A DNA stretch of 64,000 nucleotides from positions 620,001 through 684,000 of the forward strand of contig NZ_JAJQXW010000002.1 of assembly GCF_021246445.1 (NCBI RefSeq), written 5' to 3'. How positions within the stretch are numbered: position 1 is the first letter of the stretch; the number at the start of each line of letters is the position of its first letter. Both the position numbers and the translations under genes were made by a program. The stretch is from Rhabdothermincola salaria. Lineage in GTDB: Bacteria; Actinomycetota; Acidimicrobiia; Acidimicrobiales; Acidimicrobilacustridaceae. Under the pieces are notes generated by a model. It was not told the origin of the DNA. It was given only the letters and a program-made list of their open reading frames with translations, and did no database searches. Below are positions 1 to 64,000 of this stretch, piece after piece.

Positions 1-2
1 CC

Positions 3-812
3 GGCCTGGCGGTCTTCTCGCTGGTCGCCGCCTTCGTGGTCGGCTTCTCCAGCGAGGCCCAAGCCCCCATCGACCGGGTGCTCGGCCCGCTCACCATGGG
101 CTGGAAGGGCGGCGTCGGCAACCACGTCGCCTACACCCTCTTCGTCGGCCTGTTCGGGGTCTCCGCCGGGCTCGCCGGCATCCTCGTGGCCTTCCGCGAC
201 GCCGACCCCGAGGCCGACGCCGAAGTCTTGAGGGCCGAGAGCGTGCCCCTCACCCGGGCTCCGGCCGGCATGAACTACCTCCCGGCCATCGCCGCGGTCG
301 CCGTCGTCGTGGCGCTCATCGGCACCAGCACGGCCAACACCGGCCTGGCCCTGGCCGCCGTCGCCACCCTCGTGGCCGTCGGCCTCACCTGGATGCTGCG
401 GGCCTGGGCCGAGCGGGCCACCGGCGACGACACCACCAACGCCGAGCTCTACCACCGCTTCATCGACCCGCTGCGCCTCCCGATCGTGTCCGTCGTCGCC
501 ATCGCCATCGTCGTGCTCGGCGTCTCCCGGGTGCTGCTGGCGGTCTCCAAGACCGGCTCGGTGATCGTGTTCTCGGTCATCGCCACCGTGATCTTCGGCA
601 TCACCATCCTGCTCGCTCTCGTGCCGAAGTCGGGCCGCTACGTGGTCACCGGCCTCGTGGTTGCCGGAGCGCTGCTGGTCATCGCCGGGGGTGTCATCGG
701 AGCCGTCGCCGGAGAGCGCGACTTCGAGCACCACGGCGGCGAGCACGGCGCCGAGGAGACCGGCGGCGCCACCGAATCCGGCTTGGCTCCGCTGGTGGTC
801 GGCCCCTCATGA
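3..812 (+). CDS. Polytopic membrane protein, 5'-truncated by window edge
   Basis: The reading frame is already open at base 3, so the gene begins upstream of the window; the GTG at 36 is probably internal. About 269 residues are visible, with roughly seven hydrophobic segments and short polar loops, ending in a His/Glu/Gly-rich cytoplasmic-type tail (about residues 235-255) that could bind metal. I do not recognise the family. It stops 182 bp before ctaC on the same strand, so a link to the respiratory oxidase is possible but rests on position only. The antisense open frame over it is a GC-rich shadow. Confidence 0.75.
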   Translation, partial: GLAVFSLVAAFVVGFSSEAQAPIDRVLGPLTMGWKGGVGNHVAYTLFVGLFGVSAGLAGILVAFRDADPEADAEVLRAESVPLTRAPAGMNYLPAIAAVAVVVALIGTSTANTGLALAAVATLVAVGLTWMLRAWAERATGDDTTNAELYHRFIDPLRLPIVSVVAIAIVVLGVSRVLLAVSKTGSVIVFSVIATVIFGITILLALVPKSGRYVVTGLVVAGALLVIAGGVIGAVAGERDFEHHGGEHGAEETGGATESGLAPLVVGPS

Positions 813-994
813 CCGTCCTCGCGGCAACCCCTTCGCTCTGCGTCCGCGGACCCGTGCCCGGAATGGCGCGGCAGTCGGCCCGTGGGCGACACTTCAACTG
901 CGTCATCGCCGGTCGTACTCGTGTCGAGGTCGTTGGTTCGGGCCCGATCCCCTCGTCCCACGTCGAGGCCGTCACCGCCCTCGGAGGAGAGTAA

Positions 995-2200
995 ATGCCC
1001 CGCCGTTCCGTCCTCGTCCGGATCCTGCAGGTCGTGACCCTCGTGGTCGTGACCGTGCTCTTCGTGGTGCTGATCATCGACAGCTTCCTCAACGATGGCA
1101 AGCCGCTCACCACGCTGCGCCCGGAGGGACCGGCCGCCCAGGACATCCAGAACCTGGTGTGGCCCGTCTTCCTCGTGGCCGGCATCGTGTTCGTCGGGGT
1201 CTTCGGGGCGATCGGCTTCATCATCATGAAGTTCCGCCAGCGCGACGACGACGATCCCGAGCAGTTCCCCGAGCAGGTCCACGGGCGCACCGGCCTCGAG
1301 ATCGGCTGGACCATCCTCCCGGCCCTCATCCTCGCCGGCGTGGCCGTGGGCACGGTCATCACCATCATCAACCTCGACAAGCGCGCCGACGACGCCATCC
1401 CGGTCAAGGTCGTCGGCCAGCAGTTCTGGTGGAGCTTCCACTACGACCTGAACAACGACGGCAACTTCGAGGGCCCCGAGGACCTCACCACCGCCGGTGA
1501 GCTGGTGGTGCCCGTCGGCCGCGAGATCGAGATCGTCACCACCTCCAACGACGTCATCCACTCGTTCTGGATCCCGGGCCTCAACGGCAAGAAGGACGCC
1601 GTGCCCAACCTCTTGAACCCCATCAAGCTCGAGGCCGACGTCGAAGGCGTCTTCCTGGGCCAGTGCACCGAGTTCTGCGGTCTGTCGCACGCCAACATGC
1701 GGATGCTGGTGCGCTCGGTGTCCCAGGACACCTACGACGCCTGGCTCGAGAACCAGCTCACCGACAAGTCGGCGGAGCCGACCGATCCCGACGCTGCCGA
1801 GGGGCGTGAGATCTTCACCCAGCAGTGCGCCGCCTGCCACCTCGTCGACGGGGTCAGCGATCCCGAGGACGTGCCCTTGGTGGCGGGTGTGGCGCCCGAC
1901 CTCACCCACCTCATGACCCGAGGCACCTTCGCCGGGTCGATCTTCAACCTCTACGCCCCCGACGGTGAGCCCATCGGCGGCAACCCCGAAGAGGTGGCCA
2001 ACCCCGGAGACCCGGGTGAGGCCCTCACCGGCGGGCCCGTCGACGAAGGGCGGGTCAACCGCGGCATCCTCGAGGACTGGCTGCGCAACGCCCCGGCGCT
2101 CAAGCCGGCCGCCGCCGACGAGGGCCGGGGCATGCCCGACCTCGGGCTCACCGAGGACCAGATCGACAAGCTGGTCGCCTACCTCTACACGCTCAACTAG
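995..2200 (+). CDS. ctaC: Cytochrome c oxidase subunit II with fused cytochrome c domain
   Basis: 401 aa. This is the electron entry subunit of an aa3-type terminal oxidase in the cytoplasmic membrane. Hydrophobic segments lie near residues 10-30, 55-78 and 105-125. The CuA cupredoxin domain follows, with ligands H189, C224, E226, C228, H232 and M235 in the pattern C-x3-C-x3-H-x2-M. A C-terminal cytochrome c domain carries CAACH at 278-282 and a likely distal Met in RGMPDLG. The fusion makes it a caa3-like subunit that can dock or replace soluble cytochrome c. ATG at 995 is chosen because GGAGGAGA (983-990) lies 4 nt upstream. First gene of ctaCDE plus a subunit IV gene. Confidence 0.97.
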   Translation: MPRRSVLVRILQVVTLVVVTVLFVVLIIDSFLNDGKPLTTLRPEGPAAQDIQNLVWPVFLVAGIVFVGVFGAIGFIIMKFRQRDDDDPEQFPEQVHGRTGLEIGWTILPALILAGVAVGTVITIINLDKRADDAIPVKVVGQQFWWSFHYDLNNDGNFEGPEDLTTAGELVVPVGREIEIVTTSNDVIHSFWIPGLNGKKDAVPNLLNPIKLEADVEGVFLGQCTEFCGLSHANMRMLVRSVSQDTYDAWLENQLTDKSAEPTDPDAAEGREIFTQQCAACHLVDGVSDPEDVPLVAGVAPDLTHLMTRGTFAGSIFNLYAPDGEPIGGNPEEVANPGDPGEALTGGPVDEGRVNRGILEDWLRNAPALKPAAADEGRGMPDLGLTEDQIDKLVAYLYTLN

Positions 2201-2269
2201 CGCCCGTGACCTCCCGCCCCACCGTGACGACGACCTCCTCCGCTTCCCTCGCCGCTTCCGGAGCACCCC

Positions 2270-4309
2270 ATGGCCATGTCTGATTCCACCCAGCTCGCGC
2301 TGCCCTCGGGCGGCGGCGAGCCGACCTACCGCCCGGGCGGCGTCTTCGCCCGCCCCAACACCACCAAGGGCTGGCGGTCGTGGGTGACCACCGTCGACCA
2401 CAAGAAGATCGGCGTCATGTACGGCGCCACCGCCCTGTTCTTCTTGTTGGTGGGTGGCATCGAGGCCCTGCTCATCCGGGTCCAGCTGTGGGCCCCCCGC
2501 GGCACGCTGCTCTCGGCCGACCTGTACAACCAGGTCTTCACCATGCACGGCACCACCATGATCTTCCTGGTGGTGATGCCCATCGGTGCGGCGTTCGCCA
2601 ACTACCTGATGCCCCTGCAGATCGGCGCCCGAGACGTCGCCTTCCCGCGCATCAACGCGTTCAGCTACTGGATCTTCCTCACCGGCGGCATCTTCCTCAA
2701 CACCAGCTGGTTCCTCGGCGGCGGGGCCGACGGCGGCTGGTTCAACTACGCCCCCAACAACGGCGTGATCTTCTCGCCGAGCAACGGCATCGACTTCTGG
2801 AACCTCGGCCTCATCATGACGGGCATCGGGTCGCTCACCGGTGCGGTGAACCTCATCACCACGGTGCTCAACCTGCGGGCCCCGGGCATGAGCCTCATGC
2901 GCATGCCGGTGTTCACCTGGATGACCCTGGTCACCCAGTTCCTGTTGCTGTTCGCCATCCCGGTGCTCACCGTCGCCCAGGTCCTGCTCATGATGGACCG
3001 CCTCTTCGACGCCAACTTCTTCAACGTCGCCAAGGGCGCCAACCCGCTGCTGTGGCAGCACCTGTTCTGGATCTTCGGTCACCCCGAGGTGTACCTGATG
3101 ATCCTGCCCGCCTTCGGCCTGGTGTCGGAGATGCTGCCCACGTTCTCCCGCAAGCCCATCTTCGGCTACCCGTTCATCGTCTTCTCGGGCGTGGCCATCG
3201 GCTTCATGGGCTTCGGCGTGTGGGCCCACCACATGTTCGTCTCGGGCATCGGGCCCATCTCGGTCACCACCTTCGCCCTCACCACGATGTTCATCGCCGT
3301 GCCGACGGGTGTGAAGATCCTGAACTGGACCGCCACCATGTGGGGCGGCAAGTTGCAGTTCACCAGCCCGATGCTGTTCTCCATCGGCCTGGTCACCATG
3401 TTCACCATCGGTGGCCTGTCCGGCGTCACCCACGCGGTGGCCCCCGCCGACACCCAGCAGACCGACACCTACTACATCGTCGCCCACTTCCACTACGTGC
3501 TGTTCGGCGGCGCCTTCTTCGGCTTCGTCGGGGCCTTCTACTACTACTGGCCCAAGGTCTTCGGCTACCTGCTCAACGAGAAGATCGGCAAGGGGAACTT
3601 CTGGTTGATGCTGCTGGGCTTCAACCTCACCTTCGCACCCATGCACGTGCTCGGCCTGCAGGGCATGAGCCGACGCATCTACACCTACGACCAGGGCTAC
3701 GGCTTCGAGCTGTGGAACAAGGTCGCCACCATCGGGTCGTTCGTCCTGGCGACCAGCGTGGCCATCTTCTTGTTCAACATCTTCTACAGCAAGGCCAAGG
3801 CCAAGTCCCTCCCCGCGGTGGGTGCCGACCCGTGGGATTCGCGCACCATCGAGTGGATGACCCCCTCGCCGGTGCCGTTCTACAACTTCGACCCCATCCC
3901 CACCGTCAGCCGGGTCGACGACTTCTGGTACCGCAAGTACGGCGAGACCAAGGACGGCCAGCTCGTGCGCATCGCCGCCACCGACGACGTCGTCCAGAAG
4001 CGCACCGACGGCAAGGGCATCCACCTGCCGTCGCCTTCCTACTGGCCTCTGGTCGTGGCCATCGGCCTGCCCATCGTCGGCTACGGCCTGCTCTACACCC
4101 TCTGGCTGGCACTCATCGGTGGTCTGATCACGGTCGGCGGTCTCTTCGGTTGGGCCCTCGAGCCGCCGGACGATCCCGATGCCGGCCACGACGACGACCA
4201 CGCCCCCGACGACCACTCCGCCTCCGGCGGTGAGGTGGCTCCCGCCGACGTGAGCGAAGAGGCCGACGACGAGGTCGCCGCCGACAAGGAGGTCGAGACC
4301 GTTGGCTGA
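2270..4309 (+). CDS. ctaD: Cytochrome c oxidase subunit I with C-terminal membrane extension
   Basis: 679 aa, the catalytic heme a/heme a3-CuB subunit. Visible ligands are H93 (HGTTMIF, heme a), H271 and Y275 with proton-path E273 (HPEVY), H320 and H321 (CuB), and H406 and H408 (HFHYV, heme a3 and a). It is about 100 residues longer than many bacterial CtaD proteins: after the usual twelve helices there is a soluble stretch, then two extra hydrophobic segments around 588-635, then a tail of Asp/Glu/His. The extension resembles a fused small subunit, which is inference. Start ATG 2270; ATG 2276 is an alternative. The last 8 bp overlap ctaE. Confidence 0.97.
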   Translation: MAMSDSTQLALPSGGGEPTYRPGGVFARPNTTKGWRSWVTTVDHKKIGVMYGATALFFLLVGGIEALLIRVQLWAPRGTLLSADLYNQVFTMHGTTMIFLVVMPIGAAFANYLMPLQIGARDVAFPRINAFSYWIFLTGGIFLNTSWFLGGGADGGWFNYAPNNGVIFSPSNGIDFWNLGLIMTGIGSLTGAVNLITTVLNLRAPGMSLMRMPVFTWMTLVTQFLLLFAIPVLTVAQVLLMMDRLFDANFFNVAKGANPLLWQHLFWIFGHPEVYLMILPAFGLVSEMLPTFSRKPIFGYPFIVFSGVAIGFMGFGVWAHHMFVSGIGPISVTTFALTTMFIAVPTGVKILNWTATMWGGKLQFTSPMLFSIGLVTMFTIGGLSGVTHAVAPADTQQTDTYYIVAHFHYVLFGGAFFGFVGAFYYYWPKVFGYLLNEKIGKGNFWLMLLGFNLTFAPMHVLGLQGMSRRIYTYDQGYGFELWNKVATIGSFVLATSVAIFLFNIFYSKAKAKSLPAVGADPWDSRTIEWMTPSPVPFYNFDPIPTVSRVDDFWYRKYGETKDGQLVRIAATDDVVQKRTDGKGIHLPSPSYWPLVVAIGLPIVGYGLLYTLWLALIGGLITVGGLFGWALEPPDDPDAGHDDDHAPDDHSASGGEVAPADVSEEADDEVAADKEVETVG

Positions 4310-4934
4310 GCCGCTCACGGCCCATCCCACCGTGGCCGAAGCCGATGCCCACGCTCCCGTGGCCCACATCGAGCACGACACCAACACCGGCATCTCCAAC
4401 ACCAAGTTGGCGATGTGGTTGTTCCTGGCCTCGGAGTGCCTGCTCTTCGGCGGGCTGATCAGCACCTACCTGCTGTACAAGAACCCGCTCGAGGGCCCCT
4501 CGGGTGCCGACCTGTTCGACATCCCCTTCACGTCGGCGTCGTCGTTCGTGCTGCTGATGAGCTCGCTCACCATGGTGCTCGCCGTGTCCGCCATCGAGCG
4601 GGGCGACCATCACCGCATGCGCATCTGGCTCGGCTCCACCGCGCTGCTCGGCTCGACCTTCGTGGCCGGTCAGATCTACGAGTTCACCGCCTTCTACCGT
4701 GAGGGCCTCGGCTTCACCACCAGCCGTTTCAGCTCCGCCTTCTACACGCTCACCGGCTTCCACGGGGTCCACGTCACGGTCGGCATCATCATGCTGGTCG
4801 TGCTCGTCATGCTCTCGATCCGTGGGCGCCTCCCCGAGCACAGGTCCGAGACCGTCGAGGTCGTCGGCCTGTACTGGCACTTCGTCGACATCGTGTGGAT
4901 CCTGATCTTCGCGATCGTCTACCTCATCCCGTAG
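4302..4934 (+). CDS. ctaE: Cytochrome c oxidase subunit III
   Basis: 210 aa integral membrane subunit that stabilises the oxidase core. The family pattern is clear: a first helix with WLFLASECLLFGG, the TGFHGVHVTVG segment, and the C-terminal LYWHFVDIVWI signature. Its length suits the five-helix bacterial form. TTG at 4302 is chosen because AAGGAGG at 4286-4292 sits 9 nt upstream inside the end of ctaD, and the gene overlaps ctaD by 8 bp, which suggests translational coupling. Confidence 0.95.
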   Translation: MAEPLTAHPTVAEADAHAPVAHIEHDTNTGISNTKLAMWLFLASECLLFGGLISTYLLYKNPLEGPSGADLFDIPFTSASSFVLLMSSLTMVLAVSAIERGDHHRMRIWLGSTALLGSTFVAGQIYEFTAFYREGLGFTTSRFSSAFYTLTGFHGVHVTVGIIMLVVLVMLSIRGRLPEHRSETVEVVGLYWHFVDIVWILIFAIVYLIP

Positions 4935-4944
4935 GAGCACGTCA

Positions 4945-5325
4945 GTGACCACCGTCTCCACCCACGACCCGGTCCCCACCGAGCTGCTCGACGGCGCAGA
5001 GAAGCCGTACTCCCGCGACAAGGTCTACGTGCTCACGGCCGTCTTCCTGGCCGTGCTGACCGCGCTCGAGGTCGCCGTCGTCGAGGTCGACTTCGTGCTG
5101 TGGTCCGGCCCGATGCTGGTGCCCGTGCTGCTCATCCTCATGGCGGTCAAGTTCTTCGCCGTGGCCTGGATCTTCATGCACCTCAAGTTCGACAAGCCCA
5201 TCCTCACCTGGGCCTTCTACGCCGGGCTCATCACCGCGGTGCTGGTGTACCTCGGGATGCTCACCGCCTTCCGCATCTGGTGGCCGGGCGCCCAGGACGT
5301 CGAGCCGGGCCAGACCGGCGCCTGA
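4945..5325 (+). CDS. Prokaryotic cytochrome c oxidase subunit IV-like membrane protein
   Basis: 126 aa with three predicted transmembrane segments (about 30-48, 55-82 and 88-108). The central segment has VKFFAVAWIFMHLKFD, characteristic of the bacterial COX4/CyoD-like small oxidase subunit. It is last in the oxidase operon, 10 bp after ctaE, with GTG start at 4945 and AGGAG at 4933-4937. Its role is structural or assembly-related; it has no redox ligands. Sequence after this gene contains inverted repeats that may end the operon. Confidence 0.85.
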   Translation: MTTVSTHDPVPTELLDGAEKPYSRDKVYVLTAVFLAVLTALEVAVVEVDFVLWSGPMLVPVLLILMAVKFFAVAWIFMHLKFDKPILTWAFYAGLITAVLVYLGMLTAFRIWWPGAQDVEPGQTGA

Positions 5326-5684
5326 CCCAGTCGAGGCCTCGACCCAGCCGGGGACGTGACCCGGACTGGGGGGTCCGCCCCGGACATCGGATCTGGGCGG
5401 GACGGGGATCCGATTCGAACCGCCGCCTGAGTCGGGCCATCGCCTGAGCCAGGTCCCGGCCTCCTGCCCACGCAGCGGGCCGGGCGCTCGGTCCACGTCT
5501 CCGTGGCCTGGTTCGGTGCGCCAGGCCCGGGTGCGGACGCGAGGCGTACCGCCACACCGTCGACCTCGTCGGGGCCGACCGTCAGTGTCACCGCGACCGC
5601 GTCGTGGCCCTGGGGCTCACCCTGCGGTGGCACCGACACAGGCCGCCGCGGCCGCAGCCCTGGAACACGCCCGGACGGCGCCGG
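5326..5684. other. 359-bp convergent intergenic region
   Basis: This lies between the end of the oxidase operon and the end of the ABC permease on the other strand. It holds an 8-bp perfect inverted repeat (see terminator) and a 14-bp perfect palindrome at 5330-5343. An open frame on the minus strand starting near 5639 has a mildly protein-like beginning but decays into Pro/Arg-rich sequence; I do not call a gene here. Confidence 0.6.
5386..5414 (+). terminator. Candidate terminator of cytochrome oxidase operon
   Basis: Perfect 8-bp inverted repeat ATCGGATC / GATCCGAT with a 13-nt loop, about 60 bp after the last oxidase gene. A smaller hairpin (GTCCG/CGGAC, 5373-5385) precedes it. There is no U tract, which is common in high-GC actinobacteria. 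Confidence 0.4.
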
Positions 5685-6416
5685 TCAGGCCTCCCAGCGG
5701 AACCAGCGCACGGCCGCGGCCGGCGCCAGCACCGCCCAGACGCCGAGCACCACCCACGACGATCCCGCCGAGGGAGCGCCGTCGCGCAGGCAGCTCTGCA
5801 GCACTTCGCTCAGCGCCCCCGAGGGCAGGGCTCCACCGAAGGCGGCCAGCGGGCCGGGCAGCTCGGTGAGGGGCACGACCATGCCACCGAGGAGCAACAG
5901 CACCAGGTACAGCCCGTTGGCCGCAGCCAACGTCACCGTCCCCTTGAGGGTGCCGGCCATCAACAGCCCTATGCCACCGAACGCCGCCGCCCCCAGCACG
6001 ATGGCGGGGACCGCCAGCGGCGGCGTGCCGCCCGGCGACCAGCCGAGCAACAGCGCGGCCACCACCAGCGCCAGCACCTGCAGCACCAGCAGGGCCAGGA
6101 CCATGGCGATCTTGGCCGCCACCCATCGGCCCCGACCCAGCGGGGTGGAGCCGAGGCGTTTGAGCACGCCGTACTGGCGCTCGAAGCCGGTGCCGATGCC
6201 CAGGCTCACCATGGCGCTGGACATGACGGCCAAGGCCAGCACGCCCGGCGTGAGGAAGGCCACCGCCTCGTCGACCCCGTCGGGGAGGGGCAACACGTCG
6301 ACGAGGGAGAAGAAGACGAGCAACAGCAGTGGGATGGCCAGGCTGACCAGCACCTGCTCGCCGTTGCGGAGGCTGAGGGTGAGCTCGGTGCGGGTCTGAG
6401 CGGTGAGGGCGTTCAC
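5685..6416 (-). CDS. ABC-2 type transporter permease
   Basis: 243 aa with about six hydrophobic segments in the ABC-2 layout: a short cytoplasmic N-terminus, then LVSLAIPLLLLVFFSLV, and later FERQYGVLKRLGSTPLGRGRW, the cytoplasmic loop typical of drug or daunorubicin-type exporters. It pairs with the ATPase gene just upstream. Start GTG 6416 is chosen because it overlaps the ATPase stop by 4 nt (GTGA). The substrate is unknown. Confidence 0.9.
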   Translation of the reverse strand: MNALTAQTRTELTLSLRNGEQVLVSLAIPLLLLVFFSLVDVLPLPDGVDEAVAFLTPGVLALAVMSSAMVSLGIGTGFERQYGVLKRLGSTPLGRGRWVAAKIAMVLALLVLQVLALVVAALLLGWSPGGTPPLAVPAIVLGAAAFGGIGLLMAGTLKGTVTLAAANGLYLVLLLLGGMVVPLTELPGPLAAFGGALPSGALSEVLQSCLRDGAPSAGSSWVVLGVWAVLAPAAAVRWFRWEA

Positions 6417-7405
6417 CGGCGTGACCTCCGTCGTGCTCCGCGCCCGGGCGGGTCCGGGTCCGGGTCCGGTTCGCGGTCGCGGCCGGCGTCGGCGGTGAGG
6501 CGCAAGAAGACGTCCTCGAGCGATTGGCGCCCGGCCCGCAGGTCGGCCAGGGGCGCGTCGTGTTCGGCCAGCCATGCGGTCAGGGCGGCCACGGTCGCCG
6601 GCGCCGGCGGGGCGTCGACCAGGTACTCGCCCGGCGTCACCTCGGTGACCCGGGCGTCGAGGTGGGCGGAGAGGGAGGTGATGTCCAGCCCGCCCGGGGC
6701 CCCGAAGCGCACCTGCGCGCCACCGTCGTCGTTCATGAGGTCGTGGGGGGTGCCCTCGGCCAGCAGGCGGCCGTGGTCGATGATCACGACCTGGTCGGCC
6801 AGGCGCGCCGCCTCGTCGAGGTCGTGGGTGGTGAGCACCACGCACACCCCCTCGGCCCGCAGGTCGCGGACCACCTGGCGGATCACCTGGCGGCCGCTCG
6901 GGTCGATGCCGGCCGTGGGCTCGTCGAGGAACACCACCTCCGGTCGGCCCACCAGGGCGAGGGCCAGGGAGAGGCGCTGCTGCTCACCGCCGGAGAGCTG
7001 CTTCCACGTGGCCCGCCGCCGCTCGCGGAGGCCGACCCGCCCGAGGAGCTCCTCGGCGTCCTCGGGCTCGGCGTAGTAGGCGGCGAACAGGCGCACGGCC
7101 TCTTCGACCCGGATGCCCGTGTACACCCCACCCGACTGGAGCATCACCCCGATGCGGCCCACCACGGCTCGGTGTTCGGCCACGGGGTCGCACCCGAGCA
7201 CGCGGACCACGCCGCCGGACGGGCGTCGGTAGCCCTCGAGGGTCTCGACCGTGGTGGTCTTGCCGGCGCCGTTCGGGCCCAACAGCGCCGTCACCTCGCC
7301 GCGGTGAGCCCGGAAGGTCAGGTGGTCGACGGCTCGCAGCGAGCCGTGGTCGACGACGAGGTCGAGCACCTCCACCGCCGGGGTCGCTGGTCGATCGGGG
7401 CGCAC
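6413..7405 (-). CDS. ABC transporter ATP-binding protein (ABC-2 exporter)
   Basis: 330 aa. It has Walker A GPNGAGKT (43-50), Q90, signature LSGGEQQR (137-144), Walker B VVFLDEP (157-163) and the switch His H194. The C-terminal 100 residues form the accessory domain usual in CcmA/DrrA-type exporters, ending in an Asp/Pro/Arg-rich tail. It should energise the adjacent permease for export of a drug, lipid or similar compound. GTG at 7405 follows a -10-like TAGCGT by 6 nt, suggesting a leaderless mRNA. Confidence 0.93.
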   Translation of the reverse strand: MRPDRPATPAVEVLDLVVDHGSLRAVDHLTFRAHRGEVTALLGPNGAGKTTTVETLEGYRRPSGGVVRVLGCDPVAEHRAVVGRIGVMLQSGGVYTGIRVEEAVRLFAAYYAEPEDAEELLGRVGLRERRRATWKQLSGGEQQRLSLALALVGRPEVVFLDEPTAGIDPSGRQVIRQVVRDLRAEGVCVVLTTHDLDEAARLADQVVIIDHGRLLAEGTPHDLMNDDGGAQVRFGAPGGLDITSLSAHLDARVTEVTPGEYLVDAPPAPATVAALTAWLAEHDAPLADLRAGRQSLEDVFLRLTADAGRDREPDPDPDPPGRGARRRSRR

Positions 7406-7411
7406 GCGCCG

Positions 7412-7417
7412 ACGCTA
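7412..7417 (-). promoter_or_regulatory. -10 box for leaderless ABC transporter mRNA
   Basis: TAGCGT on the minus strand, separated by 6 nt from GTG 7405, leaving no room for a 5' UTR. Confidence 0.45.
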
Positions 7418-7494
7418 CCCGGACGTCCCCATCGCCTCGCCATCGCGGGGTCGGCCAGGAGCCCCGGCCCGCAGGCCCCTCACCGTCGGGGCGG

Positions 7495-7500
7495 TATCGT
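7495..7500 (+). promoter_or_regulatory. -10 box for leaderless serS mRNA
   Basis: TATCGT followed by 7 nt and GTG 7508. No Shine-Dalgarno sequence is present. Confidence 0.45.
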
Positions 7501-7507
7501 CGCCCCC

Positions 7508-8794
7508 GTGATCGACATCCGCCGCATCCGCACCGATCTCGATGCCGTGACCGCGGCGTTGGCTCGCCGGGGCGATGGCACCGACGAGGTGACCGAGGTC
7601 CACCGCCTCGACGAGCAGGCCCGCCTGCTGTCCGCCGAGCGCGACGGGCTGCGCTCGCAGGTCAACGCCCTCTCCAAACAGGTCGGGATGCTGCGCCGCG
7701 ACGGTGACGTGGCCGCGGCCGAGGCCAGGCAGGCCGAGAGTCGCGAGCTGGGCGAGCTCGAGAAGCGGCTCACGGCCGAGGCCGACGAGCTCTCGGCGCG
7801 GGTCCGCGACCTGCTGTTGCGCATCCCCAACCTGCCGGCCGCCGACGTGCCCGACGGCGGCGGTCCCGCCGACAACCCCACGGTGAAGGTCGTGGGCCCC
7901 GGCGACGACCCCGCCGCGTGGGCCGCTCACCAGCGCGTGCCCCACTGGGACATCGGCACCGACCTCGGCATCTTGGACCTCGAGCGTGGCGTGAAGCTCT
8001 CCGGGGCCATGTTCACAATGTTCCGCAAGCAGGGCGCCACCCTGGCGCGGGCCCTCTGCCAGGCCGCGCTCGACCGCAACAGCGATGCGTTCGAGGAGGT
8101 CCGCCCGCCCACCGTGGTGCTCACCGAGACCATGGTGAGCACCGGCCACCTGCCCAAGTTCGCCGACGACGCCTACCACCTCGAGCGCGACGACCTGTGG
8201 GCCATCCCCACCGCCGAGGTGCCCCTCACCTCGCTGGCCCGCGACGAGGTGCTCGCCGAGGCCGACCTGCCCATGCGGCTCATGGCCTACACCCCGTGCT
8301 TCCGGCGCGAGGCCGGATCGGCCGGACGTGACACGCGTGGCCTGTTGCGGGTGCACGAGTTCGACAAAGTCGAGATCCTCGCCTACACCACACCGGCGCA
8401 AGCGGCCGACATGCACGCCGAGATCCTGGCCCGGGCCGAGGGCCTCATCGCCGAGCTGGGCCTCACCTACCGGGTCCTCGACCTGTGCGCCGGCGACCTC
8501 GGCAACTCCGCCGCCCGCACCTTCGACATCGAGGTCTACGCCCCCGGTGTCGACCAGTGGCTGGAGGTGTCGTCGGTGTCGTGGTTCAGCGACTACCAGG
8601 CCCGGCGGGCCAACATCCGCTTCCGGCCGAGCGAGGGCAAGGGCACCGAGGTGGTGCACACCCTCAACGGCTCGGCCCTCGCCGTCCCCCGCGTCTGGGC
8701 CGCAGTGGTGGAGACGCACCGCCAACCCGACGGCTCGGTGCGGGTGCCCGAGGTCCTGCACCCCTACCTGCGCGGCGCCACCGAGATCCGCTGA
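7508..8794 (+). CDS. serS: Seryl-tRNA synthetase
   Basis: 428 aa, full length for bacterial SerRS. It charges tRNA-Ser and also tRNA-Sec, which matters because this window encodes tRNA-Sec. The N-terminal coiled-coil arm (about 25-105) precedes the class II core. Motif 2 is FRREAGSAGRDTRGLLRVHE and motif 3 includes DYQARRANIRFRP and TLNGSALAVPR. The frame stays open much further upstream, but GTG 7508 starts the IDIRRIRTD N-terminus typical of the family (usually MLDxxxLR) and lies 7 nt after a TATCGT box. Confidence 0.97.
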   Translation: MIDIRRIRTDLDAVTAALARRGDGTDEVTEVHRLDEQARLLSAERDGLRSQVNALSKQVGMLRRDGDVAAAEARQAESRELGELEKRLTAEADELSARVRDLLLRIPNLPAADVPDGGGPADNPTVKVVGPGDDPAAWAAHQRVPHWDIGTDLGILDLERGVKLSGAMFTMFRKQGATLARALCQAALDRNSDAFEEVRPPTVVLTETMVSTGHLPKFADDAYHLERDDLWAIPTAEVPLTSLARDEVLAEADLPMRLMAYTPCFRREAGSAGRDTRGLLRVHEFDKVEILAYTTPAQAADMHAEILARAEGLIAELGLTYRVLDLCAGDLGNSAARTFDIEVYAPGVDQWLEVSSVSWFSDYQARRANIRFRPSEGKGTEVVHTLNGSALAVPRVWAAVVETHRQPDGSVRVPEVLHPYLRGATEIR

Positions 8795-8804
8795 GCGTCT
8801 GGCC

Positions 8805-9200
8805 GTGCGCACCACACCGGCGCGGGTGCTGGCCGTCGCCGTCGGCGGGGCGCTCGGCACCTGGCTGCGGTGGGCGGTGGTGAGCACCTGGCCCATCCGG
8901 CCGGACCGCTTCCCCACCACGACCCTGGTCGTGAACCTCGTGGGCGCGTTCGTGTTGGCGCTGGTGATCGTGGCCCTGCTCGAACGGCGCCGCCGGGCCC
9001 TGGCCCACGCCTTGCTCGGCACCGGGCTGCTCGGTGCCCTCACCACCTTCTCCACCATGTCGGTCGAGGTGGTCACCCTCGTCCGCCTGCAGCATTTCTG
9101 GGTCGGTGCCGCCTACCTCGTCGTGTCGTTGGTGCTCGGGGTGCTGGCCATGATCGGCGGTCTGGCCCTGGGGCGGTCGTGGTGGAGGGCCGAGGCGTGA
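8805..9200 (+). CDS. crcB: Fluoride channel, CrcB/Fluc family (first of two)
   Basis: 131 aa with four transmembrane helices. Family hallmarks are GGALGTWLRW near the N-terminus, the N-L-V-G-A-F segment and the TGLLGALTTFSTMS motif of the fluoride pore with the central Na+ site. It forms a dual-topology or heterodimeric F- channel that lowers cytoplasmic fluoride. GTG 8805 begins 10 bp after serS. The next gene is a second homologue overlapping by 4 nt, the arrangement expected for a heterodimeric Fluc. Confidence 0.92.
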   Translation: MRTTPARVLAVAVGGALGTWLRWAVVSTWPIRPDRFPTTTLVVNLVGAFVLALVIVALLERRRRALAHALLGTGLLGALTTFSTMSVEVVTLVRLQHFWVGAAYLVVSLVLGVLAMIGGLALGRSWWRAEA

Positions 9201-9574
9201 CCGTCGTCGTCGTGGGTCTCGCCGGCGCGCTGGGGGCCGTGTGCCGCCACCTCCTCGACGTCGCCCTGCGACGCACGGTCGGGCCGGGTCCGTCAGCCGG
9301 CGTGCTCCTGGCCAACGTGGCGGGCTCGCTCGTCGTGGGCTTCCTCGTGGGCACCGCGTTCGAAGAGGGACTCGACCGCGACCTGCGCCTGGCGGTGGTC
9401 GTCGGGTTCTGCGGGGCCTTCACCACCTTCTCCACCCTCATGGCCGAGATCGTCAACATGCTCGAGGGCGAAGGCGCCCACGACGGGGTGGGGGCCGCCC
9501 TGGGCTGGGCGATGGTCTCCGTCGGCGGCGGGGTGGGGGCCGCGGCCATCGGGTGGTCGGTCGCCATCGCCTGA
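9197..9574 (+). CDS. crcB: Fluoride channel, CrcB/Fluc family (second of two)
   Basis: 125 aa, four transmembrane helices, with GLAGALGAVCRHLLD at the N-terminus, ANVAGSLVVGF, and GFCGAFTTFSTLMAE as the pore signature. It differs enough from its neighbour to suggest an obligate pair inserted in opposite orientations. GTG 9197 overlaps the stop of the first gene (GTGA), so the two are translated together. Confidence 0.92.
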   Translation: MTVVVVGLAGALGAVCRHLLDVALRRTVGPGPSAGVLLANVAGSLVVGFLVGTAFEEGLDRDLRLAVVVGFCGAFTTFSTLMAEIVNMLEGEGAHDGVGAALGWAMVSVGGGVGAAAIGWSVAIA

Positions 9575-9664
9575 CGCCGAGCCGGGCTGTTCGGGACCTC
9601 TTGCCCGGGCATCGGTGTCGTTCAGGGCTGGGCAGGCACCGTGGGCATGGGGTTGACTGCGGGC

Positions 9665-10303
9665 ATGGGCGACGCCTTCGAGCAGGTCAGAACCCGTTGG
9701 CAGGCCGAAGGTCTGGTCGACGACCTGCTCGCCGACGATCCCTTCGAGCAGTTCCGCCGGTGGATGGACCAGTGCCTCGAGGTGGGCCTGCACGAGCCCG
9801 AGGCCATGGTGGTGGCCTCGGTCGGCGCCGACGGCATGCCGTCGGCCCGCCACGTGCTGCTCAAGGAGCTCGACCATGGCTTCGTGTTCTTCACCAACTA
9901 CGAGAGCCGCAAGGGCCACGAGCTCGACGGGCACCCCAAGGCGGCCGTGTGCTTCCCGTGGAACCTCGTCTCCCGCCAGGTACGAGCCGTTGGCGGGGTC
10001 GAACGGGTGACTGTCGAGGAGTCCGACGCCTACTTCGCCACCCGGCCCCGCAGCGCCCAGATCGGGGCATGGGCGTCGCGCCAGAGCGAGGCCATCGACG
10101 ATCGAGCCACCCTCGAGGCGTGGGTGGCCGAGGCCGAGGCCTGCTTCGACGGCATCGACGTGCCCCGTCCGCCCCACTGGGGCGGCTATCGGATCGTGCC
10201 GGTCGAGTTCGAGTTCTGGCAGGGCCGACCGGCCCGCCTCCACGATCGCATCCGCTACGAGCCCGCGGCCGACGGCTGGCGGCGCGAACGGCTCAGCCCC
10301 TGA
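9665..10303 (+). CDS. pdxH: Pyridoxamine 5'-phosphate oxidase
   Basis: 212 aa from ATG 9665. This FMN enzyme oxidises pyridoxamine or pyridoxine 5'-phosphate to pyridoxal 5'-phosphate. The split-barrel core has ARHVLLKELDHGFVFFTNY and SRKGHELDGHPKAAVCFPW for FMN binding, and the C-terminal RLHDRIRY...WRRERLSP is diagnostic of PdxH. Earlier in-frame starts exist (GTG 9641, ATG 9647); 9665 gives the usual N-terminal length before DPFEQFRRW. No clear ribosome site favours any of them. Confidence 0.93.
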   Translation: MGDAFEQVRTRWQAEGLVDDLLADDPFEQFRRWMDQCLEVGLHEPEAMVVASVGADGMPSARHVLLKELDHGFVFFTNYESRKGHELDGHPKAAVCFPWNLVSRQVRAVGGVERVTVEESDAYFATRPRSAQIGAWASRQSEAIDDRATLEAWVAEAEACFDGIDVPRPPHWGGYRIVPVEFEFWQGRPARLHDRIRYEPAADGWRRERLSP

Positions 10304-10335
10304 GGTCCTGGCGTCGGATCAGGCGGGGCTCACCC

Positions 10336-10980
10336 TCATGCCATCGTCGGGACGTCGAGGCTGGCCATCAGCTCGCGGACCCGACGGCCGATGTCGTCGC
10401 GCACACCGCGGACCATGGCGACGGACTGGCCGGCGGGGTCCTCGAGGACCCAGTCCTCGTAGCGCTTGCCGGGGAAGATCGGGCAGGCGTCGCCGCAACC
10501 CATGGTGATGATGACGTCGGCGGCGCGGGCGATCTCGTCGGTCCAGGGCTTGGGGGACTCGTCGGCGATGTCGACCCCGATCTCGGCCATGGCCTCGACG
10601 GCTGCCGGGTTGATCTGGCTGCCGGGGTCCGACCCGCCGGAGAACACGTCGATCTGGTCGCCGGCCAGGTGGCGCAGCCAACCGGCCGCCATCTGCGAAC
10701 GTCCGGCGTTGTGCACGCACAGGAAGAGGACGGCGGGCCGGTCGGGGGTGCCGACCTCGAGTCGGGCCAGGGCCCGAAGACGCTCACGGGCGAAACGCTC
10801 GATGAGTATGGGGAGCCATTCGGTGAACCTGGCGCGCGCCAGGAGCTGGTCGCGAGAGTCGTCCAGGTAGCGCTCGATCGTCTCCGGCGAGAAGACGCCC
10901 GAGAACTCCTGGCTGATCCGCCGGGCACCCTCGCGGAGCATGAGCTGTTGCTCGGTGGTGAGCTCGGTGGCATCGGACAT
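10336..10980 (-). CDS. arsC: Arsenate reductase-type low-molecular-weight phosphatase with helical N-terminal domain
   Basis: 214 aa. Residues 1-75 form a helical domain seen in actinobacterial ArsC relatives. The phosphatase P-loop is CVHNAGRS (88-95, C-x5-R-S), and the later CGDACPIFPGKRYEDW...DPAG block matches thioredoxin- or mycothiol-coupled arsenate reductases. Predicted to reduce arsenate to arsenite; no efflux pump gene is adjacent. ATG 10980 has AGGAG 7 nt upstream. It starts 10 bp after the ArsR-fusion gene and is probably co-transcribed with it. Confidence 0.85.
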   Translation of the reverse strand: MSDATELTTEQQLMLREGARRISQEFSGVFSPETIERYLDDSRDQLLARARFTEWLPILIERFARERLRALARLEVGTPDRPAVLFLCVHNAGRSQMAAGWLRHLAGDQIDVFSGGSDPGSQINPAAVEAMAEIGVDIADESPKPWTDEIARAADVIITMGCGDACPIFPGKRYEDWVLEDPAGQSVAMVRGVRDDIGRRVRELMASLDVPTMA

Positions 10981-10990
10981 GGTGGGGCTC

Positions 10991-11668
10991 CTACGGGGTG
11001 GGTGGGGGGCTCGTGAGTGCACCGATGCGGCCTTCGAGGGCCGTCAGGGCGTCCTCGAAGGCCGCATCGGTTCCCAGGGGGACGGGATCGGGGATCGACC
11101 AGTGCAACCAGGTCGTCTCGGGGTCGAGCTCCTCGTGGGCCTGGTCGCACACGGTCACGACGGTGGTGTCGTGGAGCTGGGCGGGATCGAGGAGCCGGGG
11201 TCGGGCGTCGGAGAGGTCGAGCCCCGCTCGTCGGGCGGCGGCGACCGCGCCCGGGTGGACCCGCTCGGCGGGGTGGGTGCCGGCGCTGTCGGCGGGGGCC
11301 CCGGTGGTGCGGGTCCAGAGAGCCGCAGCCAGCTGCGAACGCGCCGAGTTGTGGGTGCAGACGAACACGATGCGGTCATCAGCCACGGTGGGGCCGACCA
11401 GGAGGGAGTCGAGGCGTCGCGGGTCGAGGGTGACGTAGCGGCGCCGAGCGTCACCCGAGGAGGGGCGGCGCTCGATCAGCCCCACCCGCTCCAGGGTGTC
11501 GAGGTGGTGGGCCAGCAGGCTGGAGCTGAGGTGGTGCCGCTCGGCGAGCTCGCCCGGGGAGCGATCGGAGGCGACCAGATCCTCGACGATGCCCAACCGC
11601 ACCGGTTCGCCCAGCGCGGCGTGCACCTCCGCCCGTTCCCGCAGCTTCTCGTCCACACGATGACTCAA
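10991..11668 (-). CDS. ArsR-family HTH fused to low-molecular-weight phosphatase (ArsC-like)
   Basis: 225 aa. Residues 5-85 are a winged helix of ArsR type (ALGEPVRLGIVEDL, then a recognition helix SSSLLAHHLDTLERVGLI). Residues 98-215 are a phosphatase domain with P-loop CTHNSARS (104-111). Sensor and enzyme are therefore in one chain. The HTH half contains no Cys, so the usual arsenite-binding CxC site is absent. TTG 11668 lies inside a palindromic operator; GTG 11656 is an alternative start. It leads the two-gene operon with arsC. Confidence 0.85.
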   Translation of the reverse strand: MSHRVDEKLRERAEVHAALGEPVRLGIVEDLVASDRSPGELAERHHLSSSLLAHHLDTLERVGLIERRPSSGDARRRYVTLDPRRLDSLLVGPTVADDRIVFVCTHNSARSQLAAALWTRTTGAPADSAGTHPAERVHPGAVAAARRAGLDLSDARPRLLDPAQLHDTTVVTVCDQAHEELDPETTWLHWSIPDPVPLGTDAAFEDALTALEGRIGALTSPPPTP

Positions 11669-11690
11669 TCACTCAAGATCGGTTGAGTCA
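11661..11690. promoter_or_regulatory. Palindromic operator of the ArsR-fusion operon
   Basis: TGACTCAA (11661-11668) and TTGAGTCA (11683-11690) form an 8-bp inverted repeat; inside it ACTCAA (11671-11676) and TTGAGT (11683-11688) form a second with a 6-nt spacer. It overlaps the predicted start and a TTGACT-like -35 on the minus strand, fitting ArsR-type autorepression. Further ACTCA/TGAGT half-sites follow to about 11750. Confidence 0.6.
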
Positions 11691-11809
11691 ATATCCACTG
11701 AGTGAACTTCAGGCCAACTCAGGACGAGGCGCACTCAGCAAGGAGGCTCAGCCAGGTCCGGGGTTTCGGCGAAGCCGGCGGAGGGAGGCTTGCCGACCGG
11801 AGCAAGATG

Positions 11810-12742
11810 TCACGGCAGCAGCTTCATGACCTGGTCGGCGACGAGGCGGAGGTGGTCGTGGTCGTCGATGTCGAGGACCTGGAGGTAGAGGCGTTCGCAG
11901 CCGGCCTCGGCGTAGGTGGCGATGGTGTCGAGCACCTCGGAGGGCGTGCCGGCGGCACCGTTCTGGCGCAACTCGTCGGCGGCCCGTCCGATGTTGCCGG
12001 CTCGCAGCTCGACCTCGGCGTCGTTGCGACCGCAGCACAGCACGAGGGCCGCCGAGAAGCGCACGGAGCTCGGGTCGCGCTCGGCGCGTTCGCAGGCGGC
12101 GCGCACCCGGTCGCGCTGGCGGGTGAAGGTCTCGACGGGAGCGAAGGGGAGGTTGAACTCGTCGGCGTAGAGGGCGGCCAGCTCGGGGGTGCGGCGCGGA
12201 CCGTGGCCGCCGATGATGATCGGGGGCCCGCCGGCCTGGACGGGCTTGGGCAGCGCCGGCGAACCGACCAGGCCGTAGTGGTCGCCCTCGAAGGTGAACT
12301 GGGCGTCGTCGGGGGTGTGCCAGAGGCCGGTGATGATGGCCAGCTGCTCCTCGAGGCGGTCGAAGCGCTCCTTGAGGGTCGGGAAGGGGATGCCGTAGGC
12401 CACGTGCTCGTCGTCGAACCATCCGGCGCCGATACCCAGCTCCACCCGGCCGCCGCTCATCTCGTCGACCTGGGCCACGGCGACGGCGAGCGGTCCGGGG
12501 AGGCGGAACGTGGCCGAGCATACGAGGGTGCCGAGACGGATGGTGGTGGTCTCGCGGGCCAGGGCGCCGAGGGTGACCCAGGTGTCGGTCGGGCCCGGGA
12601 GACCGCTGACGTCGCCCATCTTCAGGTAGTGGTCGGAGCGGAAGAAGCCATCGAACCCCAGGCCCTCGGCCAGTTGGGCCAGAGCCAGCTGCTGGCCGTA
12701 GCTGGCGCCCTGCTGCGGCTCGACGAAGACACGGAGGTCCAT
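11810..12742 (-). CDS. LLM-class (F420-dependent type) oxidoreductase
   Basis: 310 aa TIM-barrel flavin- or F420-dependent oxidoreductase of the luciferase-like family. Visible family blocks are GFDGFFRSDHY, TDTWVTLGALARETTTIRLG, GRVELGIGAGW, and PPIIIGGHGPRRTPELAALYADEFN. Most actinobacterial members of this subgroup use F420; I cannot prove the cofactor here. The substrate is unknown. ATG 12742. It lies downstream of resA-ccdA, separated by a short tandem repeat, so co-transcription is uncertain. Confidence 0.85.
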   Translation of the reverse strand: MDLRVFVEPQQGASYGQQLALAQLAEGLGFDGFFRSDHYLKMGDVSGLPGPTDTWVTLGALARETTTIRLGTLVCSATFRLPGPLAVAVAQVDEMSGGRVELGIGAGWFDDEHVAYGIPFPTLKERFDRLEEQLAIITGLWHTPDDAQFTFEGDHYGLVGSPALPKPVQAGGPPIIIGGHGPRRTPELAALYADEFNLPFAPVETFTRQRDRVRAACERAERDPSSVRFSAALVLCCGRNDAEVELRAGNIGRAADELRQNGAAGTPSEVLDTIATYAEAGCERLYLQVLDIDDHDHLRLVADQVMKLLP

Positions 12743-12757
12743 GGTGCGCTGCTCCCG

Positions 12758-12790
12758 GGTGGTCGGTGGGTGGTCGGTGGGTGGTCGGCG
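12758..12790. repeat. Three tandem 11-bp repeats
   Basis: GGTGGTCGGTG twice, then a third copy ending GCG, in the gap between ccdA and the LLM oxidoreductase. Confidence 0.7.
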
Positions 12791-12811
12791 ATCAGGCGGG
12801 GGTGACGGAGG

Positions 12812-13714
12812 TCAGGAGACGGACTCGGTGTCCCGCCGCCGCCGGCGATCGTCGCGCGCATCCTGCAGCGCCCGGGTGATGAGCACGGTCAGGACGGCGA
12901 CGCAGATGACGAGGGCGAGCAACAGGCCGAGGCGGGTGGGGCCGACGTCGCTGACCCAGGTGCTCATGCGACCGTTGAGGTCGAACATCCACTGCGCCAC
13001 GCCGCCGCCGCCGAGCTCGCCCCGGGCGACGCGCAGCTCGTACCAGCCGTAGTAGGCGACGTACGCCCCGGCGACGATCAACAGCACGCCGGAGATGCGG
13101 TTGACGTACGGCAGGACGCGTCGCACGTTGCGCACCAGGGACTGGCGGGCCACGGCGATGGCGAGGGTGAGCACCATGATCACGAGACCCATGCCGAGGC
13201 CGTAGGCGACGAACGCCCCGACCCCGACGCCGAAGCTCTGGGTCTCGATGGTGGTGACCACCGCGGCGGTGAACAAGGCGATGGTGCACGACAGCGACAC
13301 GAGGGCGTAGGAGACGCCGAAGAGGAACACGGAGGTGAACTCGCGGGAGTCGGTGCCCCGGTTGAACTTGGGCAGGTTCACCGTGAAGGTGCGGCCCGTG
13401 AGCATGTAGGCGCCCAGCACCACGAGGACCACCCCGAGGGCGATGGTGACCCAGGGGAGGTACTCCTGGACGGTGGAGAGCACCGGCCGCAGCACCAGCC
13501 CGAGGATCCCGAAGACCACCACGAACCCGAGGGTCATCACCGCCCCGACGGCGAGCGCTCGCAGCACGGTGGTCTGGGCGTCGCGACCTTCGGGATGGGA
13601 GGAGCCCTCGATGCCCAGGAAGTACGAGAGGTAGGCGGGCAGCATGGCGAAGCCGCACGGGTTGAACGTGGCCACCATGCCGACGCCGAAGGCGTAGACG
13701 ACCGAGGCGTTCAC
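12812..13714 (-). CDS. ccdA: Cytochrome c biogenesis/thiol-transport protein CcdA
   Basis: 300 aa with about seven transmembrane helices, a DsbD-beta relative that carries reducing equivalents from cytoplasmic thioredoxin across the membrane. The paired redox cysteines are visible: C20 in ATFNPCGFAMLP and C143 in VSLSCTIAL. The C-terminal part adds a hydrophilic loop and one extra helix before a basic tail. GTG 13714 lies 7 bp after the resA stop, giving a resA-ccdA operon in which CcdA reduces the extracytoplasmic thioredoxin. Confidence 0.92.
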   Translation of the reverse strand: MNASVVYAFGVGMVATFNPCGFAMLPAYLSYFLGIEGSSHPEGRDAQTTVLRALAVGAVMTLGFVVVFGILGLVLRPVLSTVQEYLPWVTIALGVVLVVLGAYMLTGRTFTVNLPKFNRGTDSREFTSVFLFGVSYALVSLSCTIALFTAAVVTTIETQSFGVGVGAFVAYGLGMGLVIMVLTLAIAVARQSLVRNVRRVLPYVNRISGVLLIVAGAYVAYYGWYELRVARGELGGGGVAQWMFDLNGRMSTWVSDVGPTRLGLLLALVICVAVLTVLITRALQDARDDRRRRRDTESVS

Positions 13715-13721
13715 CGGGACC

Positions 13722-14378
13722 TCACGCCCGGAGGTGTTCGTCGATGAGGTCTTGGAGCTCGGTGGCGGTGAGGGGCCCGGTGTGCACGTCGACGATCGTG
13801 CCGTCGGCGGTCACGAGCACGGTGGTGGGCAGGTTGACGGTGCCCAGCTCCCGGACGAGCTCGCCGCTGAGGTCGCGGCCGACCGGATAGGTGATGCCGG
13901 TCTGTTCGATCATCCTCAGCCCGTCCTCGGCGGATGACTCCAAGGCCTGCAACCCGAGCATGCCCACCTGGTCGACGTTGGCCCGGTACACCTCGTCGAA
14001 GGCCGGCATCTCGGCCACGCAGGGGATGCACCACGAGGCCCACACGTTGATGACGAGCGGGCGACCGTCGGTGCTGAGCTGGGCGGTGCCGCCCTCGAAG
14101 AGCGTGTAGGAGGCGTCGGGCAGCTTCTCGCCCTCGGCCTCCGATGCGGCCTGGCTGGTGAGCTCGTCGGGGGCGAAGTCGCTCTGGGGCAGGGTGGCCC
14201 CGGGCGTGAGCCGCTCGGTGGGGACGGCCGTGTCGTCGCCGTCGGAGCGGAAGGCCACGAAGGTGGCGATGGCCAACACGACCGTGGCCAGGGCGACCGC
14301 CGTCAGCAGCCCTCGTGACACTCGGCGCGGTGCCGGGACCGGTGCTCGGTCCTCGGGGGGGAGTTCGGTGGTTTCCAT
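13722..14378 (-). CDS. resA: Membrane-anchored TlpA/ResA-like thioredoxin
   Basis: 218 aa from ATG 14378. One N-terminal transmembrane anchor (about 23-43) is followed by a thioredoxin fold outside the membrane with redox motif WCIPC (C117, C120), cis-Pro region VNLPTTVLV and a C-terminal helix. It should reduce apocytochrome c or other exported disulfides using electrons from the neighbouring CcdA. The frame remains open upstream but without a credible N-terminus. Symbol assigned by family resemblance and context. Confidence 0.88.
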   Translation of the reverse strand: METTELPPEDRAPVPAPRRVSRGLLTAVALATVVLAIATFVAFRSDGDDTAVPTERLTPGATLPQSDFAPDELTSQAASEAEGEKLPDASYTLFEGGTAQLSTDGRPLVINVWASWCIPCVAEMPAFDEVYRANVDQVGMLGLQALESSAEDGLRMIEQTGITYPVGRDLSGELVRELGTVNLPTTVLVTADGTIVDVHTGPLTATELQDLIDEHLRA

Positions 14379-14614
14379 AGGGCAGGCCCGGCCATGACGG
14401 TAGCGGGGAGGCCGGGTGCGCCCCAATCGCCACAGGCCCCGGACGTCAGGGCCGTTCGTCACTCCTGCGCGTGCCCTGCGGTCTGTCGCCCGCGAGGTTG
14501 GGGGTGCCCCCACCCGTCCGCCGCCCGAGCAGCAGGCGACGCCGGCACGAGGCCGCGGCATCGCCCGGCGAGGGGCGGGGACGGGGGTGGGGGCCGTGGT
14601 CCCGGAGGGACCTG

Positions 14615-14657
14615 GGTCCGGCGCCGGCGAGGAGGGGGAGCCGGCCGGCGCCGGACC
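14615..14657 (-). terminator. Terminator after whiB
   Basis: Perfect 14-bp inverted repeat (GGTCCGGCGCCGGC and its complement) with a 15-nt loop, starting 3 bp after the whiB stop. Very stable and without a U tract, as is common in actinobacteria. Confidence 0.75.
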
Positions 14658-14660
14658 GGG

Positions 14661-15005
14661 TCAGGCGCTGCGCAGGTGGCTGCGCAGGTGGACCGGCACC
14701 GGGATGTCCGGCAGCTGGTCCTCGGGGCGGGGCACCTTGGGCGGGCGCCCCACCGGCCGCTTGGTGGTGAGGATGCGGCCGTTGAGGAAGAGTTGCCCGC
14801 CCCAGACGCCCCACGGCTCGTGGCGCTCGATGGCACCCTCCAGGCAGGCCAGCTGGATGGGGCACTCCATGCAGATCCGCTTGGCGCGGATGACGTCTCG
14901 GAGCTCCTCGGAGAAGAAGACGCCGGTGAGTGAGCCCTCGAGGTCCCGGCAGGCGGCCTGGTCCTGCACGGCGCTGGAGATGTCGTCGATCGGCTCGGCG
15001 AGCAT
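14661..15005 (-). CDS. WhiB-family [4Fe-4S] transcriptional regulator
   Basis: 114 aa. The four cluster ligands are C19, C45, C48 and C54 (C-x25-C-x2-C-x5-C), followed by the WhiB turn GVWGGQ (66-71) and a basic AT-hook-like KRPVGRPPK. WhiB proteins bind region 4 of the main sigma factor and respond to redox or NO. ATG 15005 follows an AGAAGGGA ribosome site. A strong hairpin lies upstream and a strong terminator downstream, so it is probably monocistronic. Confidence 0.93.
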   Translation of the reverse strand: MLAEPIDDISSAVQDQAACRDLEGSLTGVFFSEELRDVIRAKRICMECPIQLACLEGAIERHEPWGVWGGQLFLNGRILTTKRPVGRPPKVPRPEDQLPDIPVPVHLRSHLRSA

Positions 15006-15075
15006 CGTGGTGTCCCTTCTGGCAGTGGTCGGTGGTGAGGTGCGGTGGGTGGGAGCAGAGCGGCGCAACGCAGAA

Positions 15076-15101
15076 AGGCCGCCGGGAGAACCCGGCGGCC
15101 T
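15076..15101 (-). terminator. Hairpin between small secreted gene and whiB
   Basis: AGGCCGCCGGG / CCCGGCGGCCT, an 11-bp perfect stem with a 4-nt loop; on the minus strand it runs into TTCTGCG. Flanking ACGCAGA (15068-15074) and TCTGCGT (15112-15118) add a second stem. It is a terminator for the gene at 15127-15342 or an attenuator in the whiB leader. Confidence 0.6.
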
Positions 15102-15126
15102 GGGAGCGAACTCTGCGTAGCTGGTG

Positions 15127-15342
15127 CTACGAGGTCGGGCTCGGGGGCCGCCGGGACGGGTGCTTGTGGTTCATCCAGAAGCCGAAGCCGGCGATCGGGC
15201 GATACCACGGGGCGGTGGTGGTGGACACCACGGCCGGAGCGGCGGCGCGCACGACGACGGCCGACGCGGCACCGGTGGTGCAGGCGAGGGCGGCAGTCGT
15301 GAACATGGCGACAACGAAACCACGGGTCGCCGACGACGTCAA
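15127..15342 (-). CDS. Small secreted protein, function unknown
   Basis: 71 aa. It has an N-terminal signal-peptide-like stretch (GFVVAMFTTAALACTTGAASA) and a short mature part rich in aromatic and basic residues (WYRPIAGFGFWMNHKH). TTG 15342 is supported by GGAGA 7 nt upstream; ATG 15306 is an alternative. It follows the serpin stop by 28 bp on the same strand and is followed by a strong hairpin, which supports a real transcription unit. No family recognised. Confidence 0.5.
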   Translation of the reverse strand: MTSSATRGFVVAMFTTAALACTTGAASAVVVRAAAPAVVSTTTAPWYRPIAGFGFWMNHKHPSRRPPSPTS

Positions 15343-15370
15343 AGAGGTTTCTCCAGCGCGTTCGGGCTGG

Positions 15371-16801
15371 TCAGCCCCGTGGGGCGACGACGCGGCCGTA
15401 GAAGAGGGGCACGCCGGTGGCCCGGTCCGTCACCAGCACCAGGAACGGTCGGTCGACGACCACGATGGCTCGCCCCTCGTCGATGTCGGAGGAGTCGACC
15501 GGTGGGGGGCGTGGCGTGACCGTCGACGGCGCCTCCTCGGACGTCGACGGCGAGCTCGCGGGGGAGGAGACGGTCGTCGTGGTGGTGGTCGTGGAGGTCG
15601 TCGTGGAGCGGGGCGGCGACCCGCTGGCCTCGGTGCCCTCCTCGTCGATGGCGAGGAACGTCTGGTGGGCCACACCGCCGAGGGCCAAGGGCTCGTCGTC
15701 GGTGATGCCCGCGAAGTCGGCCACGGCGCGATCGAACGCGTCGACCACCCCGAGGGTGCGCAAGGCGTCGTCGAGGCGGAGATCGGAGGTCACCGCGAAC
15801 TGGGGCACCGAGACGTCGACCGGCGTGCGCCGCAGCGCTCTCCTCAGCTGGACCAGGCCGGGGCCGTCGAGGGAGGTCTCGACCGCACCGAAACGCCCGG
15901 GGTCGGGGACCACGAAGGTGATGTGGAGCTCGTCGCCGAGGTAGGGCACCTCGACCGCCGTCCAGTCGTCGCCGGTGGCCATGCGGGCGTCGGTGTCCTC
16001 GAACCGGCGCATCAGGGGCACGCTGACGACCGTGCCGTCGAGGCGTTCGAAGTCGGCCAGGCGGGTGTCGCGTCGATCGAAAGGATGGGACCACGGAGCC
16101 CGGAGGGCGGCCCCGCTCGTGGCGAGGAACCGGGTGAACTGGTCGAGCGATCCACGATCGAGCAGGGGGTCGAGGTAGTCGGCGCTGGTGTCGGCCATCC
16201 ACTCGTTGATCGTGCGGCGGGCCGCTTCGGGGTCGGACCGGAAGTCGGTCACCCGCACCCCCGTGTCCCAGGTCTCGGCCAGCCCGGTGAGCCACGGCAC
16301 CCCGAACGTCGTGGCCCGCTGCGCCCACAACGAGGCCGGGGTCATCACGGTGATCTCGCCCTCGCGGCCGGTGTCGCGGTTCGCCCGCGTGCCGGAGAGG
16401 CGGGGCAGGGTGCGCGCCGCGGCCGCCATGGCGTCCTCGTCGCCCTCGTCGAGGTGCAGCACCCGGCCCAGCTGCTCTCGAGTGGCGCCACCCGCCCCGC
16501 TCCAGGCCTGGGTCAGCCCGGCGGCGACGGGGACGGGGCTGACGACTGCGTTGGCGAGGGGGTCGCGCTCGACCAGGGCACGGTGCAGGTCGGCGGCGAA
16601 CGCCCACAGGCTGTCGGCCACGGCGCGAGCCTCGCCGGCGGTGACCGGCGCGGGCTCGACGTCGGCGGTGACCTGTTGGCCGAGGTCCGGCGCGCAGGCG
16701 GCGAGCAGCGTCGCCGCTGCCACCGAGACGGCGAACAGGGCGCCGTGGGAGCGGGACCGGCGTCGCCGGCTCGCCGCGTGGACCTGGCGTGGCCTGCGCA
16801 T
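15371..16801 (-). CDS. Serpin-family lipoprotein with long Thr/Ser-rich reactive loop
   Basis: 476 aa. A basic N-terminus and lipobox LAAC (Cys near residue 36) predict an outward-facing lipoprotein. The serpin fold is recognisable by ATREQLGRVLHL, FLATSGAALRAPW, the hinge EEGTEASGS and the terminal signature VDRPFLVLVTDRATGVPLFYGRV. The hinge fits inhibitory serpins (Gly P15, Thr P14, small residues P12-P9). Hinge to RPFL is about 60 residues instead of about 35, filled with Thr/Ser/Pro. The target protease is unknown. ATG 16801 follows a TACGGT box by 7 nt. Confidence 0.9.
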   Translation of the reverse strand: MRRPRQVHAASRRRRSRSHGALFAVSVAAATLLAACAPDLGQQVTADVEPAPVTAGEARAVADSLWAFAADLHRALVERDPLANAVVSPVPVAAGLTQAWSGAGGATREQLGRVLHLDEGDEDAMAAAARTLPRLSGTRANRDTGREGEITVMTPASLWAQRATTFGVPWLTGLAETWDTGVRVTDFRSDPEAARRTINEWMADTSADYLDPLLDRGSLDQFTRFLATSGAALRAPWSHPFDRRDTRLADFERLDGTVVSVPLMRRFEDTDARMATGDDWTAVEVPYLGDELHITFVVPDPGRFGAVETSLDGPGLVQLRRALRRTPVDVSVPQFAVTSDLRLDDALRTLGVVDAFDRAVADFAGITDDEPLALGGVAHQTFLAIDEEGTEASGSPPRSTTTSTTTTTTTVSSPASSPSTSEEAPSTVTPRPPPVDSSDIDEGRAIVVVDRPFLVLVTDRATGVPLFYGRVVAPRG

Positions 16802-16808
16802 GCCCCTC

Positions 16809-16814
16809 ACCGTA
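16809..16814 (-). promoter_or_regulatory. -10 box for leaderless serpin mRNA
   Basis: TACGGT on the minus strand, 7 nt before ATG 16801. Confidence 0.45.
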
Positions 16815-16827
16815 GAGGTGGAGGGGG

Positions 16828-18012
16828 TCAGGTCCCCTCGGCGTCGAGGGCGTCGAGGGCGCTGGTGGCGGCGGCGAGCAGGCGAGCCGAGCAGCCGCCC
16901 ATGTCGATGGGCGGGGCCAGGTCGTCGGCCAGTCGGGAGGCGATGGCCCGGAAGGCGTCGGCGGCGGCGCCGTCGCCGAGGGCGATGGGCCGCCCCACGT
17001 CGCTGCCGCTCGACACGGACGGTTCGAGGGGGATGGCGCCGAGCAGGGGGATCTCGGCGTCGTGGGCGAGCGCCGCGCCTCCGCCCGAGCCGAAGAGGGG
17101 GTAGGTGGTGCCGTGCTCGCACTCGAAGGCGCTCATGTTCTCGACGGCGCCGAGGACGCGCAGGTAGCTCTTGCGGGCCATGGTGACGGCCCGGGCGGCG
17201 ACCTTCTGGGCGGCCAACGCCGGCGTGGTGACGACGATCATCTCCGCCTGGGGGAGCATGCGGGCCAGGCCCATCTGGACGTCGCCCGTGCCGGGCGGCA
17301 TGTCGATGACGAGGTACTGCAGGTCGTCGGGCCAGGCCACGTCCTCGAGGAAGTGCTGGACGGCCCGGTTGAGGATGAGCCCACGCCACATGAGGGCGTC
17401 GGTCTCGTCGTCGACGAGCAGACCCATCGACACCACCTCGAGGCGGCCGGCACCGATGTCGAGGCGTTGGGGCACGATGCGGGTGGAACCGGAGGCGTCC
17501 TTGGTGGCCTCGAGCCGGGCGTCGAGCCCGAGCATGCGCGGCAGCGAGAACCCCCAGATGTCGGCGTCGAGCACGCCGACGGCGTACCCCTGGGCGGCCA
17601 GGGCGGCCGCCAGGTTGGCCGACACCGACGACTTGCCCACGCCGCCCTTGCCCGACGCCACGGCCAGCACCCGGGTGGTGGGGGGCACGGCGGTGGTGGG
17701 TGCGCTCTCCTTGACGTTCCAGCGGGCCTTGGCCATGGCCGCCGACTTCTGCTCCGGGGTCATCTCGCCCCAGTCGATCTTCACCGACTCGACCCCGGGG
17801 AGGTCGGCGATGCGGGCCTTGATCTCGGACTGGAGCTGGGCGCGCAGCGGGCACCCGGCCGTGGTGAGCGCGACGTCGACGACCACGTGCCCGGCGTCGT
17901 CGACGGTGGCCCGTCGGGCCATGCCGAGCTCGACGATGTCGGTGCCGAGCTCGGGGTCGATCACGCCGCGCAGGGTGGCGAGTACGTCGTCGGAGGTCGG
18001 GACAGCGGACAT
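16828..18012 (-). CDS. mrp: Mrp/ApbC (Nbp35-type) iron-sulfur cluster carrier ATPase
   Basis: 394 aa. An N-terminal MIP18/DUF59 domain (about 5-85, with C54) is followed by the P-loop ATPase with SGKGGVGKSS (Walker A 121-128), DADIWGFS and VIDMPPGTGD. It carries Fe-S clusters to apoproteins in the cytoplasm. Many homologues have a C-x2-C near ENMS; here the region reads ENMSAFECEHG with a single Cys. ATG 18012 is favoured because a TAGAAT box ends 7 nt upstream and overlaps the alternative ATG at 18021. Divergent from the SufR-like regulator. Confidence 0.93.
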   Translation of the reverse strand: MSAVPTSDDVLATLRGVIDPELGTDIVELGMARRATVDDAGHVVVDVALTTAGCPLRAQLQSEIKARIADLPGVESVKIDWGEMTPEQKSAAMAKARWNVKESAPTTAVPPTTRVLAVASGKGGVGKSSVSANLAAALAAQGYAVGVLDADIWGFSLPRMLGLDARLEATKDASGSTRIVPQRLDIGAGRLEVVSMGLLVDDETDALMWRGLILNRAVQHFLEDVAWPDDLQYLVIDMPPGTGDVQMGLARMLPQAEMIVVTTPALAAQKVAARAVTMARKSYLRVLGAVENMSAFECEHGTTYPLFGSGGGAALAHDAEIPLLGAIPLEPSVSSGSDVGRPIALGDGAAADAFRAIASRLADDLAPPIDMGGCSARLLAAATSALDALDAEGT

Positions 18013-18019
18013 GGGAAAC

Positions 18020-18025
18020 ATTCTA
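18020..18025 (-). promoter_or_regulatory. -10 box for leaderless mrp mRNA
   Basis: TAGAAT on the minus strand, 7 nt before ATG 18012; one of two divergent boxes in a 41-bp gap. Confidence 0.5.
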
Positions 18026-18040
18026 CCGGCTCGGGCCGTG

Positions 18041-18046
18041 TAAACT
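18041..18046 (+). promoter_or_regulatory. -10 box for leaderless SufR-like gene
   Basis: TAAACT, 7 nt before GTG 18054. GGAGG lies only 1 nt before the GTG, too close to act as a Shine-Dalgarno site. Confidence 0.5.
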
Positions 18047-18053
18047 CGGAGGC

Positions 18054-18758
18054 GTGACCAACCCGCCGGAGTCCGAGCCCGTCGACCAACCGTCGACGAA
18101 CGCCGCCCCACCGCGGCTCGACGTGCTCAAGGCCCTCGGCGACAACACCCGCTACGCCATCTACCTGGAGCTGGCCCGCTCCCCCATCCCGCTGGCCACC
18201 GCCGAGATCGCCGACGTCCTCGACCTGCACGTCAACACCGTGCGACCCCACCTCGAGCGCATGCGCGACGTCGGCCTGCTCCGGGTCGACGCCGAGACGA
18301 GGGGCACGGTGGGCCGTCCCCAGCACCGCTACAGCCTTTCGGCCGACGCTCCCGCCCTGGGTCTCGAGCCCACATCCTGGCCCATGCTGGCGCGCACCCT
18401 CCTCGACGCTGCCGCCTCCGGTGGGCTCGAGGGCGACGACCTCGCCGAAGCCGGGCGCCGCCAGGGCGAGGCCGACGCCGCCCGCTGGCCCGCCGGTTCG
18501 GACTGCCTCGACGCCCTGGTCGTCGAGCAGGCCAAGCTCGGCTTCGACCCCGAGACCCTCGAACACGACGACGGCGCCACCATGGGCTTCGCCCACTGCC
18601 CGTTCCGCGATCTGGCCGAGACCCACCCCCAGCTCGTGTGCTCCCTGCACAACGGGCTGGTCGAGGGCTTCGTGGCGGCCTGGGACGGCTGCGGCGTCGC
18701 CCGCTTCCACCCGCTCGTCGACCGTAACCCCTGCCAGGTCGAGGTCGTCCTCGGATGA
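18054..18758 (+). CDS. SufR-like iron-sulfur transcriptional regulator
   Basis: 234 aa. A winged helix-turn-helix occupies about 22-95 (VLKALGDNTRYAIYLELA, then TAEIADVLDLHVNTVRPHLERM). The C-terminal half ends in cysteines at 182, 196, 213 and 227, close to the spaced four-Cys cluster site of SufR repressors. It probably senses Fe-S status and controls nearby assembly genes: mrp is divergent (41-bp gap) and an ErpA-like carrier follows 60 bp downstream. Identification rests on architecture and context. Confidence 0.82.
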   Translation: MTNPPESEPVDQPSTNAAPPRLDVLKALGDNTRYAIYLELARSPIPLATAEIADVLDLHVNTVRPHLERMRDVGLLRVDAETRGTVGRPQHRYSLSADAPALGLEPTSWPMLARTLLDAAASGGLEGDDLAEAGRRQGEADAARWPAGSDCLDALVVEQAKLGFDPETLEHDDGATMGFAHCPFRDLAETHPQLVCSLHNGLVEGFVAAWDGCGVARFHPLVDRNPCQVEVVLG

Positions 18759-18818
18759 CCGCGACCGGGCCCGACCCCGCTACCCTGCCACTGCACTGAG
18801 TTCCCGGGAGGACCAACT

Positions 18819-19139
18819 GTGATCACGCTTACCGATACCGCCTCGACCAAGGTCAAGGAGCTCATCGACCAAGAAGGCCAGGCCGGCCTGATGCTGCGGG
18901 TGGCCGTGCGCCCCGGCGGCTGCAGCGGCTTCAGCTACGAGATGTTCTTCGACAGCGAGAAGGACACCGAGGACATGGTGCTCGACGACAGCGGCGTGCC
19001 CGTCGTGGTCGACCCCTCCAGCGCCCAGCTGCTCTCCGGGGCCACCCTCGACTACAAGGACGGCCTGCAGGGCGCCGGGTTCGCCATCGACAACCCCAAC
19101 GCCCAGAAGACCTGCGGCTGCGGTCAGTCCTTCAGCTGA
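18819..19139 (+). CDS. erpA: A-type iron-sulfur cluster carrier (ErpA/IscA-like)
   Basis: 106 aa. The three ligand cysteines are C35 in GGCSGF and C99 and C101 in CGCG at the C-terminus, the HesB/IscA/ErpA signature. It accepts Fe-S clusters from the scaffold and delivers them to targets. GTG 18819 follows GGGAGGA (18806-18812). Placed after the SufR-like regulator and near mrp. A 9-bp hairpin lies 36 bp downstream. Confidence 0.93.
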   Translation: MITLTDTASTKVKELIDQEGQAGLMLRVAVRPGGCSGFSYEMFFDSEKDTEDMVLDDSGVPVVVDPSSAQLLSGATLDYKDGLQGAGFAIDNPNAQKTCGCGQSFS

Positions 19140-19174
19140 CCCCTGCCGGTCGCCCGGCACCGTCCGATCTGCTC

Positions 19175-19196
19175 CGGCCGCCCCACGGGGCGGCCG
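19175..19196. terminator. Bidirectional terminator between erpA and Tat lipoprotein gene
   Basis: CGGCCGCCC / GGGCGGCCG, a 9-bp perfect stem with CACG tetraloop, between two convergent genes. Confidence 0.65.
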
Positions 19197-19271
19197 AGCC
19201 GCGTCCGGGGCCTGGGGGCCGGCCCGGCCCGGGGCGCACGGCCGGCGTGGCCGGTGGCCGTCGTCGGACGG

Positions 19272-20237
19272 TCAGCTGGTGGACGAGGCGAGGGCCTCGG
19301 CCAGTTCGCCTCGATCCATGACGTTGTCGAGGCGGGCCGTCACCATGCCGTCGCCACGGGCCACGAAGAGGCTGGGCTCGAAGCTGAGCCCGTAGGCGTC
19401 GACGGCGTCGGTGGTGCCGGCGCTGGCCGGATCAGGGCCCGCCGCCGGATCGACGTAGACCTCGGCGTGCACCACGGTGAGGCCGCTGACGGCGGCGCTC
19501 TCCTCGATCACCAGGTCGAGGACCGGCCCGCAGACGGTGGTGCTGCAGTACCGGGGGGTGCTGATGAGCAGCGCCACCGGTCCGCCGGCGGCGAGGACCT
19601 CGGCCAACGAGCGCTCGTGCAGCGGGCACTGGGGCTCCGCGGTGCAGATGGGGGTCACCCCCCGGGCGTCGGCGACGGTGGGCGTGGCCACGGGGATCAT
19701 GGCCTGGCCGGGCTGCACCAGCTCCACCTGCTCGGGGCGGTCCACCTGGAAGTTCTGGGTGGACTCGGTGTCGTCGAAGGTGGTCGTGAGCCCCCAGATG
19801 CCGGGCTCGTCGAAGGTGGTCAGCAGGGGGTAGTAGGCGATCGGGGTGCCGTCGGCGTGCTTGCGCAGCTCGACCTCGCCCTTGTCGACGCCCTCGCGGC
19901 TGAGGCGGGCCGAGATGGTGTCGGGTCCGTCGGACGTGGGTGCACCGGCCGCGCTGGAGATGGCGAAGGCCGCCCGTTGGGGGATGCCGGCGGCGAGGTA
20001 CCCGCCCTGGTAGTTGAACAGCCCCACCAGCGTCGTGCCCACCGGCGCCAGATCCATCCGCCCGGTCGCGTCCTGGTCGTCGGAGGAGCCGCCACAGGCG
20101 GCGAGCAGCGTGGGCGCGCCGAGGGCCACCAGGCCGGCGCCGCCGACCAGGCCCGCCCGACGCAGGAAGCCGCGACGATCGAGGGCAGGGATGGCGCTGG
20201 GTCGGGCGGGGCGCGAGGGGGAGGAATCGGGTCGCAT
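19272..20237 (-). CDS. Tat-exported lipoprotein with thioredoxin-like Cys motif
   Basis: 321 aa. The N-terminus has a twin-arginine signal (RRGFLRRAG, about 21-29), a hydrophobic stretch and lipobox LAAC, so a folded protein is exported and lipid-anchored. An N-terminal beta-rich region precedes a C-terminal domain with CTAEPQC and YCSTTVC; the latter sits where a thioredoxin-like fold has its redox pair. Function unknown; redox or metal handling is possible. Divergent from the Fe-S/molybdenum-hydroxylase-like gene with overlapping -10 boxes. Confidence 0.7.
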   Translation of the reverse strand: MRPDSSPSRPARPSAIPALDRRGFLRRAGLVGGAGLVALGAPTLLAACGGSSDDQDATGRMDLAPVGTTLVGLFNYQGGYLAAGIPQRAAFAISSAAGAPTSDGPDTISARLSREGVDKGEVELRKHADGTPIAYYPLLTTFDEPGIWGLTTTFDDTESTQNFQVDRPEQVELVQPGQAMIPVATPTVADARGVTPICTAEPQCPLHERSLAEVLAAGGPVALLISTPRYCSTTVCGPVLDLVIEESAAVSGLTVVHAEVYVDPAAGPDPASAGTTDAVDAYGLSFEPSLFVARGDGMVTARLDNVMDRGELAEALASSTS

Positions 20238-20246
20238 GCGGCGCCG

Positions 20247-20252
20247 AACCTA
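20247..20252 (-). promoter_or_regulatory. -10 box of Tat lipoprotein gene
   Basis: TAGGTT on the minus strand, 9 nt before ATG 20237; shares two base pairs with the divergent TATCCT box. Confidence 0.4.
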
Positions 20253-20256
20253 TCCT
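20251..20256 (+). promoter_or_regulatory. -10 box for leaderless molybdenum-hydroxylase-like gene
   Basis: TATCCT, 7 nt before ATG 20264. Confidence 0.45.
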
Positions 20257-20263
20257 CCGGGCG

Positions 20264-21874
20264 ATGGTGATCCACCGCGACCAGACCCCCGGTCCCGACG
20301 CCCGCACGATCGACCTGGTGGTCGACGGCACCGCGGTGTCGGTGGCCGACGACGGCTCGTCGCTGCTGGCGGTGCTGCGCGAGCACCTCGGGATCACCGC
20401 GGCCAAGGACGGGTGCAGCCCGCAGGGCCAGTGCGGGTGCTGCACCGTGTTGGTCGACGGGGCGCCCCGGGTGGCGTGCGTGACCCCGGCGCGGCGCGTC
20501 GCCGGGCGGGTGATCACCACCAGCGACGGCCTGGGTGACGACGACCGGCGACGTTGGGCCGACGCCTTCGTGGCCTGTGGCGCCAGCCAGTGCGGTTTCT
20601 GCACGCCCGGGATCATCTGCCGGCTCGAGGGCCTGCGGGCCAAGGGCACCGCGCCCGACGACCGGGCCGCTGTCGATCGGGCCCTGGCCGCCCACCTGTG
20701 TCGGTGCACCGGCTGGCAGACGATCGGCGAGGCGTGGGCCGTGGCCGCCAGCGGGGCTTCGGCGTTGGCCGGCACGCTCGCCGGTGAGCGCGACCTGAAG
20801 GTCGCGTCCCGACGGGCAGGGCTCGAGGGGCACACGCCCCAGCAGGTCGGCGCCGACGTGGTGCTCGGCCACGGCGGGTTCGCCGATGACTCCGCTCCGC
20901 CCGATGCGCTGGTCGCCGTGCCCGACGGTGCGGGTGGGTGGGCCGTCGGCGAGACGCTGGCCGAGGCTCGCGCCGCGTCCGGCAAGGTGCAGGGCCGGCG
21001 GGGGACGGTGGAGCCGGTGCCGCCGCTCGCGGTCCCCGACGGCGACTGGGAGCTCACGCTGTGCACCAGTTGGGTCGAACCGGCCTACCTGGAGACCGAT
21101 GCGTCGTGGTGCGAACCGGGCGGTGAGCCCGCCGGCCCGCTGGGTAACGGCGGCGCGTTCGGGGGCAAGGTCGTCTCCCCGGTGACGGCGGCCGCCCGAG
21201 AGCTGGCCGACCGCCACGGACGGGCCGTGCGGGTGCTGCTGTCGCGCGAGGACACGGTGCGCCTCGGTCCCAAGCGCCCGCCCGTCGCCGCCGGGGTGCG
21301 TGCCGACGGCACCGGGGTGATGCGCGTCGTGCGCACCCCCGGCGTGGCCGACGCCGTGCGTGCCATGGCGCCCGGGCTGGTCGTCGAGGAGGTCGACGTG
21401 GCCGGACCGCCGACGTCGGCGGCCGTGCGCGCCGCGGGCTGGGCGGAGGCGTCGGTGCTGCTGAGCGCGTTGGCGGCGCGGCGCGACGGTGGTTCCCACG
21501 AGGCCACCGTCACCTCCCCGTGGGGCTCGGTGGCCACGGCGTCGGTGGGGGCCGACGACGTGATCCGGGTGCACGTGGAGTGCGGCGAGGTGCTCGACGA
21601 GGTCGTGCTGCGCTCCTACGTGATCGGTGCCGCCCACATGGCCCTGGGCTGGGTCACCAGCGAGGGCCTGGCGGTCGACGCCGACGGCAACGTGGGCGAC
21701 CTCACCGTGCGGTCCTTCGGCATCGTGCGCGCCGCCGACATGCCGACCATCGAGGTGGCGGTGGTGCCCAGCGACCGGGTGGCGATCAACGGCTCCGACG
21801 CCGCCTTTGCCGCGGTGGCCTCCGCGCTGTGGCTGGCTCGCGGCTGCCCGCCGTCGTGGCCCGTGGGAAGCTGA
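20264..21874 (+). CDS. Compact fusion of 2Fe-2S protein and molybdenum-hydroxylase-like domain
   Basis: 536 aa. Residues 15-165 match the small subunit of xanthine/CO dehydrogenases: plant-type 2Fe-2S ligands C51, C57, C60, C72, then QCGFCTPG (C110, C113) and CRCTG (C146, C148). From about 250 there are pieces of the molybdopterin domain: GNGGAFGGK (294-302), RVLLSRED and, near the end, SFGIVRAADMPTIEV. It is far shorter than the usual 700-800-residue Mo subunit. The usual GExP-type catalytic Glu near the C-terminus is replaced by INGSDAAF. Activity and substrate are uncertain. RidA follows 4 bp later. Confidence 0.75.
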   Translation: MVIHRDQTPGPDARTIDLVVDGTAVSVADDGSSLLAVLREHLGITAAKDGCSPQGQCGCCTVLVDGAPRVACVTPARRVAGRVITTSDGLGDDDRRRWADAFVACGASQCGFCTPGIICRLEGLRAKGTAPDDRAAVDRALAAHLCRCTGWQTIGEAWAVAASGASALAGTLAGERDLKVASRRAGLEGHTPQQVGADVVLGHGGFADDSAPPDALVAVPDGAGGWAVGETLAEARAASGKVQGRRGTVEPVPPLAVPDGDWELTLCTSWVEPAYLETDASWCEPGGEPAGPLGNGGAFGGKVVSPVTAAARELADRHGRAVRVLLSREDTVRLGPKRPPVAAGVRADGTGVMRVVRTPGVADAVRAMAPGLVVEEVDVAGPPTSAAVRAAGWAEASVLLSALAARRDGGSHEATVTSPWGSVATASVGADDVIRVHVECGEVLDEVVLRSYVIGAAHMALGWVTSEGLAVDADGNVGDLTVRSFGIVRAADMPTIEVAVVPSDRVAINGSDAAFAAVASALWLARGCPPSWPVGS

Positions 21875-21878
21875 GTTC

Positions 21879-22229
21879 ATGACTGCTCCCGTCGGGCCCT
21901 ACTCGCCGATCGTCCGCGCCGGCGACCTCCTCGTGGTGTCCGGCCAGGTCGGCATCCGCGAGGGCAAGATGGTCTCGGGCGGCGTCGAGGACGAGACCAC
22001 CCAGGCCGTCGCCAACATCGCGGCACTGCTGGCCGGCGAGGGCGCCGCGCTCACCGACGTGGTGAAGACCACGGTCTTCCTGCGCCACATGCGCGACTAC
22101 CCGATCATGAACGAGGCCTACATGGCCGCCTTCGGCGACCACCGACCGGCCCGGTCAGCGGTGGCGGTGTCCGAGCTGCCCATGGTGGCCCTCGTCGAGA
22201 TCGAGGCCTGGGCCCACGCCCCCCGCTGA
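21879..22229 (+). CDS. ridA: RidA family enamine/imine deaminase
   Basis: 116 aa, full length. It hydrolyses reactive enamines and imines made by PLP enzymes. Family blocks are GPYSPIVRAGDLLVVSGQVG, AALLAGEGAALTDVVKTTVFL and ARSAVAVSELPMVALVEIEAWA; the substrate-binding Arg is in RPARSAV. ATG 21879 is 4 bp after the molybdenum-hydroxylase-like fusion, so the two are likely co-transcribed, which may point to an imine-forming oxidation upstream. Confidence 0.92.
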   Translation: MTAPVGPYSPIVRAGDLLVVSGQVGIREGKMVSGGVEDETTQAVANIAALLAGEGAALTDVVKTTVFLRHMRDYPIMNEAYMAAFGDHRPARSAVAVSELPMVALVEIEAWAHAPR

Positions 22230-22267
22230 GGTCCGGCGCCGTCTTCGCCCGCGGCCGGCCGGGTGGG

Positions 22268-22273
22268 TACCAT
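22268..22273 (+). promoter_or_regulatory. -10 box for small membrane protein gene
   Basis: TACCAT, 7 nt before GTG 22281. Confidence 0.4.
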
Positions 22274-22280
22274 CGGCGTC

Positions 22281-22442
22281 GTGAGCGTCGTCATCATCGT
22301 GCTGGTCCTCGTCGTGGTCATCCCCGTGGGCTTCCTCGTCACCATGTCGCTGGTGGCCGCCCTGCTGGGTTGGGCCACCAAGACCGAGGTCGACGACCTC
22401 TACACCGGCACCGAGGATCTCGAGCTCTCCAACCGGAGCTGA
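22281..22442 (+). CDS. 53-aa single-pass membrane protein
   Basis: A short gene of 53 codons: an N-terminal hydrophobic helix of about 30 residues (VVIIVLVLVVVIPVGFLVTM, then more), followed by an acidic tail TEVDDLYTGTEDLELSNRS. GTG 22281 follows a TACCAT box by 7 nt. The sharp change from membrane helix to acidic tail and the promoter support a real gene. Function unknown. Confidence 0.6.
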   Translation: MSVVIIVLVLVVVIPVGFLVTMSLVAALLGWATKTEVDDLYTGTEDLELSNRS

Positions 22443-22604
22443 CGCCCGTACAGCCGGGCCCGTCGGTCGCGTCGGCGCGACCGGTCATCGGGCGGTGGAT
22501 CGAAGAACCCGTCGACGGCGGGGAAACCCTCCGCTAGCGTCTCGCCTCGTTGAGAAGGTGCAGGGAAGGTGTTCCGACCCCGCAGGACAGAAAGGGGTGT
22601 CGGA

Positions 22605-22805
22605 GTGGCCTCCGGTACCGTCAAGTGGTTCAACGCCGAGAAGGGTTACGGCTTCATCTCCCGAGAGGGTGGCCCCGACGTGTTCGTGCACTACAGCGCG
22701 ATCTCTGGTTCGGGCTATCGCTCCCTCGAGGAGGGCCAAGCCGTCGAGTTCGAGGTGACCAGTGGCCCGAAGGGCGATCAGGCACAGGACGTCCGTCCAG
22801 TCTGA
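22605..22805 (+). CDS. Cold-shock domain protein
   Basis: 66 aa, a single OB-fold cold-shock domain that binds single-stranded RNA/DNA. It carries RNP1 KGYGFI and RNP2 VFVHYS; the N-terminus [16 protein letters not shown] is canonical. GTG 22605 is chosen over an earlier in-frame start at 22569 because it gives the family N-terminus. A 162-nt gap upstream may be a regulatory leader, as is usual for csp genes, but I see no defined structure. Confidence 0.95.
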
Positions 22806-22883
22806 GCGACCTCACAGGTCTGACGTTCGAAGCGCCGCCCGCGAGGGCGGCGCTTCCGCGTGGTCGGTGCGGCAGCGGCATGC

Positions 22884-22939
22884 GGTCGGGTGGCGGGTCG
22901 GGAGCGCCAGCGACCCCGCCACACCGTCGCGCTCCGCGC
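22884..22939. repeat. 56-bp direct repeat, copy 1
   Basis: Identical over 56 bp to 22967-23022. Each copy holds an imperfect inverted repeat (TGGCGGG-TCG against CGACCCCGCCA) and GGAGCG/CGCTCC arms, like a REP-type palindromic element, in the gap between convergent genes. Confidence 0.9.
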
Positions 22940-22966
22940 CCGTCGGTGGGTGGGCTCTCGGGTGGT

Positions 22967-23022
22967 GGTCGGGTGGCGGGTCGGGAGCGCCAGCGACCCC
23001 GCCACACCGTCGCGCTCCGCGC
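22967..23022. repeat. 56-bp direct repeat, copy 2
   Basis: Second perfect copy, 83 bp from the first and ending 8 bp before the stop of the GlnR-like gene. It may also serve as a terminator. Confidence 0.9.
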
Positions 23023-23030
23023 GACCAGTA

Positions 23031-23711
23031 TCAGAGCGTCCAGCGGGACTGACCGAAGCGGTAGCCGACGCTGCGGACGGTCTGGATGAGACCGGCGTGC
23101 TCCTCGCCGAGCTTGGCCCGCAGGCGCCGGATGTGGACGTCGACGGTGCGGGCGCCGCCGTAGTACTCGTAGCCCCACACCCGGCTGAGGAGGGTCTCGC
23201 GGGTGAACACCTTGCCCGGGTGCGACGAGAGGAACTTGAGTAGCTCGTACTCCATGTAGGTGAGGTCGAGCGGCTTGCCGGCGATGGCCGCTTGGTACGT
23301 CTCGAGGTTGAGCATCAGCTCGCCGTACTCGACCAGCTCCGGTCGGGTGCCCTGGCCGGTGCGCCAGAAGAGGTGCTTGAGGCGGGCCTCGAGCTCCCGG
23401 GGGTGGAAAGGGCTGAGGCAGAAGTCGTCGAAGAGGTCGTCGCGCAGCTCGAGCTCGGACAGCTGGCTGCCGCTCACGAGCAACAAGAGGGGTTCGAGGG
23501 GGATGTCGCGCTTGCGCAGCGCCCGGCACAGGGCGAACGCCCGCTCCGGGTCGACGTCGGCGACCACGATGGCCCCGGCCCAGCCCTCGCCCGGTTCGAG
23601 GCGCGCCGCTCCGGTCTCGTCGGCGACGGCCTTCCACGGGTAGCCGGCCAGGTCGAGGGCCTGGGCGAGCTCCGGAGGCACCGGATCGGGGTGCAACAAG
23701 ATGGGTTCCAT
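23031..23711 (-). CDS. glnR: GlnR-like winged-helix response regulator
   Basis: 226 aa. An atypical receiver domain (about 1-115) is followed by an OmpR-type winged helix with LTYMEYELLKFLSSHPGKVFTRE, RVWGYEYYGGARTVDVHIRRLR and TVRSVGYRF. OmpR-type orphan regulators of this kind are the nitrogen regulators (GlnR) of actinobacteria, and this one is 5 bp after a glutamine synthetase gene. No histidine kinase is adjacent. ATG 23711 is used; earlier GTGs overlap the upstream stop. The symbol is inferred from context. Confidence 0.78.
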   Translation of the reverse strand: MEPILLHPDPVPPELAQALDLAGYPWKAVADETGAARLEPGEGWAGAIVVADVDPERAFALCRALRKRDIPLEPLLLLVSGSQLSELELRDDLFDDFCLSPFHPRELEARLKHLFWRTGQGTRPELVEYGELMLNLETYQAAIAGKPLDLTYMEYELLKFLSSHPGKVFTRETLLSRVWGYEYYGGARTVDVHIRRLRAKLGEEHAGLIQTVRSVGYRFGQSRWTL

Positions 23712-23716
23712 CACCG

Positions 23717-25051
23717 TCACCAGGTCGGCAGGTACCGGTCCAGCTCGAACTGGGTGACCTGGGCCTTGTAGTCGAACCACTCCGAGCGCTTGTTGCGCAG
23801 GAACCATTCGAAGATGTGCTCACCGAGGGCTTCGGCGACCAGCTCGGACTGCTCCATCACGTCGAGGGCGTCGGAGAGCGACTGCGGCAGCGGGCGGATG
23901 CCCTCGGCGGCGCGTTCGGAGGCGGTCATCTCGAACACGTTGGCGAGCGACTCGTTCGGCAGCTCGTAACCGTCCTCGATGCCCTTGAGGCCGGCGGCGA
24001 GGATCACCGAGTAGGCGAGGTACGGGTTGCAGGCCGGGTCGGGAGCCCGGTACTCGATGCGGGTGGAGGACTGCTTGCCTCGTTTGGTGACCGGGATGCG
24101 GATGAGGGCCGACCGGTTGTTGCGGGCCCACGTGACGTAGACGGGGGCTTCGTAGCCGGCGATGAGGCGCTTGTAGGAGTTCACCAGCTGGTTGGTGACC
24201 GCGGTGATCTCGGGAGCGTGGTGCATCAGCCCGGCGATGAAGCCACGGGCGACCTTGGACAGCCCGTACTGGTCGCCGGGGTCGTGGAAGGCGTTCTCGT
24301 CGCCCTCGAACAGCGAGAGGTGGGTGTGCATCCCCGAGCCCTGCACGCCGGCGAGGGGCTTGGGCATGAACGTGGCGTAGGCCCCCTGCTCCAGGGCGAT
24401 CTCGCGCACGACGAGGCGGAAGGTCATGACGTTGTCGGCCATGCTCAGCGCGTCGGTGTAGCGCAGGTCGATCTCGTGCTGGCTGGGAGCGTCCTCGTGG
24501 AAGGAGTACTCCACCGGGATGCCCATGTGCTCGAGGACCAGGAGGGTGCGCTTGCGCAGGTCGCTGGCCACGTCGGCGGTGGTCAGGTCGAAGTACGAGC
24601 CGCTGTCGAGGGCCTCGAGTGGGGTGCTGGCGTCGCCGTTGCGGAAGTAGAAGAACTCCATCTCCGGGGCCACCATGAAGTTGAAGCCGCGGCTGTGGGC
24701 CCGGTCGAGGTTGCGCTTGAGGACCTGGCGGGGGTCACCCTCGAACGGGTTGCCGTCGTGGCTCAAGATGTCGCAGAACATGCGCCCCGACACGTCGGTG
24801 GCGTCGCCCCACGGCAGCAGCTCGAAGGTGTTGGGGTCGGGCTTGGCGAGCACGTCGCTCTCCTGCACCCGGCTGAAGCCGTCGATGGCTGACCCGTCGA
24901 AGTGCATGCCTTCCTCGAAGGCGTTCTCGAGCTCGGCGGGCGAGATGGCGACCGATTTGAGCTGGCCGAGCACGTCGGTGAACCACAGGCGGATGAGGCG
25001 GACGCCGCGCTCCTCGACGGTGCGCAGCACGTAGTCCTGCTGGCGTTCCAT
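23717..25051 (-). CDS. glnA2: Glutamine synthetase type I, likely non-adenylylated form
   Basis: 444 aa. ATP-dependent ligation of ammonia to glutamate. Visible: [15 protein letters not shown], the metal/glutamate site [20 protein letters not shown] (His-loop), [18 protein letters not shown] and [15 protein letters not shown]. The Tyr of the NLYDLP adenylylation loop is absent (the region reads GYELPNES), so GlnE should not modify it. Length fits the GSI-alpha group. Divergent from the second GS, followed by the GlnR-like regulator. ATG 25051. Confidence 0.9.
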
Positions 25052-25123
25052 GAGCCGGATCCTCGCACAGCTCCTCGACCAGTCCCAGGGCGACGGTCAC
25101 ACCGAGGGCCTGCTTCATCTAGC

Positions 25124-25152
25124 GTTCACAAACGGGCAACAGGGCGGAAAAC
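25124..25152. promoter_or_regulatory. Candidate GlnR box between divergent glutamine synthetases
   Basis: TTCAC-n6-GCAAC-n6-GAAAA: spacing matches the actinobacterial GlnR a/b-site pattern gTnAC-n6-GaAAC, with one mismatch in each of the first two blocks. It lies in the 240-bp shared upstream region. Confidence 0.35.
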
Positions 25153-25291
25153 CCCCGCTGACACGCTGAACATCGACCGGACACCCGCGCGTCGTACCTG
25201 CGCCCCCGATGGCACTGGTGGGAATGCCGGGCACCGGTCAAGATCTCGACAACCACTGCGGCATGTGGGCCGCACACCCCCAGGAGGAACC

Positions 25292-26719
25292 GTGCAGGAA
25301 CGCACCCCCGAAGAAGTGCTGGCGATGGTCAAGGACGAGGAGTGCGAGTTCGTCGATCTCCGCTTCTCCGACCTGCCGGGCGTCATGCAGCACGTGACCA
25401 TCCCCGCCCACGTGCTGAGCGAAGACCACTTCACCGACGGCCACGGCTTCGACGGTTCCTCGGTGCGCGGGTTCCAGGAGATCCAGGAATCCGACATGGT
25501 CCTGATCACCGACCCCAACACGGCGTACATGGACCCGTTCATGAAGCGCAAGACCATGGTGATCCACTGCTACGTGGCCGATCCGGTCACCGGTGAGAGC
25601 TACAGCCGTGACCCCCGCTACGTGGCCCAGAAGGCCGAGGCCTACCTCAAGAGCACCGGCATCGCCGACACCGCCTTCTTCGGTCCCGAGGCCGAGTTCT
25701 TCGTCTTCGACGACGTGCGCTTCGACACCCAGCCCAACGGTTCCTTCTACGCGGTCGACTCCATCGAGGGCGTCTGGAACACCGGCACCGAGGAGCTGGG
25801 CGGCAACCTCTCCTACAAGCCGCGCACCAAGCAGGGCTACTTCCCCGTCCCGCCGATGGACCACTACCAGGACCTGCGCTCGGACATGTCGGTCGCCCTG
25901 CACGAGGTGGGCATCGAGACCGAGCTGCACCACCACGAGGTGGCCTCGGGTGGTCAGGGCGAGATCGGCATCAAGTTCAACACCCTCCAGTCCATGGCCG
26001 ACCAGCTCATGACCTTCAAGTACATCCTCAAGGGCGTGGCCTGGCAGGCCGGCAAGTCGCTGACCTTCATGCCCAAGCCGATCTTCGAGGACAACGGCTC
26101 GGGCATGCACACCCACCAGTCGCTCTGGAAGGGCGGCGAGCCGCTGTTCTTCGACGAGGCCGGCTACGCCGGGCTGTCCGACACCGCCCGCTGGTACATC
26201 GGCGGCCTGCTGCACCACGCCCACGCTGTCATCGCCTTCACCAACCCGACGACCAACAGCTTCAAGCGGCTGGTCCCGGGCTACGAAGCGCCGGTGAACC
26301 TGGTGTACAGCCAGCGAAACCGTTCGGCCTCGTGCCGCATCCCGCTGGCGTCGCAGAGCCCGAAGGCCAAGCGCATCGAGTTCCGCTGCCCCGACTCCAC
26401 GTCGAACCCCTACCTGGCCTTCTCGGCCATGATGCTCGCCGGCCTCGACGGCATCCAGAACCGCATCGAGCCGCCGGCGCCGGTCGACAAGGACCTCTAC
26501 GACCTCCCGCCCGAGGAGCTGGCCAAGGTGCCGCAGGTGCCCGCCACGCTCGAGCAGGCCCTCGACGCCCTGGAGTCCGACAACGACTTCTTGAAGGCCG
26601 GCGGGGTGTTCACGGACGACCTCATCGACACCTGGGTGGAGTACAAGCGCAAGAACGAGGTGGACGCCATCCGCCTGCGCCCGCACCCCTATGAGTTCTC
26701 GATGTACTACGACATCTGA
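25292..26719 (+). CDS. glnA: Glutamine synthetase type I with adenylylation site
   Basis: 475 aa, the main biosynthetic dodecameric GS. It has [60 protein letters not shown] and [15 protein letters not shown]. The adenylylation Tyr is Tyr403 in [11 protein letters not shown], the target of GlnE, which is encoded at 34004-36736. GTG 25292 is fixed by AGGAGG (25282-25287), 4 nt upstream. The frame is open 390 bp further upstream, across the promoter region, but that part is not coding. A strong hairpin follows. Confidence 0.96.
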
Positions 26720-26731
26720 TCCGAAGGTTCT

Positions 26732-26783
26732 GCGAGACCGCAGGTCGGAGGCCAGAAATGCCCTCTGACCTGCGGTTTCTCGC
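26732..26783 (+). terminator. Terminator after glnA
   Basis: A long imperfect stem (GCGAGACCGCAGGTC...GAGG against CCTC...GACCTGCGG..TCTCGC), about 20 bp, loop about 9 nt, beginning 13 bp after the stop. Confidence 0.7.
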
Positions 26784-26930
26784 GTCCGGGGAGTGCCGTT
26801 CCGTCCGCCCTGATCCGCCCCTGTTCTCAGGATGCAGCGGACTGGCCGCGTCCTGGAGCCTGGTCGGCTTCGGGCGTTGCGATCCCTCGGCTGGGTCAGG
26901 CCACGAAGATGCTCGGTTCGGAGGTCCGGG

Positions 26931-28112
26931 TCAGCCGACGGCGCCGCTCTGACGCAGGGCGTCGGGGTCCAACCCGGCCTGGCGCAGCACGGCGTCGGTG
27001 TCGGCGCCCGGGTAGGCGTAGTTGTTCCCCGGGCGGCCGGGGGTGCGCGACAAGCGGGGAGCCGGGACCAGCTCGGTGCCGCCGCCGGGAGCCTCGGTGA
27101 ACGCCCCGCGGGCCACGTTGTGGGGGTGGTCGGGGGCCTCCGCCAGGCGGTAGACGGGGGCGAAGCACACGTCGGTGCCGCCGAGCAGCTCCTCCCACTC
27201 GTCGCGGGTACGGGTGCGCATGACCTGCTGGAAGATGTCGAACAGGGCGTCCCAGTTGGCCGGGTCGTCACGATCCGGCAGCGACGCGGGGTCGAGCTCC
27301 AGGCGGGCCAGCAGCTCGGCGTAGAACTGGGGCTCGATCGGGGCGAGGGTCACGTACTGGCCGTCGCTCGTCTCGTAGACGTTGTAGGAGGGCGACCCGC
27401 CGTCGAAGAAGTTGGTGCCGATGTCCTCGGTGTGCATGCCGCTGCGGGCCATGCCGTAGAAGACCGAGTAGAGGGCCATGACCCCGTCGACCATGGCCGT
27501 GTCGACCACCTGTCCGTGCCCGGAGCGCTGGGCCTCGAACAGGGCGCACACCACCCCGTAGGCCAGGTGCAGGCCGCCGCCGGCGAAGTCGCCGAGCACC
27601 TGCAGCAGCGGGATGGGCGCCCCGTGCTTGGGGCCGATGGAGCCGATGGCTCCCGTGATGGCCTCGTAGTTGAGCGAGTGTCCGGCGCTGTGGGCCAGCG
27701 GGCCGTCCTGACCCCAGCCGGTGAGGCGTCCGTAGACCAGGCGGGGGTTCACGGCGAGGAGGTCGTCGGGGCCGATGCCGAGGCGTTCGCACACGCCGGG
27801 CCGGAAGGACTCGACGAAGGCGTCGGCCGTCGCCGCCAGGGCCTCGATGACGGCGACGCCCTCGGGGTGCTTGAGGTCGACGGCGATGGACCGGCGGCCC
27901 CGGTTGTACTCGGAGTAGGTGAAGGGCACCGGTTCGGGTGGCACCTCGCTGACCCGGTGCACCCGGATGACGTCGGCACCCATGTCGGCCAGCTTCTGGG
28001 TGCCGAACGGCAGCGCCCCCAGCCCGGCCATCTCGATGACGGTCACGCCCTGCAGCGGCCCACCCGGCTCGCGCTCGTCCACGTCGATCCCCTTCGCGTC
28101 GTGGGAGGGCAT
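26931..28112 (-). CDS. CaiB/BaiF family (type III) CoA-transferase or acyl-CoA racemase
   Basis: 393 aa. Blocks of the family are visible: GVTVIEMAGLGALPFGTQKLADMGADVIRV (about 22-51), NRGRRSIAVDLK, ERLGIGPDDLLAVNPRLVYGRLTGWGQDGP and GHSLNYEAITGAIGSIGP. The order and the closeness to alpha-methylacyl-CoA racemases suggest epimerisation of 2-methyl-branched acyl-CoA, as in sterol or branched-chain degradation; CoA transfer is the alternative. ATG 28112. Confidence 0.88.
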   Translation of the reverse strand: MPSHDAKGIDVDEREPGGPLQGVTVIEMAGLGALPFGTQKLADMGADVIRVHRVSEVPPEPVPFTYSEYNRGRRSIAVDLKHPEGVAVIEALAATADAFVESFRPGVCERLGIGPDDLLAVNPRLVYGRLTGWGQDGPLAHSAGHSLNYEAITGAIGSIGPKHGAPIPLLQVLGDFAGGGLHLAYGVVCALFEAQRSGHGQVVDTAMVDGVMALYSVFYGMARSGMHTEDIGTNFFDGGSPSYNVYETSDGQYVTLAPIEPQFYAELLARLELDPASLPDRDDPANWDALFDIFQQVMRTRTRDEWEELLGGTDVCFAPVYRLAEAPDHPHNVARGAFTEAPGGGTELVPAPRLSRTPGRPGNNYAYPGADTDAVLRQAGLDPDALRQSGAVG

Positions 28113-28243
28113 CGTCGTGTCGCCCCCCGAAGCTCGCCCCGAAGGTAGTTCGCGGTGCTCCGCCGGGGTTCCGAGGCAGGGTGCGGCCCGGAACCGGCAC
28201 GACAGACGGCCGACTGCGGCCGGCTGCGGCCGGGAGAGGGCGG

Positions 28244-28249
28244 TAGACA
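28244..28249 (+). promoter_or_regulatory. Weak -10 box before 28256 gene
   Basis: TAGACA, 6 nt before ATG 28256; the last base deviates from TANNNT. Confidence 0.3.
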
Positions 28250-28255
28250 GGGTGG

Positions 28256-28972
28256 ATGCGCGTCCCTTCCGGTACCGACGGGATCGTGGTGGAGTTCAGC
28301 CGCCCGAGCGACTTCGCGGTCGAGGACGACTGGGACGCCTGGTCCGGGGAGGTCCACGTCCCGGCCGTGGCGGCGGCGTCGGGGGCGTGGGTGGCCACCC
28401 GCTGGGAGGTGGACGACCGGCCGGAGGGCTTCGCCCCGCCGGTGGGCTTCACCCACGTCACCATCTACGAGCTCTCCGATGTCGAGCGGGGCGCCCCGGC
28501 GCTGCTCGACCGGCTCGACGCCGGGCGCTCCGACGGCACCCACCACCCGGCCCACGTCGTCAGCGCCGTCGACGTCTTCGTCCCCACCGGGAGCCGGTGG
28601 CGGGGCCGGCGCGAGCCGTCGGCGGCCCTCACCGGCCAGGTGGTCGCCTACGTCGGACCCACCGATCCGGCGGTCACCGAACCGTGGAGCCGGTGGCTCG
28701 ACGAGGTGCACGTGGTCGACATGGTCGACTCCGGGGCCTTCGCCGACGCGTCGCGGTGGGTGCGCCGTGAACCCGCCCGGTTCGGTCCCAACTTCTTCAC
28801 CGTCTACGACGTGGAGCTCGACGACGTGGCCGAGGCGGTGGCCCTCTCCGGAGCGGCCATGGGACCGGCGCACCACGCCGGTCGGGTCATGGCCGAGCAC
28901 TCCGGAGGGCTGCGGGCCGCACTGCGGGCCACGGCTCCGCACGGGGGTCGAGGCCACCGGCCGTCACCCTGA
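28256..28972 (+). CDS. Uncharacterised protein with two related halves (dimeric alpha/beta-barrel-like)
   Basis: 238 aa, no signal peptide or membrane segment. The two halves look alike: VVEFSRPSDFAVEDDWDAW...VHVPAV at 11-38 and VVAYVGPTDPAVTEPWSRW...VHVVDM near 122-150, each followed by a WxxxxEP..F.....FTxVxxYEL/DxE-type strand. This resembles the ferredoxin-like dimeric alpha/beta-barrel (EthD-like) fold duplicated in one chain. Function unknown. It lies between a CoA-transferase and an amidohydrolase. ATG 28256. Confidence 0.65.
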   Translation: MRVPSGTDGIVVEFSRPSDFAVEDDWDAWSGEVHVPAVAAASGAWVATRWEVDDRPEGFAPPVGFTHVTIYELSDVERGAPALLDRLDAGRSDGTHHPAHVVSAVDVFVPTGSRWRGRREPSAALTGQVVAYVGPTDPAVTEPWSRWLDEVHVVDMVDSGAFADASRWVRREPARFGPNFFTVYDVELDDVAEAVALSGAAMGPAHHAGRVMAEHSGGLRAALRATAPHGGRGHRPSP

Positions 28973-29024
28973 CGGCGCCGGGTGACCCGGTGACCCGGTG
29001 CCCGGTCCTCGTCGCCGAGGCGGG

Positions 29025-30443
29025 TCAGCGGGCCAGGAGCTCCTTCACCTCGGCCTCCACCACGGTGCCGTCGAAGAACCCCGGGTCGGTCGAGGTGAAC
29101 AGGCGGGCCACGTTGCCGAACATGAAGTCGGCGAACTGCGAGCGGGTCACGAGACCGTGCTCGACCAGCTCCCAGGCCTCGGGCAGCACCTCCGTGAAGT
29201 CGGGGACGTCCCAGTGCCCGATGTCGGAGGCGAACATGGCCTGCAGCTGGCTCCCGCCGGGGTTGATGCGACCGTCGAAGGCCAGGGCGTTCATGGGGTC
29301 GTCGGCCTCGCAGCCGAAGAAGCACTGCCGGGTGAACACCGACACGATGTCGTCGACCGACCGGATGCCGCTGCGGGCCCACTCGTCGAGCGTGGCCGGG
29401 TCCTCGTCGGGGTCGGAGAGGAAGCCGAGGGTCTCGTCGAGGCGATCCCGTCGCTCTTGGAAGGCGGGGTCGGCGTGGGCGTCGAACAACGAGCGCAGCT
29501 CGTCCCGGTCGAGGTGGGCCGGGTCGTAGTGGGCCAGGGCCTCACGGTTCCGCTTCTCGAAGTGGCTGACCGCGTCGGCGAGCAGGTTGCACGCCCAGGC
29601 CGCACCCCCTTCGAGGAAGGCGAAGGAGAGCTCGGGGAAGCGGGTCATGGCGCCGCCGAAGAACAGCGAGCGGCACACGGCCTCGCTGCCGGCGGCAAAG
29701 TTCCCGATGTGGTTGGCCACGTAGTTGGTGGGCGAGACCCGGCTGCCGAAGCCGATGCCGGTGGAGTGGAAGGTGGGCGACACCCCCAGCTCGACGCAGC
29801 GGGCCCACAGCGGGTCGTAGTCGTGGACGCTGTCGAGGCCCAGGCCGTCGACCCACCGGGCGGCCCGATCCGACGGGTCGTGGCCCGGGGTGGGGCGCAG
29901 GACCAACCCCCCGAACAGGAAGCCCTTCAGCCCCAACGTGGTGGTGGCGTGCTCGAGCTCGGCGATGGCCTCGTCGGGGTCGTAGGTGGGGATCACGCCC
30001 ACCGGACGGAGCCGGTCGGAGTAGGGGCCGTAGGCCTCGGCGTAGTAGCGGTTGCAGGCCCGGGCGACGGCGCGGCGCAGCTCGTCGTCGTCGACGGCCA
30101 TGACCGTGAGGCCCACGGTCGGGTAGAGCACGGCGACGTCGATGCCCAGCTCGTCGAGGCGGTCGTACAGCAGGCCGGGCACGATCGCCGTGGCCCGGTC
30201 CCTGGTGTTGCGGGCCGGCACGCCCCACCACCCGGTGCGGGCGACGGCGTGGGCCCGGCGGGTCTCGAGGTCGAGCCCCCGGCGCATGGCCGCCGAGCCG
30301 ACCAGGGCGTCGAAGCGATCAGCCACCGCCCCGCCGGCCTCGTCGGCCACCAGGTCGCGCAACAGCGGGATGAACTCGATGATGTGGCCGTCGGCGTCGA
30401 TCACCGGATGGTCGAGCTCGGCTCGGATCTGCGCGGCGTCCAT
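29025..30443 (-). CDS. Amidohydrolase-related (amidohydro_2) TIM-barrel protein
   Basis: 472 aa. It starts with VIDADGHI (metal-binding D-x-H type motif, about 14-21), has LYPTVGL, GFLFGG and HSTGIGFG strand ends, and ends with FASDIGHWDVPDFTEVL, the late Asp of the barrel. Relatives are metal-dependent decarboxylases and hydrolases of aromatic or cyclic acids. Substrate unknown; the neighbouring P450 and CoA-transferase suggest catabolism. ATG 30443 has AGGGGGA about 7 nt upstream. Confidence 0.85.
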   Translation of the reverse strand: MDAAQIRAELDHPVIDADGHIIEFIPLLRDLVADEAGGAVADRFDALVGSAAMRRGLDLETRRAHAVARTGWWGVPARNTRDRATAIVPGLLYDRLDELGIDVAVLYPTVGLTVMAVDDDELRRAVARACNRYYAEAYGPYSDRLRPVGVIPTYDPDEAIAELEHATTTLGLKGFLFGGLVLRPTPGHDPSDRAARWVDGLGLDSVHDYDPLWARCVELGVSPTFHSTGIGFGSRVSPTNYVANHIGNFAAGSEAVCRSLFFGGAMTRFPELSFAFLEGGAAWACNLLADAVSHFEKRNREALAHYDPAHLDRDELRSLFDAHADPAFQERRDRLDETLGFLSDPDEDPATLDEWARSGIRSVDDIVSVFTRQCFFGCEADDPMNALAFDGRINPGGSQLQAMFASDIGHWDVPDFTEVLPEAWELVEHGLVTRSQFADFMFGNVARLFTSTDPGFFDGTVVEAEVKELLAR

Positions 30444-30549
30444 GGACCGTCCCCCTGTCGTTCCGTCCCGACCGGCAACCTACTGCGGCGCGGCCCGCCG
30501 TCCTCGGGTCTGTCACGGGGTGCGCGGCCGGCGACGTGGTGCGCACCGG

Positions 30550-30555
30550 TAGGGT
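30550..30555 (+). promoter_or_regulatory. -10 box for DUF305 gene
   Basis: TAGGGT, 8 nt before ATG 30564; the same hexamer precedes glnE, tRNA-Sec, the helicase and the P450. Confidence 0.5.
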
Positions 30556-30563
30556 TCGCCGCC

Positions 30564-31208
30564 ATGGAAGGTCCTGGTCTGGTCGAGTCGGTGAAGCCGC
30601 GGAGCTCGTTGCAGTGGGTGGTCGCGGTGGTGGCGTTGGCGTTCCTGGCCGGCGCCGTCGGCTACGCCGTGCGGGCCTTCGCCGAACCCAGCCCCAACGA
30701 GCTGTCGGCCACCGATGAGGGCTTCCTGCTCGACATGATCGACCACCACGACCAGGCGGTGGAGATGTCGCTGTTCGTCCTCGGCGAGGCCGAGGACTCC
30801 ACGGTGCGCTCCTTCGCCCAGGAGATCATCCTGCAGCAGCGCTGGGAGCTCGGGCTCATGGAGACCGTGCTCGGTCGCGGGGGCGTCGAACGGGGCACCG
30901 ATCCCGATCGTCCCGCCATGGAGTGGATGGGGATGGCCCCCATGCCGGCGTCGGCGATGCCCGGCATGGCCACCGCCGAGGAGCTCGAGGCGTTGGGCGC
31001 GGCCCCGGCGGGCGAAGCCGAAGAGCTCTTCCTCGAGCTGATGATCGACCACCACGTGGCCGGGGCGGAGATGGGTGAGTACGAGGCCGCCAACGGCTCC
31101 AACGCCTACGTGAAGCAGTTCGCCAGCGACATCGCCCGCAACCAGCTGGCCGAGATCGTCGAGTACGAGCTGGTCCTCGACCGCCTGCGCAGCGGCGACG
31201 CCGGCTGA
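30564..31208 (+). CDS. DUF305 family membrane-anchored protein
   Basis: 214 aa. One N-terminal transmembrane helix (about 18-38) anchors a four-helix ferritin-like domain with the two DUF305 His pairs: MIDHHDQAVEMS (58-69) and MIDHHVAGAEMGEY (near 157-170). Members are linked to metal (copper) handling, but function is unproven. A Met-rich linker (MEWMGMAPMPASAMPGM) between the halves could bind copper. The frame is open far upstream; ATG 30564 is set by the TAGGGT box and the membrane anchor. Confidence 0.88.
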   Translation: MEGPGLVESVKPRSSLQWVVAVVALAFLAGAVGYAVRAFAEPSPNELSATDEGFLLDMIDHHDQAVEMSLFVLGEAEDSTVRSFAQEIILQQRWELGLMETVLGRGGVERGTDPDRPAMEWMGMAPMPASAMPGMATAEELEALGAAPAGEAEELFLELMIDHHVAGAEMGEYEAANGSNAYVKQFASDIARNQLAEIVEYELVLDRLRSGDAG

Positions 31209-31234
31209 CGCAGGCGCGGACCGGTCCCCTTCGT

Positions 31235-31240
31235 TAGGGT
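31235..31240 (+). promoter_or_regulatory. -10 box upstream of P450 gene
   Basis: TAGGGT about 60 nt before ATG 31302; this gene has a leader and an AGGGGGAA ribosome site, unlike the leaderless set. Confidence 0.35.
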
Positions 31241-31301
31241 CCCCGGTCAGGGGAGACCGACGGGGCCTGCGCCGACGTCGGCGACGCACAGGGGGAACAC
31301 C

Positions 31302-32522
31302 ATGGCTCACGCCGTCCGCGACGACATCGATCTGCTCGACGGCAACTGGTACGCCCGCCAGCCCCACGACCTGTGGGCCTGGATGCGCGAGAACGCGCCC
31401 GTGTACCACGACGAGGCCAACGACGTGTGGGGCATCACCCGCTACGACGACGTGCTGGCCATCGAGAAGGACCCGGCCACCTACTCGTCGCAGCGGGCGC
31501 CGCGCCCACACGGCGATCCGTTGCCCATGATGATCTCGATGGACAACCCCGAGCACCAGCGGCGGCGCTCGTTGGTCAACCGGGGGTTCACCCCGAAGCG
31601 GGTGTCCGAACGCGAGGAGCACATCCGATCGCTGTGCACCAGCATCCTCGACAAGGTCACCGAGAAGGGCGAGTGCGACTTCGTGTGGGATGTCGCCGCG
31701 CCCCTGCCCCTGCTGCTCATCGCCGACATGCTGGGCTTCGAACCCGAAGCCCACGACGACCTGCTGCGCTGGTCCGACGACCTGATCAAGGGCACCACCG
31801 CCGACCCGACCCCCGAGGTGCAGGCCGCCACCCTCGAGGCCAGCCTCGGGTTCCGTGAGTACCAGCTCGGCGTCATCGCCGACCGGCGGGCCAAGGCTCC
31901 CCAACCCGACCTCGTCAGCGTGCTCTGCCACGCCGAGATCGACGGCCACAAGCTCGACGACGAGTCGCTCGTGCAGGAGACCCTGCTCATCCTCATCGGC
32001 GGCGACGAGACCACCCGCCATGTGCTCACCGGGGGCGCCCTGGCCCTCATGGAGTGGCCCGACCAGCGCCAGCACCTCATCGACCACCTCGACGAGCCCG
32101 AATCCATGGAGACGGCCGTGGAGGAGCTGCTGCGCTGGGTGACGCCCATCAAGAACATGTCGCGCACCGTCACCCGCGACCTCGAGTTGCGGGGCGAGCA
32201 GCTCCACGAGGGCGATCAGGTCATGCTCATGTACCCGGCCGCCAACCGCGATCCCCGGGTGTTCGACGAGCCCGACCGCTTCGACGTGCAGCGCAACCCG
32301 AACCCGCACCTGGCCTTCGGCTTCGGTCCGCACTTCTGCCTCGGCTCGTCGCTCGCCCGTCTCGAGCTGCGGGTCATGTTCTCCGAGGTGCTGCGGCGCA
32401 TGCCCGACCTCGAGCTGGCCACCGACGAGCCGCTGGAGTGGCGGGCCTCCAACTTCATCACCGGCCCCGAGGCCATGCCGGTGCGCTTCACGCCCACCCC
32501 GGCGCTCGGGGGTCGCGGCTGA
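31302..32522 (+). CDS. Cytochrome P450
   Basis: 406 aa soluble bacterial P450. I-helix GGDETTRH supplies the oxygen-binding region, ExxR is in EELLRW, and the heme loop is FGFGPHFCLG with ligand C346. It needs ferredoxin partners, none of which is adjacent. The subfamily resembles CYP enzymes acting on steroids, terpenes or fatty acids, but no substrate can be assigned. ATG 31302 is supported by AGGGGGAA upstream. Convergent with gdhA. Confidence 0.95.
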   Translation: MAHAVRDDIDLLDGNWYARQPHDLWAWMRENAPVYHDEANDVWGITRYDDVLAIEKDPATYSSQRAPRPHGDPLPMMISMDNPEHQRRRSLVNRGFTPKRVSEREEHIRSLCTSILDKVTEKGECDFVWDVAAPLPLLLIADMLGFEPEAHDDLLRWSDDLIKGTTADPTPEVQAATLEASLGFREYQLGVIADRRAKAPQPDLVSVLCHAEIDGHKLDDESLVQETLLILIGGDETTRHVLTGGALALMEWPDQRQHLIDHLDEPESMETAVEELLRWVTPIKNMSRTVTRDLELRGEQLHEGDQVMLMYPAANRDPRVFDEPDRFDVQRNPNPHLAFGFGPHFCLGSSLARLELRVMFSEVLRRMPDLELATDEPLEWRASNFITGPEAMPVRFTPTPALGGRG

Positions 32523-32552
32523 CCCCGGAGGTCCTCGGCCTCTCGCCGGGGT
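32522..32552. terminator. Candidate terminator between P450 and gdhA
   Basis: ACCCCGG / CCGGGGT, 7-bp stem with a nested GAGG/CCTC pair, between convergent genes. Confidence 0.4.
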
Positions 32553-32567
32553 GGGAACGGGAGTGCG

Positions 32568-33944
<1,377 letters not shown>

Positions 33945-34003
33945 TCAAGGGTGGTGCAGGCCGGAAGATGAACGCAATCTGACGAGCTGCCCGCGGTCGG
34001 GGA

Positions 34004-36736
34004 TCAGGCGACGCCGTCGGGGAGGCCGTAGAAGACGCGCTCGACCACCTTGCGGGACCGTCTCGTGACCCGACGGTAGTGGTCCCGCAGCCCACCCGGT
34101 GTGGTATCGAGCGATCGGGCCAGCCACACCAGCTCCTCGGCCCGGCTGGGCAGGGCGTCCCCCGGACCGGAGTTCACGAGGAACCACCGGTTGCGCACCC
34201 GCTCGCAGAACTCGTAGGCCTCGCCCAGCACCTCGGCGTCGTCGGGGAGAAGCACGTCGGCGTCGCGGAGCGCCCGCAACGCGTCGAGCGTGCCCGTGGC
34301 CTTCACGCCGTACTGGAGCTGGAGCATCTGGGCGGTGAACTCCACGTCCGACAACGACCCGGGGCCGAGCTTGAGGTGGAACTCGGGGTCCTCGCCGGAG
34401 GGGATGCGCTCGGCTTCGATGCGCGCCTTCATGCGGCGGATGTCGCGCATCTGGTCGGCGGTGAGCCCTCCTCGCCAGATGAACGGATCGAGCAGGTCGA
34501 GCAGGCGCTCGCCGAGGTCGCGGTCGCCGGCAGCGAAGCGGGCGCGGGTCATGGCCTGGCGTTCCCAGGTCTGGGCGGTGTCCCGCCAGTAGGGCTCGAA
34601 CGCGCCGAAGCTGCGGGCGAGGGGCCCGTTCTTGCCCTCCGGGCGCAGGGCGGCGTCGACCTCGTAGATGCGGCCCGCCGGCGTCGAACCGCCCACGAAG
34701 CGCACCAGGCCGGTGGCGAGGCGCTTGGCCTCGTCGGTGCCGGCGGCGCCTCGTCCGTCGTGCACGAAGATCACATCGAGGTCGCTGGCGTAGGCCAACT
34801 CGGCGCCGCCGAAGCGCCCGAGGCCGAGCACCGCGAACGGGACCTGGGGATCGAGGGCGGTGAGGGCGCTCTCGAGGGTTGCCGCGGCGAGGTCGGTGAG
34901 GTCGGCGCCCACCTGGTGCACGTCGGCGTGGCCGAGCACGTCGCGGGCGGCGACCCCGAAGAGGTGGCGGCGGTTCCACCGCTGGAGGGTCTCCTGGCGT
35001 TCACTGACGTCGCCTCGCCACTGCACGGCCCGGTCGGCGCTGTGCACCAGCTCGTCGTGGGGCTTGGTCTCGAGCCGGTCGGGTTGGTCGAGGCGGGCCA
35101 CCAGGTCGGGGTTGCGCACCAACACGTCGCCCAGCATCCGGCTGGTGCCGGCCAGGGTGCACAGGGCCTGGGCCGTGGCCGGGGAGTCGCGGAACGTCTC
35201 GGCCATGGTGCGGTTGTTGCGGTCGTGGCCGAGCAGGTTGCGGACCAACAACAGCCCGAGGTCCGGGTCCGGGGACTGCGACAACCAGTCGAGCAACAGC
35301 GGGAGCAGCTGCTGCATCAGACGGCTGGACCGGTTCATCCCGCGGGTGAGCTCCTTGACCGCGGCCTGGGTGCGCTTGGCGTCGAGGAAGCCGAAGGCGC
35401 TGAGCCGGGCGGCGGCCGCTTCGGGGGAGAGGGCGGCGTCCTCGGGAGAGGCCTGGGCGAAGGCTTCGAGCAGCGGGCGGAAGTACACGCGCTCGTGGAT
35501 GGCGCGCACTCCGACGCGCGCCTTGCGCAGATCGCGAAGCAGCTGGTCGGCGGCGGAGCCGTCGGTGGTGTCGCGTCGACCCATGACCCGCGCCAGGTGG
35601 TCGAGCGCCGCCCGGTCGGAGGGCAGGGCGTGCACCTGCTGCTCGTCGACGAGCTGGACCCGGTGCTCGGTGGTGCGCAGCAGGCGGTAGGCGGTGGCCA
35701 TGTCGTCGGCATCGCCGCTGTCGACGTAGCCGGCCGACGCCATCTCGGCGAGGGTGGACAACGTCGTCGGGCCCCGGAGCTGGGGGTCGAGGTGCCCGTG
35801 GACCAGTTGGAGCAGCTGGATGGTGAACTCGATGTCGCGGATGCCGCCGGGCCCCAGCTTCAGCTCTCGTGCCGCCAGCCCCTTCTTGGCCACCTCCGAT
35901 TCGGCCCGCTGCTTCATGGCTCGCAGCGAGCGGAGGGTGTCGGCATCCGACGGGCGGTTCCAGAGCCGCTCCTGGGCGGCTTCGAGCCAGCGTTCGCCGA
36001 GGGTGGCGTCGCCGGCCGCCGGACGGGCCTTGAGCAGGGCCTGGAACTCCCAGGGCTCGGCCCAACGCTCCCAGTAGGCCTCGTAGGACTCGACCGAGCG
36101 CACCAGGGGGCCGTCGCGACCCTCGGGGCGCAGGTTGGCGTCCACCCGGAAGCAGTGCCCGGCGATCTCCATCACCGCTCGGGCCCGGCGTTCGAGGCGG
36201 GTCCGGGTGCCCTCGCCGACGAACATGACATCGATGTCGCTCGAGTAGTTGAGCTCCGAGCCGCCCAGCTTGCCCATGCCGACCACCGCGAGCGTGACGC
36301 CGTCGGGTCCGTCGCGATCGGCGTCCTCGGCCAGGCGGCAGGCCGATTCCAGGGCTTGGCGGCCGAGGTCGGCCAGCTGGGCTCCGACCTGTTCGAGCCG
36401 ATCGAGCCCGGTGAGGTCGCGGGCGGCGATGCGCAGGAACTCGAGGTTGCGCCAGTCGACCAGGGCCTCGAGGCTGCCGTCGTCCACCGGCGGGCGCCGG
36501 TCGAGGTCGGCGAGCACGTCGAGCGCGACCTGGGGGCGGACCTCGATGACCCGGGTGAGCGAACGGCTGGCGGCCAGCACGGCCACGAGCGCCGCGGCGG
36601 TGCCTTCGTGGTCGGCCGCGGCGGCCACCACGTCGGGGGCATCGTCGGCGAGACGTTCGAGGGTGACCCGGACGGTGGCCGGCGAGGCGCTGCGCTCGGC
36701 CCGCTCGACGAGGTCTGATGGCACGGCCTCGGTCAC
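34004..36736 (-). CDS. glnE: Glutamine synthetase adenylyltransferase/deadenylase
   Basis: 910 aa with two nucleotidyltransferase domains and helical domains between. First domain: GMGKLGGSELNYSSDIDVMF (about 180-200); second: GLGRFGGAELAYASDLDVIF (about 640-660). Each keeps G-G-x-E-L-x-Y-x-S-D-x-D. It adenylylates the Tyr of GlnA in response to nitrogen status. The frame remains open 210 bp further upstream into nadE, but GTG 36736 lies 8 nt after a TAGGGT box and gives the usual N-terminus. Divergent from nadE. Confidence 0.95.
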   Translation of the reverse strand: MTEAVPSDLVERAERSASPATVRVTLERLADDAPDVVAAAADHEGTAAALVAVLAASRSLTRVIEVRPQVALDVLADLDRRPPVDDGSLEALVDWRNLEFLRIAARDLTGLDRLEQVGAQLADLGRQALESACRLAEDADRDGPDGVTLAVVGMGKLGGSELNYSSDIDVMFVGEGTRTRLERRARAVMEIAGHCFRVDANLRPEGRDGPLVRSVESYEAYWERWAEPWEFQALLKARPAAGDATLGERWLEAAQERLWNRPSDADTLRSLRAMKQRAESEVAKKGLAARELKLGPGGIRDIEFTIQLLQLVHGHLDPQLRGPTTLSTLAEMASAGYVDSGDADDMATAYRLLRTTEHRVQLVDEQQVHALPSDRAALDHLARVMGRRDTTDGSAADQLLRDLRKARVGVRAIHERVYFRPLLEAFAQASPEDAALSPEAAAARLSAFGFLDAKRTQAAVKELTRGMNRSSRLMQQLLPLLLDWLSQSPDPDLGLLLVRNLLGHDRNNRTMAETFRDSPATAQALCTLAGTSRMLGDVLVRNPDLVARLDQPDRLETKPHDELVHSADRAVQWRGDVSERQETLQRWNRRHLFGVAARDVLGHADVHQVGADLTDLAAATLESALTALDPQVPFAVLGLGRFGGAELAYASDLDVIFVHDGRGAAGTDEAKRLATGLVRFVGGSTPAGRIYEVDAALRPEGKNGPLARSFGAFEPYWRDTAQTWERQAMTRARFAAGDRDLGERLLDLLDPFIWRGGLTADQMRDIRRMKARIEAERIPSGEDPEFHLKLGPGSLSDVEFTAQMLQLQYGVKATGTLDALRALRDADVLLPDDAEVLGEAYEFCERVRNRWFLVNSGPGDALPSRAEELVWLARSLDTTPGGLRDHYRRVTRRSRKVVERVFYGLPDGVA

Positions 36737-36744
36737 GAACCGAG

Positions 36745-36750
36745 ACCCTA
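36745..36750 (-). promoter_or_regulatory. -10 box for leaderless glnE mRNA
   Basis: TAGGGT on the minus strand, 8 nt before GTG 36736. Confidence 0.5.
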
Positions 36751-36791
36751 CGCGGCCGGGCGGAGGGCATGGGTCGGGATCGACGGGGCCG

Positions 36792-36797
36792 TAAGGT
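36792..36797 (+). promoter_or_regulatory. -10 box for leaderless nadE mRNA
   Basis: TAAGGT, 6 nt before ATG 36804. Confidence 0.5.
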
Positions 36798-36803
36798 CGG
36801 ACC

Positions 36804-38534
36804 ATGTCCGAGCTGCGAGTCGCCCTGGCCCAGATGAACCCCGTGGTCGGTGACCTGGCGGGCAACGTCGAGCGCATCGTCGCCGCCATGGGCGAGGCGG
36901 AGTCGGCCGGGTGCGACCTGGTCGCCCTGCCCGAGCTGGCCGTCACCGGCTACCCGCCCGAGGACCTGCTGCTGCGACAGGGCTTCGTGCGCGACAACCT
37001 CGAGGCCGTGGCCCGCGTGGCCGAGCGGTCGGGATCCTGCGTGGCGGTGGTCGGCTTCGTCGACGTCGACGACATCGACGCCTGGTCGTCGGAGGGCCAC
37101 GACATCGAAGCCCGCCCCGCCGGCCTCTACAACGCGGTGGCCGTCTGCGCCGAGGGTCGGGTGCTCGGCACCTACCGCAAGCGGCGGCTGCCCAACTACT
37201 CCGTGTTCGACGAGCAGCGCTACTTCGTGCCGGGTCGCGAACCCCTGCGGCTGTTCCGGGTGGCGGGGGTGGACGTGGGCGTCTCCATCTGCGAGGACGC
37301 CTGGGTGGCCGACGGTCCGGTCGCCGAGCTGGCCCGCGGTGGCGCCGGCATCGTCGTCAACGTGAACGCCTCGCCCTACCACGCCGGCAAGCGTGACGGC
37401 CGGGCCCGCACCCTCGCGGCCCGCACCCTCGAGTCCGGTGTGCCCCTCGTCTACGTCAACCAGGTCGGGGGACAGGACGAGCTGGTCTTCGACGGCGACT
37501 CCATGGTCGTCGACGCCGGCGGGACGGTGTCGGCCCGCATGCCGCAGTTCCGCGAGGGCCTCGCCGTGGTCGACGTCGCAGTGGCCGCCCGCCGGTCCAC
37601 CGAGCCGCTGGCGGTGGTCGAGGGCCCGTCGGCCCGCCCCGGCGAGCGGCCGTCGTCCGCGCCCCCGGGCGTGGCCCCACCCCTCGGCGAGGAGGCCGAG
37701 GTCTGGGAGGCGCTGGTGCTCGGCACCCGTGACTTCGTGCGCAAGAACGGCTTCACCGACGTGGTGGTCGGGTTGTCGGGCGGCGTCGACTCGGCGCTGG
37801 TGGCCACCATCGCCGTCGACGCCCTGGGCCCGGACCACGTGCACGGCGTCCTCATGCCCTCGCGCTACTCGAGCGAGCACTCGGTCGACGACGCCCGCCA
37901 GCTGGCCGAGAACCTGGGCATCGAGCACCGCACCGTGCCCATCGAGGCGGCCCACACCGCCCTCATGGGGATGCTCGAGCCGGCCTTCACCGGGCACCCG
38001 CTGGGCCTCACCGAGGAGAACCTGCAGAGCCGGGTGCGCGCCGTGGTGCTGATGGCGTTGTCCAACGCCTTCGGATGGCTGTTGCTGAACACCGGCAACA
38101 AGAGCGAGGCGGCGGTGGGTTACTCCACGCTCTACGGCGACTCCGCCGGAGGCTTCGCCGTCATCAAGGACGTCAGCAAGCTGCTCGTGTACCGGCTCTG
38201 CGAGCACCGCAACGAGGTCGCCGGCACCGACCGCATCCCCCGCCACACCCTGGTGAAGCCACCATCGGCCGAGCTGCGGCCCGACCAACGTGACGACCAG
38301 AGCCTGCCGCCCTACGAGGTGCTCGACCCGATCCTCGCCGACTACGTCGAGCGCGACCGGAGCCTGGCCGACATCGTGGCCGACGGGGCCGACCCGGCGT
38401 TGGCCGAGCGGGTGGCCCGCCTGGTCGACCGGGCCGAGTTCAAGCGCCGCCAGTCGCCGCCGGGGCCCCGGGTCACCACCAAGGGCTTCGGCAAGGACCG
38501 GCGCCTGCCCATCACCAACCGCTACGAGGCCTGA
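36804..38534 (+). CDS. nadE: Glutamine-dependent NAD+ synthetase
   Basis: 576 aa. The N-terminal nitrilase-like glutaminase domain has PELAVTGYPPEDLL (Glu), YRKRRLPNYSVFDE (Lys) and GVSICEDAW (nucleophile Cys). The C-terminal synthetase has the PP-loop GLSGGVDSALVATIAVDALG and GNKSEAAVGYSTLYGDSAGG. It amidates NaAD with ammonia channelled from glutamine. ATG 36804 follows a TAAGGT box by 6 nt; glnE is divergent, so glutamine use and GS control share a promoter region. Confidence 0.96.
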   Translation: MSELRVALAQMNPVVGDLAGNVERIVAAMGEAESAGCDLVALPELAVTGYPPEDLLLRQGFVRDNLEAVARVAERSGSCVAVVGFVDVDDIDAWSSEGHDIEARPAGLYNAVAVCAEGRVLGTYRKRRLPNYSVFDEQRYFVPGREPLRLFRVAGVDVGVSICEDAWVADGPVAELARGGAGIVVNVNASPYHAGKRDGRARTLAARTLESGVPLVYVNQVGGQDELVFDGDSMVVDAGGTVSARMPQFREGLAVVDVAVAARRSTEPLAVVEGPSARPGERPSSAPPGVAPPLGEEAEVWEALVLGTRDFVRKNGFTDVVVGLSGGVDSALVATIAVDALGPDHVHGVLMPSRYSSEHSVDDARQLAENLGIEHRTVPIEAAHTALMGMLEPAFTGHPLGLTEENLQSRVRAVVLMALSNAFGWLLLNTGNKSEAAVGYSTLYGDSAGGFAVIKDVSKLLVYRLCEHRNEVAGTDRIPRHTLVKPPSAELRPDQRDDQSLPPYEVLDPILADYVERDRSLADIVADGADPALAERVARLVDRAEFKRRQSPPGPRVTTKGFGKDRRLPITNRYEA

Positions 38535-38603
38535 GGGCCGCGGCGCCCGCCGGAGGCGGCCGGGGCGCGACGTGACGGGCCGGGCCGCCGCCCGGTGGAT
38601 CAC

Positions 38604-38609
38604 TAGTCT
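38604..38609 (+). promoter_or_regulatory. -10 box for gene at 38617
   Basis: TAGTCT, 7 nt before ATG 38617. Confidence 0.4.
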
Positions 38610-38616
38610 GCGAAAC

Positions 38617-39255
38617 ATGACCAGTGGCTCTCGTCCGGTGCGTGGACCGTCGTGGTCGGCCGTCGCGCCCGACGACGCCCTCACCGCCGAGGGGGCGGCC
38701 GCCCGCCTCGGGGCCTACTGCTGGGTCGAACAGCGCCTCTTCGGGCTCCTCGGGGCCTGGGCCGGCCAGATCACCGAGCCCGACGCCAAGGCCATGGTCG
38801 CCGAGCACGCCGAGCACGCCGCCTGGCGGGCCCTGCGCTGGCACGAGCTGCTCCCCACCGCCCCACCGGGGGCCGACGCCCTGGTGGTGGCACCGAGCGG
38901 GGTCGACGCCGTCTTCGCGGCCCTGAGCCCGGCCGAGGGCGCCGACCGCACCGCCGAGAAGCTGGCGGCGGTCCACCGCTGCCTGCTGCCCCGCCTCCTG
39001 GCCGCCTACACGGCCCACCTGGACTGGGCCGATCCCCTCACCGAAGCCTCCACCCGACGGCACCTCGAGATGGCGACGAACGACCTGGTCGCGGACCTGC
39101 GCCACGGCGAACGGCTGCTCGAGGCCCTGGTGGCCGCGCCGGAGCGGGTCGCCGGCCTGGCGGACCTCGTGGCCGGCGTCGAGGCGGCCGTGGTGGCGGC
39201 CGGGGGGATCGTGGGTCCGGGGAGCGTCGGCGAACGCTCCGAACCCGCTCCCTGA
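38617..39255 (+). CDS. All-helical protein, possible ferritin-like fold
   Basis: 212 aa, predicted almost entirely alpha-helical, no signal or membrane segment. Glu and His residues recur in helix positions (YCWVEQRLFGLLGAWAGQ; AEHAEHAAWRALRWHELLP; HLEMATNDLV), reminiscent of ferritin-like or iminophenylacetyl-CoA-epoxidase-like bundles, but a full di-iron site is not clear. The frame is open upstream within nadE; ATG 38617 is chosen by the TAGTCT box. Function unknown. Confidence 0.7.
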   Translation: MTSGSRPVRGPSWSAVAPDDALTAEGAAARLGAYCWVEQRLFGLLGAWAGQITEPDAKAMVAEHAEHAAWRALRWHELLPTAPPGADALVVAPSGVDAVFAALSPAEGADRTAEKLAAVHRCLLPRLLAAYTAHLDWADPLTEASTRRHLEMATNDLVADLRHGERLLEALVAAPERVAGLADLVAGVEAAVVAAGGIVGPGSVGERSEPAP

Positions 39256-39369
39256 CAGGGGTCGGGGCCCGATGGGCGCCTCCGGGGTGGGGCCACTTGA
39301 CCGCCCCGGTATCGTGAGAAGGCCCAAGGCTGTCGTTGCGATCACGGGAGACCCCGGGGATCGTCTTCG

Positions 39370-40341
39370 ATGCTCGTCACATCAGCAGCGAACCAGAGGT
39401 ACGTAGTGGCCAAGGAGCGAGTCGAGCGCGACGAGGAAGACCTGGTCCGCCTCTATCTCACCGACATCGGGCAGTACCCGCTGCTGACCAAGGACGACGA
39501 GGTCCGCCTCGCCCAGGCCATCGAGGGCGGGGCCGAGGCCCGAGCCGAGCTCGACGCCGCCGTCGACCTCACCGCGGCCCGCAAGCGCGAGCTGCGCCGG
39601 TCGGTCCGCCAGGGCGAGGATGCCGAGCGCACCTTCGTGCAGTCCAACCTCCGCCTGGTGGTGTCCATCGCCAAGAAGTACCAGGCCTCCGGCCTGCCCC
39701 TGCTGGACCTCATCCAGGAGGGCAACCTCGGGCTGATGCACGCCGTCGAGAAGTTCGACTGGCGCAAGGGCTTCAAGTTCTCGACCTACGCCACGTGGTG
39801 GATCCGCCAGGCCATCACCCGCGGCATCGCCAACACGGGTCGCACCATCCGCCTCCCCGTGCACGCCGGCGACACCCTCGCCCGCCTCCAGAAGGCCCGG
39901 GCCCGCCTCGAGCTCAAGCTCGGCCGCCCGGCCACCCTCGCCGAGCTCTCCGCCGAGGTGGAGATGCCCGAGGACAAGGTCACCGAGGCCCTCCGCTTCG
40001 CCGCCGAACCGCTCTCGCTCTCCGAGCCCCTCCGCGAGGACGGCGACGCCGAGCTGGGCGACGTCGTCGAGGACCGCTCCGCAGAATCGCCCTTCGAGGT
40101 GGCCGCCACCGCGCTGCTGCCCGAGGAGATCTCTCGTCTGCTGTCGCCTCTCGACGAGCGCGAGCGCGAGATCCTCAAGCTCCGGTTCGGTCTCGATCGC
40201 GGCGAGCCCCGCACCCTCGAAGAGGTGGGCGAGCACTTCAACCTCACCCGTGAGCGCATCCGCCAGATCGAGGCTCGGGCCATGTCCAAGCTGCGGCACC
40301 CGTCCTCGGACACCGGCGCCCGGGACCTGCTGGCGGTCTGA
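39370..40341 (+). CDS. RNA polymerase sigma factor, sigma-70 group 2-like
   Basis: 323 aa if ATG 39370 is used. Region 1.2 (DLVRLYLTDIGQYPLLTKDDEVRLA), 2.1-2.4 (AERTFVQSNLRLVVSIAKKYQ ending in the YATWWIRQAITRGIAN block), region 3, and 4.2 (TLEEVGEHFNLTRERIRQIEARAMSKLRHP) are intact. The short N-terminus without a long region 1.1 suggests a SigB/HrdB-like accessory sigma. GTG 39406, six nt after AGAGG, is a good alternative start giving 311 aa. Confidence 0.94.
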   Translation: MLVTSAANQRYVVAKERVERDEEDLVRLYLTDIGQYPLLTKDDEVRLAQAIEGGAEARAELDAAVDLTAARKRELRRSVRQGEDAERTFVQSNLRLVVSIAKKYQASGLPLLDLIQEGNLGLMHAVEKFDWRKGFKFSTYATWWIRQAITRGIANTGRTIRLPVHAGDTLARLQKARARLELKLGRPATLAELSAEVEMPEDKVTEALRFAAEPLSLSEPLREDGDAELGDVVEDRSAESPFEVAATALLPEEISRLLSPLDEREREILKLRFGLDRGEPRTLEEVGEHFNLTRERIRQIEARAMSKLRHPSSDTGARDLLAV

Positions 40342-40378
40342 GCTCCCCGACTCGATCCACGCATCCGTTCGGGCAACG

Positions 40379-40909
40379 ATGAGCGAGGGCGACGACGTCG
40401 ACCGACCGCCTGGCGCGCCCCCGCGGCGGCTGCCAGGTGGTTGCCTGCTCGTCGGGCTGGTGGTGGGGGCCCTGATGGCGTTCACGGTCATCGTGGTGGT
40501 CAGCCTCACCCTCATCGGGGTGATCGGTGGCGAGAGCTCGGCCGACGAACGCCGGGAGATCCTCGCCGAGATCGTCGAGGAGACGGGCATCGCCACCTCC
40601 AGCCAGGACATCGACGAGCCGCCCCAACGTGACGTCCGCCTGGGCCTGTGCGAGACCGACGGCGACGGCGCCATGGTGACCAGCGGGATGCTCATCAACC
40701 CCGAGGACGCACCGGTCGACTACGTGCTGACCGTGACCTTCCACGAAGGGTCCGGGTCGGAGATGGGGGCCGAGGTCGCCCGGCGCGAGGTCGTGGTCGA
40801 CGACGTGCCCGCCGGCGAGACTGTCGAATGGACGGCGTCATCGCAGGCACCGGCCTCGGCGGACTTCAGCTGTCGGGTCGTGAGGATCGAGCGCGACGAC
40901 GCCGGTTGA
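40379..40909 (+). CDS. Membrane-anchored protein with extracytoplasmic beta domain
   Basis: 176 aa. After a Pro-rich cytoplasmic start there is one transmembrane helix (about 22-49, CLLVGLVVGALMAFTVIVVV). The outside part has an all-beta look: LCETDGDGAMVTSGMLINPEDAPVDYVLTVTF, then paired strands and SADFSCRVVRIE, with two Cys that could form a disulfide. It resembles small FxLYD-type domains. Function unknown. ATG 40379, 37 bp after the sigma factor gene. Confidence 0.65.
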   Translation: MSEGDDVDRPPGAPPRRLPGGCLLVGLVVGALMAFTVIVVVSLTLIGVIGGESSADERREILAEIVEETGIATSSQDIDEPPQRDVRLGLCETDGDGAMVTSGMLINPEDAPVDYVLTVTFHEGSGSEMGAEVARREVVVDDVPAGETVEWTASSQAPASADFSCRVVRIERDDAG

Positions 40910-40912
40910 GCC

Positions 40913-41521
40913 TCAGCTCTCGGTGGTGACGTTGGGGCGTTCGGCGCCGATGGTGGTGGAGTCGCCGTGTCCGGTGTGGACCACGGTCTCGTCCGGCAGG
41001 GCGAAGAGCCGGGTGGTGATCGAGCGCACGATGGTGGGCCGGTCGCTGAACGAACGCCCGGTCGCGCCCGGGCCGCCGTTGAAGAGCGTGTCGCCGCTGA
41101 ACACCACCGCGTCGGCGGCGTCGTGGAAGCAACAGCCTCCGGGGGAGTGACCGGGGGTGTGCATGACCTCGAGCTCCACGCCACCGGCTCGGAGGCGCTC
41201 GCCGTCGTGGAGCAGCGCGTCGGGGGGCCGATCGGGGTTCACGACCTCCCAGAGCATGAGGTCGTCGGGGTGGATGTGCACCGGTGCGTGCACGGCATCG
41301 GCGAGGGCGGCGGCGCAGTTGATGTGGTCGTTGTGGCCGTGGGTGGCCAGCACCGCCACCACCTTGCGCCCGCCGACGGCGTCGACGATGGGCTGGTGGT
41401 CGTGGGCGGCGTCGATGACGAAGACCTCGTGGTCGTCGCCGACCAGCCAGATGTTGTTGTCGACGTCGAAGGACTGCCCGTCGAGGGTGAAGGTGCCGGA
41501 GGTGACGACTCGCTCGATCAC
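40913..41521 (-). CDS. MBL-fold metallo-hydrolase paired with mscR
   Basis: 202 aa. Metal ligands appear in HGHNDH (61-66), [21 protein letters not shown] and the late [11 protein letters not shown], the glyoxalase II-like subgroup. The partner dehydrogenase overlaps it by 4 nt (GTG 41521 in GTGA). In mycobacteria the same pair (MscR plus an MBL hydrolase) is thought to clear formaldehyde, with the hydrolase cleaving the S-formyl-mycothiol product; that role is inferred here. Confidence 0.88.
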
Positions 41522-42615
41522 GACCGCCCCCCGAGGACCATGACCGAACGCAGGACCTCGCCGCGCTCCATGCGGTGGAAGGCGTCCTCGACGCCGTCGA
41601 TGGCGATCGTCTCCGAGACGAAGCGGTCGAGGTCGAGGCGCCCCTGCAGGTACAGGTCGATGAGCATCGGGAAGTCCCGCGAGGGCAGGCAGTCGCCGTA
41701 CCAACTGGGCTTGAGGCGCCCGCCTCGCCCGAAGAAGTCGATCATCGGCAGGTCGATGCGCATCTCCGGATCGGGGACCCCCACCTGCACGACCGTGCCG
41801 GCCAGGTCACGGGCGTAGAACGCCTGCTCGAACACCTTCGGGTGGCCGACGGCCTCGATGCACACGTCGGCGCCGTTGCCGTCGGTGAGGGCCCTGATGG
41901 CCTCCACCGGATCCGTGCTCGACGCGTCGACCGTGTGGGTGGCGCCGAACGACCGGGCCAGCTCGAGCTTGCCGGGGTCGAGGTCCACCGCGATGACGGT
42001 GGTGGCTCCGGCGAGCCGGGCTCCGGCGACGGCGGCGTCGCCGACCCCGCCGCAGCCGAACACGGCGACGCTGTCGCCCGGACCGACCTCTCCGGTGAAC
42101 AGGGCGGCGCCGAGGCCGGCCATGACCCCGCAGCCGAGCAGCCCGGCTGCCTCGGGACGGGCCGCGGGGTCCACGGGCGTGCACTGCCCGGCGGCCACCA
42201 GCGTCTTCTCGGCGAAGGCGCCGATGCCGAGCGCCGGGCTCAGCTCGGTGCCGTCGGCGAGGGCCATCTTCTGGGTGGCGTTGTGGGTGGCGAAGCAGTA
42301 CTGGGGTCGACCCCGCCGGCAGGCCCGACAGTTGCCGCACACCGCCCGCCAGTTGAGGACGACGTAGTCGCCCGGCGCCACCTGCTCGACGTCCGGGCCG
42401 ACCGCCTCGACGATCCCGGCGGCCTCGTGGCCGAGCAGGTACGGGAACTCGTCGCCGATGGCGCCCAGCTTGTAGTGCAGGTCGGTGTGGCAGACCCCGC
42501 AGGCCTGCACGGCCACGAGCGCCTCACCGGGTCCCGGGTCCGGCACGACGATCGTCTCGACGGTGGCAGGGGCGTCCTTGGCCCGCACCACCACTCCTCG
42601 CACCTCGTGGGGCAT
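41518..42615 (-). CDS. mscR: Zinc-dependent alcohol/S-(hydroxymethyl)mycothiol dehydrogenase-like
   Basis: 365 aa medium-chain dehydrogenase. Catalytic zinc ligands: C42 in CGVCHTD and H63-E64 in GHEAAG; structural zinc: C93, C96, C99, C107. The nucleotide fold is [14 protein letters not shown]. Similarity to MscR and the MBL partner support NAD-linked oxidation of the formaldehyde-mycothiol adduct or S-nitrosomycothiol reduction. ATG 42615 has GGGAGGAC upstream. The tRNA-Sec gene ends 26 bp upstream, on the same strand. Confidence 0.85.
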
Positions 42616-42641
42616 GTGTCCTCCCGGGTCGCTGGGCTCGG

Positions 42642-42737
42642 TGGCGGAGGTGGACGGGAATCGAACCCGCCGTGCAGGGATCGCCTGCACCACCCGCTTT
42701 GAAGGCGGGGGCTGCCACCAGGCCAGCAGACACCTCC
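42642..42737 (-). tRNA. selC: tRNA-Sec (anticodon UCA)
   Basis: 96 nt including an encoded CCA. Read on the minus strand: acceptor GGAGGTG pairs with CACCTCC, discriminator G, then CCA. The anticodon arm is CCCGC-CTTCAAA-GCGGG with anticodon TCA. The long variable arm GTGCAGG-cgat-CCTGCAC (7 bp) and TTCGATT T-loop are as in bacterial selenocysteine tRNAs, whose size (E. coli about 95 nt) it matches. It implies that this genome decodes UGA as selenocysteine; selA, selB, selD and a selenoprotein are not in this window. Confidence 0.95.
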
Positions 42738-42744
42738 GCCCGGG

Positions 42745-42750
42745 ACCCTA
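42745..42750 (-). promoter_or_regulatory. -10 box of tRNA-Sec
   Basis: TAGGGT on the minus strand, 7 nt before the mature tRNA 5' end, so the transcript may need no 5' leader removal. Confidence 0.5.
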
Positions 42751-42865
42751 CCGGTCCGATCCCAGGCGGTCGGGCTCGAACCGCGGGGTGGCGTCGAGCC
42801 GTCGGCCGGGGGTGCGATCACGCTCGGTCGGGCGCGGGCCACTCGCTCGGTGGCGAGGCGCGCCC

Positions 42866-42871
42866 TATGCT
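42866..42871 (+). promoter_or_regulatory. -10 box for 24-aa micro-ORF
   Basis: TATGCT, 6 nt before ATG 42878. Confidence 0.45.
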
Positions 42872-42877
42872 CTCCCC

Positions 42878-42952
42878 ATGAAGAAGCTCCTCGTCATCGT
42901 CGTCGTCCTCGCCCTCGCCGCCTTCGCGGTCAAGAAGCTGCAGGACGCCTGA
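42878..42952 (+). CDS. 24-aa membrane micropeptide (DLW-39-like N-terminus)
   Basis: It encodes MKKLLVIVVVLALAAFAVKK followed by LQDA: one hydrophobic helix between basic ends. The beginning resembles the small actinobacterial DLW-39 proteins (about 39 residues), but it stops before their DLW segment. ATG 42878 follows a TATGCT box by 6 nt. Its 3' end overlaps the convergent HAD gene by 23 bp. Function unknown. Confidence 0.5.
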   Translation: MKKLLVIVVVLALAAFAVKKLQDA

Positions 42953-43781
42953 CCCACCCGGCGGGCCGTCGCGTCGGGGGCCGTCGGGCTCCGGTCGCAC
43001 GGCGGCGGCGCAGCACCCACCACCCGGCCGTCGCCCCCAGCGCGCCCCCAGCCACGGCGGCTGCGGTGAGCGCCACGCGTCCCGGGCCCGGCATGGGCAC
43101 CCGATCGCCCAGGGGGACGATGGTGTGGAACTGGAGGACCTCCCAGCCCCGCGCCCGGGCTTCACGGGCCAGGGCCCGGTCGGGGTTCACGGCCACGGGA
43201 TGGCCGACGCAGCCCAGCATGGGCAGGTCGGTGGCGGAGTCCGAGTAGGCGTAGCTGGCCTCCAGGTCGATGCCGTCGCGCTCGGCCACGGCTTCGATGG
43301 CGTCGACCTTGAAGGGCCCGTAGGCGTAGAAGTCGACCTCCCCCGTGTAGCGGCCCTGGGCGTCGACGGACGCCCGGCTGGCGATGGACTCGTCCACCCC
43401 GAGGAAGCGCCCGAGGGGCTCGACGATCTCCTCCGGTGACGCCGACACGAGGTAGACGCGGCGCCCCGCGGCCCGGTGCTCTCGGATCAGGGTCAGGGCC
43501 TCGTCGTAGATGATCGGCTCGATCACGTCGGGCAGGGTGTCGGCGACGAGCGCGCCGATGAGCGAGCGGTCCCAGCCCTTGGTGATGCGCAGGGCCGACT
43601 CGCGGAAGCGCAGCAGCCGGGCCTCGTCGGCGCCGAGGTAGCGAAAGACCAGGCCGCTCCACACCGCCTTGGCCAACAGGCGCCGGTCGATCATGCCTGC
43701 ACGGCGCAGCGGGCGGCCGAACGCCACCATCGACGCCTTGGCGATCACCGTCTTGTCCAGGTCGAAGAAGGCCGCCTCCAC
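42930..43781 (-). CDS. HAD-IB family phosphatase (SerB-like) with C-terminal helix
   Basis: 283 aa. Motif I FFDLDKT (nucleophile D7, D9), motif II YLVSASPEEI, and motif III SYAYSDSATDLPML are in order with the helical cap between I and II, typical of the phosphoserine/lysophosphatidate phosphatase-like HAD-IB group. A C-terminal hydrophobic helix and basic tail (about 235-270) suggest membrane attachment and perhaps a lipid phosphate substrate. GTG 43781 lies 6 nt after a TACCCT box. Confidence 0.88.
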   Translation of the reverse strand: MEAAFFDLDKTVIAKASMVAFGRPLRRAGMIDRRLLAKAVWSGLVFRYLGADEARLLRFRESALRITKGWDRSLIGALVADTLPDVIEPIIYDEALTLIREHRAAGRRVYLVSASPEEIVEPLGRFLGVDESIASRASVDAQGRYTGEVDFYAYGPFKVDAIEAVAERDGIDLEASYAYSDSATDLPMLGCVGHPVAVNPDRALAREARARGWEVLQFHTIVPLGDRVPMPGPGRVALTAAAVAGGALGATAGWWVLRRRRATGARRPPTRRPAGWVRRPAAS

Positions 43782-43787
43782 GAGGCC

Positions 43788-43793
43788 AGGGTA
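43788..43793 (-). promoter_or_regulatory. -10 box for HAD phosphatase gene
   Basis: TACCCT on the minus strand, 6 nt before GTG 43781. Confidence 0.45.
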
Positions 43794-43839
43794 CGGGCGA
43801 GACCCGTCCCGTCGGGGTCATGCGACGCCGTGGTGACCC

Positions 43840-43868
43840 TTGACCGGGACGAGGGTGGCTTCTACGGT
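43840..43868 (+). promoter_or_regulatory. Sigma-70 type promoter of Tad operon
   Basis: -35 TTGACC (43840-43845), exactly 17 nt, -10 TACGGT (43863-43868); predicted start near 43875 leaves a leader of about 90 nt before ATG 43967. Confidence 0.55.
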
Positions 43869-43966
43869 GCCGGTTCTCCTCCCCTCCTCGCGGTGTGGCC
43901 TCGTGCCCGGTCACCGCCCACACCGCAGTTCGCGCCGGCCCCGGGCCGGGTGTGTCGGGAGGATCC

Positions 43967-44641
43967 ATGCTGGTGACCTGTTGGGCGGCGAAGGGCGGCT
44001 CGGGGACGACGACGGTCGCCGCCGCAGTGGCGGACGTGCTCGCCCGTCGGGCCGACGGCGAGGTCGTCATGGTCGACGCCGCCGGCGACCTGCCGGCCGC
44101 CTTGGGGGTCGCCGACCTCGACGGCCCGGGTGTGGCCGAATGGCTCGCCGCCGGGCCGGCGGTGCCCGCCGACGCCCTCGCCCGCCTCGAGATCGCCGTC
44201 CGTCGGGGAGTGCGGCTCGTGCCCAGGGGCCGGGGGGCGCTCACCAACCCCTGGCGGGCCGAGGTGCTCGCCGAGCTCCTGGCCGCCGACGCCCGTCCCG
44301 TCGTGGTCGACGCGGGCACGTTGCCCGGGGCCGGCTCGGAGGGGGCCGCCGCCGACGTCGCCCGCGTGCTGGCCGGGTCCGCCACCGTGTCGCTGCTGGT
44401 CACCCGCCCCTGCTACCTGGCCCTGCGACGAGCGGCCTCGATGCCGTTGCGCCCGTCGGGTGTGGTCCTCGTCGACGAACCTGGTCGGTCCCTCGGTGTC
44501 CACGACGTGGAGGCGATTCTCGACGTGCCCGTCCTGGCCAACGTCCCGGTCGACCCGGCCTTCGCCCGAGCCGTCGACAGCGGGTCGCTCGGCACGCGGG
44601 TCCCCACCCGGCTCAGCCGTGCGCTGCGCCACGCGGCATGA
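43967..44641 (+). CDS. CpaE/TadZ-like ParA-type ATPase of Tad pilus
   Basis: 224 aa. Deviant Walker A KGGSGTTT (9-16), VVMVDAAGDL and VVVDAGTLPG are ParA/MinD features. It is short and lacks the N-terminal receiver of classical CpaE. TadZ/CpaE proteins localise the pilus machine at a pole. ATG 43967 is set by GGGAGGA (43957-43963). It overlaps tadA by 4 nt. Confidence 0.8.
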   Translation: MLVTCWAAKGGSGTTTVAAAVADVLARRADGEVVMVDAAGDLPAALGVADLDGPGVAEWLAAGPAVPADALARLEIAVRRGVRLVPRGRGALTNPWRAEVLAELLAADARPVVVDAGTLPGAGSEGAAADVARVLAGSATVSLLVTRPCYLALRRAASMPLRPSGVVLVDEPGRSLGVHDVEAILDVPVLANVPVDPAFARAVDSGSLGTRVPTRLSRALRHAA

Positions 44642-45882
44642 GCCAGCCCGTGACCCGGAGCGAGATGACCGACCCCGACGGCGACCCCGAGGCCAGGGCG
44701 GCGCAGCTCACGACCCGCCTGCACCGTCAGCTGCTCGACGGGCCGACTGCGGAGTCCCGGGCGGTCAGCCCGGCCGAGCAGCGCCGCCGTCTGCGGGCCC
44801 TGGCCCGAGAGCACGACCCGCTCCTCGCCGGTGGCCGGGTCGACGAGGTGGTGGAGCAGGTCAGGGCCCGGGTCGACGGCCTGGGCCCGCTCGAGCCGCT
44901 GCTCGCCGACCCTGCGGTCGACGAGGTGATGGTCAACGGGGGCGGGGAGGTGTGGGTGGAGCGCCACGGACGGCTCGTGAGCACCGAGCTGGTCCTCGCC
45001 GAGGCCACGACGTTGGCGCTCGCCGAACGGATCGTGGCCCCGCTGGGCCTCCACGTCGACCGGGCCAACCCCCTCGTCGACGCCCGTCTGCCCGACGGCT
45101 CCCGGGTCAACGTGGTGGTGCGCCCGCTCGCCGTCGACGGCCCGTGCCTGACCATCCGCCGCTTCGGTGCTCGGCGGGTGCCGCTCGACGAGGTGGCCAC
45201 CCCCGGGGTGGTGGCGTTGCTGCGCTGGTCGGTCCGGGCCCGGGCCAACCTCATCGTCTCCGGGGGTGCCGGAGCCGGCAAGACGACGTTGCTCAACGCC
45301 CTGGCGGCCGAGATCCCCGACCACGAACGGGTGATCACCATCGAGGACGCCGCCGAACTGCGCCTGCCCGGTCGCCAGGTCGTGCGCCTGGAGGCCCGGC
45401 CACCCAGCGCCGAGGGCCATGGCGAGGTGCGGGTCCGCGACCTGGTCCGCAACGCCCTGCGCATGCGACCGGACCGCATCGTGGTGGGCGAGGTGCGGGC
45501 AGGGGAGGCGCTCGACATGTTGCAGGCCATGAACACCGGCCACGAGGGGTCGCTGTCGACGTGCCACGCCAACGCGCCGGTCGACGCCCTGCGCCGCCTC
45601 GAGACCCTCGTGCTCATGGGCGACGTGGCGCTGCCGCACGCGGCGGTGCGTGAGCAGCTGCGGGCCGCGGTCGACCTGGTCGTGCAGATCGCTCGCCGTC
45701 CCGATGGCGGTCGTCGGGTGGTCGCGGTGGCCGAGGTCCTCCCGGCGGATGATCCGGCGGGTCCCCTGGTGGCGCGATCGCTGACCGACGACGCCGGCCA
45801 TCTCGTCGCGCTGCCCCTCCGAGCGGTTCGCTCTCCCGGCGCCCACCCCCCGTCGCCGACGTGGCTGGAGGGCCAGCAGTGA
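44638..45882 (+). CDS. tadA: Tad/CpaF secretion ATPase
   Basis: 414 aa, a GspE-family hexameric ATPase that powers pilus assembly. An N-terminal helical part is followed by VDEVMVNGGGEVWVERHG, Walker A SGGAGAGKTTLLNAL, the Asp box VITIEDAAELRLP, Walker B RPDRIVVGEVRAGEALDMLQ and the His box TGHEGSLSTCHA. ATG 44638 overlaps the previous stop (ATGA); the 3' end overlaps tadB likewise. Confidence 0.94.
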   Translation: MSQPVTRSEMTDPDGDPEARAAQLTTRLHRQLLDGPTAESRAVSPAEQRRRLRALAREHDPLLAGGRVDEVVEQVRARVDGLGPLEPLLADPAVDEVMVNGGGEVWVERHGRLVSTELVLAEATTLALAERIVAPLGLHVDRANPLVDARLPDGSRVNVVVRPLAVDGPCLTIRRFGARRVPLDEVATPGVVALLRWSVRARANLIVSGGAGAGKTTLLNALAAEIPDHERVITIEDAAELRLPGRQVVRLEARPPSAEGHGEVRVRDLVRNALRMRPDRIVVGEVRAGEALDMLQAMNTGHEGSLSTCHANAPVDALRRLETLVLMGDVALPHAAVREQLRAAVDLVVQIARRPDGGRRVVAVAEVLPADDPAGPLVARSLTDDAGHLVALPLRAVRSPGAHPPSPTWLEGQQ

Positions 45883-46694
45883 GCGCCGCGGCCGTCGGCC
45901 TCGTCGTCGCGCTGGCCACGGTGGCCGCGTCCGTCGCTCTCGGTGGCGTGCCCGAGGTCGGTGCCATCCTGCGAACCCGTCATCGGTCGTCGGCCCTGGG
46001 CGCCGACCGCCCCGGTCGGGCTCGTACCGACGGTCCCGGTGGAGGCCGGGGCTCGTGGCGCGACCGATCGACGCGTCCAGGCGGTCCGTCCCCCCTCGAC
46101 CTGGCCGCCGCGGTGGCCCGGTTCCGCGCCGTGCTGGGGGTCGACGGTCGCTCGACCGACCGGGAGCTGCCCGAGCTGCTCCAGACCGTGGCCCGCGAGC
46201 TGCGTTCGGGGACCACGTTGGCCACCGCGGTGGTCGTGGCCGCCGAGGCCGGGGCCTCGCGGCTCGATCGAGCGGACCCGGCGGCGGCGGTGCTGGCCCG
46301 CTCCGTGCGCCGGGGCACCCCCTTGGGCGCCGCGGTGGAGACCTGGATGGGCCCGACCCCGTCGGGGGCCCGTCGCCTGGCGGGTACGGCCCTGGTGTTG
46401 GCCGCCGAGACCGGTGGCACCACGGCGGTGGTCGTCGACGGGGTGGCCGACACGCTTCGCGACCGGGTGGCGCTCGAACGCGAGGTGGGGGCGTTGTCGT
46501 CGCAGGCGCGAGCCTCGGCCGTGGTGCTGGTGGTGGCCCCGGTGGTGGTGGCCGTGCTCGCCACCAGCGCCGACGAGCGCATCGCCGCCTTCCTCCTGGG
46601 CACGCCGCTGGGGTGGGCCTGCGTCGTCGCCGGGCTCCTGCTCGACGCCGTGGGGGCGGCGTGGATGCACCTGACCATCCGGCGGGCGACGTGA
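45879..46694 (+). CDS. tadB: Tad platform protein TadB
   Basis: 271 aa, type II secretion F-domain membrane protein. One N-terminal hydrophobic segment, a cytoplasmic helical F-domain (LPELLQTVARELRSGTTLATA; RRLAGTALVLAAETGGTTA), then two C-terminal membrane helices (VVLVVAPVVVAVLAT and LGWACVVAGLLLDAVG). It forms the inner-membrane platform with TadC. GTG 45879 and the stop each overlap neighbours by 4 nt. Confidence 0.88.
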   Translation: MSAAAVGLVVALATVAASVALGGVPEVGAILRTRHRSSALGADRPGRARTDGPGGGRGSWRDRSTRPGGPSPLDLAAAVARFRAVLGVDGRSTDRELPELLQTVARELRSGTTLATAVVVAAEAGASRLDRADPAAAVLARSVRRGTPLGAAVETWMGPTPSGARRLAGTALVLAAETGGTTAVVVDGVADTLRDRVALEREVGALSSQARASAVVLVVAPVVVAVLATSADERIAAFLLGTPLGWACVVAGLLLDAVGAAWMHLTIRRAT

Positions 46695-47515
46695 CGGCGG
46701 TGGTGGTGGTGGGGGCGATCGTCGCCGGTGTCGTCCTGTCGCCCGTCGTCGGGTCGCTGCGCTCCGGTGCGGTCCGGCGACGCGTCGGGGCCGTCCGCGC
46801 CCGGCCCCTCACCGACGGCCCCGAGCCGGCTCGCGCGGTGGGGCCGTCGGGCTGCTCCTTCATCGGTCCCATCCGCGAGCTCGGTGGTCTGGCCCGCAGA
46901 GCGCTCGGCCGGCAGGTGGATCCGGCGGCCGACCTGGTGGTCGGCGCCGCACTGGTGCTCGGCCCCTTCGTGGGTGTCGTCGCCGGTCCGCTGGTGGCGG
47001 CTGTCGTCGTGGGGGTGCTCCTCGTCGCGCCGCACTGGTACCGCCGGCGCGCCGCCCTCGTCCATCGGGCGGCGGTGCGAGCCGTGCTACCCGACGTGGT
47101 CGACCTCTTCCGGCTGGCTGTCGGGGCGGGGCTGTCGGTCCACCAGGCCATCGAGGTGGTCGCTCCCCGGGCGGCCGCGCCGCTCGGGCCGGCGCTCGAC
47201 GAGGTGTGCCGGAGGGTCACCCTGGGCATCCGCCTCGGCGATGCCCTCGACGAGCTCGCCGACCTCGGCGACGAAGCCCGGCCCCTCGTCGCCGCCCTCG
47301 CCGGAGCGGCCCGCTACGGATCACCGCTCGGGGCGGCGCTCGACCGGGTGGCGGTCGACGCCCGGCTGCTCCGCCGGCGCCGAGCCGAGGAGCGAGCCCG
47401 CAAGTTGCCGGTGCAACTCTTGTTCCCCCTGGTCATGTGCGTGCTGCCCGCCTTCGGCCTGCTCGCCGTCGTGCCCTTGCTGGCCGGCTCGCTCCCCGCC
47501 CTCGGCTCGCCCTGA
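46691..47515 (+). CDS. tadC: Tad platform protein TadC
   Basis: 274 aa F-domain membrane protein. Helices near 1-20, 78-115 and at the C-terminus flank the cytoplasmic domain with LPDVVDLFRLAVGAGLSVHQAIEVVA and the paired RYGSPLGAALDRVAVDARLLRRRRAEERARKLPVQ... region typical of TadC. Pairs with TadB as the platform on which TadA pushes pilins outward. GTG 46691 overlaps tadB. Confidence 0.88.
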   Translation: MTAVVVVGAIVAGVVLSPVVGSLRSGAVRRRVGAVRARPLTDGPEPARAVGPSGCSFIGPIRELGGLARRALGRQVDPAADLVVGAALVLGPFVGVVAGPLVAAVVVGVLLVAPHWYRRRAALVHRAAVRAVLPDVVDLFRLAVGAGLSVHQAIEVVAPRAAAPLGPALDEVCRRVTLGIRLGDALDELADLGDEARPLVAALAGAARYGSPLGAALDRVAVDARLLRRRRAEERARKLPVQLLFPLVMCVLPAFGLLAVVPLLAGSLPALGSP

Positions 47516-47612
47516 CCTCGCAGCTCCTCGTCACGTCCCCTTCGTCGTCACCTCCGACGGCCACTCGGCACCCCGGTGCCCTGCGTTCTCGTTCCGAAAG
47601 GCGATTCCGTCC

Positions 47613-47855
47613 ATGACCACTCTCATCGTGCGGGCCCACATGGCCCTCCTCCGCGCCCTCGACCCGTCACCTCCCCCCGCCGAGGCCCCCCTGCGTCGGC
47701 GGGGTGACCACGGGCAGACCACCGCCGAGTACGCCCTCGTCCTCCTCGGGGCGGCGGGCATCGCCCTGCTCCTGGTGGCCTGGGCCACCCAGTCGGGTGC
47801 CATCGGCAAGCTGTTCGACACCGTCGTCAACGACGTCATCGGCAAGGTGCGCTGA
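47613..47855 (+). CDS. DUF4244 Flp-like pilin
   Basis: 80 aa. A basic N-terminal leader ends in RRRGDHGQTTAEYALVLLGA; the G-x-x-TAEYAL...hydrophobic helix is the class of prepilin processed before Q/T-T-A-E-Y, with the conserved Glu. A single hydrophobic helix and short tail remain. It is the likely pilin subunit of the upstream Tad machine. ATG 47613; a GAAAGG site precedes it. No prepilin peptidase gene is visible nearby. Confidence 0.85.
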   Translation: MTTLIVRAHMALLRALDPSPPPAEAPLRRRGDHGQTTAEYALVLLGAAGIALLLVAWATQSGAIGKLFDTVVNDVIGKVR

Positions 47856-47856
47856 C

Positions 47857-48285
47857 GTGGCGAGGAGGGAGGGCCGTGGGTCCGCTCGGGCCTTCGCCGG
47901 GACCCCCGCCGACGGTGGTCAGGCCACGGTCGAGCTGGCCATGGTCCTCCCCCTCGTCGCGCTGGTGGTGCTGCTCGTGCTGCAGGTCGGCCTGGTGCTG
48001 CGCGACCAGGTGATGGTCGTGCACGCCGCCCGGGAAGCGGCTCGGGCTGCCGTCGTGGCCGAGGCCGCGAACGACCGGGCCGGCTCGGCCGCGCGGGCGG
48101 CGCGCCTGTCGGGGTCGTTCCACCCCGACGAGACCGAGGTGAGCACCCGGCTGCTCGACGGCGGTCGCCGCCTCGAAGCGACCGTCCGCCACGTCAACCG
48201 CACCGATGTGCCCCTCGTCGGCCTCCTCCTACCCGACGTCGGCCTCGAGGCCCGCACCGTGATGCGCGTCGAGCACCCGGACTGA
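47857..48285 (+). CDS. TadE-like pseudopilin
   Basis: 142 aa. After a short basic leader comes GGQATVELAMVLPLVALVVLLVLQVGL, the TadE signature, followed by a periplasm-side domain of helix and strands (HAAREAARAAVVAEA; TEVSTRLLDGGRRLEATVRH). It is a minor pseudopilin of the pilus. GTG 47857 starts 1 bp after the pilin stop. This closes the locus; no RcpA/C or TadG genes follow. Confidence 0.85.
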   Translation: MARREGRGSARAFAGTPADGGQATVELAMVLPLVALVVLLVLQVGLVLRDQVMVVHAAREAARAAVVAEAANDRAGSAARAARLSGSFHPDETEVSTRLLDGGRRLEATVRHVNRTDVPLVGLLLPDVGLEARTVMRVEHPD

Positions 48286-48325
48286 GCGCGACCCGCAGGG
48301 AGCTCGGTGCCGGGCGGAGGCAGCC

Positions 48326-48355
48326 AGGTGAGGTCAGGTGAGGTCAGGTGAGGTC
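48326..48355. repeat. Three tandem 10-bp repeats at helicase 3' end
   Basis: AGGTGAGGTC three times without mismatch; the helicase stop codon (48344-48346) lies inside, so changes in copy number would alter the C-terminus. Confidence 0.85.
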
Positions 48356-50635
48356 GGACTCGGACCCGAGCAGGGAGCGCAGGAGGGCGGCGGCCCCGTG
48401 CTTGTCGAGGGGCTCGTTGCCGTTGCCGCACTTCGGGGACTGCACGCACGACGGGCAGCCGTCGACGCACGGGCACTGCTCGATGACCTCCAGCGTGGCG
48501 GCCAGGTGACGGTCGGCGGCGTCGAAGCCCAGCTCGGCCACGCCCGCCCCGCCCGGGTAGCCGTCGTAGATGACGATGGTGGCCTGCCCCGTCTCGGGGA
48601 GCATCGGGGTGGACACACCCCCCACGTCCCAGCGGTCGCAGATGGTGAACAGCGGCAGGATGCCGATGCCGGCGTGCTCGGCGGCGTGGAGGGCGCCGGG
48701 GACGTCGCCCGCGGCGAGGCCGGCGGCGTGCAGCACGTCGTCGGGGATGGCGTACCAGAAGGCCCTCGTGACCAGCTCGCTCGGTGGTAGGTCGAGATCG
48801 TGCAGCCCGAGCAGCTCGCCGGTGAAGGCGTCGAGGCGGCGGTAGCCGATGATCTCGGAGCGGACCCGCACCGGCCCCAGGGCCAGCTCGGCCGCCCCGA
48901 CACGGCGCCGTCGCTCCTGGCCGAGCACGCTGATCTCGGTGGTGGTGCGGGGTTGGGTGTACTCGCCGCCGTCGGCCGGTTCGACCAGGGCCACCCGGTC
49001 GTCGAGGTCGAGGTCGGTCACCTTCCAGGCCCGACCCTGATGGAGGTACACCGCCCCGGGGTGCACCAGCCGGAAGGCCCGGCCGCCGTCGACGGTGCCC
49101 ACCAGCGTGCCGTCGGCCTCGGCGATGCGGAACTCCTCGCCTCCCGCGTTGCGCAGCCCCACCCCCCGCGACGGCCATCCCCTCCGGGCCCACACGGCGG
49201 CGGGACCGCGCCGGTGGTGGGGGGGCCGGAGTCGGAGGGTGTCGTCGAGCACCAGGTCGCGCACGCCGTCGTCGAGCAGCCCCGGCCACCACCGCTCGTC
49301 GGCGGGGGTGAGGGGGAGCTCGTAGGCGGCGCAGGCCAGGTGGGGCCACAGCGTGTGGGTGTTGGCCGGGTTCACCACCGCGGGCTCTGGAGGACGCCGG
49401 AAGAGCTCGTCGGGGTGGTGCACGAACCACTGGTCGAGCTGGTCGTCGCCGGCGACGAGGATGGCCATCGACGTGCGGGCCTCACGCCCGGCGCGGCCGG
49501 CCTGCTGCCACATGGAGGCGACGGTGCCGGGGAAGCCGTTGAGGATGCAGGCGTCGAGCCCGCCCACGTCGATGCCGAGCTCGAGGGCGCTGGTGGCGAC
49601 GACCCCCCGCAGGCGGCCGCTGAACAGGCGCCGCTCGATGTCGCGCCGCTCGGCGGTGAGGTAGCCGCCGCGGTAGGCCCGCACGGTCTCGGCCAGGTCG
49701 GTGCGTACCCGCCGGCCCACGTCGGCGGCCACGATCTCGGTGCCCTTGCGGGACCGGCAGAAGGCGATGGTGCGGTGGCCGTGCTCGACGAGGGAGGTCA
49801 TGAGCTCGGCGGTGTCGCGCGAGGACGAGACCGATCGGCCCGTCGCCTCCTGGTCGGCGCCGGGGTTCCAGACGAGGAACAGGCGCTCGCCGCGCGGTGA
49901 GCCGTCGTCGACGACCGCCTCCACGGGCAGGCCGCAGAGCTCGGAGGCCAGACGGTGGGGTTCTCCCAGGGTGGCGGAGGTGAAGATGAACGTGGGCGAC
50001 GAGCCGTAGTGGGCGCAGATGCGCCGCAGACGGCGCAGGACGTGGGCCACGTGGCTGCCGAAGATGCCTCGCAGGGTGTGGAGCTCGTCGACCACGACGT
50101 AGCGCAGGCGCATGAAGAAGGTGGCCCACCGGGCGTGGTGGGGGAGGAGCCCGGTGTGGAGCATCTCGGGGTTGGTGAGCACGACGTTGGCGTTGGCCCG
50201 CGCCCAGGTGCGCGCCTCGGGGGTGCAGTCGCCGTCGTAGGTGGCGGCCACCAGGCGGGGGACCTCGAGCTCGCTCAACGAGCGCAGCTGGTCCTGGGCC
50301 AAGGCCTTGGTGGGGAACATCATGAGGGCGGTGGACGGGCGCAACCCCTCGCTGACCGCCTCGGCGATGGGGGCCTGGAAGCACAACGACTTGCCCGACG
50401 CCGTGCCGGTGGCCACCGCCACCGAGCGCCCGGCCCGGACCAGGTCGATGGCCGTGGCCTGGTGGGACCAGAAGTGGTCGACGCCCAGCGCGGCCAGGAC
50501 CGGCGCCGGCAGGGGGTGGGCCAGCTCGGCGGTGCGCGCCGGACGCGCCGGGATGCGCTCGACGTGCACGAGTCGGGGATCGTCGCCGAACGAGGCGGAG
50601 AACGACTCGAGGCCCGGATCGGCGGGAAGGGCCAT
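48344..50635 (-). CDS. MrfA/YprA-like DEAD/DEAH helicase with DUF1998 zinc domain
   Basis: 763 aa. Helicase core: ATGTASGKSL (Walker A), MMFPTKALAQDQ, VVVDELHTLRG (DEAH-like), FTSATLGEP, and in the second domain FCRSRKGTE, VVATSALELGIDVGGLD, QQAGRAGR. The C-terminal DUF1998 part carries CPCVDGCPSCVQSPKC (four-Cys metal site). B. subtilis MrfA of this family repairs mitomycin-type DNA damage; a repair role is inferred. ATG 50635 follows a TAGGGT box by 6 nt. Confidence 0.92.
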   Translation of the reverse strand: MALPADPGLESFSASFGDDPRLVHVERIPARPARTAELAHPLPAPVLAALGVDHFWSHQATAIDLVRAGRSVAVATGTASGKSLCFQAPIAEAVSEGLRPSTALMMFPTKALAQDQLRSLSELEVPRLVAATYDGDCTPEARTWARANANVVLTNPEMLHTGLLPHHARWATFFMRLRYVVVDELHTLRGIFGSHVAHVLRRLRRICAHYGSSPTFIFTSATLGEPHRLASELCGLPVEAVVDDGSPRGERLFLVWNPGADQEATGRSVSSSRDTAELMTSLVEHGHRTIAFCRSRKGTEIVAADVGRRVRTDLAETVRAYRGGYLTAERRDIERRLFSGRLRGVVATSALELGIDVGGLDACILNGFPGTVASMWQQAGRAGREARTSMAILVAGDDQLDQWFVHHPDELFRRPPEPAVVNPANTHTLWPHLACAAYELPLTPADERWWPGLLDDGVRDLVLDDTLRLRPPHHRRGPAAVWARRGWPSRGVGLRNAGGEEFRIAEADGTLVGTVDGGRAFRLVHPGAVYLHQGRAWKVTDLDLDDRVALVEPADGGEYTQPRTTTEISVLGQERRRRVGAAELALGPVRVRSEIIGYRRLDAFTGELLGLHDLDLPPSELVTRAFWYAIPDDVLHAAGLAAGDVPGALHAAEHAGIGILPLFTICDRWDVGGVSTPMLPETGQATIVIYDGYPGGAGVAELGFDAADRHLAATLEVIEQCPCVDGCPSCVQSPKCGNGNEPLDKHGAAALLRSLLGSESDLT

Positions 50636-50641
50636 CGCGCC

Positions 50642-50647
50642 ACCCTA
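50642..50647 (-). promoter_or_regulatory. -10 box for leaderless helicase mRNA
   Basis: TAGGGT on the minus strand, 6 nt before ATG 50635. Confidence 0.5.
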
Positions 50648-50773
50648 GCGGGGTGAACACCCGTACGGTCGCGTGGTCCAGGAGCCGGCGGCGCGGGCCC
50701 GGGCGGGGTCGCGTCGGGCACTACGCTCGCGGGGACCCTCTCCTCGGCCGCCCGACCCTCCCCGGAGCTGTGT

Positions 50774-51130
50774 GTGCACTTCGCCCTCGATGTCTCGGCC
50801 GCTCCCGGCGCCGACGCGGTGACGATCGTCGCCGTGACCGGCGAGCTCGACATGGCGTCGGCGCCTCGGCTCCGCCAGGAGCTCGTGTCGTTGGCCTCGG
50901 CGGGGCGCACCACCATCGTGATCGACCTGGCGGGGGTCGACTTCCTCGACTCCACCGGCCTGGGGGTGGTGCTCGGGGCACTCAAGCGGGTCCGGGCGGC
51001 CGGTGGCGACCTCGCCCTGGCCCGCACCGAACCGCAGGTGGCGAAGGTGTTCGAGATCACGCGCCTGAGCGACATCATGCCCCTCCACGACACGATCGAA
51101 GCCGCCATCGCGGCCGTCGTCTCGGACTGA
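50774..51130 (+). CDS. Anti-sigma factor antagonist (STAS domain)
   Basis: 118 aa single STAS domain. GELDMASAPRLRQEL and DFLDSTGLGVVLG are the SpoIIAA/RsbV blocks; the Ser in DST is the likely phosphorylation site. Unphosphorylated, such proteins bind the anti-sigma kinase and free its sigma factor. The partner kinase follows 9 bp later. GTG 50774 (GTG 50772 is out of frame). Confidence 0.93.
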   Translation: MHFALDVSAAPGADAVTIVAVTGELDMASAPRLRQELVSLASAGRTTIVIDLAGVDFLDSTGLGVVLGALKRVRAAGGDLALARTEPQVAKVFEITRLSDIMPLHDTIEAAIAAVVSD

Positions 51131-51139
51131 GGCCGGCCG

Positions 51140-51616
51140 GTGGGGGAGATCCGTCTCGAGATCCCCGCCCGGGCCGAGTACCTGGCCCTCGCCCGCCAGG
51201 TCGTGGCCGCCGCGGCCGCGGTCGAGCCCCGCTTCCGCACCGAGCGCATCGATGCCCTGCGCCTGGCGGTCTCCGAAGCCACCACCAACGCAGTCGAATC
51301 GCACGCCGACCTCGGCGCCGACGAGCGGATCGTGATCCGTTGCGATCTCGACGAGGAGCGCATCGAGGTGGAGGTCCTCGACCAGGGCGGAGGCTTCGAC
51401 CCGGGCGGGGTCCCGGTGGTGCCGTCGCCCACCGACCCGTCCCGTCTCGACTACGAGCACGGCCTCGGCATACCCATCATCCGCGAGCTCACCGACGAGT
51501 CCGAGATCCGGCCGTCCGGGGCCGGCACCGCCGTGCGCCTGGTCGTCTACCGCTCGGCGGCGGCCGCCGCCCGGCGGGGCTCGGAAGCGGTGCGCGCCGA
51601 GCCGGAGGAGAGGTGA
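51140..51616 (+). CDS. Anti-sigma regulatory factor, serine kinase (RsbW/SpoIIAB-like)
   Basis: 158 aa GHKL ATPase. N-box RLAVSEATTNAV (about 52-63), G1 box VLDQGGGFDPGG and G2 HGLGIPIIREL are visible. It would bind and inactivate a sigma factor and phosphorylate the STAS protein encoded just upstream. A SpoIIE-type phosphatase that could reverse this is at 57926. No sigma gene is adjacent; the sigma factor at 39370 is only a candidate. GTG 51140. Confidence 0.9.
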   Translation: MGEIRLEIPARAEYLALARQVVAAAAAVEPRFRTERIDALRLAVSEATTNAVESHADLGADERIVIRCDLDEERIEVEVLDQGGGFDPGGVPVVPSPTDPSRLDYEHGLGIPIIRELTDESEIRPSGAGTAVRLVVYRSAAAAARRGSEAVRAEPEER

Positions 51617-51660
51617 TCCCGGCGTCGTTCCCGGTGTCAGGCCGGTGGGGGGCGGAGCAC

Positions 51661-51826
51661 TAGGCTTTCGCCGTTCCGGCGTCAGAATCGGTACATCTTC
51701 GCGAAATCGGGCCGAGACTCCGCAGCGCTAGACCCAGTCCCGAGAAGCGTCGATCACTACGGAACGGTGTGCCGGGAAGTCTGGTCGGCGACCCGAACCC
51801 CCCGCGTCCGTCCAAGGAGGCACGCC
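51661..51826 (+). promoter_or_regulatory. Promoter and structured leader of mnh operon
   Basis: TAGGCT (51661-51666) predicts a start near 51672. CCGTTCCG (51671-51678) at the RNA 5' end pairs with CGGAACGG (51760-51767), closing an 80-nt domain containing a TTCGCGAA palindrome. AAGGAGG at 51814-51820 then leads to mnhA. Possible regulatory leader. Confidence 0.35.
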
Positions 51827-54295
51827 CTGCTCGCTCTCGTCTCGCTCTACGGCCTGCTGGCCGTGGTGGTGGCCCTGGTCGGGCGACACCTCGGGACGCG
51901 GGTCTTCTGGCTCGCGGGGGTGGCGCCGCTGGTCACCGTGGTCTATGCCGCGTTCGCCGGCGTGAGGCTGCGCGATGACGGCGCCTGGACCGAGGCGTAC
52001 AGCTGGGTGCCCGAGCTGGGGTTGGCGATCGACTTCCGCCTCGACCAGTTCTCGTTGCTGCTCGTCGTGCTGGTCGGGGTCATCGGCGTGTTCGTGTTCG
52101 GGTACGCCGCCAGCTACTTCCACGAGGGTCCCGAGGTTCCTCGCACCGCGGCGGTGCTGCTGGCCTTCGCCGGCTCGATGCTCGGGTTGGTCATGTCCGA
52201 CAACGTGCTGTTGATGTTCGGGTTCTGGGAGCTCACGAGCATCACCTCGTTCCTCCTGGTGGGCACCAACGACGAGATGCCGTCGGCCCGGTCGGCCGCC
52301 CTGCACGCCCTGTTGGTCACCGGGGGCGGCGGACTGGCCATGCTCGGGGGCCTCGTGCTCATCGGCCAGGCGGCCGGCACCTACTCGCTCAGCGAGATCG
52401 TGGCCGCGCCACCCTCCGGCACGACCGTGTCGGTCGGCGTCGGCCTGGTCCTGCTCGGCGCCCTCACCAAGTCGGCCCAGGTGCCGTTCCACTCCTGGCT
52501 GCCCGGGGCCATGGCCGCCCCCACCCCCATCAGCGCCTACCTGCACTCGGCCACCATGGTGAAGGCCGGCGTGTTCCTCGTCGCCCGCTTCTCCCCGGCC
52601 TTCGCCACCCTCGGCGTGTGGCGTTGGATGGTGCTCGGCGCCGGCACCGCCAGCCTCCTCCTCGGCGGCTACCGGGCCCTGCGCCAGCACGACATCAAGC
52701 TGGTGCTGGCCTACGGCACCATCAGCCAGCTCGGTCTGCTCATGATCCTCTTCGGTGCCGGCACCGAAGAGACCGCCCTGGCCGGGTGCGTGCTGTTGTT
52801 GGCCCACGCCGCGTTCAAGGCCTCGCTGTTCCTCACCGTCGGCATCGTCGACCACCAGACCCACACCCGTGACCTGCGCAGCCTCAGCGGCCTCGGCCGG
52901 CGCTGGCCGATCGTCGCCGGCGCCGCCGCCCTGGCGGCCGCCTCGATGGCCGGCATCCCGCCCCTCTTCGGCTTCATCGCCAAGGAGTACGCCCTCAAGG
53001 GCTACCTCGAGCCCAACGCTCCGGCTCACATCGCCATCCTGACGGCGATCGTGGTCGGCTCGATGTTCACGGTGGCCTACAGCGCCCGCTTCCTGTGGGG
53101 GGCCTTCGGCCCGGCCGAGGACCACGGGCCCGACGGCACCACCGTCGGGGCCGACGCCGCGCACCCCTCTGCCCTCTTCGCCGGCGCGCCCGTCGTGCTC
53201 GGGGTCATCGGTCTCGTCCTGGGGGTGGCCCCGATGCTCGCCGATCCCCTCGTGGGCGGTGGGCTCGAGGCGCTGGGCTACGGCGACGGCAGCGTCAGCT
53301 TGCACCTGTGGTCCGGCTTCAACGCCGCGCTCGGCCTCTCGGCCCTGGTCATCGCCGGAGGCGCCGTGCTCTTCTTGGCCCGCCGCCGGGTCGAGCGGGT
53401 TCAGGAGGCCATGCCCCACGTGCCCAGCGCCCTGCTGGTCTACGAACGATCCCTGGCCGGCCTGCTCCAGGGATCCGGGCGCCTCACGGCCATCACCCAG
53501 AGCGGTTCGCTGCCCGTGTACCTGGCCGTCATCGTGCTCACCGCCGTGGTTGCCCCACTGGTCCCGTTGCTCTCGGTGGGAGGTCCGGAGGTCTGGCCCT
53601 CGTGGGTCGACTCGCCCCTGCAGGTGGTCCTGGCCGTCATCGTGGTGGTGACGGCCCTGTCCGCGGCGTTCGCCCACCGCCGCTTCGTCGCCGTGCTCTT
53701 CCTCGGTGCGGCCGGCTACGCCGTCGTGGGCCTGTTCCTCGTCCAGGGGGCGCCCGACCTGGCCCTCACCCAGGTCCTGGTCGAGACGCTCAGCATCGTG
53801 GCCTTCGTGCTCGTTCTGCGCCACCTCCCCGAACGCTTCGCCCCGACGAGGGTCCCGTTGCGTCGGGTCCTCCCGGCCGCGATGGGCGTGCTGGTGGCCG
53901 CCTTCGTGTTCGTCTTCCTCATCACCGCCAGCGGGGTGCGCGACACCGACCTCACCGCCGGGGGGGCCAGTGCCGCCTCGTCGGCGGGCGACGCCACCCT
54001 GAGCGAGGAGTTCCTGGCCCGGGCCGAGGTCGAGGCCAACGGGCGCAACGTCGTCAACGTCGTCCTGGTCGACTTCCGTGGCTTCGACACGATGGGGGAG
54101 ATCACCGTGATCGTGGTGGCCGCTCTCGGCATCGTGGCGTTGGTGGCCGCGGGCCGTCGCCGCCCCGATGGCACCGGCGACGGCGAGGGGGGCGACGGGG
54201 ACGACGACGGGCTCTCCCATCCGGTCCCGGTCGACCAGTCGGTCGACGTCCCCGAGCCGGGCAGCGCCAAGGTCGAGTCGGGGGGCGTGGGATGA
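51827..54295 (+). CDS. mnhA: Mrp-type Na+/H+ antiporter subunit A
   Basis: 822 aa from CTG 51827. The NuoL/ND5-like core has LVMSDNVLLMFGFWELTSITSF, KSAQVPFHSWLPGAMAAPTPISAYLHSATMVKAG with its key Lys and His, and LAYGTISQLGLL; the C-terminal part has the MrpA-specific domain ending in DFRGFDTMGEITVIVVAALG. CTG is preferred because AAGGAGG lies 6 nt upstream and the first residues LALVSLYGLLAVVVALVG match family N-termini. The only other in-frame start is GTG 51767, which lacks a ribosome site. First of seven genes. Confidence 0.9.
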   Translation: MLALVSLYGLLAVVVALVGRHLGTRVFWLAGVAPLVTVVYAAFAGVRLRDDGAWTEAYSWVPELGLAIDFRLDQFSLLLVVLVGVIGVFVFGYAASYFHEGPEVPRTAAVLLAFAGSMLGLVMSDNVLLMFGFWELTSITSFLLVGTNDEMPSARSAALHALLVTGGGGLAMLGGLVLIGQAAGTYSLSEIVAAPPSGTTVSVGVGLVLLGALTKSAQVPFHSWLPGAMAAPTPISAYLHSATMVKAGVFLVARFSPAFATLGVWRWMVLGAGTASLLLGGYRALRQHDIKLVLAYGTISQLGLLMILFGAGTEETALAGCVLLLAHAAFKASLFLTVGIVDHQTHTRDLRSLSGLGRRWPIVAGAAALAAASMAGIPPLFGFIAKEYALKGYLEPNAPAHIAILTAIVVGSMFTVAYSARFLWGAFGPAEDHGPDGTTVGADAAHPSALFAGAPVVLGVIGLVLGVAPMLADPLVGGGLEALGYGDGSVSLHLWSGFNAALGLSALVIAGGAVLFLARRRVERVQEAMPHVPSALLVYERSLAGLLQGSGRLTAITQSGSLPVYLAVIVLTAVVAPLVPLLSVGGPEVWPSWVDSPLQVVLAVIVVVTALSAAFAHRRFVAVLFLGAAGYAVVGLFLVQGAPDLALTQVLVETLSIVAFVLVLRHLPERFAPTRVPLRRVLPAAMGVLVAAFVFVFLITASGVRDTDLTAGGASAASSAGDATLSEEFLARAEVEANGRNVVNVVLVDFRGFDTMGEITVIVVAALGIVALVAAGRRRPDGTGDGEGGDGDDDGLSHPVPVDQSVDVPEPGSAKVESGGVG

Positions 54296-54801
54296 GCCAC
54301 GAACCCACCGAACCCGGCACCGAGGCGGACCACGACGACCTCGTGATCTCCGACGACCCTCGTCCCATGCGGCCCTCGTCGCCCATCCTCGACGTCGTCA
54401 TCCGCGCCGAGTTCCAGGTGCTGCTGGTCGTGTCGCTCTACCTGCTCTTCGCCGGCCACAACCAGCCCGGGGGCGGGTTCATCGGCGGTCTCGTGGCCGC
54501 CGCCGCCTTCACCACCCGCTACGTGGCGGGGGGCGCGGCCGAGCTGCGCCGCTCCCTGCGGGTCCCGTCCTCGGTGCTCCTCGGCGTCGGCCTGCTCGTG
54601 GCCGTGGGCACCGCACTCGTGTTGTTGGCCGACGGGGGAGCCTTCCTCGAGCACCGCCTGCTGAAGGCGACGCTCCCGGTGATCGGGGAGGTCAAGACCA
54701 CCACCGCCTTGTTCTTCGACATCGGCGTCTTCCTCGTGGTGGTCGGGGTCATCGTCTCGATTCTCGAGGCTCTGGGCGCTCCCACCGAGGACGATCGATG
54801 A
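54292..54801 (+). CDS. mnhB: Mrp antiporter subunit B
   Basis: 169 aa. A hydrophilic N-terminus of about 35 residues precedes four membrane helices with LYLLFAGHNQPGGGFIGGLVAA, the MrpB signature. ATG 54292 overlaps mnhA by 4 nt. A structural subunit of the hetero-oligomeric antiporter. Confidence 0.92.
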   Translation: MSHEPTEPGTEADHDDLVISDDPRPMRPSSPILDVVIRAEFQVLLVVSLYLLFAGHNQPGGGFIGGLVAAAAFTTRYVAGGAAELRRSLRVPSSVLLGVGLLVAVGTALVLLADGGAFLEHRLLKATLPVIGEVKTTTALFFDIGVFLVVVGVIVSILEALGAPTEDDR

Positions 54802-55223
54802 CCCTCGTCGCCGCCATCGTGGCCGTGCTCTACGGCGTGGGTGTCTTCTTGTTGCTGCAGCGCACCCTCACGCGCATCATCATCGGCCTGGCCTTCCTGA
54901 GCCACGGCGCCAACCTGATGTTGCTCGTGGCGGGCGGCCGGGCCGGGCTGCCCCCGCTCTCGGACGTGATGGACGAGGGCAGCCAGGTGGCCGACCCCGT
55001 GCCCCAGGCGCTCGCCCTCACCGCCATCGTCATCACCTTCGGCATCACCGTGTTCCTGCTGGCCCTCGCCTACCGCAGCTACCAGCTCACCGGCGACGAC
55101 GAGGTCGAGGACGACCTCGAGGACCGTCGCATCGTGGAGCTCTTCGGGCGCCACGAGGCCGGCGACCCGGCGTCGTCCGCCGCTGCCTCCTCGGACGACG
55201 CGGCAGGAGGCGACCGGCGGTGA
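54798..55223 (+). CDS. mnhC: Mrp antiporter subunit C
   Basis: 141 aa, NuoK-like with three helices: YGVGVFLLLQRTLTRIIIGLAFLSHGANLMLL and DPVPQALALTAIVITFGITVF are the MrpC blocks. An acidic and Ala/Ser-rich tail of about 40 residues is longer than usual. ATG 54798 overlaps mnhB by 4 nt. Confidence 0.93.
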   Translation: MTLVAAIVAVLYGVGVFLLLQRTLTRIIIGLAFLSHGANLMLLVAGGRAGLPPLSDVMDEGSQVADPVPQALALTAIVITFGITVFLLALAYRSYQLTGDDEVEDDLEDRRIVELFGRHEAGDPASSAAASSDDAAGGDRR

Positions 55224-56707
55224 GGTTCCTCCTCCCGGCCACCGTGGCCATCCCCCTCGTGTTCGCCGCCCTCGCCGTGGTGGCCGCTCGCTCGCGCACC
55301 GCCCAGCGGGTGCTCTCCCTCGTCGGCGTCACCGCCTCGCTGGTGGTGGCGATCGTGGTGCTCGTGCTGGTCGAGCGCGACGGCATCGCCTCGGTCACCC
55401 TCGGCGGGTGGCCCGCCCCGGTGGGCATCAGCCTGGTGGCCGATCTGTTCGCCTCGATGATGCTGGTGGTCGGGCTGGTCACGATCCTGGCCGTGCTCGT
55501 GTACTCGATCGGCCAGCGCGGCACCGACGACCTGTCGGCCTTCCACCCCGTGTACCTCACGCTCACCGCCGGCATCGCCCTGAGCTTCCTCACCGGCGAC
55601 TTGTTCAACCTCTTCGTGGCCTTCGAGATCACCCTCACGTCGAGCTACGTCCTCATCACGCTCGGCGGCCGGCGCGCCCAGGTGCGCCACGGGATGACCT
55701 ACGTGGTGGTCAACCTGTTGGCATCGATGCTGTTCCTCACCGGGGTGGGGCTGATCTACGCCGCCACCGGCACGGTGAACATGGCCGACCTGGCCGAGAA
55801 GGTGCCCGAGCTGCCGGGAGGGCTGCAGACGGCGCTCGGGCTGCTCTTCCTCGTCGTCTTCGGCATCAAGGCCGCCATCTTCCCGTTGTTCAACTGGCTG
55901 CCCGACTCGTACCCCACCGCTCGCGTGGCCGTCACCGCCGTGTTCGCCGGGCTGCTCACCAAGGTGGGCGTGTACGCGGTGATCCGCACCCAGACGCTGA
56001 TGTTCCCCGAGCGGGAGCCCTCCACCCTGCTGCTGGTGGTCGCCGGGCTGACCATGATCGTCGGGGTGCTGGGGGCCATCGCCCAGAACGACATGAAGCG
56101 GATCCTGAGCTTCCACATCGTCAGCCAGATCGGCTACATGGTCCTCGGCCTCGGACTGTTCACCGTGGCCGGCCTGGCCGGGGCCGTGCTGTTCCTCGTC
56201 CACCAGATCCCGGTGAAGACCAGCCTGTTCCTCGCCAGCGGCCTGGTGGAGCAGGGGGCCGGGTCCACCGCCCTCGACCGCGTCGGGGGCCTGCTGCGCC
56301 GCTCGCCCCTCGTGGCCGGCCTGTTCGCCCTGGCGGCGCTGAGCCTCGCCGGTATCCCGCCGTTCTCGGGGTTCGTGGGCAAGCTGGCCCTCATCGACGC
56401 CGGCTTCGACGCCGGCCAGTACACCATCGTGGCGGTGAGCCTGGTGGGCAGCCTGCTCACCCTCTTCTCCATGGCCAAGATCTGGAACGGCGTCTTCTGG
56501 GGCCAGGCCGAGCACCCCACCGAGCTGGTGGCCCACGGCCCGGCCCGGCTGCGCAGCCCCTGGGTCATGAACGGCGCCACCATCGCCCTCGTCGGCGTCA
56601 CCCTCGCCATCGCCGTGTTCGCCGGGCCCATCTACCACCTGTGCGAGCGGGCCGCCGAGACGTTGATCGACCCCTCCGGGTACATCTCGGCGGTGATGGG
56701 CCGATGA
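55220..56707 (+). CDS. mnhD: Mrp antiporter subunit D
   Basis: 495 aa, NuoN/ND2-like channel subunit with about 14 helices. LFNLFVAFEITLTSSYVLI, GIKAAIFPLFNWLPDSYPTA (Lys and loop), and QNDMKRILSFHIVSQIGYM are visible. With MnhA it forms the ion-translocating core. GTG 55220 overlaps mnhC by 4 nt. Confidence 0.95.
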   Translation: MRFLLPATVAIPLVFAALAVVAARSRTAQRVLSLVGVTASLVVAIVVLVLVERDGIASVTLGGWPAPVGISLVADLFASMMLVVGLVTILAVLVYSIGQRGTDDLSAFHPVYLTLTAGIALSFLTGDLFNLFVAFEITLTSSYVLITLGGRRAQVRHGMTYVVVNLLASMLFLTGVGLIYAATGTVNMADLAEKVPELPGGLQTALGLLFLVVFGIKAAIFPLFNWLPDSYPTARVAVTAVFAGLLTKVGVYAVIRTQTLMFPEREPSTLLLVVAGLTMIVGVLGAIAQNDMKRILSFHIVSQIGYMVLGLGLFTVAGLAGAVLFLVHQIPVKTSLFLASGLVEQGAGSTALDRVGGLLRRSPLVAGLFALAALSLAGIPPFSGFVGKLALIDAGFDAGQYTIVAVSLVGSLLTLFSMAKIWNGVFWGQAEHPTELVAHGPARLRSPWVMNGATIALVGVTLAIAVFAGPIYHLCERAAETLIDPSGYISAVMGR

Positions 56708-57294
56708 GCATCGTCGAGCGCCTCCGGGGCACCACCCGGTTCGTCGTGCTGGTCGCGGTGTGGGTCGCCCTGTGGGGAGAGCCCAGCGTCGGCAACCTGC
56801 TGAGCGGCGTCCTCGTCGCCGCGGCCGTGTCGTGGCTCTTCCCCAGCGGGCCGAGGGTGGTCACGGCCGAGGACGAGGGCACCCCGCGCTTCGTCGCCGG
56901 GGCCCGGTTCCTCGCGGTGTTCGCCGGCGCCTTGGTGGTGGCCACCTGGGAGGTCGTGCGCGACGTCCTGCGGCCCCGGCTGCGACTCGCCGAGGGCATC
57001 GTCGCCGTCCCCCTCGTGAGCCACTCCCCGGTGATCGCCACCCTGGTGGGCAACGCCATCAGCCTCACACCGGGCACCCTCACGGTCGAGATCGGTGGGG
57101 TCTCCCAACGCCGCCCCGTTCCTCCTGCGTCCGCCGCCGGAGACGACCGGGCGACCGTCGTGCTCTACGTGCACGTGCTCAACCTCACCGACGCCGAGTC
57201 GGTCCGGGCCGACGGGCGTAGCTTCGAACGCCTGGCCGTGAGCGCATTCGGCTCGGACGAGGACCGCCGCCGCATGAGAGAGGTCGCACCGTGA
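56704..57294 (+). CDS. mnhE: Mrp antiporter subunit E
   Basis: 196 aa. Two N-terminal helices, a further segment ARFLAVFAGALVVATWEVVRDVL, then the cytoplasmic domain with GNAISLTPGTLTVEI and VLYVHVLN, the MrpE signature. ATG 56704 overlaps mnhD by 4 nt. Confidence 0.93.
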   Translation: MSIVERLRGTTRFVVLVAVWVALWGEPSVGNLLSGVLVAAAVSWLFPSGPRVVTAEDEGTPRFVAGARFLAVFAGALVVATWEVVRDVLRPRLRLAEGIVAVPLVSHSPVIATLVGNAISLTPGTLTVEIGGVSQRRPVPPASAAGDDRATVVLYVHVLNLTDAESVRADGRSFERLAVSAFGSDEDRRRMREVAP

Positions 57295-57551
57295 TCGTCG
57301 CCGTCGTCGCCGCCATGGCCCTGTTGTCCGCCGGCGCCCTGCTGTGCGTGGTCCGCCTCGTGATCGGCCCGTCGTTGGCCGACCGCATCGTGGCCACCGA
57401 CCTCCTCCTCGTCTTCCTCGCCTGTGGTGTGGGCGTCTACACGGTGAGCACGGGACGAGGCATCTACCTCGAACTGATGGTGGTGGTCGGGGTCCTCGGA
57501 TTCCTCGGCACCGTGATGGTCGCCCGCTTCATCGAGCGAAGGGGGGCGTGA
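57291..57551 (+). CDS. mnhF: Mrp antiporter subunit F
   Basis: 86 aa, three helices, with RLVIGPSLADRIVATDLL, the MrpF hallmark. GTG 57291 overlaps mnhE by 4 nt. Confidence 0.93.
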   Translation: MIVAVVAAMALLSAGALLCVVRLVIGPSLADRIVATDLLLVFLACGVGVYTVSTGRGIYLELMVVVGVLGFLGTVMVARFIERRGA

Positions 57552-57895
57552 TGGTCCTCGACGTGGTCGCCGGCGTGCTCCTGGTCCTGGGCGCGTTCCT
57601 CTGCCTGGTCGCCGGCATCGGGCTGGTGCGCCTGCCCGACGTCTACGCCCGCATGCACGCAGCCACCAAGCCGGCCACCCTCGGCCTGCTGCTCATCGCC
57701 CTGGCCGGCATGCTGCAGGTCGACGACCCGGCCGACATCACCGAGCTCATGTTGGTGGTCGCGGTGCAGTTCCTGACCGCCCCGACGGGTGCGCACATGG
57801 TGGGGCGGGCGGCCTACCGCGCCGGCGACCTGCTCGGGCACGAGACGGTCTGCGACGAGCTGGCCGGCGTGACCGACGTCAGCGCCGCGGAGTGA
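57548..57895 (+). CDS. mnhG: Mrp antiporter subunit G
   Basis: 115 aa, three helices. LRLPDVYARMHAATK-type motif (here GLVRLPDVYARMHAATKPAT) and FLTAPTGAHMVGRAAYR are diagnostic of MrpG. GTG 57548 overlaps mnhF by 4 nt; ATG 57551 is equally possible. Last gene of the operon, convergent with the phosphatase gene. Confidence 0.93.
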   Translation: MMVLDVVAGVLLVLGAFLCLVAGIGLVRLPDVYARMHAATKPATLGLLLIALAGMLQVDDPADITELMLVVAVQFLTAPTGAHMVGRAAYRAGDLLGHETVCDELAGVTDVSAAE

Positions 57896-57925
57896 CACGC
57901 CGACGGCAGGCTCTGAGGCGAGGGC

Positions 57926-59395
57926 TCAGCCGGTCCGGGTGAGCGCGAGCACGGCCACGTCGTCGCGACCCCCCGGGGCCCGCAGGCGGTCGAGGCGCCC
58001 GACGAGCTGGTCGGAGGTGGCGCCGGCCAGGAGGCGGGCGACGTCGACGCCTCCGCCCGGGCCGTCGGTGAGGCCATCGGTGTAGACGACGAGGGAGTCG
58101 CCGGCGCGGAGGTGCACCTCGGTCGGGTCGAGGGCCAGGTCGGGAAGGGCGCCGAGCACCGTGGTGGAGGCCTCGAGGGCCTCCACCTCGCCGTCGCCGC
58201 GCACGAGCAACGGCACCGGGTGGCCGGCCACGACGACGCTGGCGCGGCCGGAGCCCTGGCGACCGGCGGCCAGCACGGCGGTGCAGAACAGGCCCGGCTC
58301 CCGGAGGGCGACGATGGCGCGGTCGATCATGGCGGCCGTCTCGGCCGGCGAGCTGCCGTGGAGGGCGGCGGCCCGGAACGTGTGGCGAGCCGCGGTCGCC
58401 ACCGCCGCGGCCTGCACCCCCTTGCCGGACACGTCGCCGACGACGGCCATCCAGTGGTCACCGTCGACCACCACGTCGTAGAAGTCCCCGGCCACGGTGT
58501 CGTGGGCCGAAGGTCGGAACCAGGCTCGGGCTTCGAAGCCGTGGATGCGAGGCAGGTCGGGTGGCAGCAGGGTGCGCTGGAGCTCGTCGGCCACGGCGTG
58601 CTCGCGCTCGTGGAGGCGGGCTCGGGCCACGGCGTGGGCGATGTTGGCGGCGGCGAGGGACAGGGCCTCCACGTCCTCGTCGTCGAGGGCGGCCTCCGGT
58701 CCGAGGTCGGTCACCAGCACCCCCACCGGCCCGGCGGGGGCCGAGAGCCGGGCGGCGATGACCCCGGTGCGATCGACGAAGGTGCCGCCGTGGTCGAACA
58801 GCTCGTCGGCGCGCATGCGCAGCTCGTCGTCGACCAGGCGGTGCCCCGACCACCACTCCTCGCGGGTTCCGTGCCCCCCGTCGTCGAGGCTGAGGGTGAG
58901 CAGCGATCGGGTGGCGCCGAGCGAATCGCGACACCAGTCGAGCGAGGCGGCCATGACCTCCTCGACCCCGGTGGCCCGGGACAGACCCTCCATGAGCTGG
59001 GCCAGGTGGGTGCTGCGGGCACTGCGCCCCTCGGCGAGGCGGCGCACCCGGTCGCGTGAGCGCACCAGGACGACGAGCACGACGGCCGCGGCGAAGAAGG
59101 CCACGAGGGCGCCCACGTCCCCGGCGTCGTCGACGGACAGCTCCCGTCGGGGAGGCAGCACCGCCCAGAGCAGGCCGGCCGATGCGGTGAGCACGGCCAG
59201 GGCACCGGCCCTCCACCCGCCCACGAGGGAGGCGACGGCCACGACGAGCATGTACCAGGCGCCCGCGAAGTACTGGCGGGGTTGGCCGGCGATCGACAGC
59301 ACGGCGGTGACGCCGAAGCCGCCGAGCACCGCGATCACCCAGCCGGCGGCCTCACGGGTGCGCTCCGCACTGCGATCCGTGACGAGGACTGGCAC
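57926..59395 (-). CDS. Membrane-bound PP2C/SpoIIE-type serine phosphatase with GAF-like domain
   Basis: 489 aa. An N-terminal membrane part of about four helices (15-115, DUF4118-like), a GAF-like sensor (about 125-275), then a SpoIIE/RsbU phosphatase domain with ELQRTLLPPDLP, DTVAGDFYDVV, VVGDVSGKGVQAA, VYTDGLTDG and GGRDDVAVLAL, giving the metal-binding Asp residues. It should dephosphorylate an anti-sigma antagonist, plausibly the STAS protein at 50774. GTG 59395 follows a TAGCCA box by 7 nt. Confidence 0.9.
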   Translation of the reverse strand: MPVLVTDRSAERTREAAGWVIAVLGGFGVTAVLSIAGQPRQYFAGAWYMLVVAVASLVGGWRAGALAVLTASAGLLWAVLPPRRELSVDDAGDVGALVAFFAAAVVLVVLVRSRDRVRRLAEGRSARSTHLAQLMEGLSRATGVEEVMAASLDWCRDSLGATRSLLTLSLDDGGHGTREEWWSGHRLVDDELRMRADELFDHGGTFVDRTGVIAARLSAPAGPVGVLVTDLGPEAALDDEDVEALSLAAANIAHAVARARLHEREHAVADELQRTLLPPDLPRIHGFEARAWFRPSAHDTVAGDFYDVVVDGDHWMAVVGDVSGKGVQAAAVATAARHTFRAAALHGSSPAETAAMIDRAIVALREPGLFCTAVLAAGRQGSGRASVVVAGHPVPLLVRGDGEVEALEASTTVLGALPDLALDPTEVHLRAGDSLVVYTDGLTDGPGGGVDVARLLAGATSDQLVGRLDRLRAPGGRDDVAVLALTRTG

Positions 59396-59402
59396 GTGTC
59401 CC

Positions 59403-59408
59403 TGGCTA
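59403..59408 (-). promoter_or_regulatory. -10 box for phosphatase gene
   Basis: TAGCCA on the minus strand, 7 nt before GTG 59395. Confidence 0.35.
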
Positions 59409-59446
59409 GCACGCCCGCCCGGGACATCGGCGGCAGAGGGGATCGG

Positions 59447-60703
59447 TCAGCGGGCCACGCCGAGGTCGCCGGAGGTGGGCTCGGCGGCGGCCGCCTCGAG
59501 GTAGGGGCGCAGCTCGCGGCGAGCCAGCTGCATGCGGTGCACCTCGTCGGGGCCGTCGGCGAAGCGCAGGGTGCGCAGACCGGCCCACATGCCCGCCAGG
59601 GGGAAGTCCTGGGAGACGCCACCCCCGCCGTGGGCCTGGATGGCCCGGTCGACCACGCGCAGAGCGATGTTGGGGGCGACGACCTTGATGGCCGAGATCT
59701 CGACCCGGGCCCCCTTGTTGCCCACGGTGTCCATGAGCCAGGCCGCCTTCATGGTGAGCAGACGGGCCTGCTCGATCTCGATGCGGCTGTCGGCGATCCA
59801 CTCCTGGATCACGCCCTGCTCGGCGAGGCGCTTGCCGAACGCCACGCGATCGGCGACCCGGGCGCACATGAGCTCGAGGGCCCGTTCGGCGATGCCGATG
59901 CAGCGCATGCAGTGGTGGATGCGGCCCGGCCCCAGGCGGGCCTGGGCCAGGGCGAACCCGCTGCCCTCCTCCCCGAGGATGTTGGCGGCCGGCACCCGCA
60001 CGTCGTCGAAGCGCAGCTCGCAGTGCCCCTCGCGGTCGTTGTAGCCGAACACCAGCAGGTCGCGGACGATGGTCAGGCCCGGGGTGTCCATGGGCACCAG
60101 CACCATGGACTGCTGGTTGTAGGTGGGCGCGTCGGGGTCGGTCTTGCCCATGACGATGGCGACCTCGCAGCGGGGGTTGGCCGCCCCCGAGATCCACCAC
60201 TTACGACCGTTCAGGACGTACTCGTCGCCCTCGCGGCGGATCGAGAGCTGGATGTTCTTGGCGTCGCTCGAGGCCACGTCGGGCTCGGTCATGGCGAAGC
60301 AGGAGCGGATCTCGCCCTCGAGCAGCGGGACCAGCCACCGCTCCTTCTGCTCGGGCGTGCCGAACAGGGCGAGGATCTCCATGTTGCCCGTGTCCGGTGC
60401 GGCGGAGTTCACGGCCTCGGGACCGAGCGGACTGCGTCCGGTGATCTCGGCGAGCGGCGCGTAGTCGGTGTTCGACACCGGGTCCGGGGTCCACTCGGTG
60501 CGGTGGGGCATGAACAGGTTCCACAGGCCCCGGTCCTTGGCCTCGGCCTTGAGCTCCTCCATCACCGGAGGATGGAAGTGGGGGTCGCCCGAGGCGGCCA
60601 TCTGCTCGGCGAACACGGGCTCGGCGGGGTACACGGCCTCGTCCATGAAGGCGAGGAGGCGCGCGTGGAGATCGGCGGCGCGGGGACTGAGGTCGAAGTC
60701 CAT
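59447..60703 (-). CDS. Acyl-CoA dehydrogenase (ACAD10/11-like)
   Basis: 418 aa FAD enzyme that introduces the alpha,beta double bond in acyl-CoA. Visible: [18 protein letters not shown] (FAD/substrate binding), [43 protein letters not shown], and the FAD-binding [31 protein letters not shown] and [15 protein letters not shown]. The start MDFDLSPRA at ATG 60703 matches the subfamily; the frame is open further upstream. Substrate chain unknown. Confidence 0.93.
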
Positions 60704-60813
60704 GGGCGGACCCTTCGTCGAGGTGCGAGGCGGTTCGACCGTAGCTCCGCTCGGGGCGTCGCCCGAGGGCCGGCGATTGACAGCGGCAGCGCAGTGGGCC
60801 AACCCTGTCGCCC

Positions 60814-63609
60814 ATGGCAGGTCCCCTCGTCATCGTCGAGTCCCCGGCAAAGGCCAAGAAGATCCAGGCCTTCCTCGGCCAGGACGCCCAGGTCGCCGCC
60901 GCGCCCACGGTGCTGGCGTCGATCGGTCACGTCCGGGACCTGGCCCGACGGGCCAAGGAGCTGCCGGCCGCGGTCCAGAAGGAGAAGTGGGCCCGACTGG
61001 CCATCGACACCGACAACGGCTTCAAGGCCTACTACGTCGTCCCCGAGAACAAGAAGAGCGTCATCACCGAGCTCAAGCGGGCCATGAAGGACGCCGACGC
61101 CCTCTACCTCGCCACGGATGAGGATCGCGAGGGCGAGGCCATCGCCTGGCACCTGCTCGAGGTCCTCAAGCCGCCGAGCACCATGCCGGTGCACCGCATG
61201 GTCTTCCACGAGATCACGGCCCCCGCCATCCGTGAGGCGTTCGCCAACCCCCGTGAGCTCAACAACCGGCTGGTCGATGCCCAGGAGACCCGTCGCCTCC
61301 TCGACCGCCTCTACGGCTACGACGTCTCGGAGGTGGCCTGGAAGAAGGTCAACCCCGGGCTCTCCGCCGGCCGGGTGCAGAGCGTCGCCACCCGCCTGGT
61401 GGTGGAGCGCGAGCGCGAGATCATGGCGTTCGTCCCCGCCGGCTACTGGGACCTCGAGGGGGTCTTCGCCGCCGCGGCGGCGGCCGGCGACACCGAGGAG
61501 GCCCCGGCGTTCGGGGCCAAGCTGGTCGCCCTCGACGGCACCCGGTTGGCGTCGGGTGGGGACTTCTCCCAGCAGGGCGAGCTCACCCGCGACGATCGCC
61601 TCGTCCTCGACGAGACCGGGGCCCGCACGTTGGCGACCGAGCTGGAGGACGCACCGTTCTCCGTGCGGTCCGTGGAGTCCAAGCCGTACCGCAAGCGGCC
61701 GTTCGCCCCGTTCATCACCTCCACCCTGCAGCAGGTGGCCGGTCGGGCCCTCAAGATCTCGGCCAAGCAGGTCATGTCGATGGCCCAGCGCCTGTACCAG
61801 GACGGCTACATCACCTACATGCGAACCGACTCCACGGCGCTGTCGAGCGGCGCCGTCGAGGCGGCGCGCGCCGAGGCCACCGAGCGCTTCGGCGCCGCGT
61901 CGGTGCCGTCGGCCCCGCGCAGCTACGCCAAGAAGGTGGCCAACGCCCAGGAGGCCCACGAGGCCATCCGTCCGTCCGGCGACCGCTTCCGCAGCCCCGA
62001 GGAGGTGGCGCGCGAGGTGCAACCCGGCGACGCCCGCCTCTACGAGCTGATCTGGCGCCGCACCGTGGCCAGCCAGATGAACGACGCCATCGGCGAGACC
62101 GTCACCGTGCGCCTCGGTGCGCTCACCGGGTCGGGGCGCGATGCCGAGTTCTCCGCCGCCGGCACCGTCATCACCGATCGCGGCTGGATGCAGGTGGAGC
62201 CGTGGCGCAGCGACGACGACGAGGAGCGCCGCCTCCCGGCCCTCACCGCCGGCGACGCGCTCGACGCCAGCGACCTGTCGGCCGAGGGCCACACCACCAA
62301 GGCCCCCGCTCGCTTCACCGAGGCCAGCCTGGTGGCCAAGCTCGAGGAGATCGGCGTCGGCCGTCCCTCCACCTACGCCTCCATCATGGAGACCATCCAG
62401 AACCGCGGGTACGTGTGGAAGAAGGGGTCGGCGCTGGTGCCGAGCTGGACCGCCTTCGCCGTCACCACCATGCTCGAACGCCACTTCGCCGAACTGGTCG
62501 ACTACGGCTTCACCCGCGAGCTCGAGGAGGTCCTCGACGCCATCTCGGTGGGTGACGCCGAGATGGTGCCCACCCTCGAGGACTTCTACTTCGGACCGAG
62601 GGAGACGAGTGGTGAGCGCCACGGCGGCCTGCGCGACCTCGTCACCGACCGGCTGCCGGAGATCGACGCGGCGGCCATCAACACCTTCCCCATCGGCGAG
62701 GACCCTGCCGGGGTGCCGGTGGTGGCCAAGCCGGGCCGCTACGGCCCGTACGTGCAGCGCGGCACCGACACCGCCAGCATCCCCGACGACCTGCCCCCTG
62801 CCGACCTCGACGTGGAGCACGCCCTCGAGCTGCTGGCCATGCCCAAGGGCGGCAAGCCCCTCGGCGAGGACCCCGACACGGGCCTCACGGTGCTGGTGAT
62901 GAACGGGCGGTTCGGTCCCTACGTCCAGCTCGGCGAGGTCGACGACGATCCCGACGGAAAGCCCAAGCGGGCGTCGCTGTTCGCCGGGATGGACCCCCAG
63001 ACGATCGAGCTCGACGAGGCCCTGCGCCTGCTGTCACTGCCCCGGGTGGTGGGCACGGCCCCCGACGGCGACGTCATCACCGCCCAGAACGGCAAGTTCG
63101 GTCCCTACCTCACCAAGGGCGCCGACGGGAAGGACAGCCGCAGCCTGGGTGCCGAGGAGGAGCTCTTCACCGTCACCCTCGACGAGGCGCTGAAGCTCTT
63201 CGCCGAGCCCAAGCGTCGAGGCCGGGCCGCCCCCAAGCCCCCGTTGGCCGAGCTCGGGCCCGACCCGGTCACCGGCAAGCCGATGGTGGTCAAGGACGGC
63301 CGGTTCGGCCCCTACGTGACCGACGGCGAGACCAACGCCTCGTTGCGGGTCGGCGACGAACCGTCCAGCCTCAGCCCGGAGCGTGGCGCCGAGCTCCTGC
63401 AGACCCGACGCGACGCCGTGGCCAACGGCGAGGTGGGCCTGAAGAAGAAGCCGGCGAAGAAGCGAGCCACCAAGGCCGGCGCCAAGAAGAAGGCCACGAA
63501 GAAGAAGGCCACCAAGAAGAAGGCTGCGGGCGACGGGGTGAGCTCCACCGTCAGCCGCACCGTGGGGGCCCGCGCCCGCCCCGCCAAGAAGGCTCCACCG
63601 GAGCGCTGA
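60814..63609 (+). CDS. topA: DNA topoisomerase I (type IA)
   Basis: 931 aa. The Toprim domain begins at [13 protein letters not shown] and holds [16 protein letters not shown]; the catalytic Tyr is Y335 in TYMRTDS. C-terminal repeats of the Topo_C type recur ([40 protein letters not shown]), as in actinobacterial TopA without zinc fingers, followed by a Lys/Ala-rich basic tail (about 880-915). It relaxes negative supercoils. ATG 60814. Confidence 0.97.
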
Positions 63610-63660
63610 GGCGGGAGGCGACGATGGTCGTGGGTGCCCGAACGGCCTCCGACGCGCCCC

Positions 63661-63666
63661 TAAGGT
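63661..63666 (+). promoter_or_regulatory. -10 box for MFS gene
   Basis: TAAGGT, 6 nt before GTG 63673. Confidence 0.45.
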
Positions 63667-63672
63667 GAGCCG

Positions 63673-64000
63673 GTGGCCGTGCCGCGCCCTCAGTCCGAGC
63701 CGTTCGAAGAGCCCGATCGCGGCCCCGATCAGATGCCCCTGCCCGGCGTCGCCGACCTGGCCGCCACCCTGGCCGAGCACCCCGACACCGAGACGCACTT
63801 CCCGCCGTCGGCGCAGGATCGCCCGGGATGGCACGTTCGGCTCTTCGGTTCCCACGAGTTCTTCCGCCTGTGGCTGGTGCAGCTCATCTCCGCCACCGGT
63901 GACTGGCTGGCCTTCTCGGCCATCATCGTGTTGGCCACCAAGGTCGGCGGTGGGGCCGGTGCCGGGGCGGTGTCGCTGGTGATGGCGGCCCGCATCGTGC
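63673..64000 (+). CDS. MFS transporter, 3'-truncated by window edge
   Basis: 109 codons visible. A hydrophilic N-terminus of about 55 residues is followed by FGSHEFFRLWLVQLISATGDWLAFSAIIVLATKVG and a second helix beginning, the first helix of major-facilitator exporters of the MFS_3 type. In relatives this gene sits after topA and may be fused to or followed by dTMP kinase; the window ends too early to tell. GTG 63673 follows a TAAGGT box by 6 nt. Confidence 0.75.
   Translation, partial: MAVPRPQSEPFEEPDRGPDQMPLPGVADLAATLAEHPDTETHFPPSAQDRPGWHVRLFGSHEFFRLWLVQLISATGDWLAFSAIIVLATKVGGGAGAGAVSLVMAARIV

Follow-up and report, generated by a model that had tools for sequence, protein, structure and literature searches.

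In bacteria, the 5′ ends of tRNAs are generally regarded as the work of RNase P. The human gene for tRNA[Ser]Sec (TRNAU1) is transcribed from upstream promoter elements into a precursor that has no 5′ leader and undergoes processing only at its 3′ end (PMC6627462). In Nanoarchaeum equitans, which has no RNase P, strict promoter placement makes the transcription of all tRNAs start at their first nucleotide and yields tRNAs with a 5′-triphosphate (PMC10100707); it is also the organism cited for leaderless tRNAs in a review on protein-only RNase P (PMC10941002). No bacterial leaderless tRNA appeared among the matches listed for open-licence literature on leaders and start sites, of which titles and the beginnings of abstracts were covered, and this is weak evidence of absence. 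Leaderless mRNAs have been reported in Propionibacterium acnes, whose promoters carry a TAnnnT box together with a weakly conserved −35 element (PMC3848588).

In a 64-kb stretch of DNA from Rhabdothermincola salaria (64,000 nt, hereafter the window), the geometry of actinobacterial leaderless mRNAs, a TANNNT box followed after 6–7 nt by the first functional base, recurs in front of selC, the gene for tRNA-Sec. The first base here is that of a tRNA, and the effect would be on 5′ maturation rather than on translation initiation. The tRNA is the same one as in the human system, although there RNA polymerase III works with a TATA box, a PSE and a DSE, whereas here the element is a putative bacterial −10 box, and the likeness would be convergent. 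In contrast to Nanoarchaeum, where all tRNAs are leaderless, the arrangement would concern tRNA-Sec and part of the tRNA-Ser genes; short leaders apparently remain on most of the other tRNAs that have a visible box. E. coli selC resembles the window gene in encoding a bacterial tRNA-Sec with a UCA anticodon, a long variable arm and an encoded CCA. In E. coli K-12, however, TATAAT stands 31 nt before G1, which implies a leader if this box is used, whereas the distance in the window gene is 7 nt.

Results

The tRNA-Sec gene and its fold

ARAGORN finds a sole tRNA in the window, a tRNA-Sec of 96 nt with a UCA anticodon (42642..42737, reverse strand). The gene scores 70.6 bits with the Rfam model RF01852, whose gathering threshold is 47. 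This threshold alone is not decisive, as a tRNA-Ser encoded elsewhere in the genome exceeds it too (48.7 bits, E 1.4e-8). The variable-arm stem is 7 bp in the predicted fold and, because the gene ends in ..CTCCGCCA, the CCA is encoded. The hallmarks of a bacterial tRNA-Sec (UCA anticodon, long variable arm, G73 and CCA) are all present. A preliminary description, written from the letters of the DNA, had proposed a tRNA of this length, anticodon, variable arm and 3′ end, and the gene finder, the Sec-specific covariance model and the fold all bear it out.

The acceptor and T domains of tRNA-Sec together span 12–13 bp, usually divided 8+5, and variants with a 7-bp acceptor have been reported (PMC5330540). 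In the window tRNA this domain comprises 13 bp, predicted as 7+6 rather than in the usual division. Position 8 faces C66 as a U·C mismatch, so that the eighth pair of the 8-bp acceptor stem of E. coli selC has no equivalent here, and G48 is able to pair with C66. The eighth acceptor pair is lost in 92 of the 101 genes of the non-redundant set described below, position 8 and C66 being U·C in 73 and A·C in 19, and a 12-nt (7+5) type is apparent in seven of the 101. The 7+6 fold was considered as a covarying structure and rejected, because G48 is conserved even where position 8 pairs with 66. A wider set was used for anchoring tRNA-Sec genes; the script missed 17 of its 147 loci, and no overall rate was drawn from it.

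A putative −10 box seven nucleotides before the tRNA

With G1 of the tRNA at 42737 on the reverse strand, the hexamer TAGGGT (42745..42750, reverse strand, read from 42750 to 42745) ends exactly 7 nt before the mature 5′ end, as the preliminary description had stated. It belongs to the TANNNT class of −10 boxes, and the intervening spacer, or discriminator, is CCCGGGC (42738..42744, reverse strand), with C as base −1. A scan of 42400–43000 with the two-hexamer sigma-70 consensus gave no promoter and no −35 element is recognisable there, so the claim of a promoter rests on the −10 box. The commonest sigma-70 spacing is one nucleotide less than the 7 intervening nucleotides found here, and a start at −1 is for that reason conceivable.

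Neighbouring genes

Downstream of selC lies mscR (41518..42615, reverse strand), encoding S-(hydroxymethyl)mycothiol dehydrogenase, a mycothiol-dependent formaldehyde dehydrogenase (TIGR03451, 652.5 bits against a cut-off of 512.9), with the Shine-Dalgarno-like sequence GGGAGG (42620..42625, reverse strand) before its ATG. This ATG is 26 nt past the CCA of the tRNA, there is no TA dinucleotide from G1 to the ATG, and no terminator-like site was found in 42400–43000; selC and mscR are therefore probably carried on one transcript, and the expression of mscR may depend on the tRNA-Sec promoter. The order selC–mscR occurs again in a locus of the same genus (L052, with a gap of 183 nt) and in L159. 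An mscR-type gene was seen after selC in no further locus, within flanks that were often only 500 nt long.

Upstream, a gene for a HAD-family hydrolase (42930..43781, reverse strand; PF12710) lies 192 nt from selC on the same strand, and by tblastn 23 more of the fetched tRNA-Sec loci contain a homologue. Divergent from selC there is an open reading frame for a membrane-type peptide of 24 residues (MKKLLVIVVVLALAAFAVKKLQDA; 42878–42952, forward strand), which matches no Pfam family above cut-off. TATGCT stands 6 nt before its ATG, and L052 and L159 have comparable MKK starts in the DNA upstream of their selC.

The spacing is conserved among tRNA-Sec genes

The sample of relatives comprised 124 tRNA-Sec genes, namely that of the window and 123 from searches of the family, class and order. 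All genes found in the family were taken; the rest were chosen by score or picked by hand, mostly one per genus or family, and the hand-picking preceded any view of the upstream DNA. ARAGORN called all 124 as tRNA-Sec with UCA, but trimmed the start by 1–2 nt in ten of them, and these were re-anchored on the start GG[AG]GG[TC]G. Two genes were dropped as short or containing N, and another 21 because their upstream 40 nt shared at least 75% identity, which left a non-redundant set of 101.

The distance between TANNNT and G1 is exactly 7 nt in 61 of these 101 genes of the class, as against 6 nt in one and 8 nt in four, and the other distances (0–5 and 9–30 nt) hold a mean of 1.07 genes and a maximum of 4. 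When the 101 upstream regions were shuffled 200 times, the 7-nt spacing arose in 0.9 genes on average and in three at most. Base −1 is C or T in every one of the 61. At the level of families, the 7-nt spacing occurs in one gene or more in 31 of 46 and in the majority of the genes in 26 of 46; in the organism's own family the box ends 7 nt before G1 in all five tRNA-Sec genes.

The exact spacing is absent from the other 40 relatives, some of which have a more distant box. A purine occupies −1 in 23 of these 40, ten of the 23 reading AG. The spacing is missing from all five non-redundant genes of family f74 and from all three of family f29, where the box, if visible, is 12–15 nt away. Given the 40 genes that lack the exact spacing and the 23 with a purine at −1, a leader seems to be tolerated in some lineages.

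Outside the class, the tally covers 29 labelled genes among 80 matches listed. For the 25 tRNA-Sec genes from Actinomycetota the distance is 7 nt in ten, 6 nt in three, 8 nt in three and 10–11 nt in three, and six have no box; the five from Streptomyces show 10–11 nt in three and no box in two. The 7-nt spacing occurs in none of the four alphaproteobacterial genes. The 7-nt placement of this putative promoter extends over a large part of one bacterial class.

Other tRNAs mostly have a different spacing

Distances were also taken in the organism's own genome, where 45 tRNAs besides tRNA-Sec are listed and 35 of them were read. The box lies 7 nt away in two, both tRNA-Ser, and 6 nt away in one tRNA-Lys; in 16 the nearest box is at 9–13 nt, and 13 have none within 30 nt. 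Three further genomes contributed 79 of their 135 listed tRNAs, with the long-arm types (tRNA-Ser and tRNA-Leu) deliberately included. Here the distance is 7 nt in six, the mode is 11 nt and 26 have no box. These genomes were picked for having a tRNA-Sec with the 7-nt spacing, and thus test the other tRNAs and not the frequency of the spacing in tRNA-Sec. Pooled over the four genomes, the 7-nt spacing is found in eight of 114 other tRNAs (mode 11 nt) against 61 of 101 tRNA-Sec (Fisher P 6.6e-18), a value that overstates the evidence, as related genomes are not independent, and for which the family count above is the safer measure.

Among the non-Sec tRNAs, the spacing is concentrated in tRNA-Ser, with five of 14 at 7 nt against three of the 100 others (P 6e-4, computed with five of 14; the tRNA-Ser of L222 had been trimmed by one base, and its corrected distance of 8 nt lowers the tally to four of 14). 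The tRNA-Ser genes in question are those at C2:168634 and C4:252284 in the own genome and those of L218, L222 and L233. There is thus a hint in these sequences that serine-charged tRNAs share the placement. Of the tRNAs that fell by chance within the relatives' loci and passed the filter none had the 7-nt spacing, but these number five, too few for a control.

Start codons show the same geometry

The distance from TANNNT to a start codon served as a calibration, in which ATG was counted only for frames of at least 50 codons. In the DNA of the own genome, ATG follows the box 11 times at 6 nt and 13 times at 7 nt, whereas each distance from 12 to 30 nt has 1.26 on average, and it is also above background at 8, 9 and 10 nt (5, 8 and 4). 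GTG follows seven times at 6 nt and ten times at 7 nt, against 2.05 per distance. Because TANNNT with ATG or GTG 6–7 nt further on is enriched in this genome, a first G placed 7 nt past the presumed box is a usual geometry here, the same as at selC.

The peak is weaker in the relatives' DNA, with 72 ATG at 6 nt and 61 at 7 nt against 22, and 40 GTG at 6 nt and 48 at 7 nt against 25. Larger GTG counts occur elsewhere (49 at 11 nt and up to 75 beyond 12 nt), and GTG triplets within the tRNA-Sec genes of the fetched loci could account for these. Two genes of selenocysteine metabolism and use also look leaderless: selA starts with GTG 7 nt after tatcct (L011:162), and the candidate selenoprotein gene described below starts with ATG 6 nt after TACGCT.

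The selenocysteine pathway and a candidate selenoprotein

The window gene is a genuine tRNA-Sec in a bacterium with the whole Sec pathway. Adjacent selA and selB genes (TIGR00474, 403.1 bits; TIGR00475, 286.3 bits) lie at G000:C4:200161-203309, and selD (TIGR00476, 364.8 bits), whose sequence reads as the cysteine form, lies at C1:1793059. The three sel genes that the preliminary description named as partners to look for are thus all in the genome. It had also taken the tRNA to imply selenoproteins, pointing to in-frame UGA codons in fdhA-like genes. The genome search covered the families PF00384, PF02627 and PF00578. The suggestion of fdhA-like genes failed: none of the eight PF00384 matches contains an in-frame stop in an assembly rated 97.8% complete, and a Sec formate dehydrogenase was rejected as the selenoprotein of this genome. 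We take these matches to be YdeP-like, NuoG-like or molybdopterin oxidoreductases without Sec. An AhpD-like selenoprotein was likewise rejected, as the two PF02627 matches in the genome have no stop. PF00578 (AhpC-TSA; peroxiredoxin/TlpA fold) has 13 matches, one of them with an in-frame UGA.

This ResA/TlpA-like gene (L402:1072-2169, reverse strand; on C1 near 803,600–804,000 in the own genome) encodes 366 residues from the chosen start and has the active site WSSWUGC, the UGA standing at the U of W..WUGC. It scores 51.9 bits against PF00578 (cut-off 26) and 199.3 bits (E 1.1e-58) against NF041054, 'ResA-like WAxxUGC'. The latter lies below the curated cut-off of 300, so the gene is described only as ResA/TlpA-like, and it may represent a divergent subfamily. 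A 'UGC-containing TlpA disulfide reductase family' is listed in the selenoprotein table of a review (PMC13188914). Behind the UGA there is a SECIS-like hairpin of 5 bp whose GGUCU loop begins at nt 24; in fdhF of E. coli a loop with these letters begins at nt 22. The hairpin is part of the minimum-energy fold at 54 and 60 nt but not at 39–51 nt, and among the 1795 TGA triplets of the window and of L010 and L011 a single one is followed by such a hairpin. On this sequence evidence the gene is likely to be a selenoprotein of this genome, in keeping with what the tRNA had been taken to imply.

A scan for read-through in the window, L010, L011, L012 and L014 gave three candidates, one in L014 and two in the window, and the latter two were rejected, being judged to be adjacent genes that share a frame. 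In a search for conserved UGA codons near the relatives' tRNA-Sec, the best 60 of 501 matches were for the most part artefacts consisting of tRNA sequence. Sec formate dehydrogenases (..NQARIUHS.. and similar) lie near tRNA-Sec in at least ten actinobacterial loci, for example in Streptomyces, Mycobacterium and Pseudonocardia. Such a formate dehydrogenase, with a read-through UGA (..QAR[ILV]UHS..), was observed within the 8-kb stretch around tRNA-Sec in L276, L277, L285, L295, L297, L332, L335, L341, L367 and L373.

For the distribution of tRNA-Sec, RF01852 was applied at E ≤ 1e-9, a stricter value chosen because the tRNA-Ser of this genome passes the cut-off of the model. By this measure tRNA-Sec is present in five of 37 genomes from the family, this organism's among them, in 175 of 298 sampled genomes of the order, in 246 of 395 of the class and in 206 of 396 of the phylum. 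Selenocysteine use had been called patchy in this lineage; that holds for the family but not for the class, which is rich in tRNA-Sec.

Discussion

In our reading, transcription of selC starts at G1, and tRNA-Sec would be made without a 5′ leader through the placement of its promoter; we put the probability of this at about 0.8. That the transcript could begin at the tRNA itself had been suggested in the preliminary description, and the suggestion gains support from the conserved spacing with its pyrimidine at −1, from the spacing of other tRNAs and from the start codons. The housekeeping holoenzyme would recognise TANNNT, with no clear −35 element, and leave 7 nt, and a pyrimidine at −1 followed by a purine at +1 would set the start at G1. 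We infer that the primary transcript would be pppG1..., carrying no leader and having no need of RNase P. On its 3′ side it would continue toward mscR, and a cut after the CCA would be required, freeing both. The tRNA would then be used as usual, passing from SerRS to SelA and SelB for insertion at the UGA of the ResA/TlpA-like protein.

The same promoter could instead be used with a start one to a few nucleotides upstream of G1, in which case RNase P would trim a minimal leader. Across the four genomes the other tRNAs that have a box mostly show it at 9–13 nt, which implies leaders of about 2–6 nt, and some relatives of the tRNA-Sec gene have boxes further off. Yet a pyrimidine occupies −1 wherever the box is 7 nt away, GTG start codons in the own genome peak at 7 nt, and a harmless leader would not be expected to leave a peak at one distance alone; we consider a short leader improbable, if the most serious competitor to a start at G1.

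We give much less credence to the view that the box is no real promoter and that tRNA-Sec is cut from a longer transcript starting before the HAD gene or elsewhere. The HAD gene does lie on the same strand close upstream, with homologues near tRNA-Sec elsewhere, and the stretch around selC lacks a terminator-like site, but an unused box would have no reason to keep TANNNT at the same exact distance in members of 31 of 46 families. Least credible of all is that GC-rich DNA produced the likeness by chance. One TANNNT taken singly is a weak motif, but for the set of relatives chance is refuted by the shuffles, which never approach the 61 genes observed.

A broader proposal builds on the start at G1, and we offer it tentatively, at odds a little short of even. 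In most Acidimicrobiia and in several other actinobacterial groups, tRNA-Sec, and in part tRNA-Ser, would be dedicated leaderless tRNAs that bypass RNase P and keep a distinguishing 5′-triphosphate. The finding raises the questions of whether the unusual acceptor/T domain makes tRNA-Sec a poor substrate of RNase P, and whether the 5′-triphosphate is important for SelA, for SelB or for stability. If the reading is true, there would be a bacterial tRNA independent of RNase P, its promoter held at a leader-abolishing spacing in members of dozens of families. The leaderless tRNA would be the same one in bacteria and in humans, and the bacterial gene would be an independently reached counterpart of the leaderless human tRNA-Sec.
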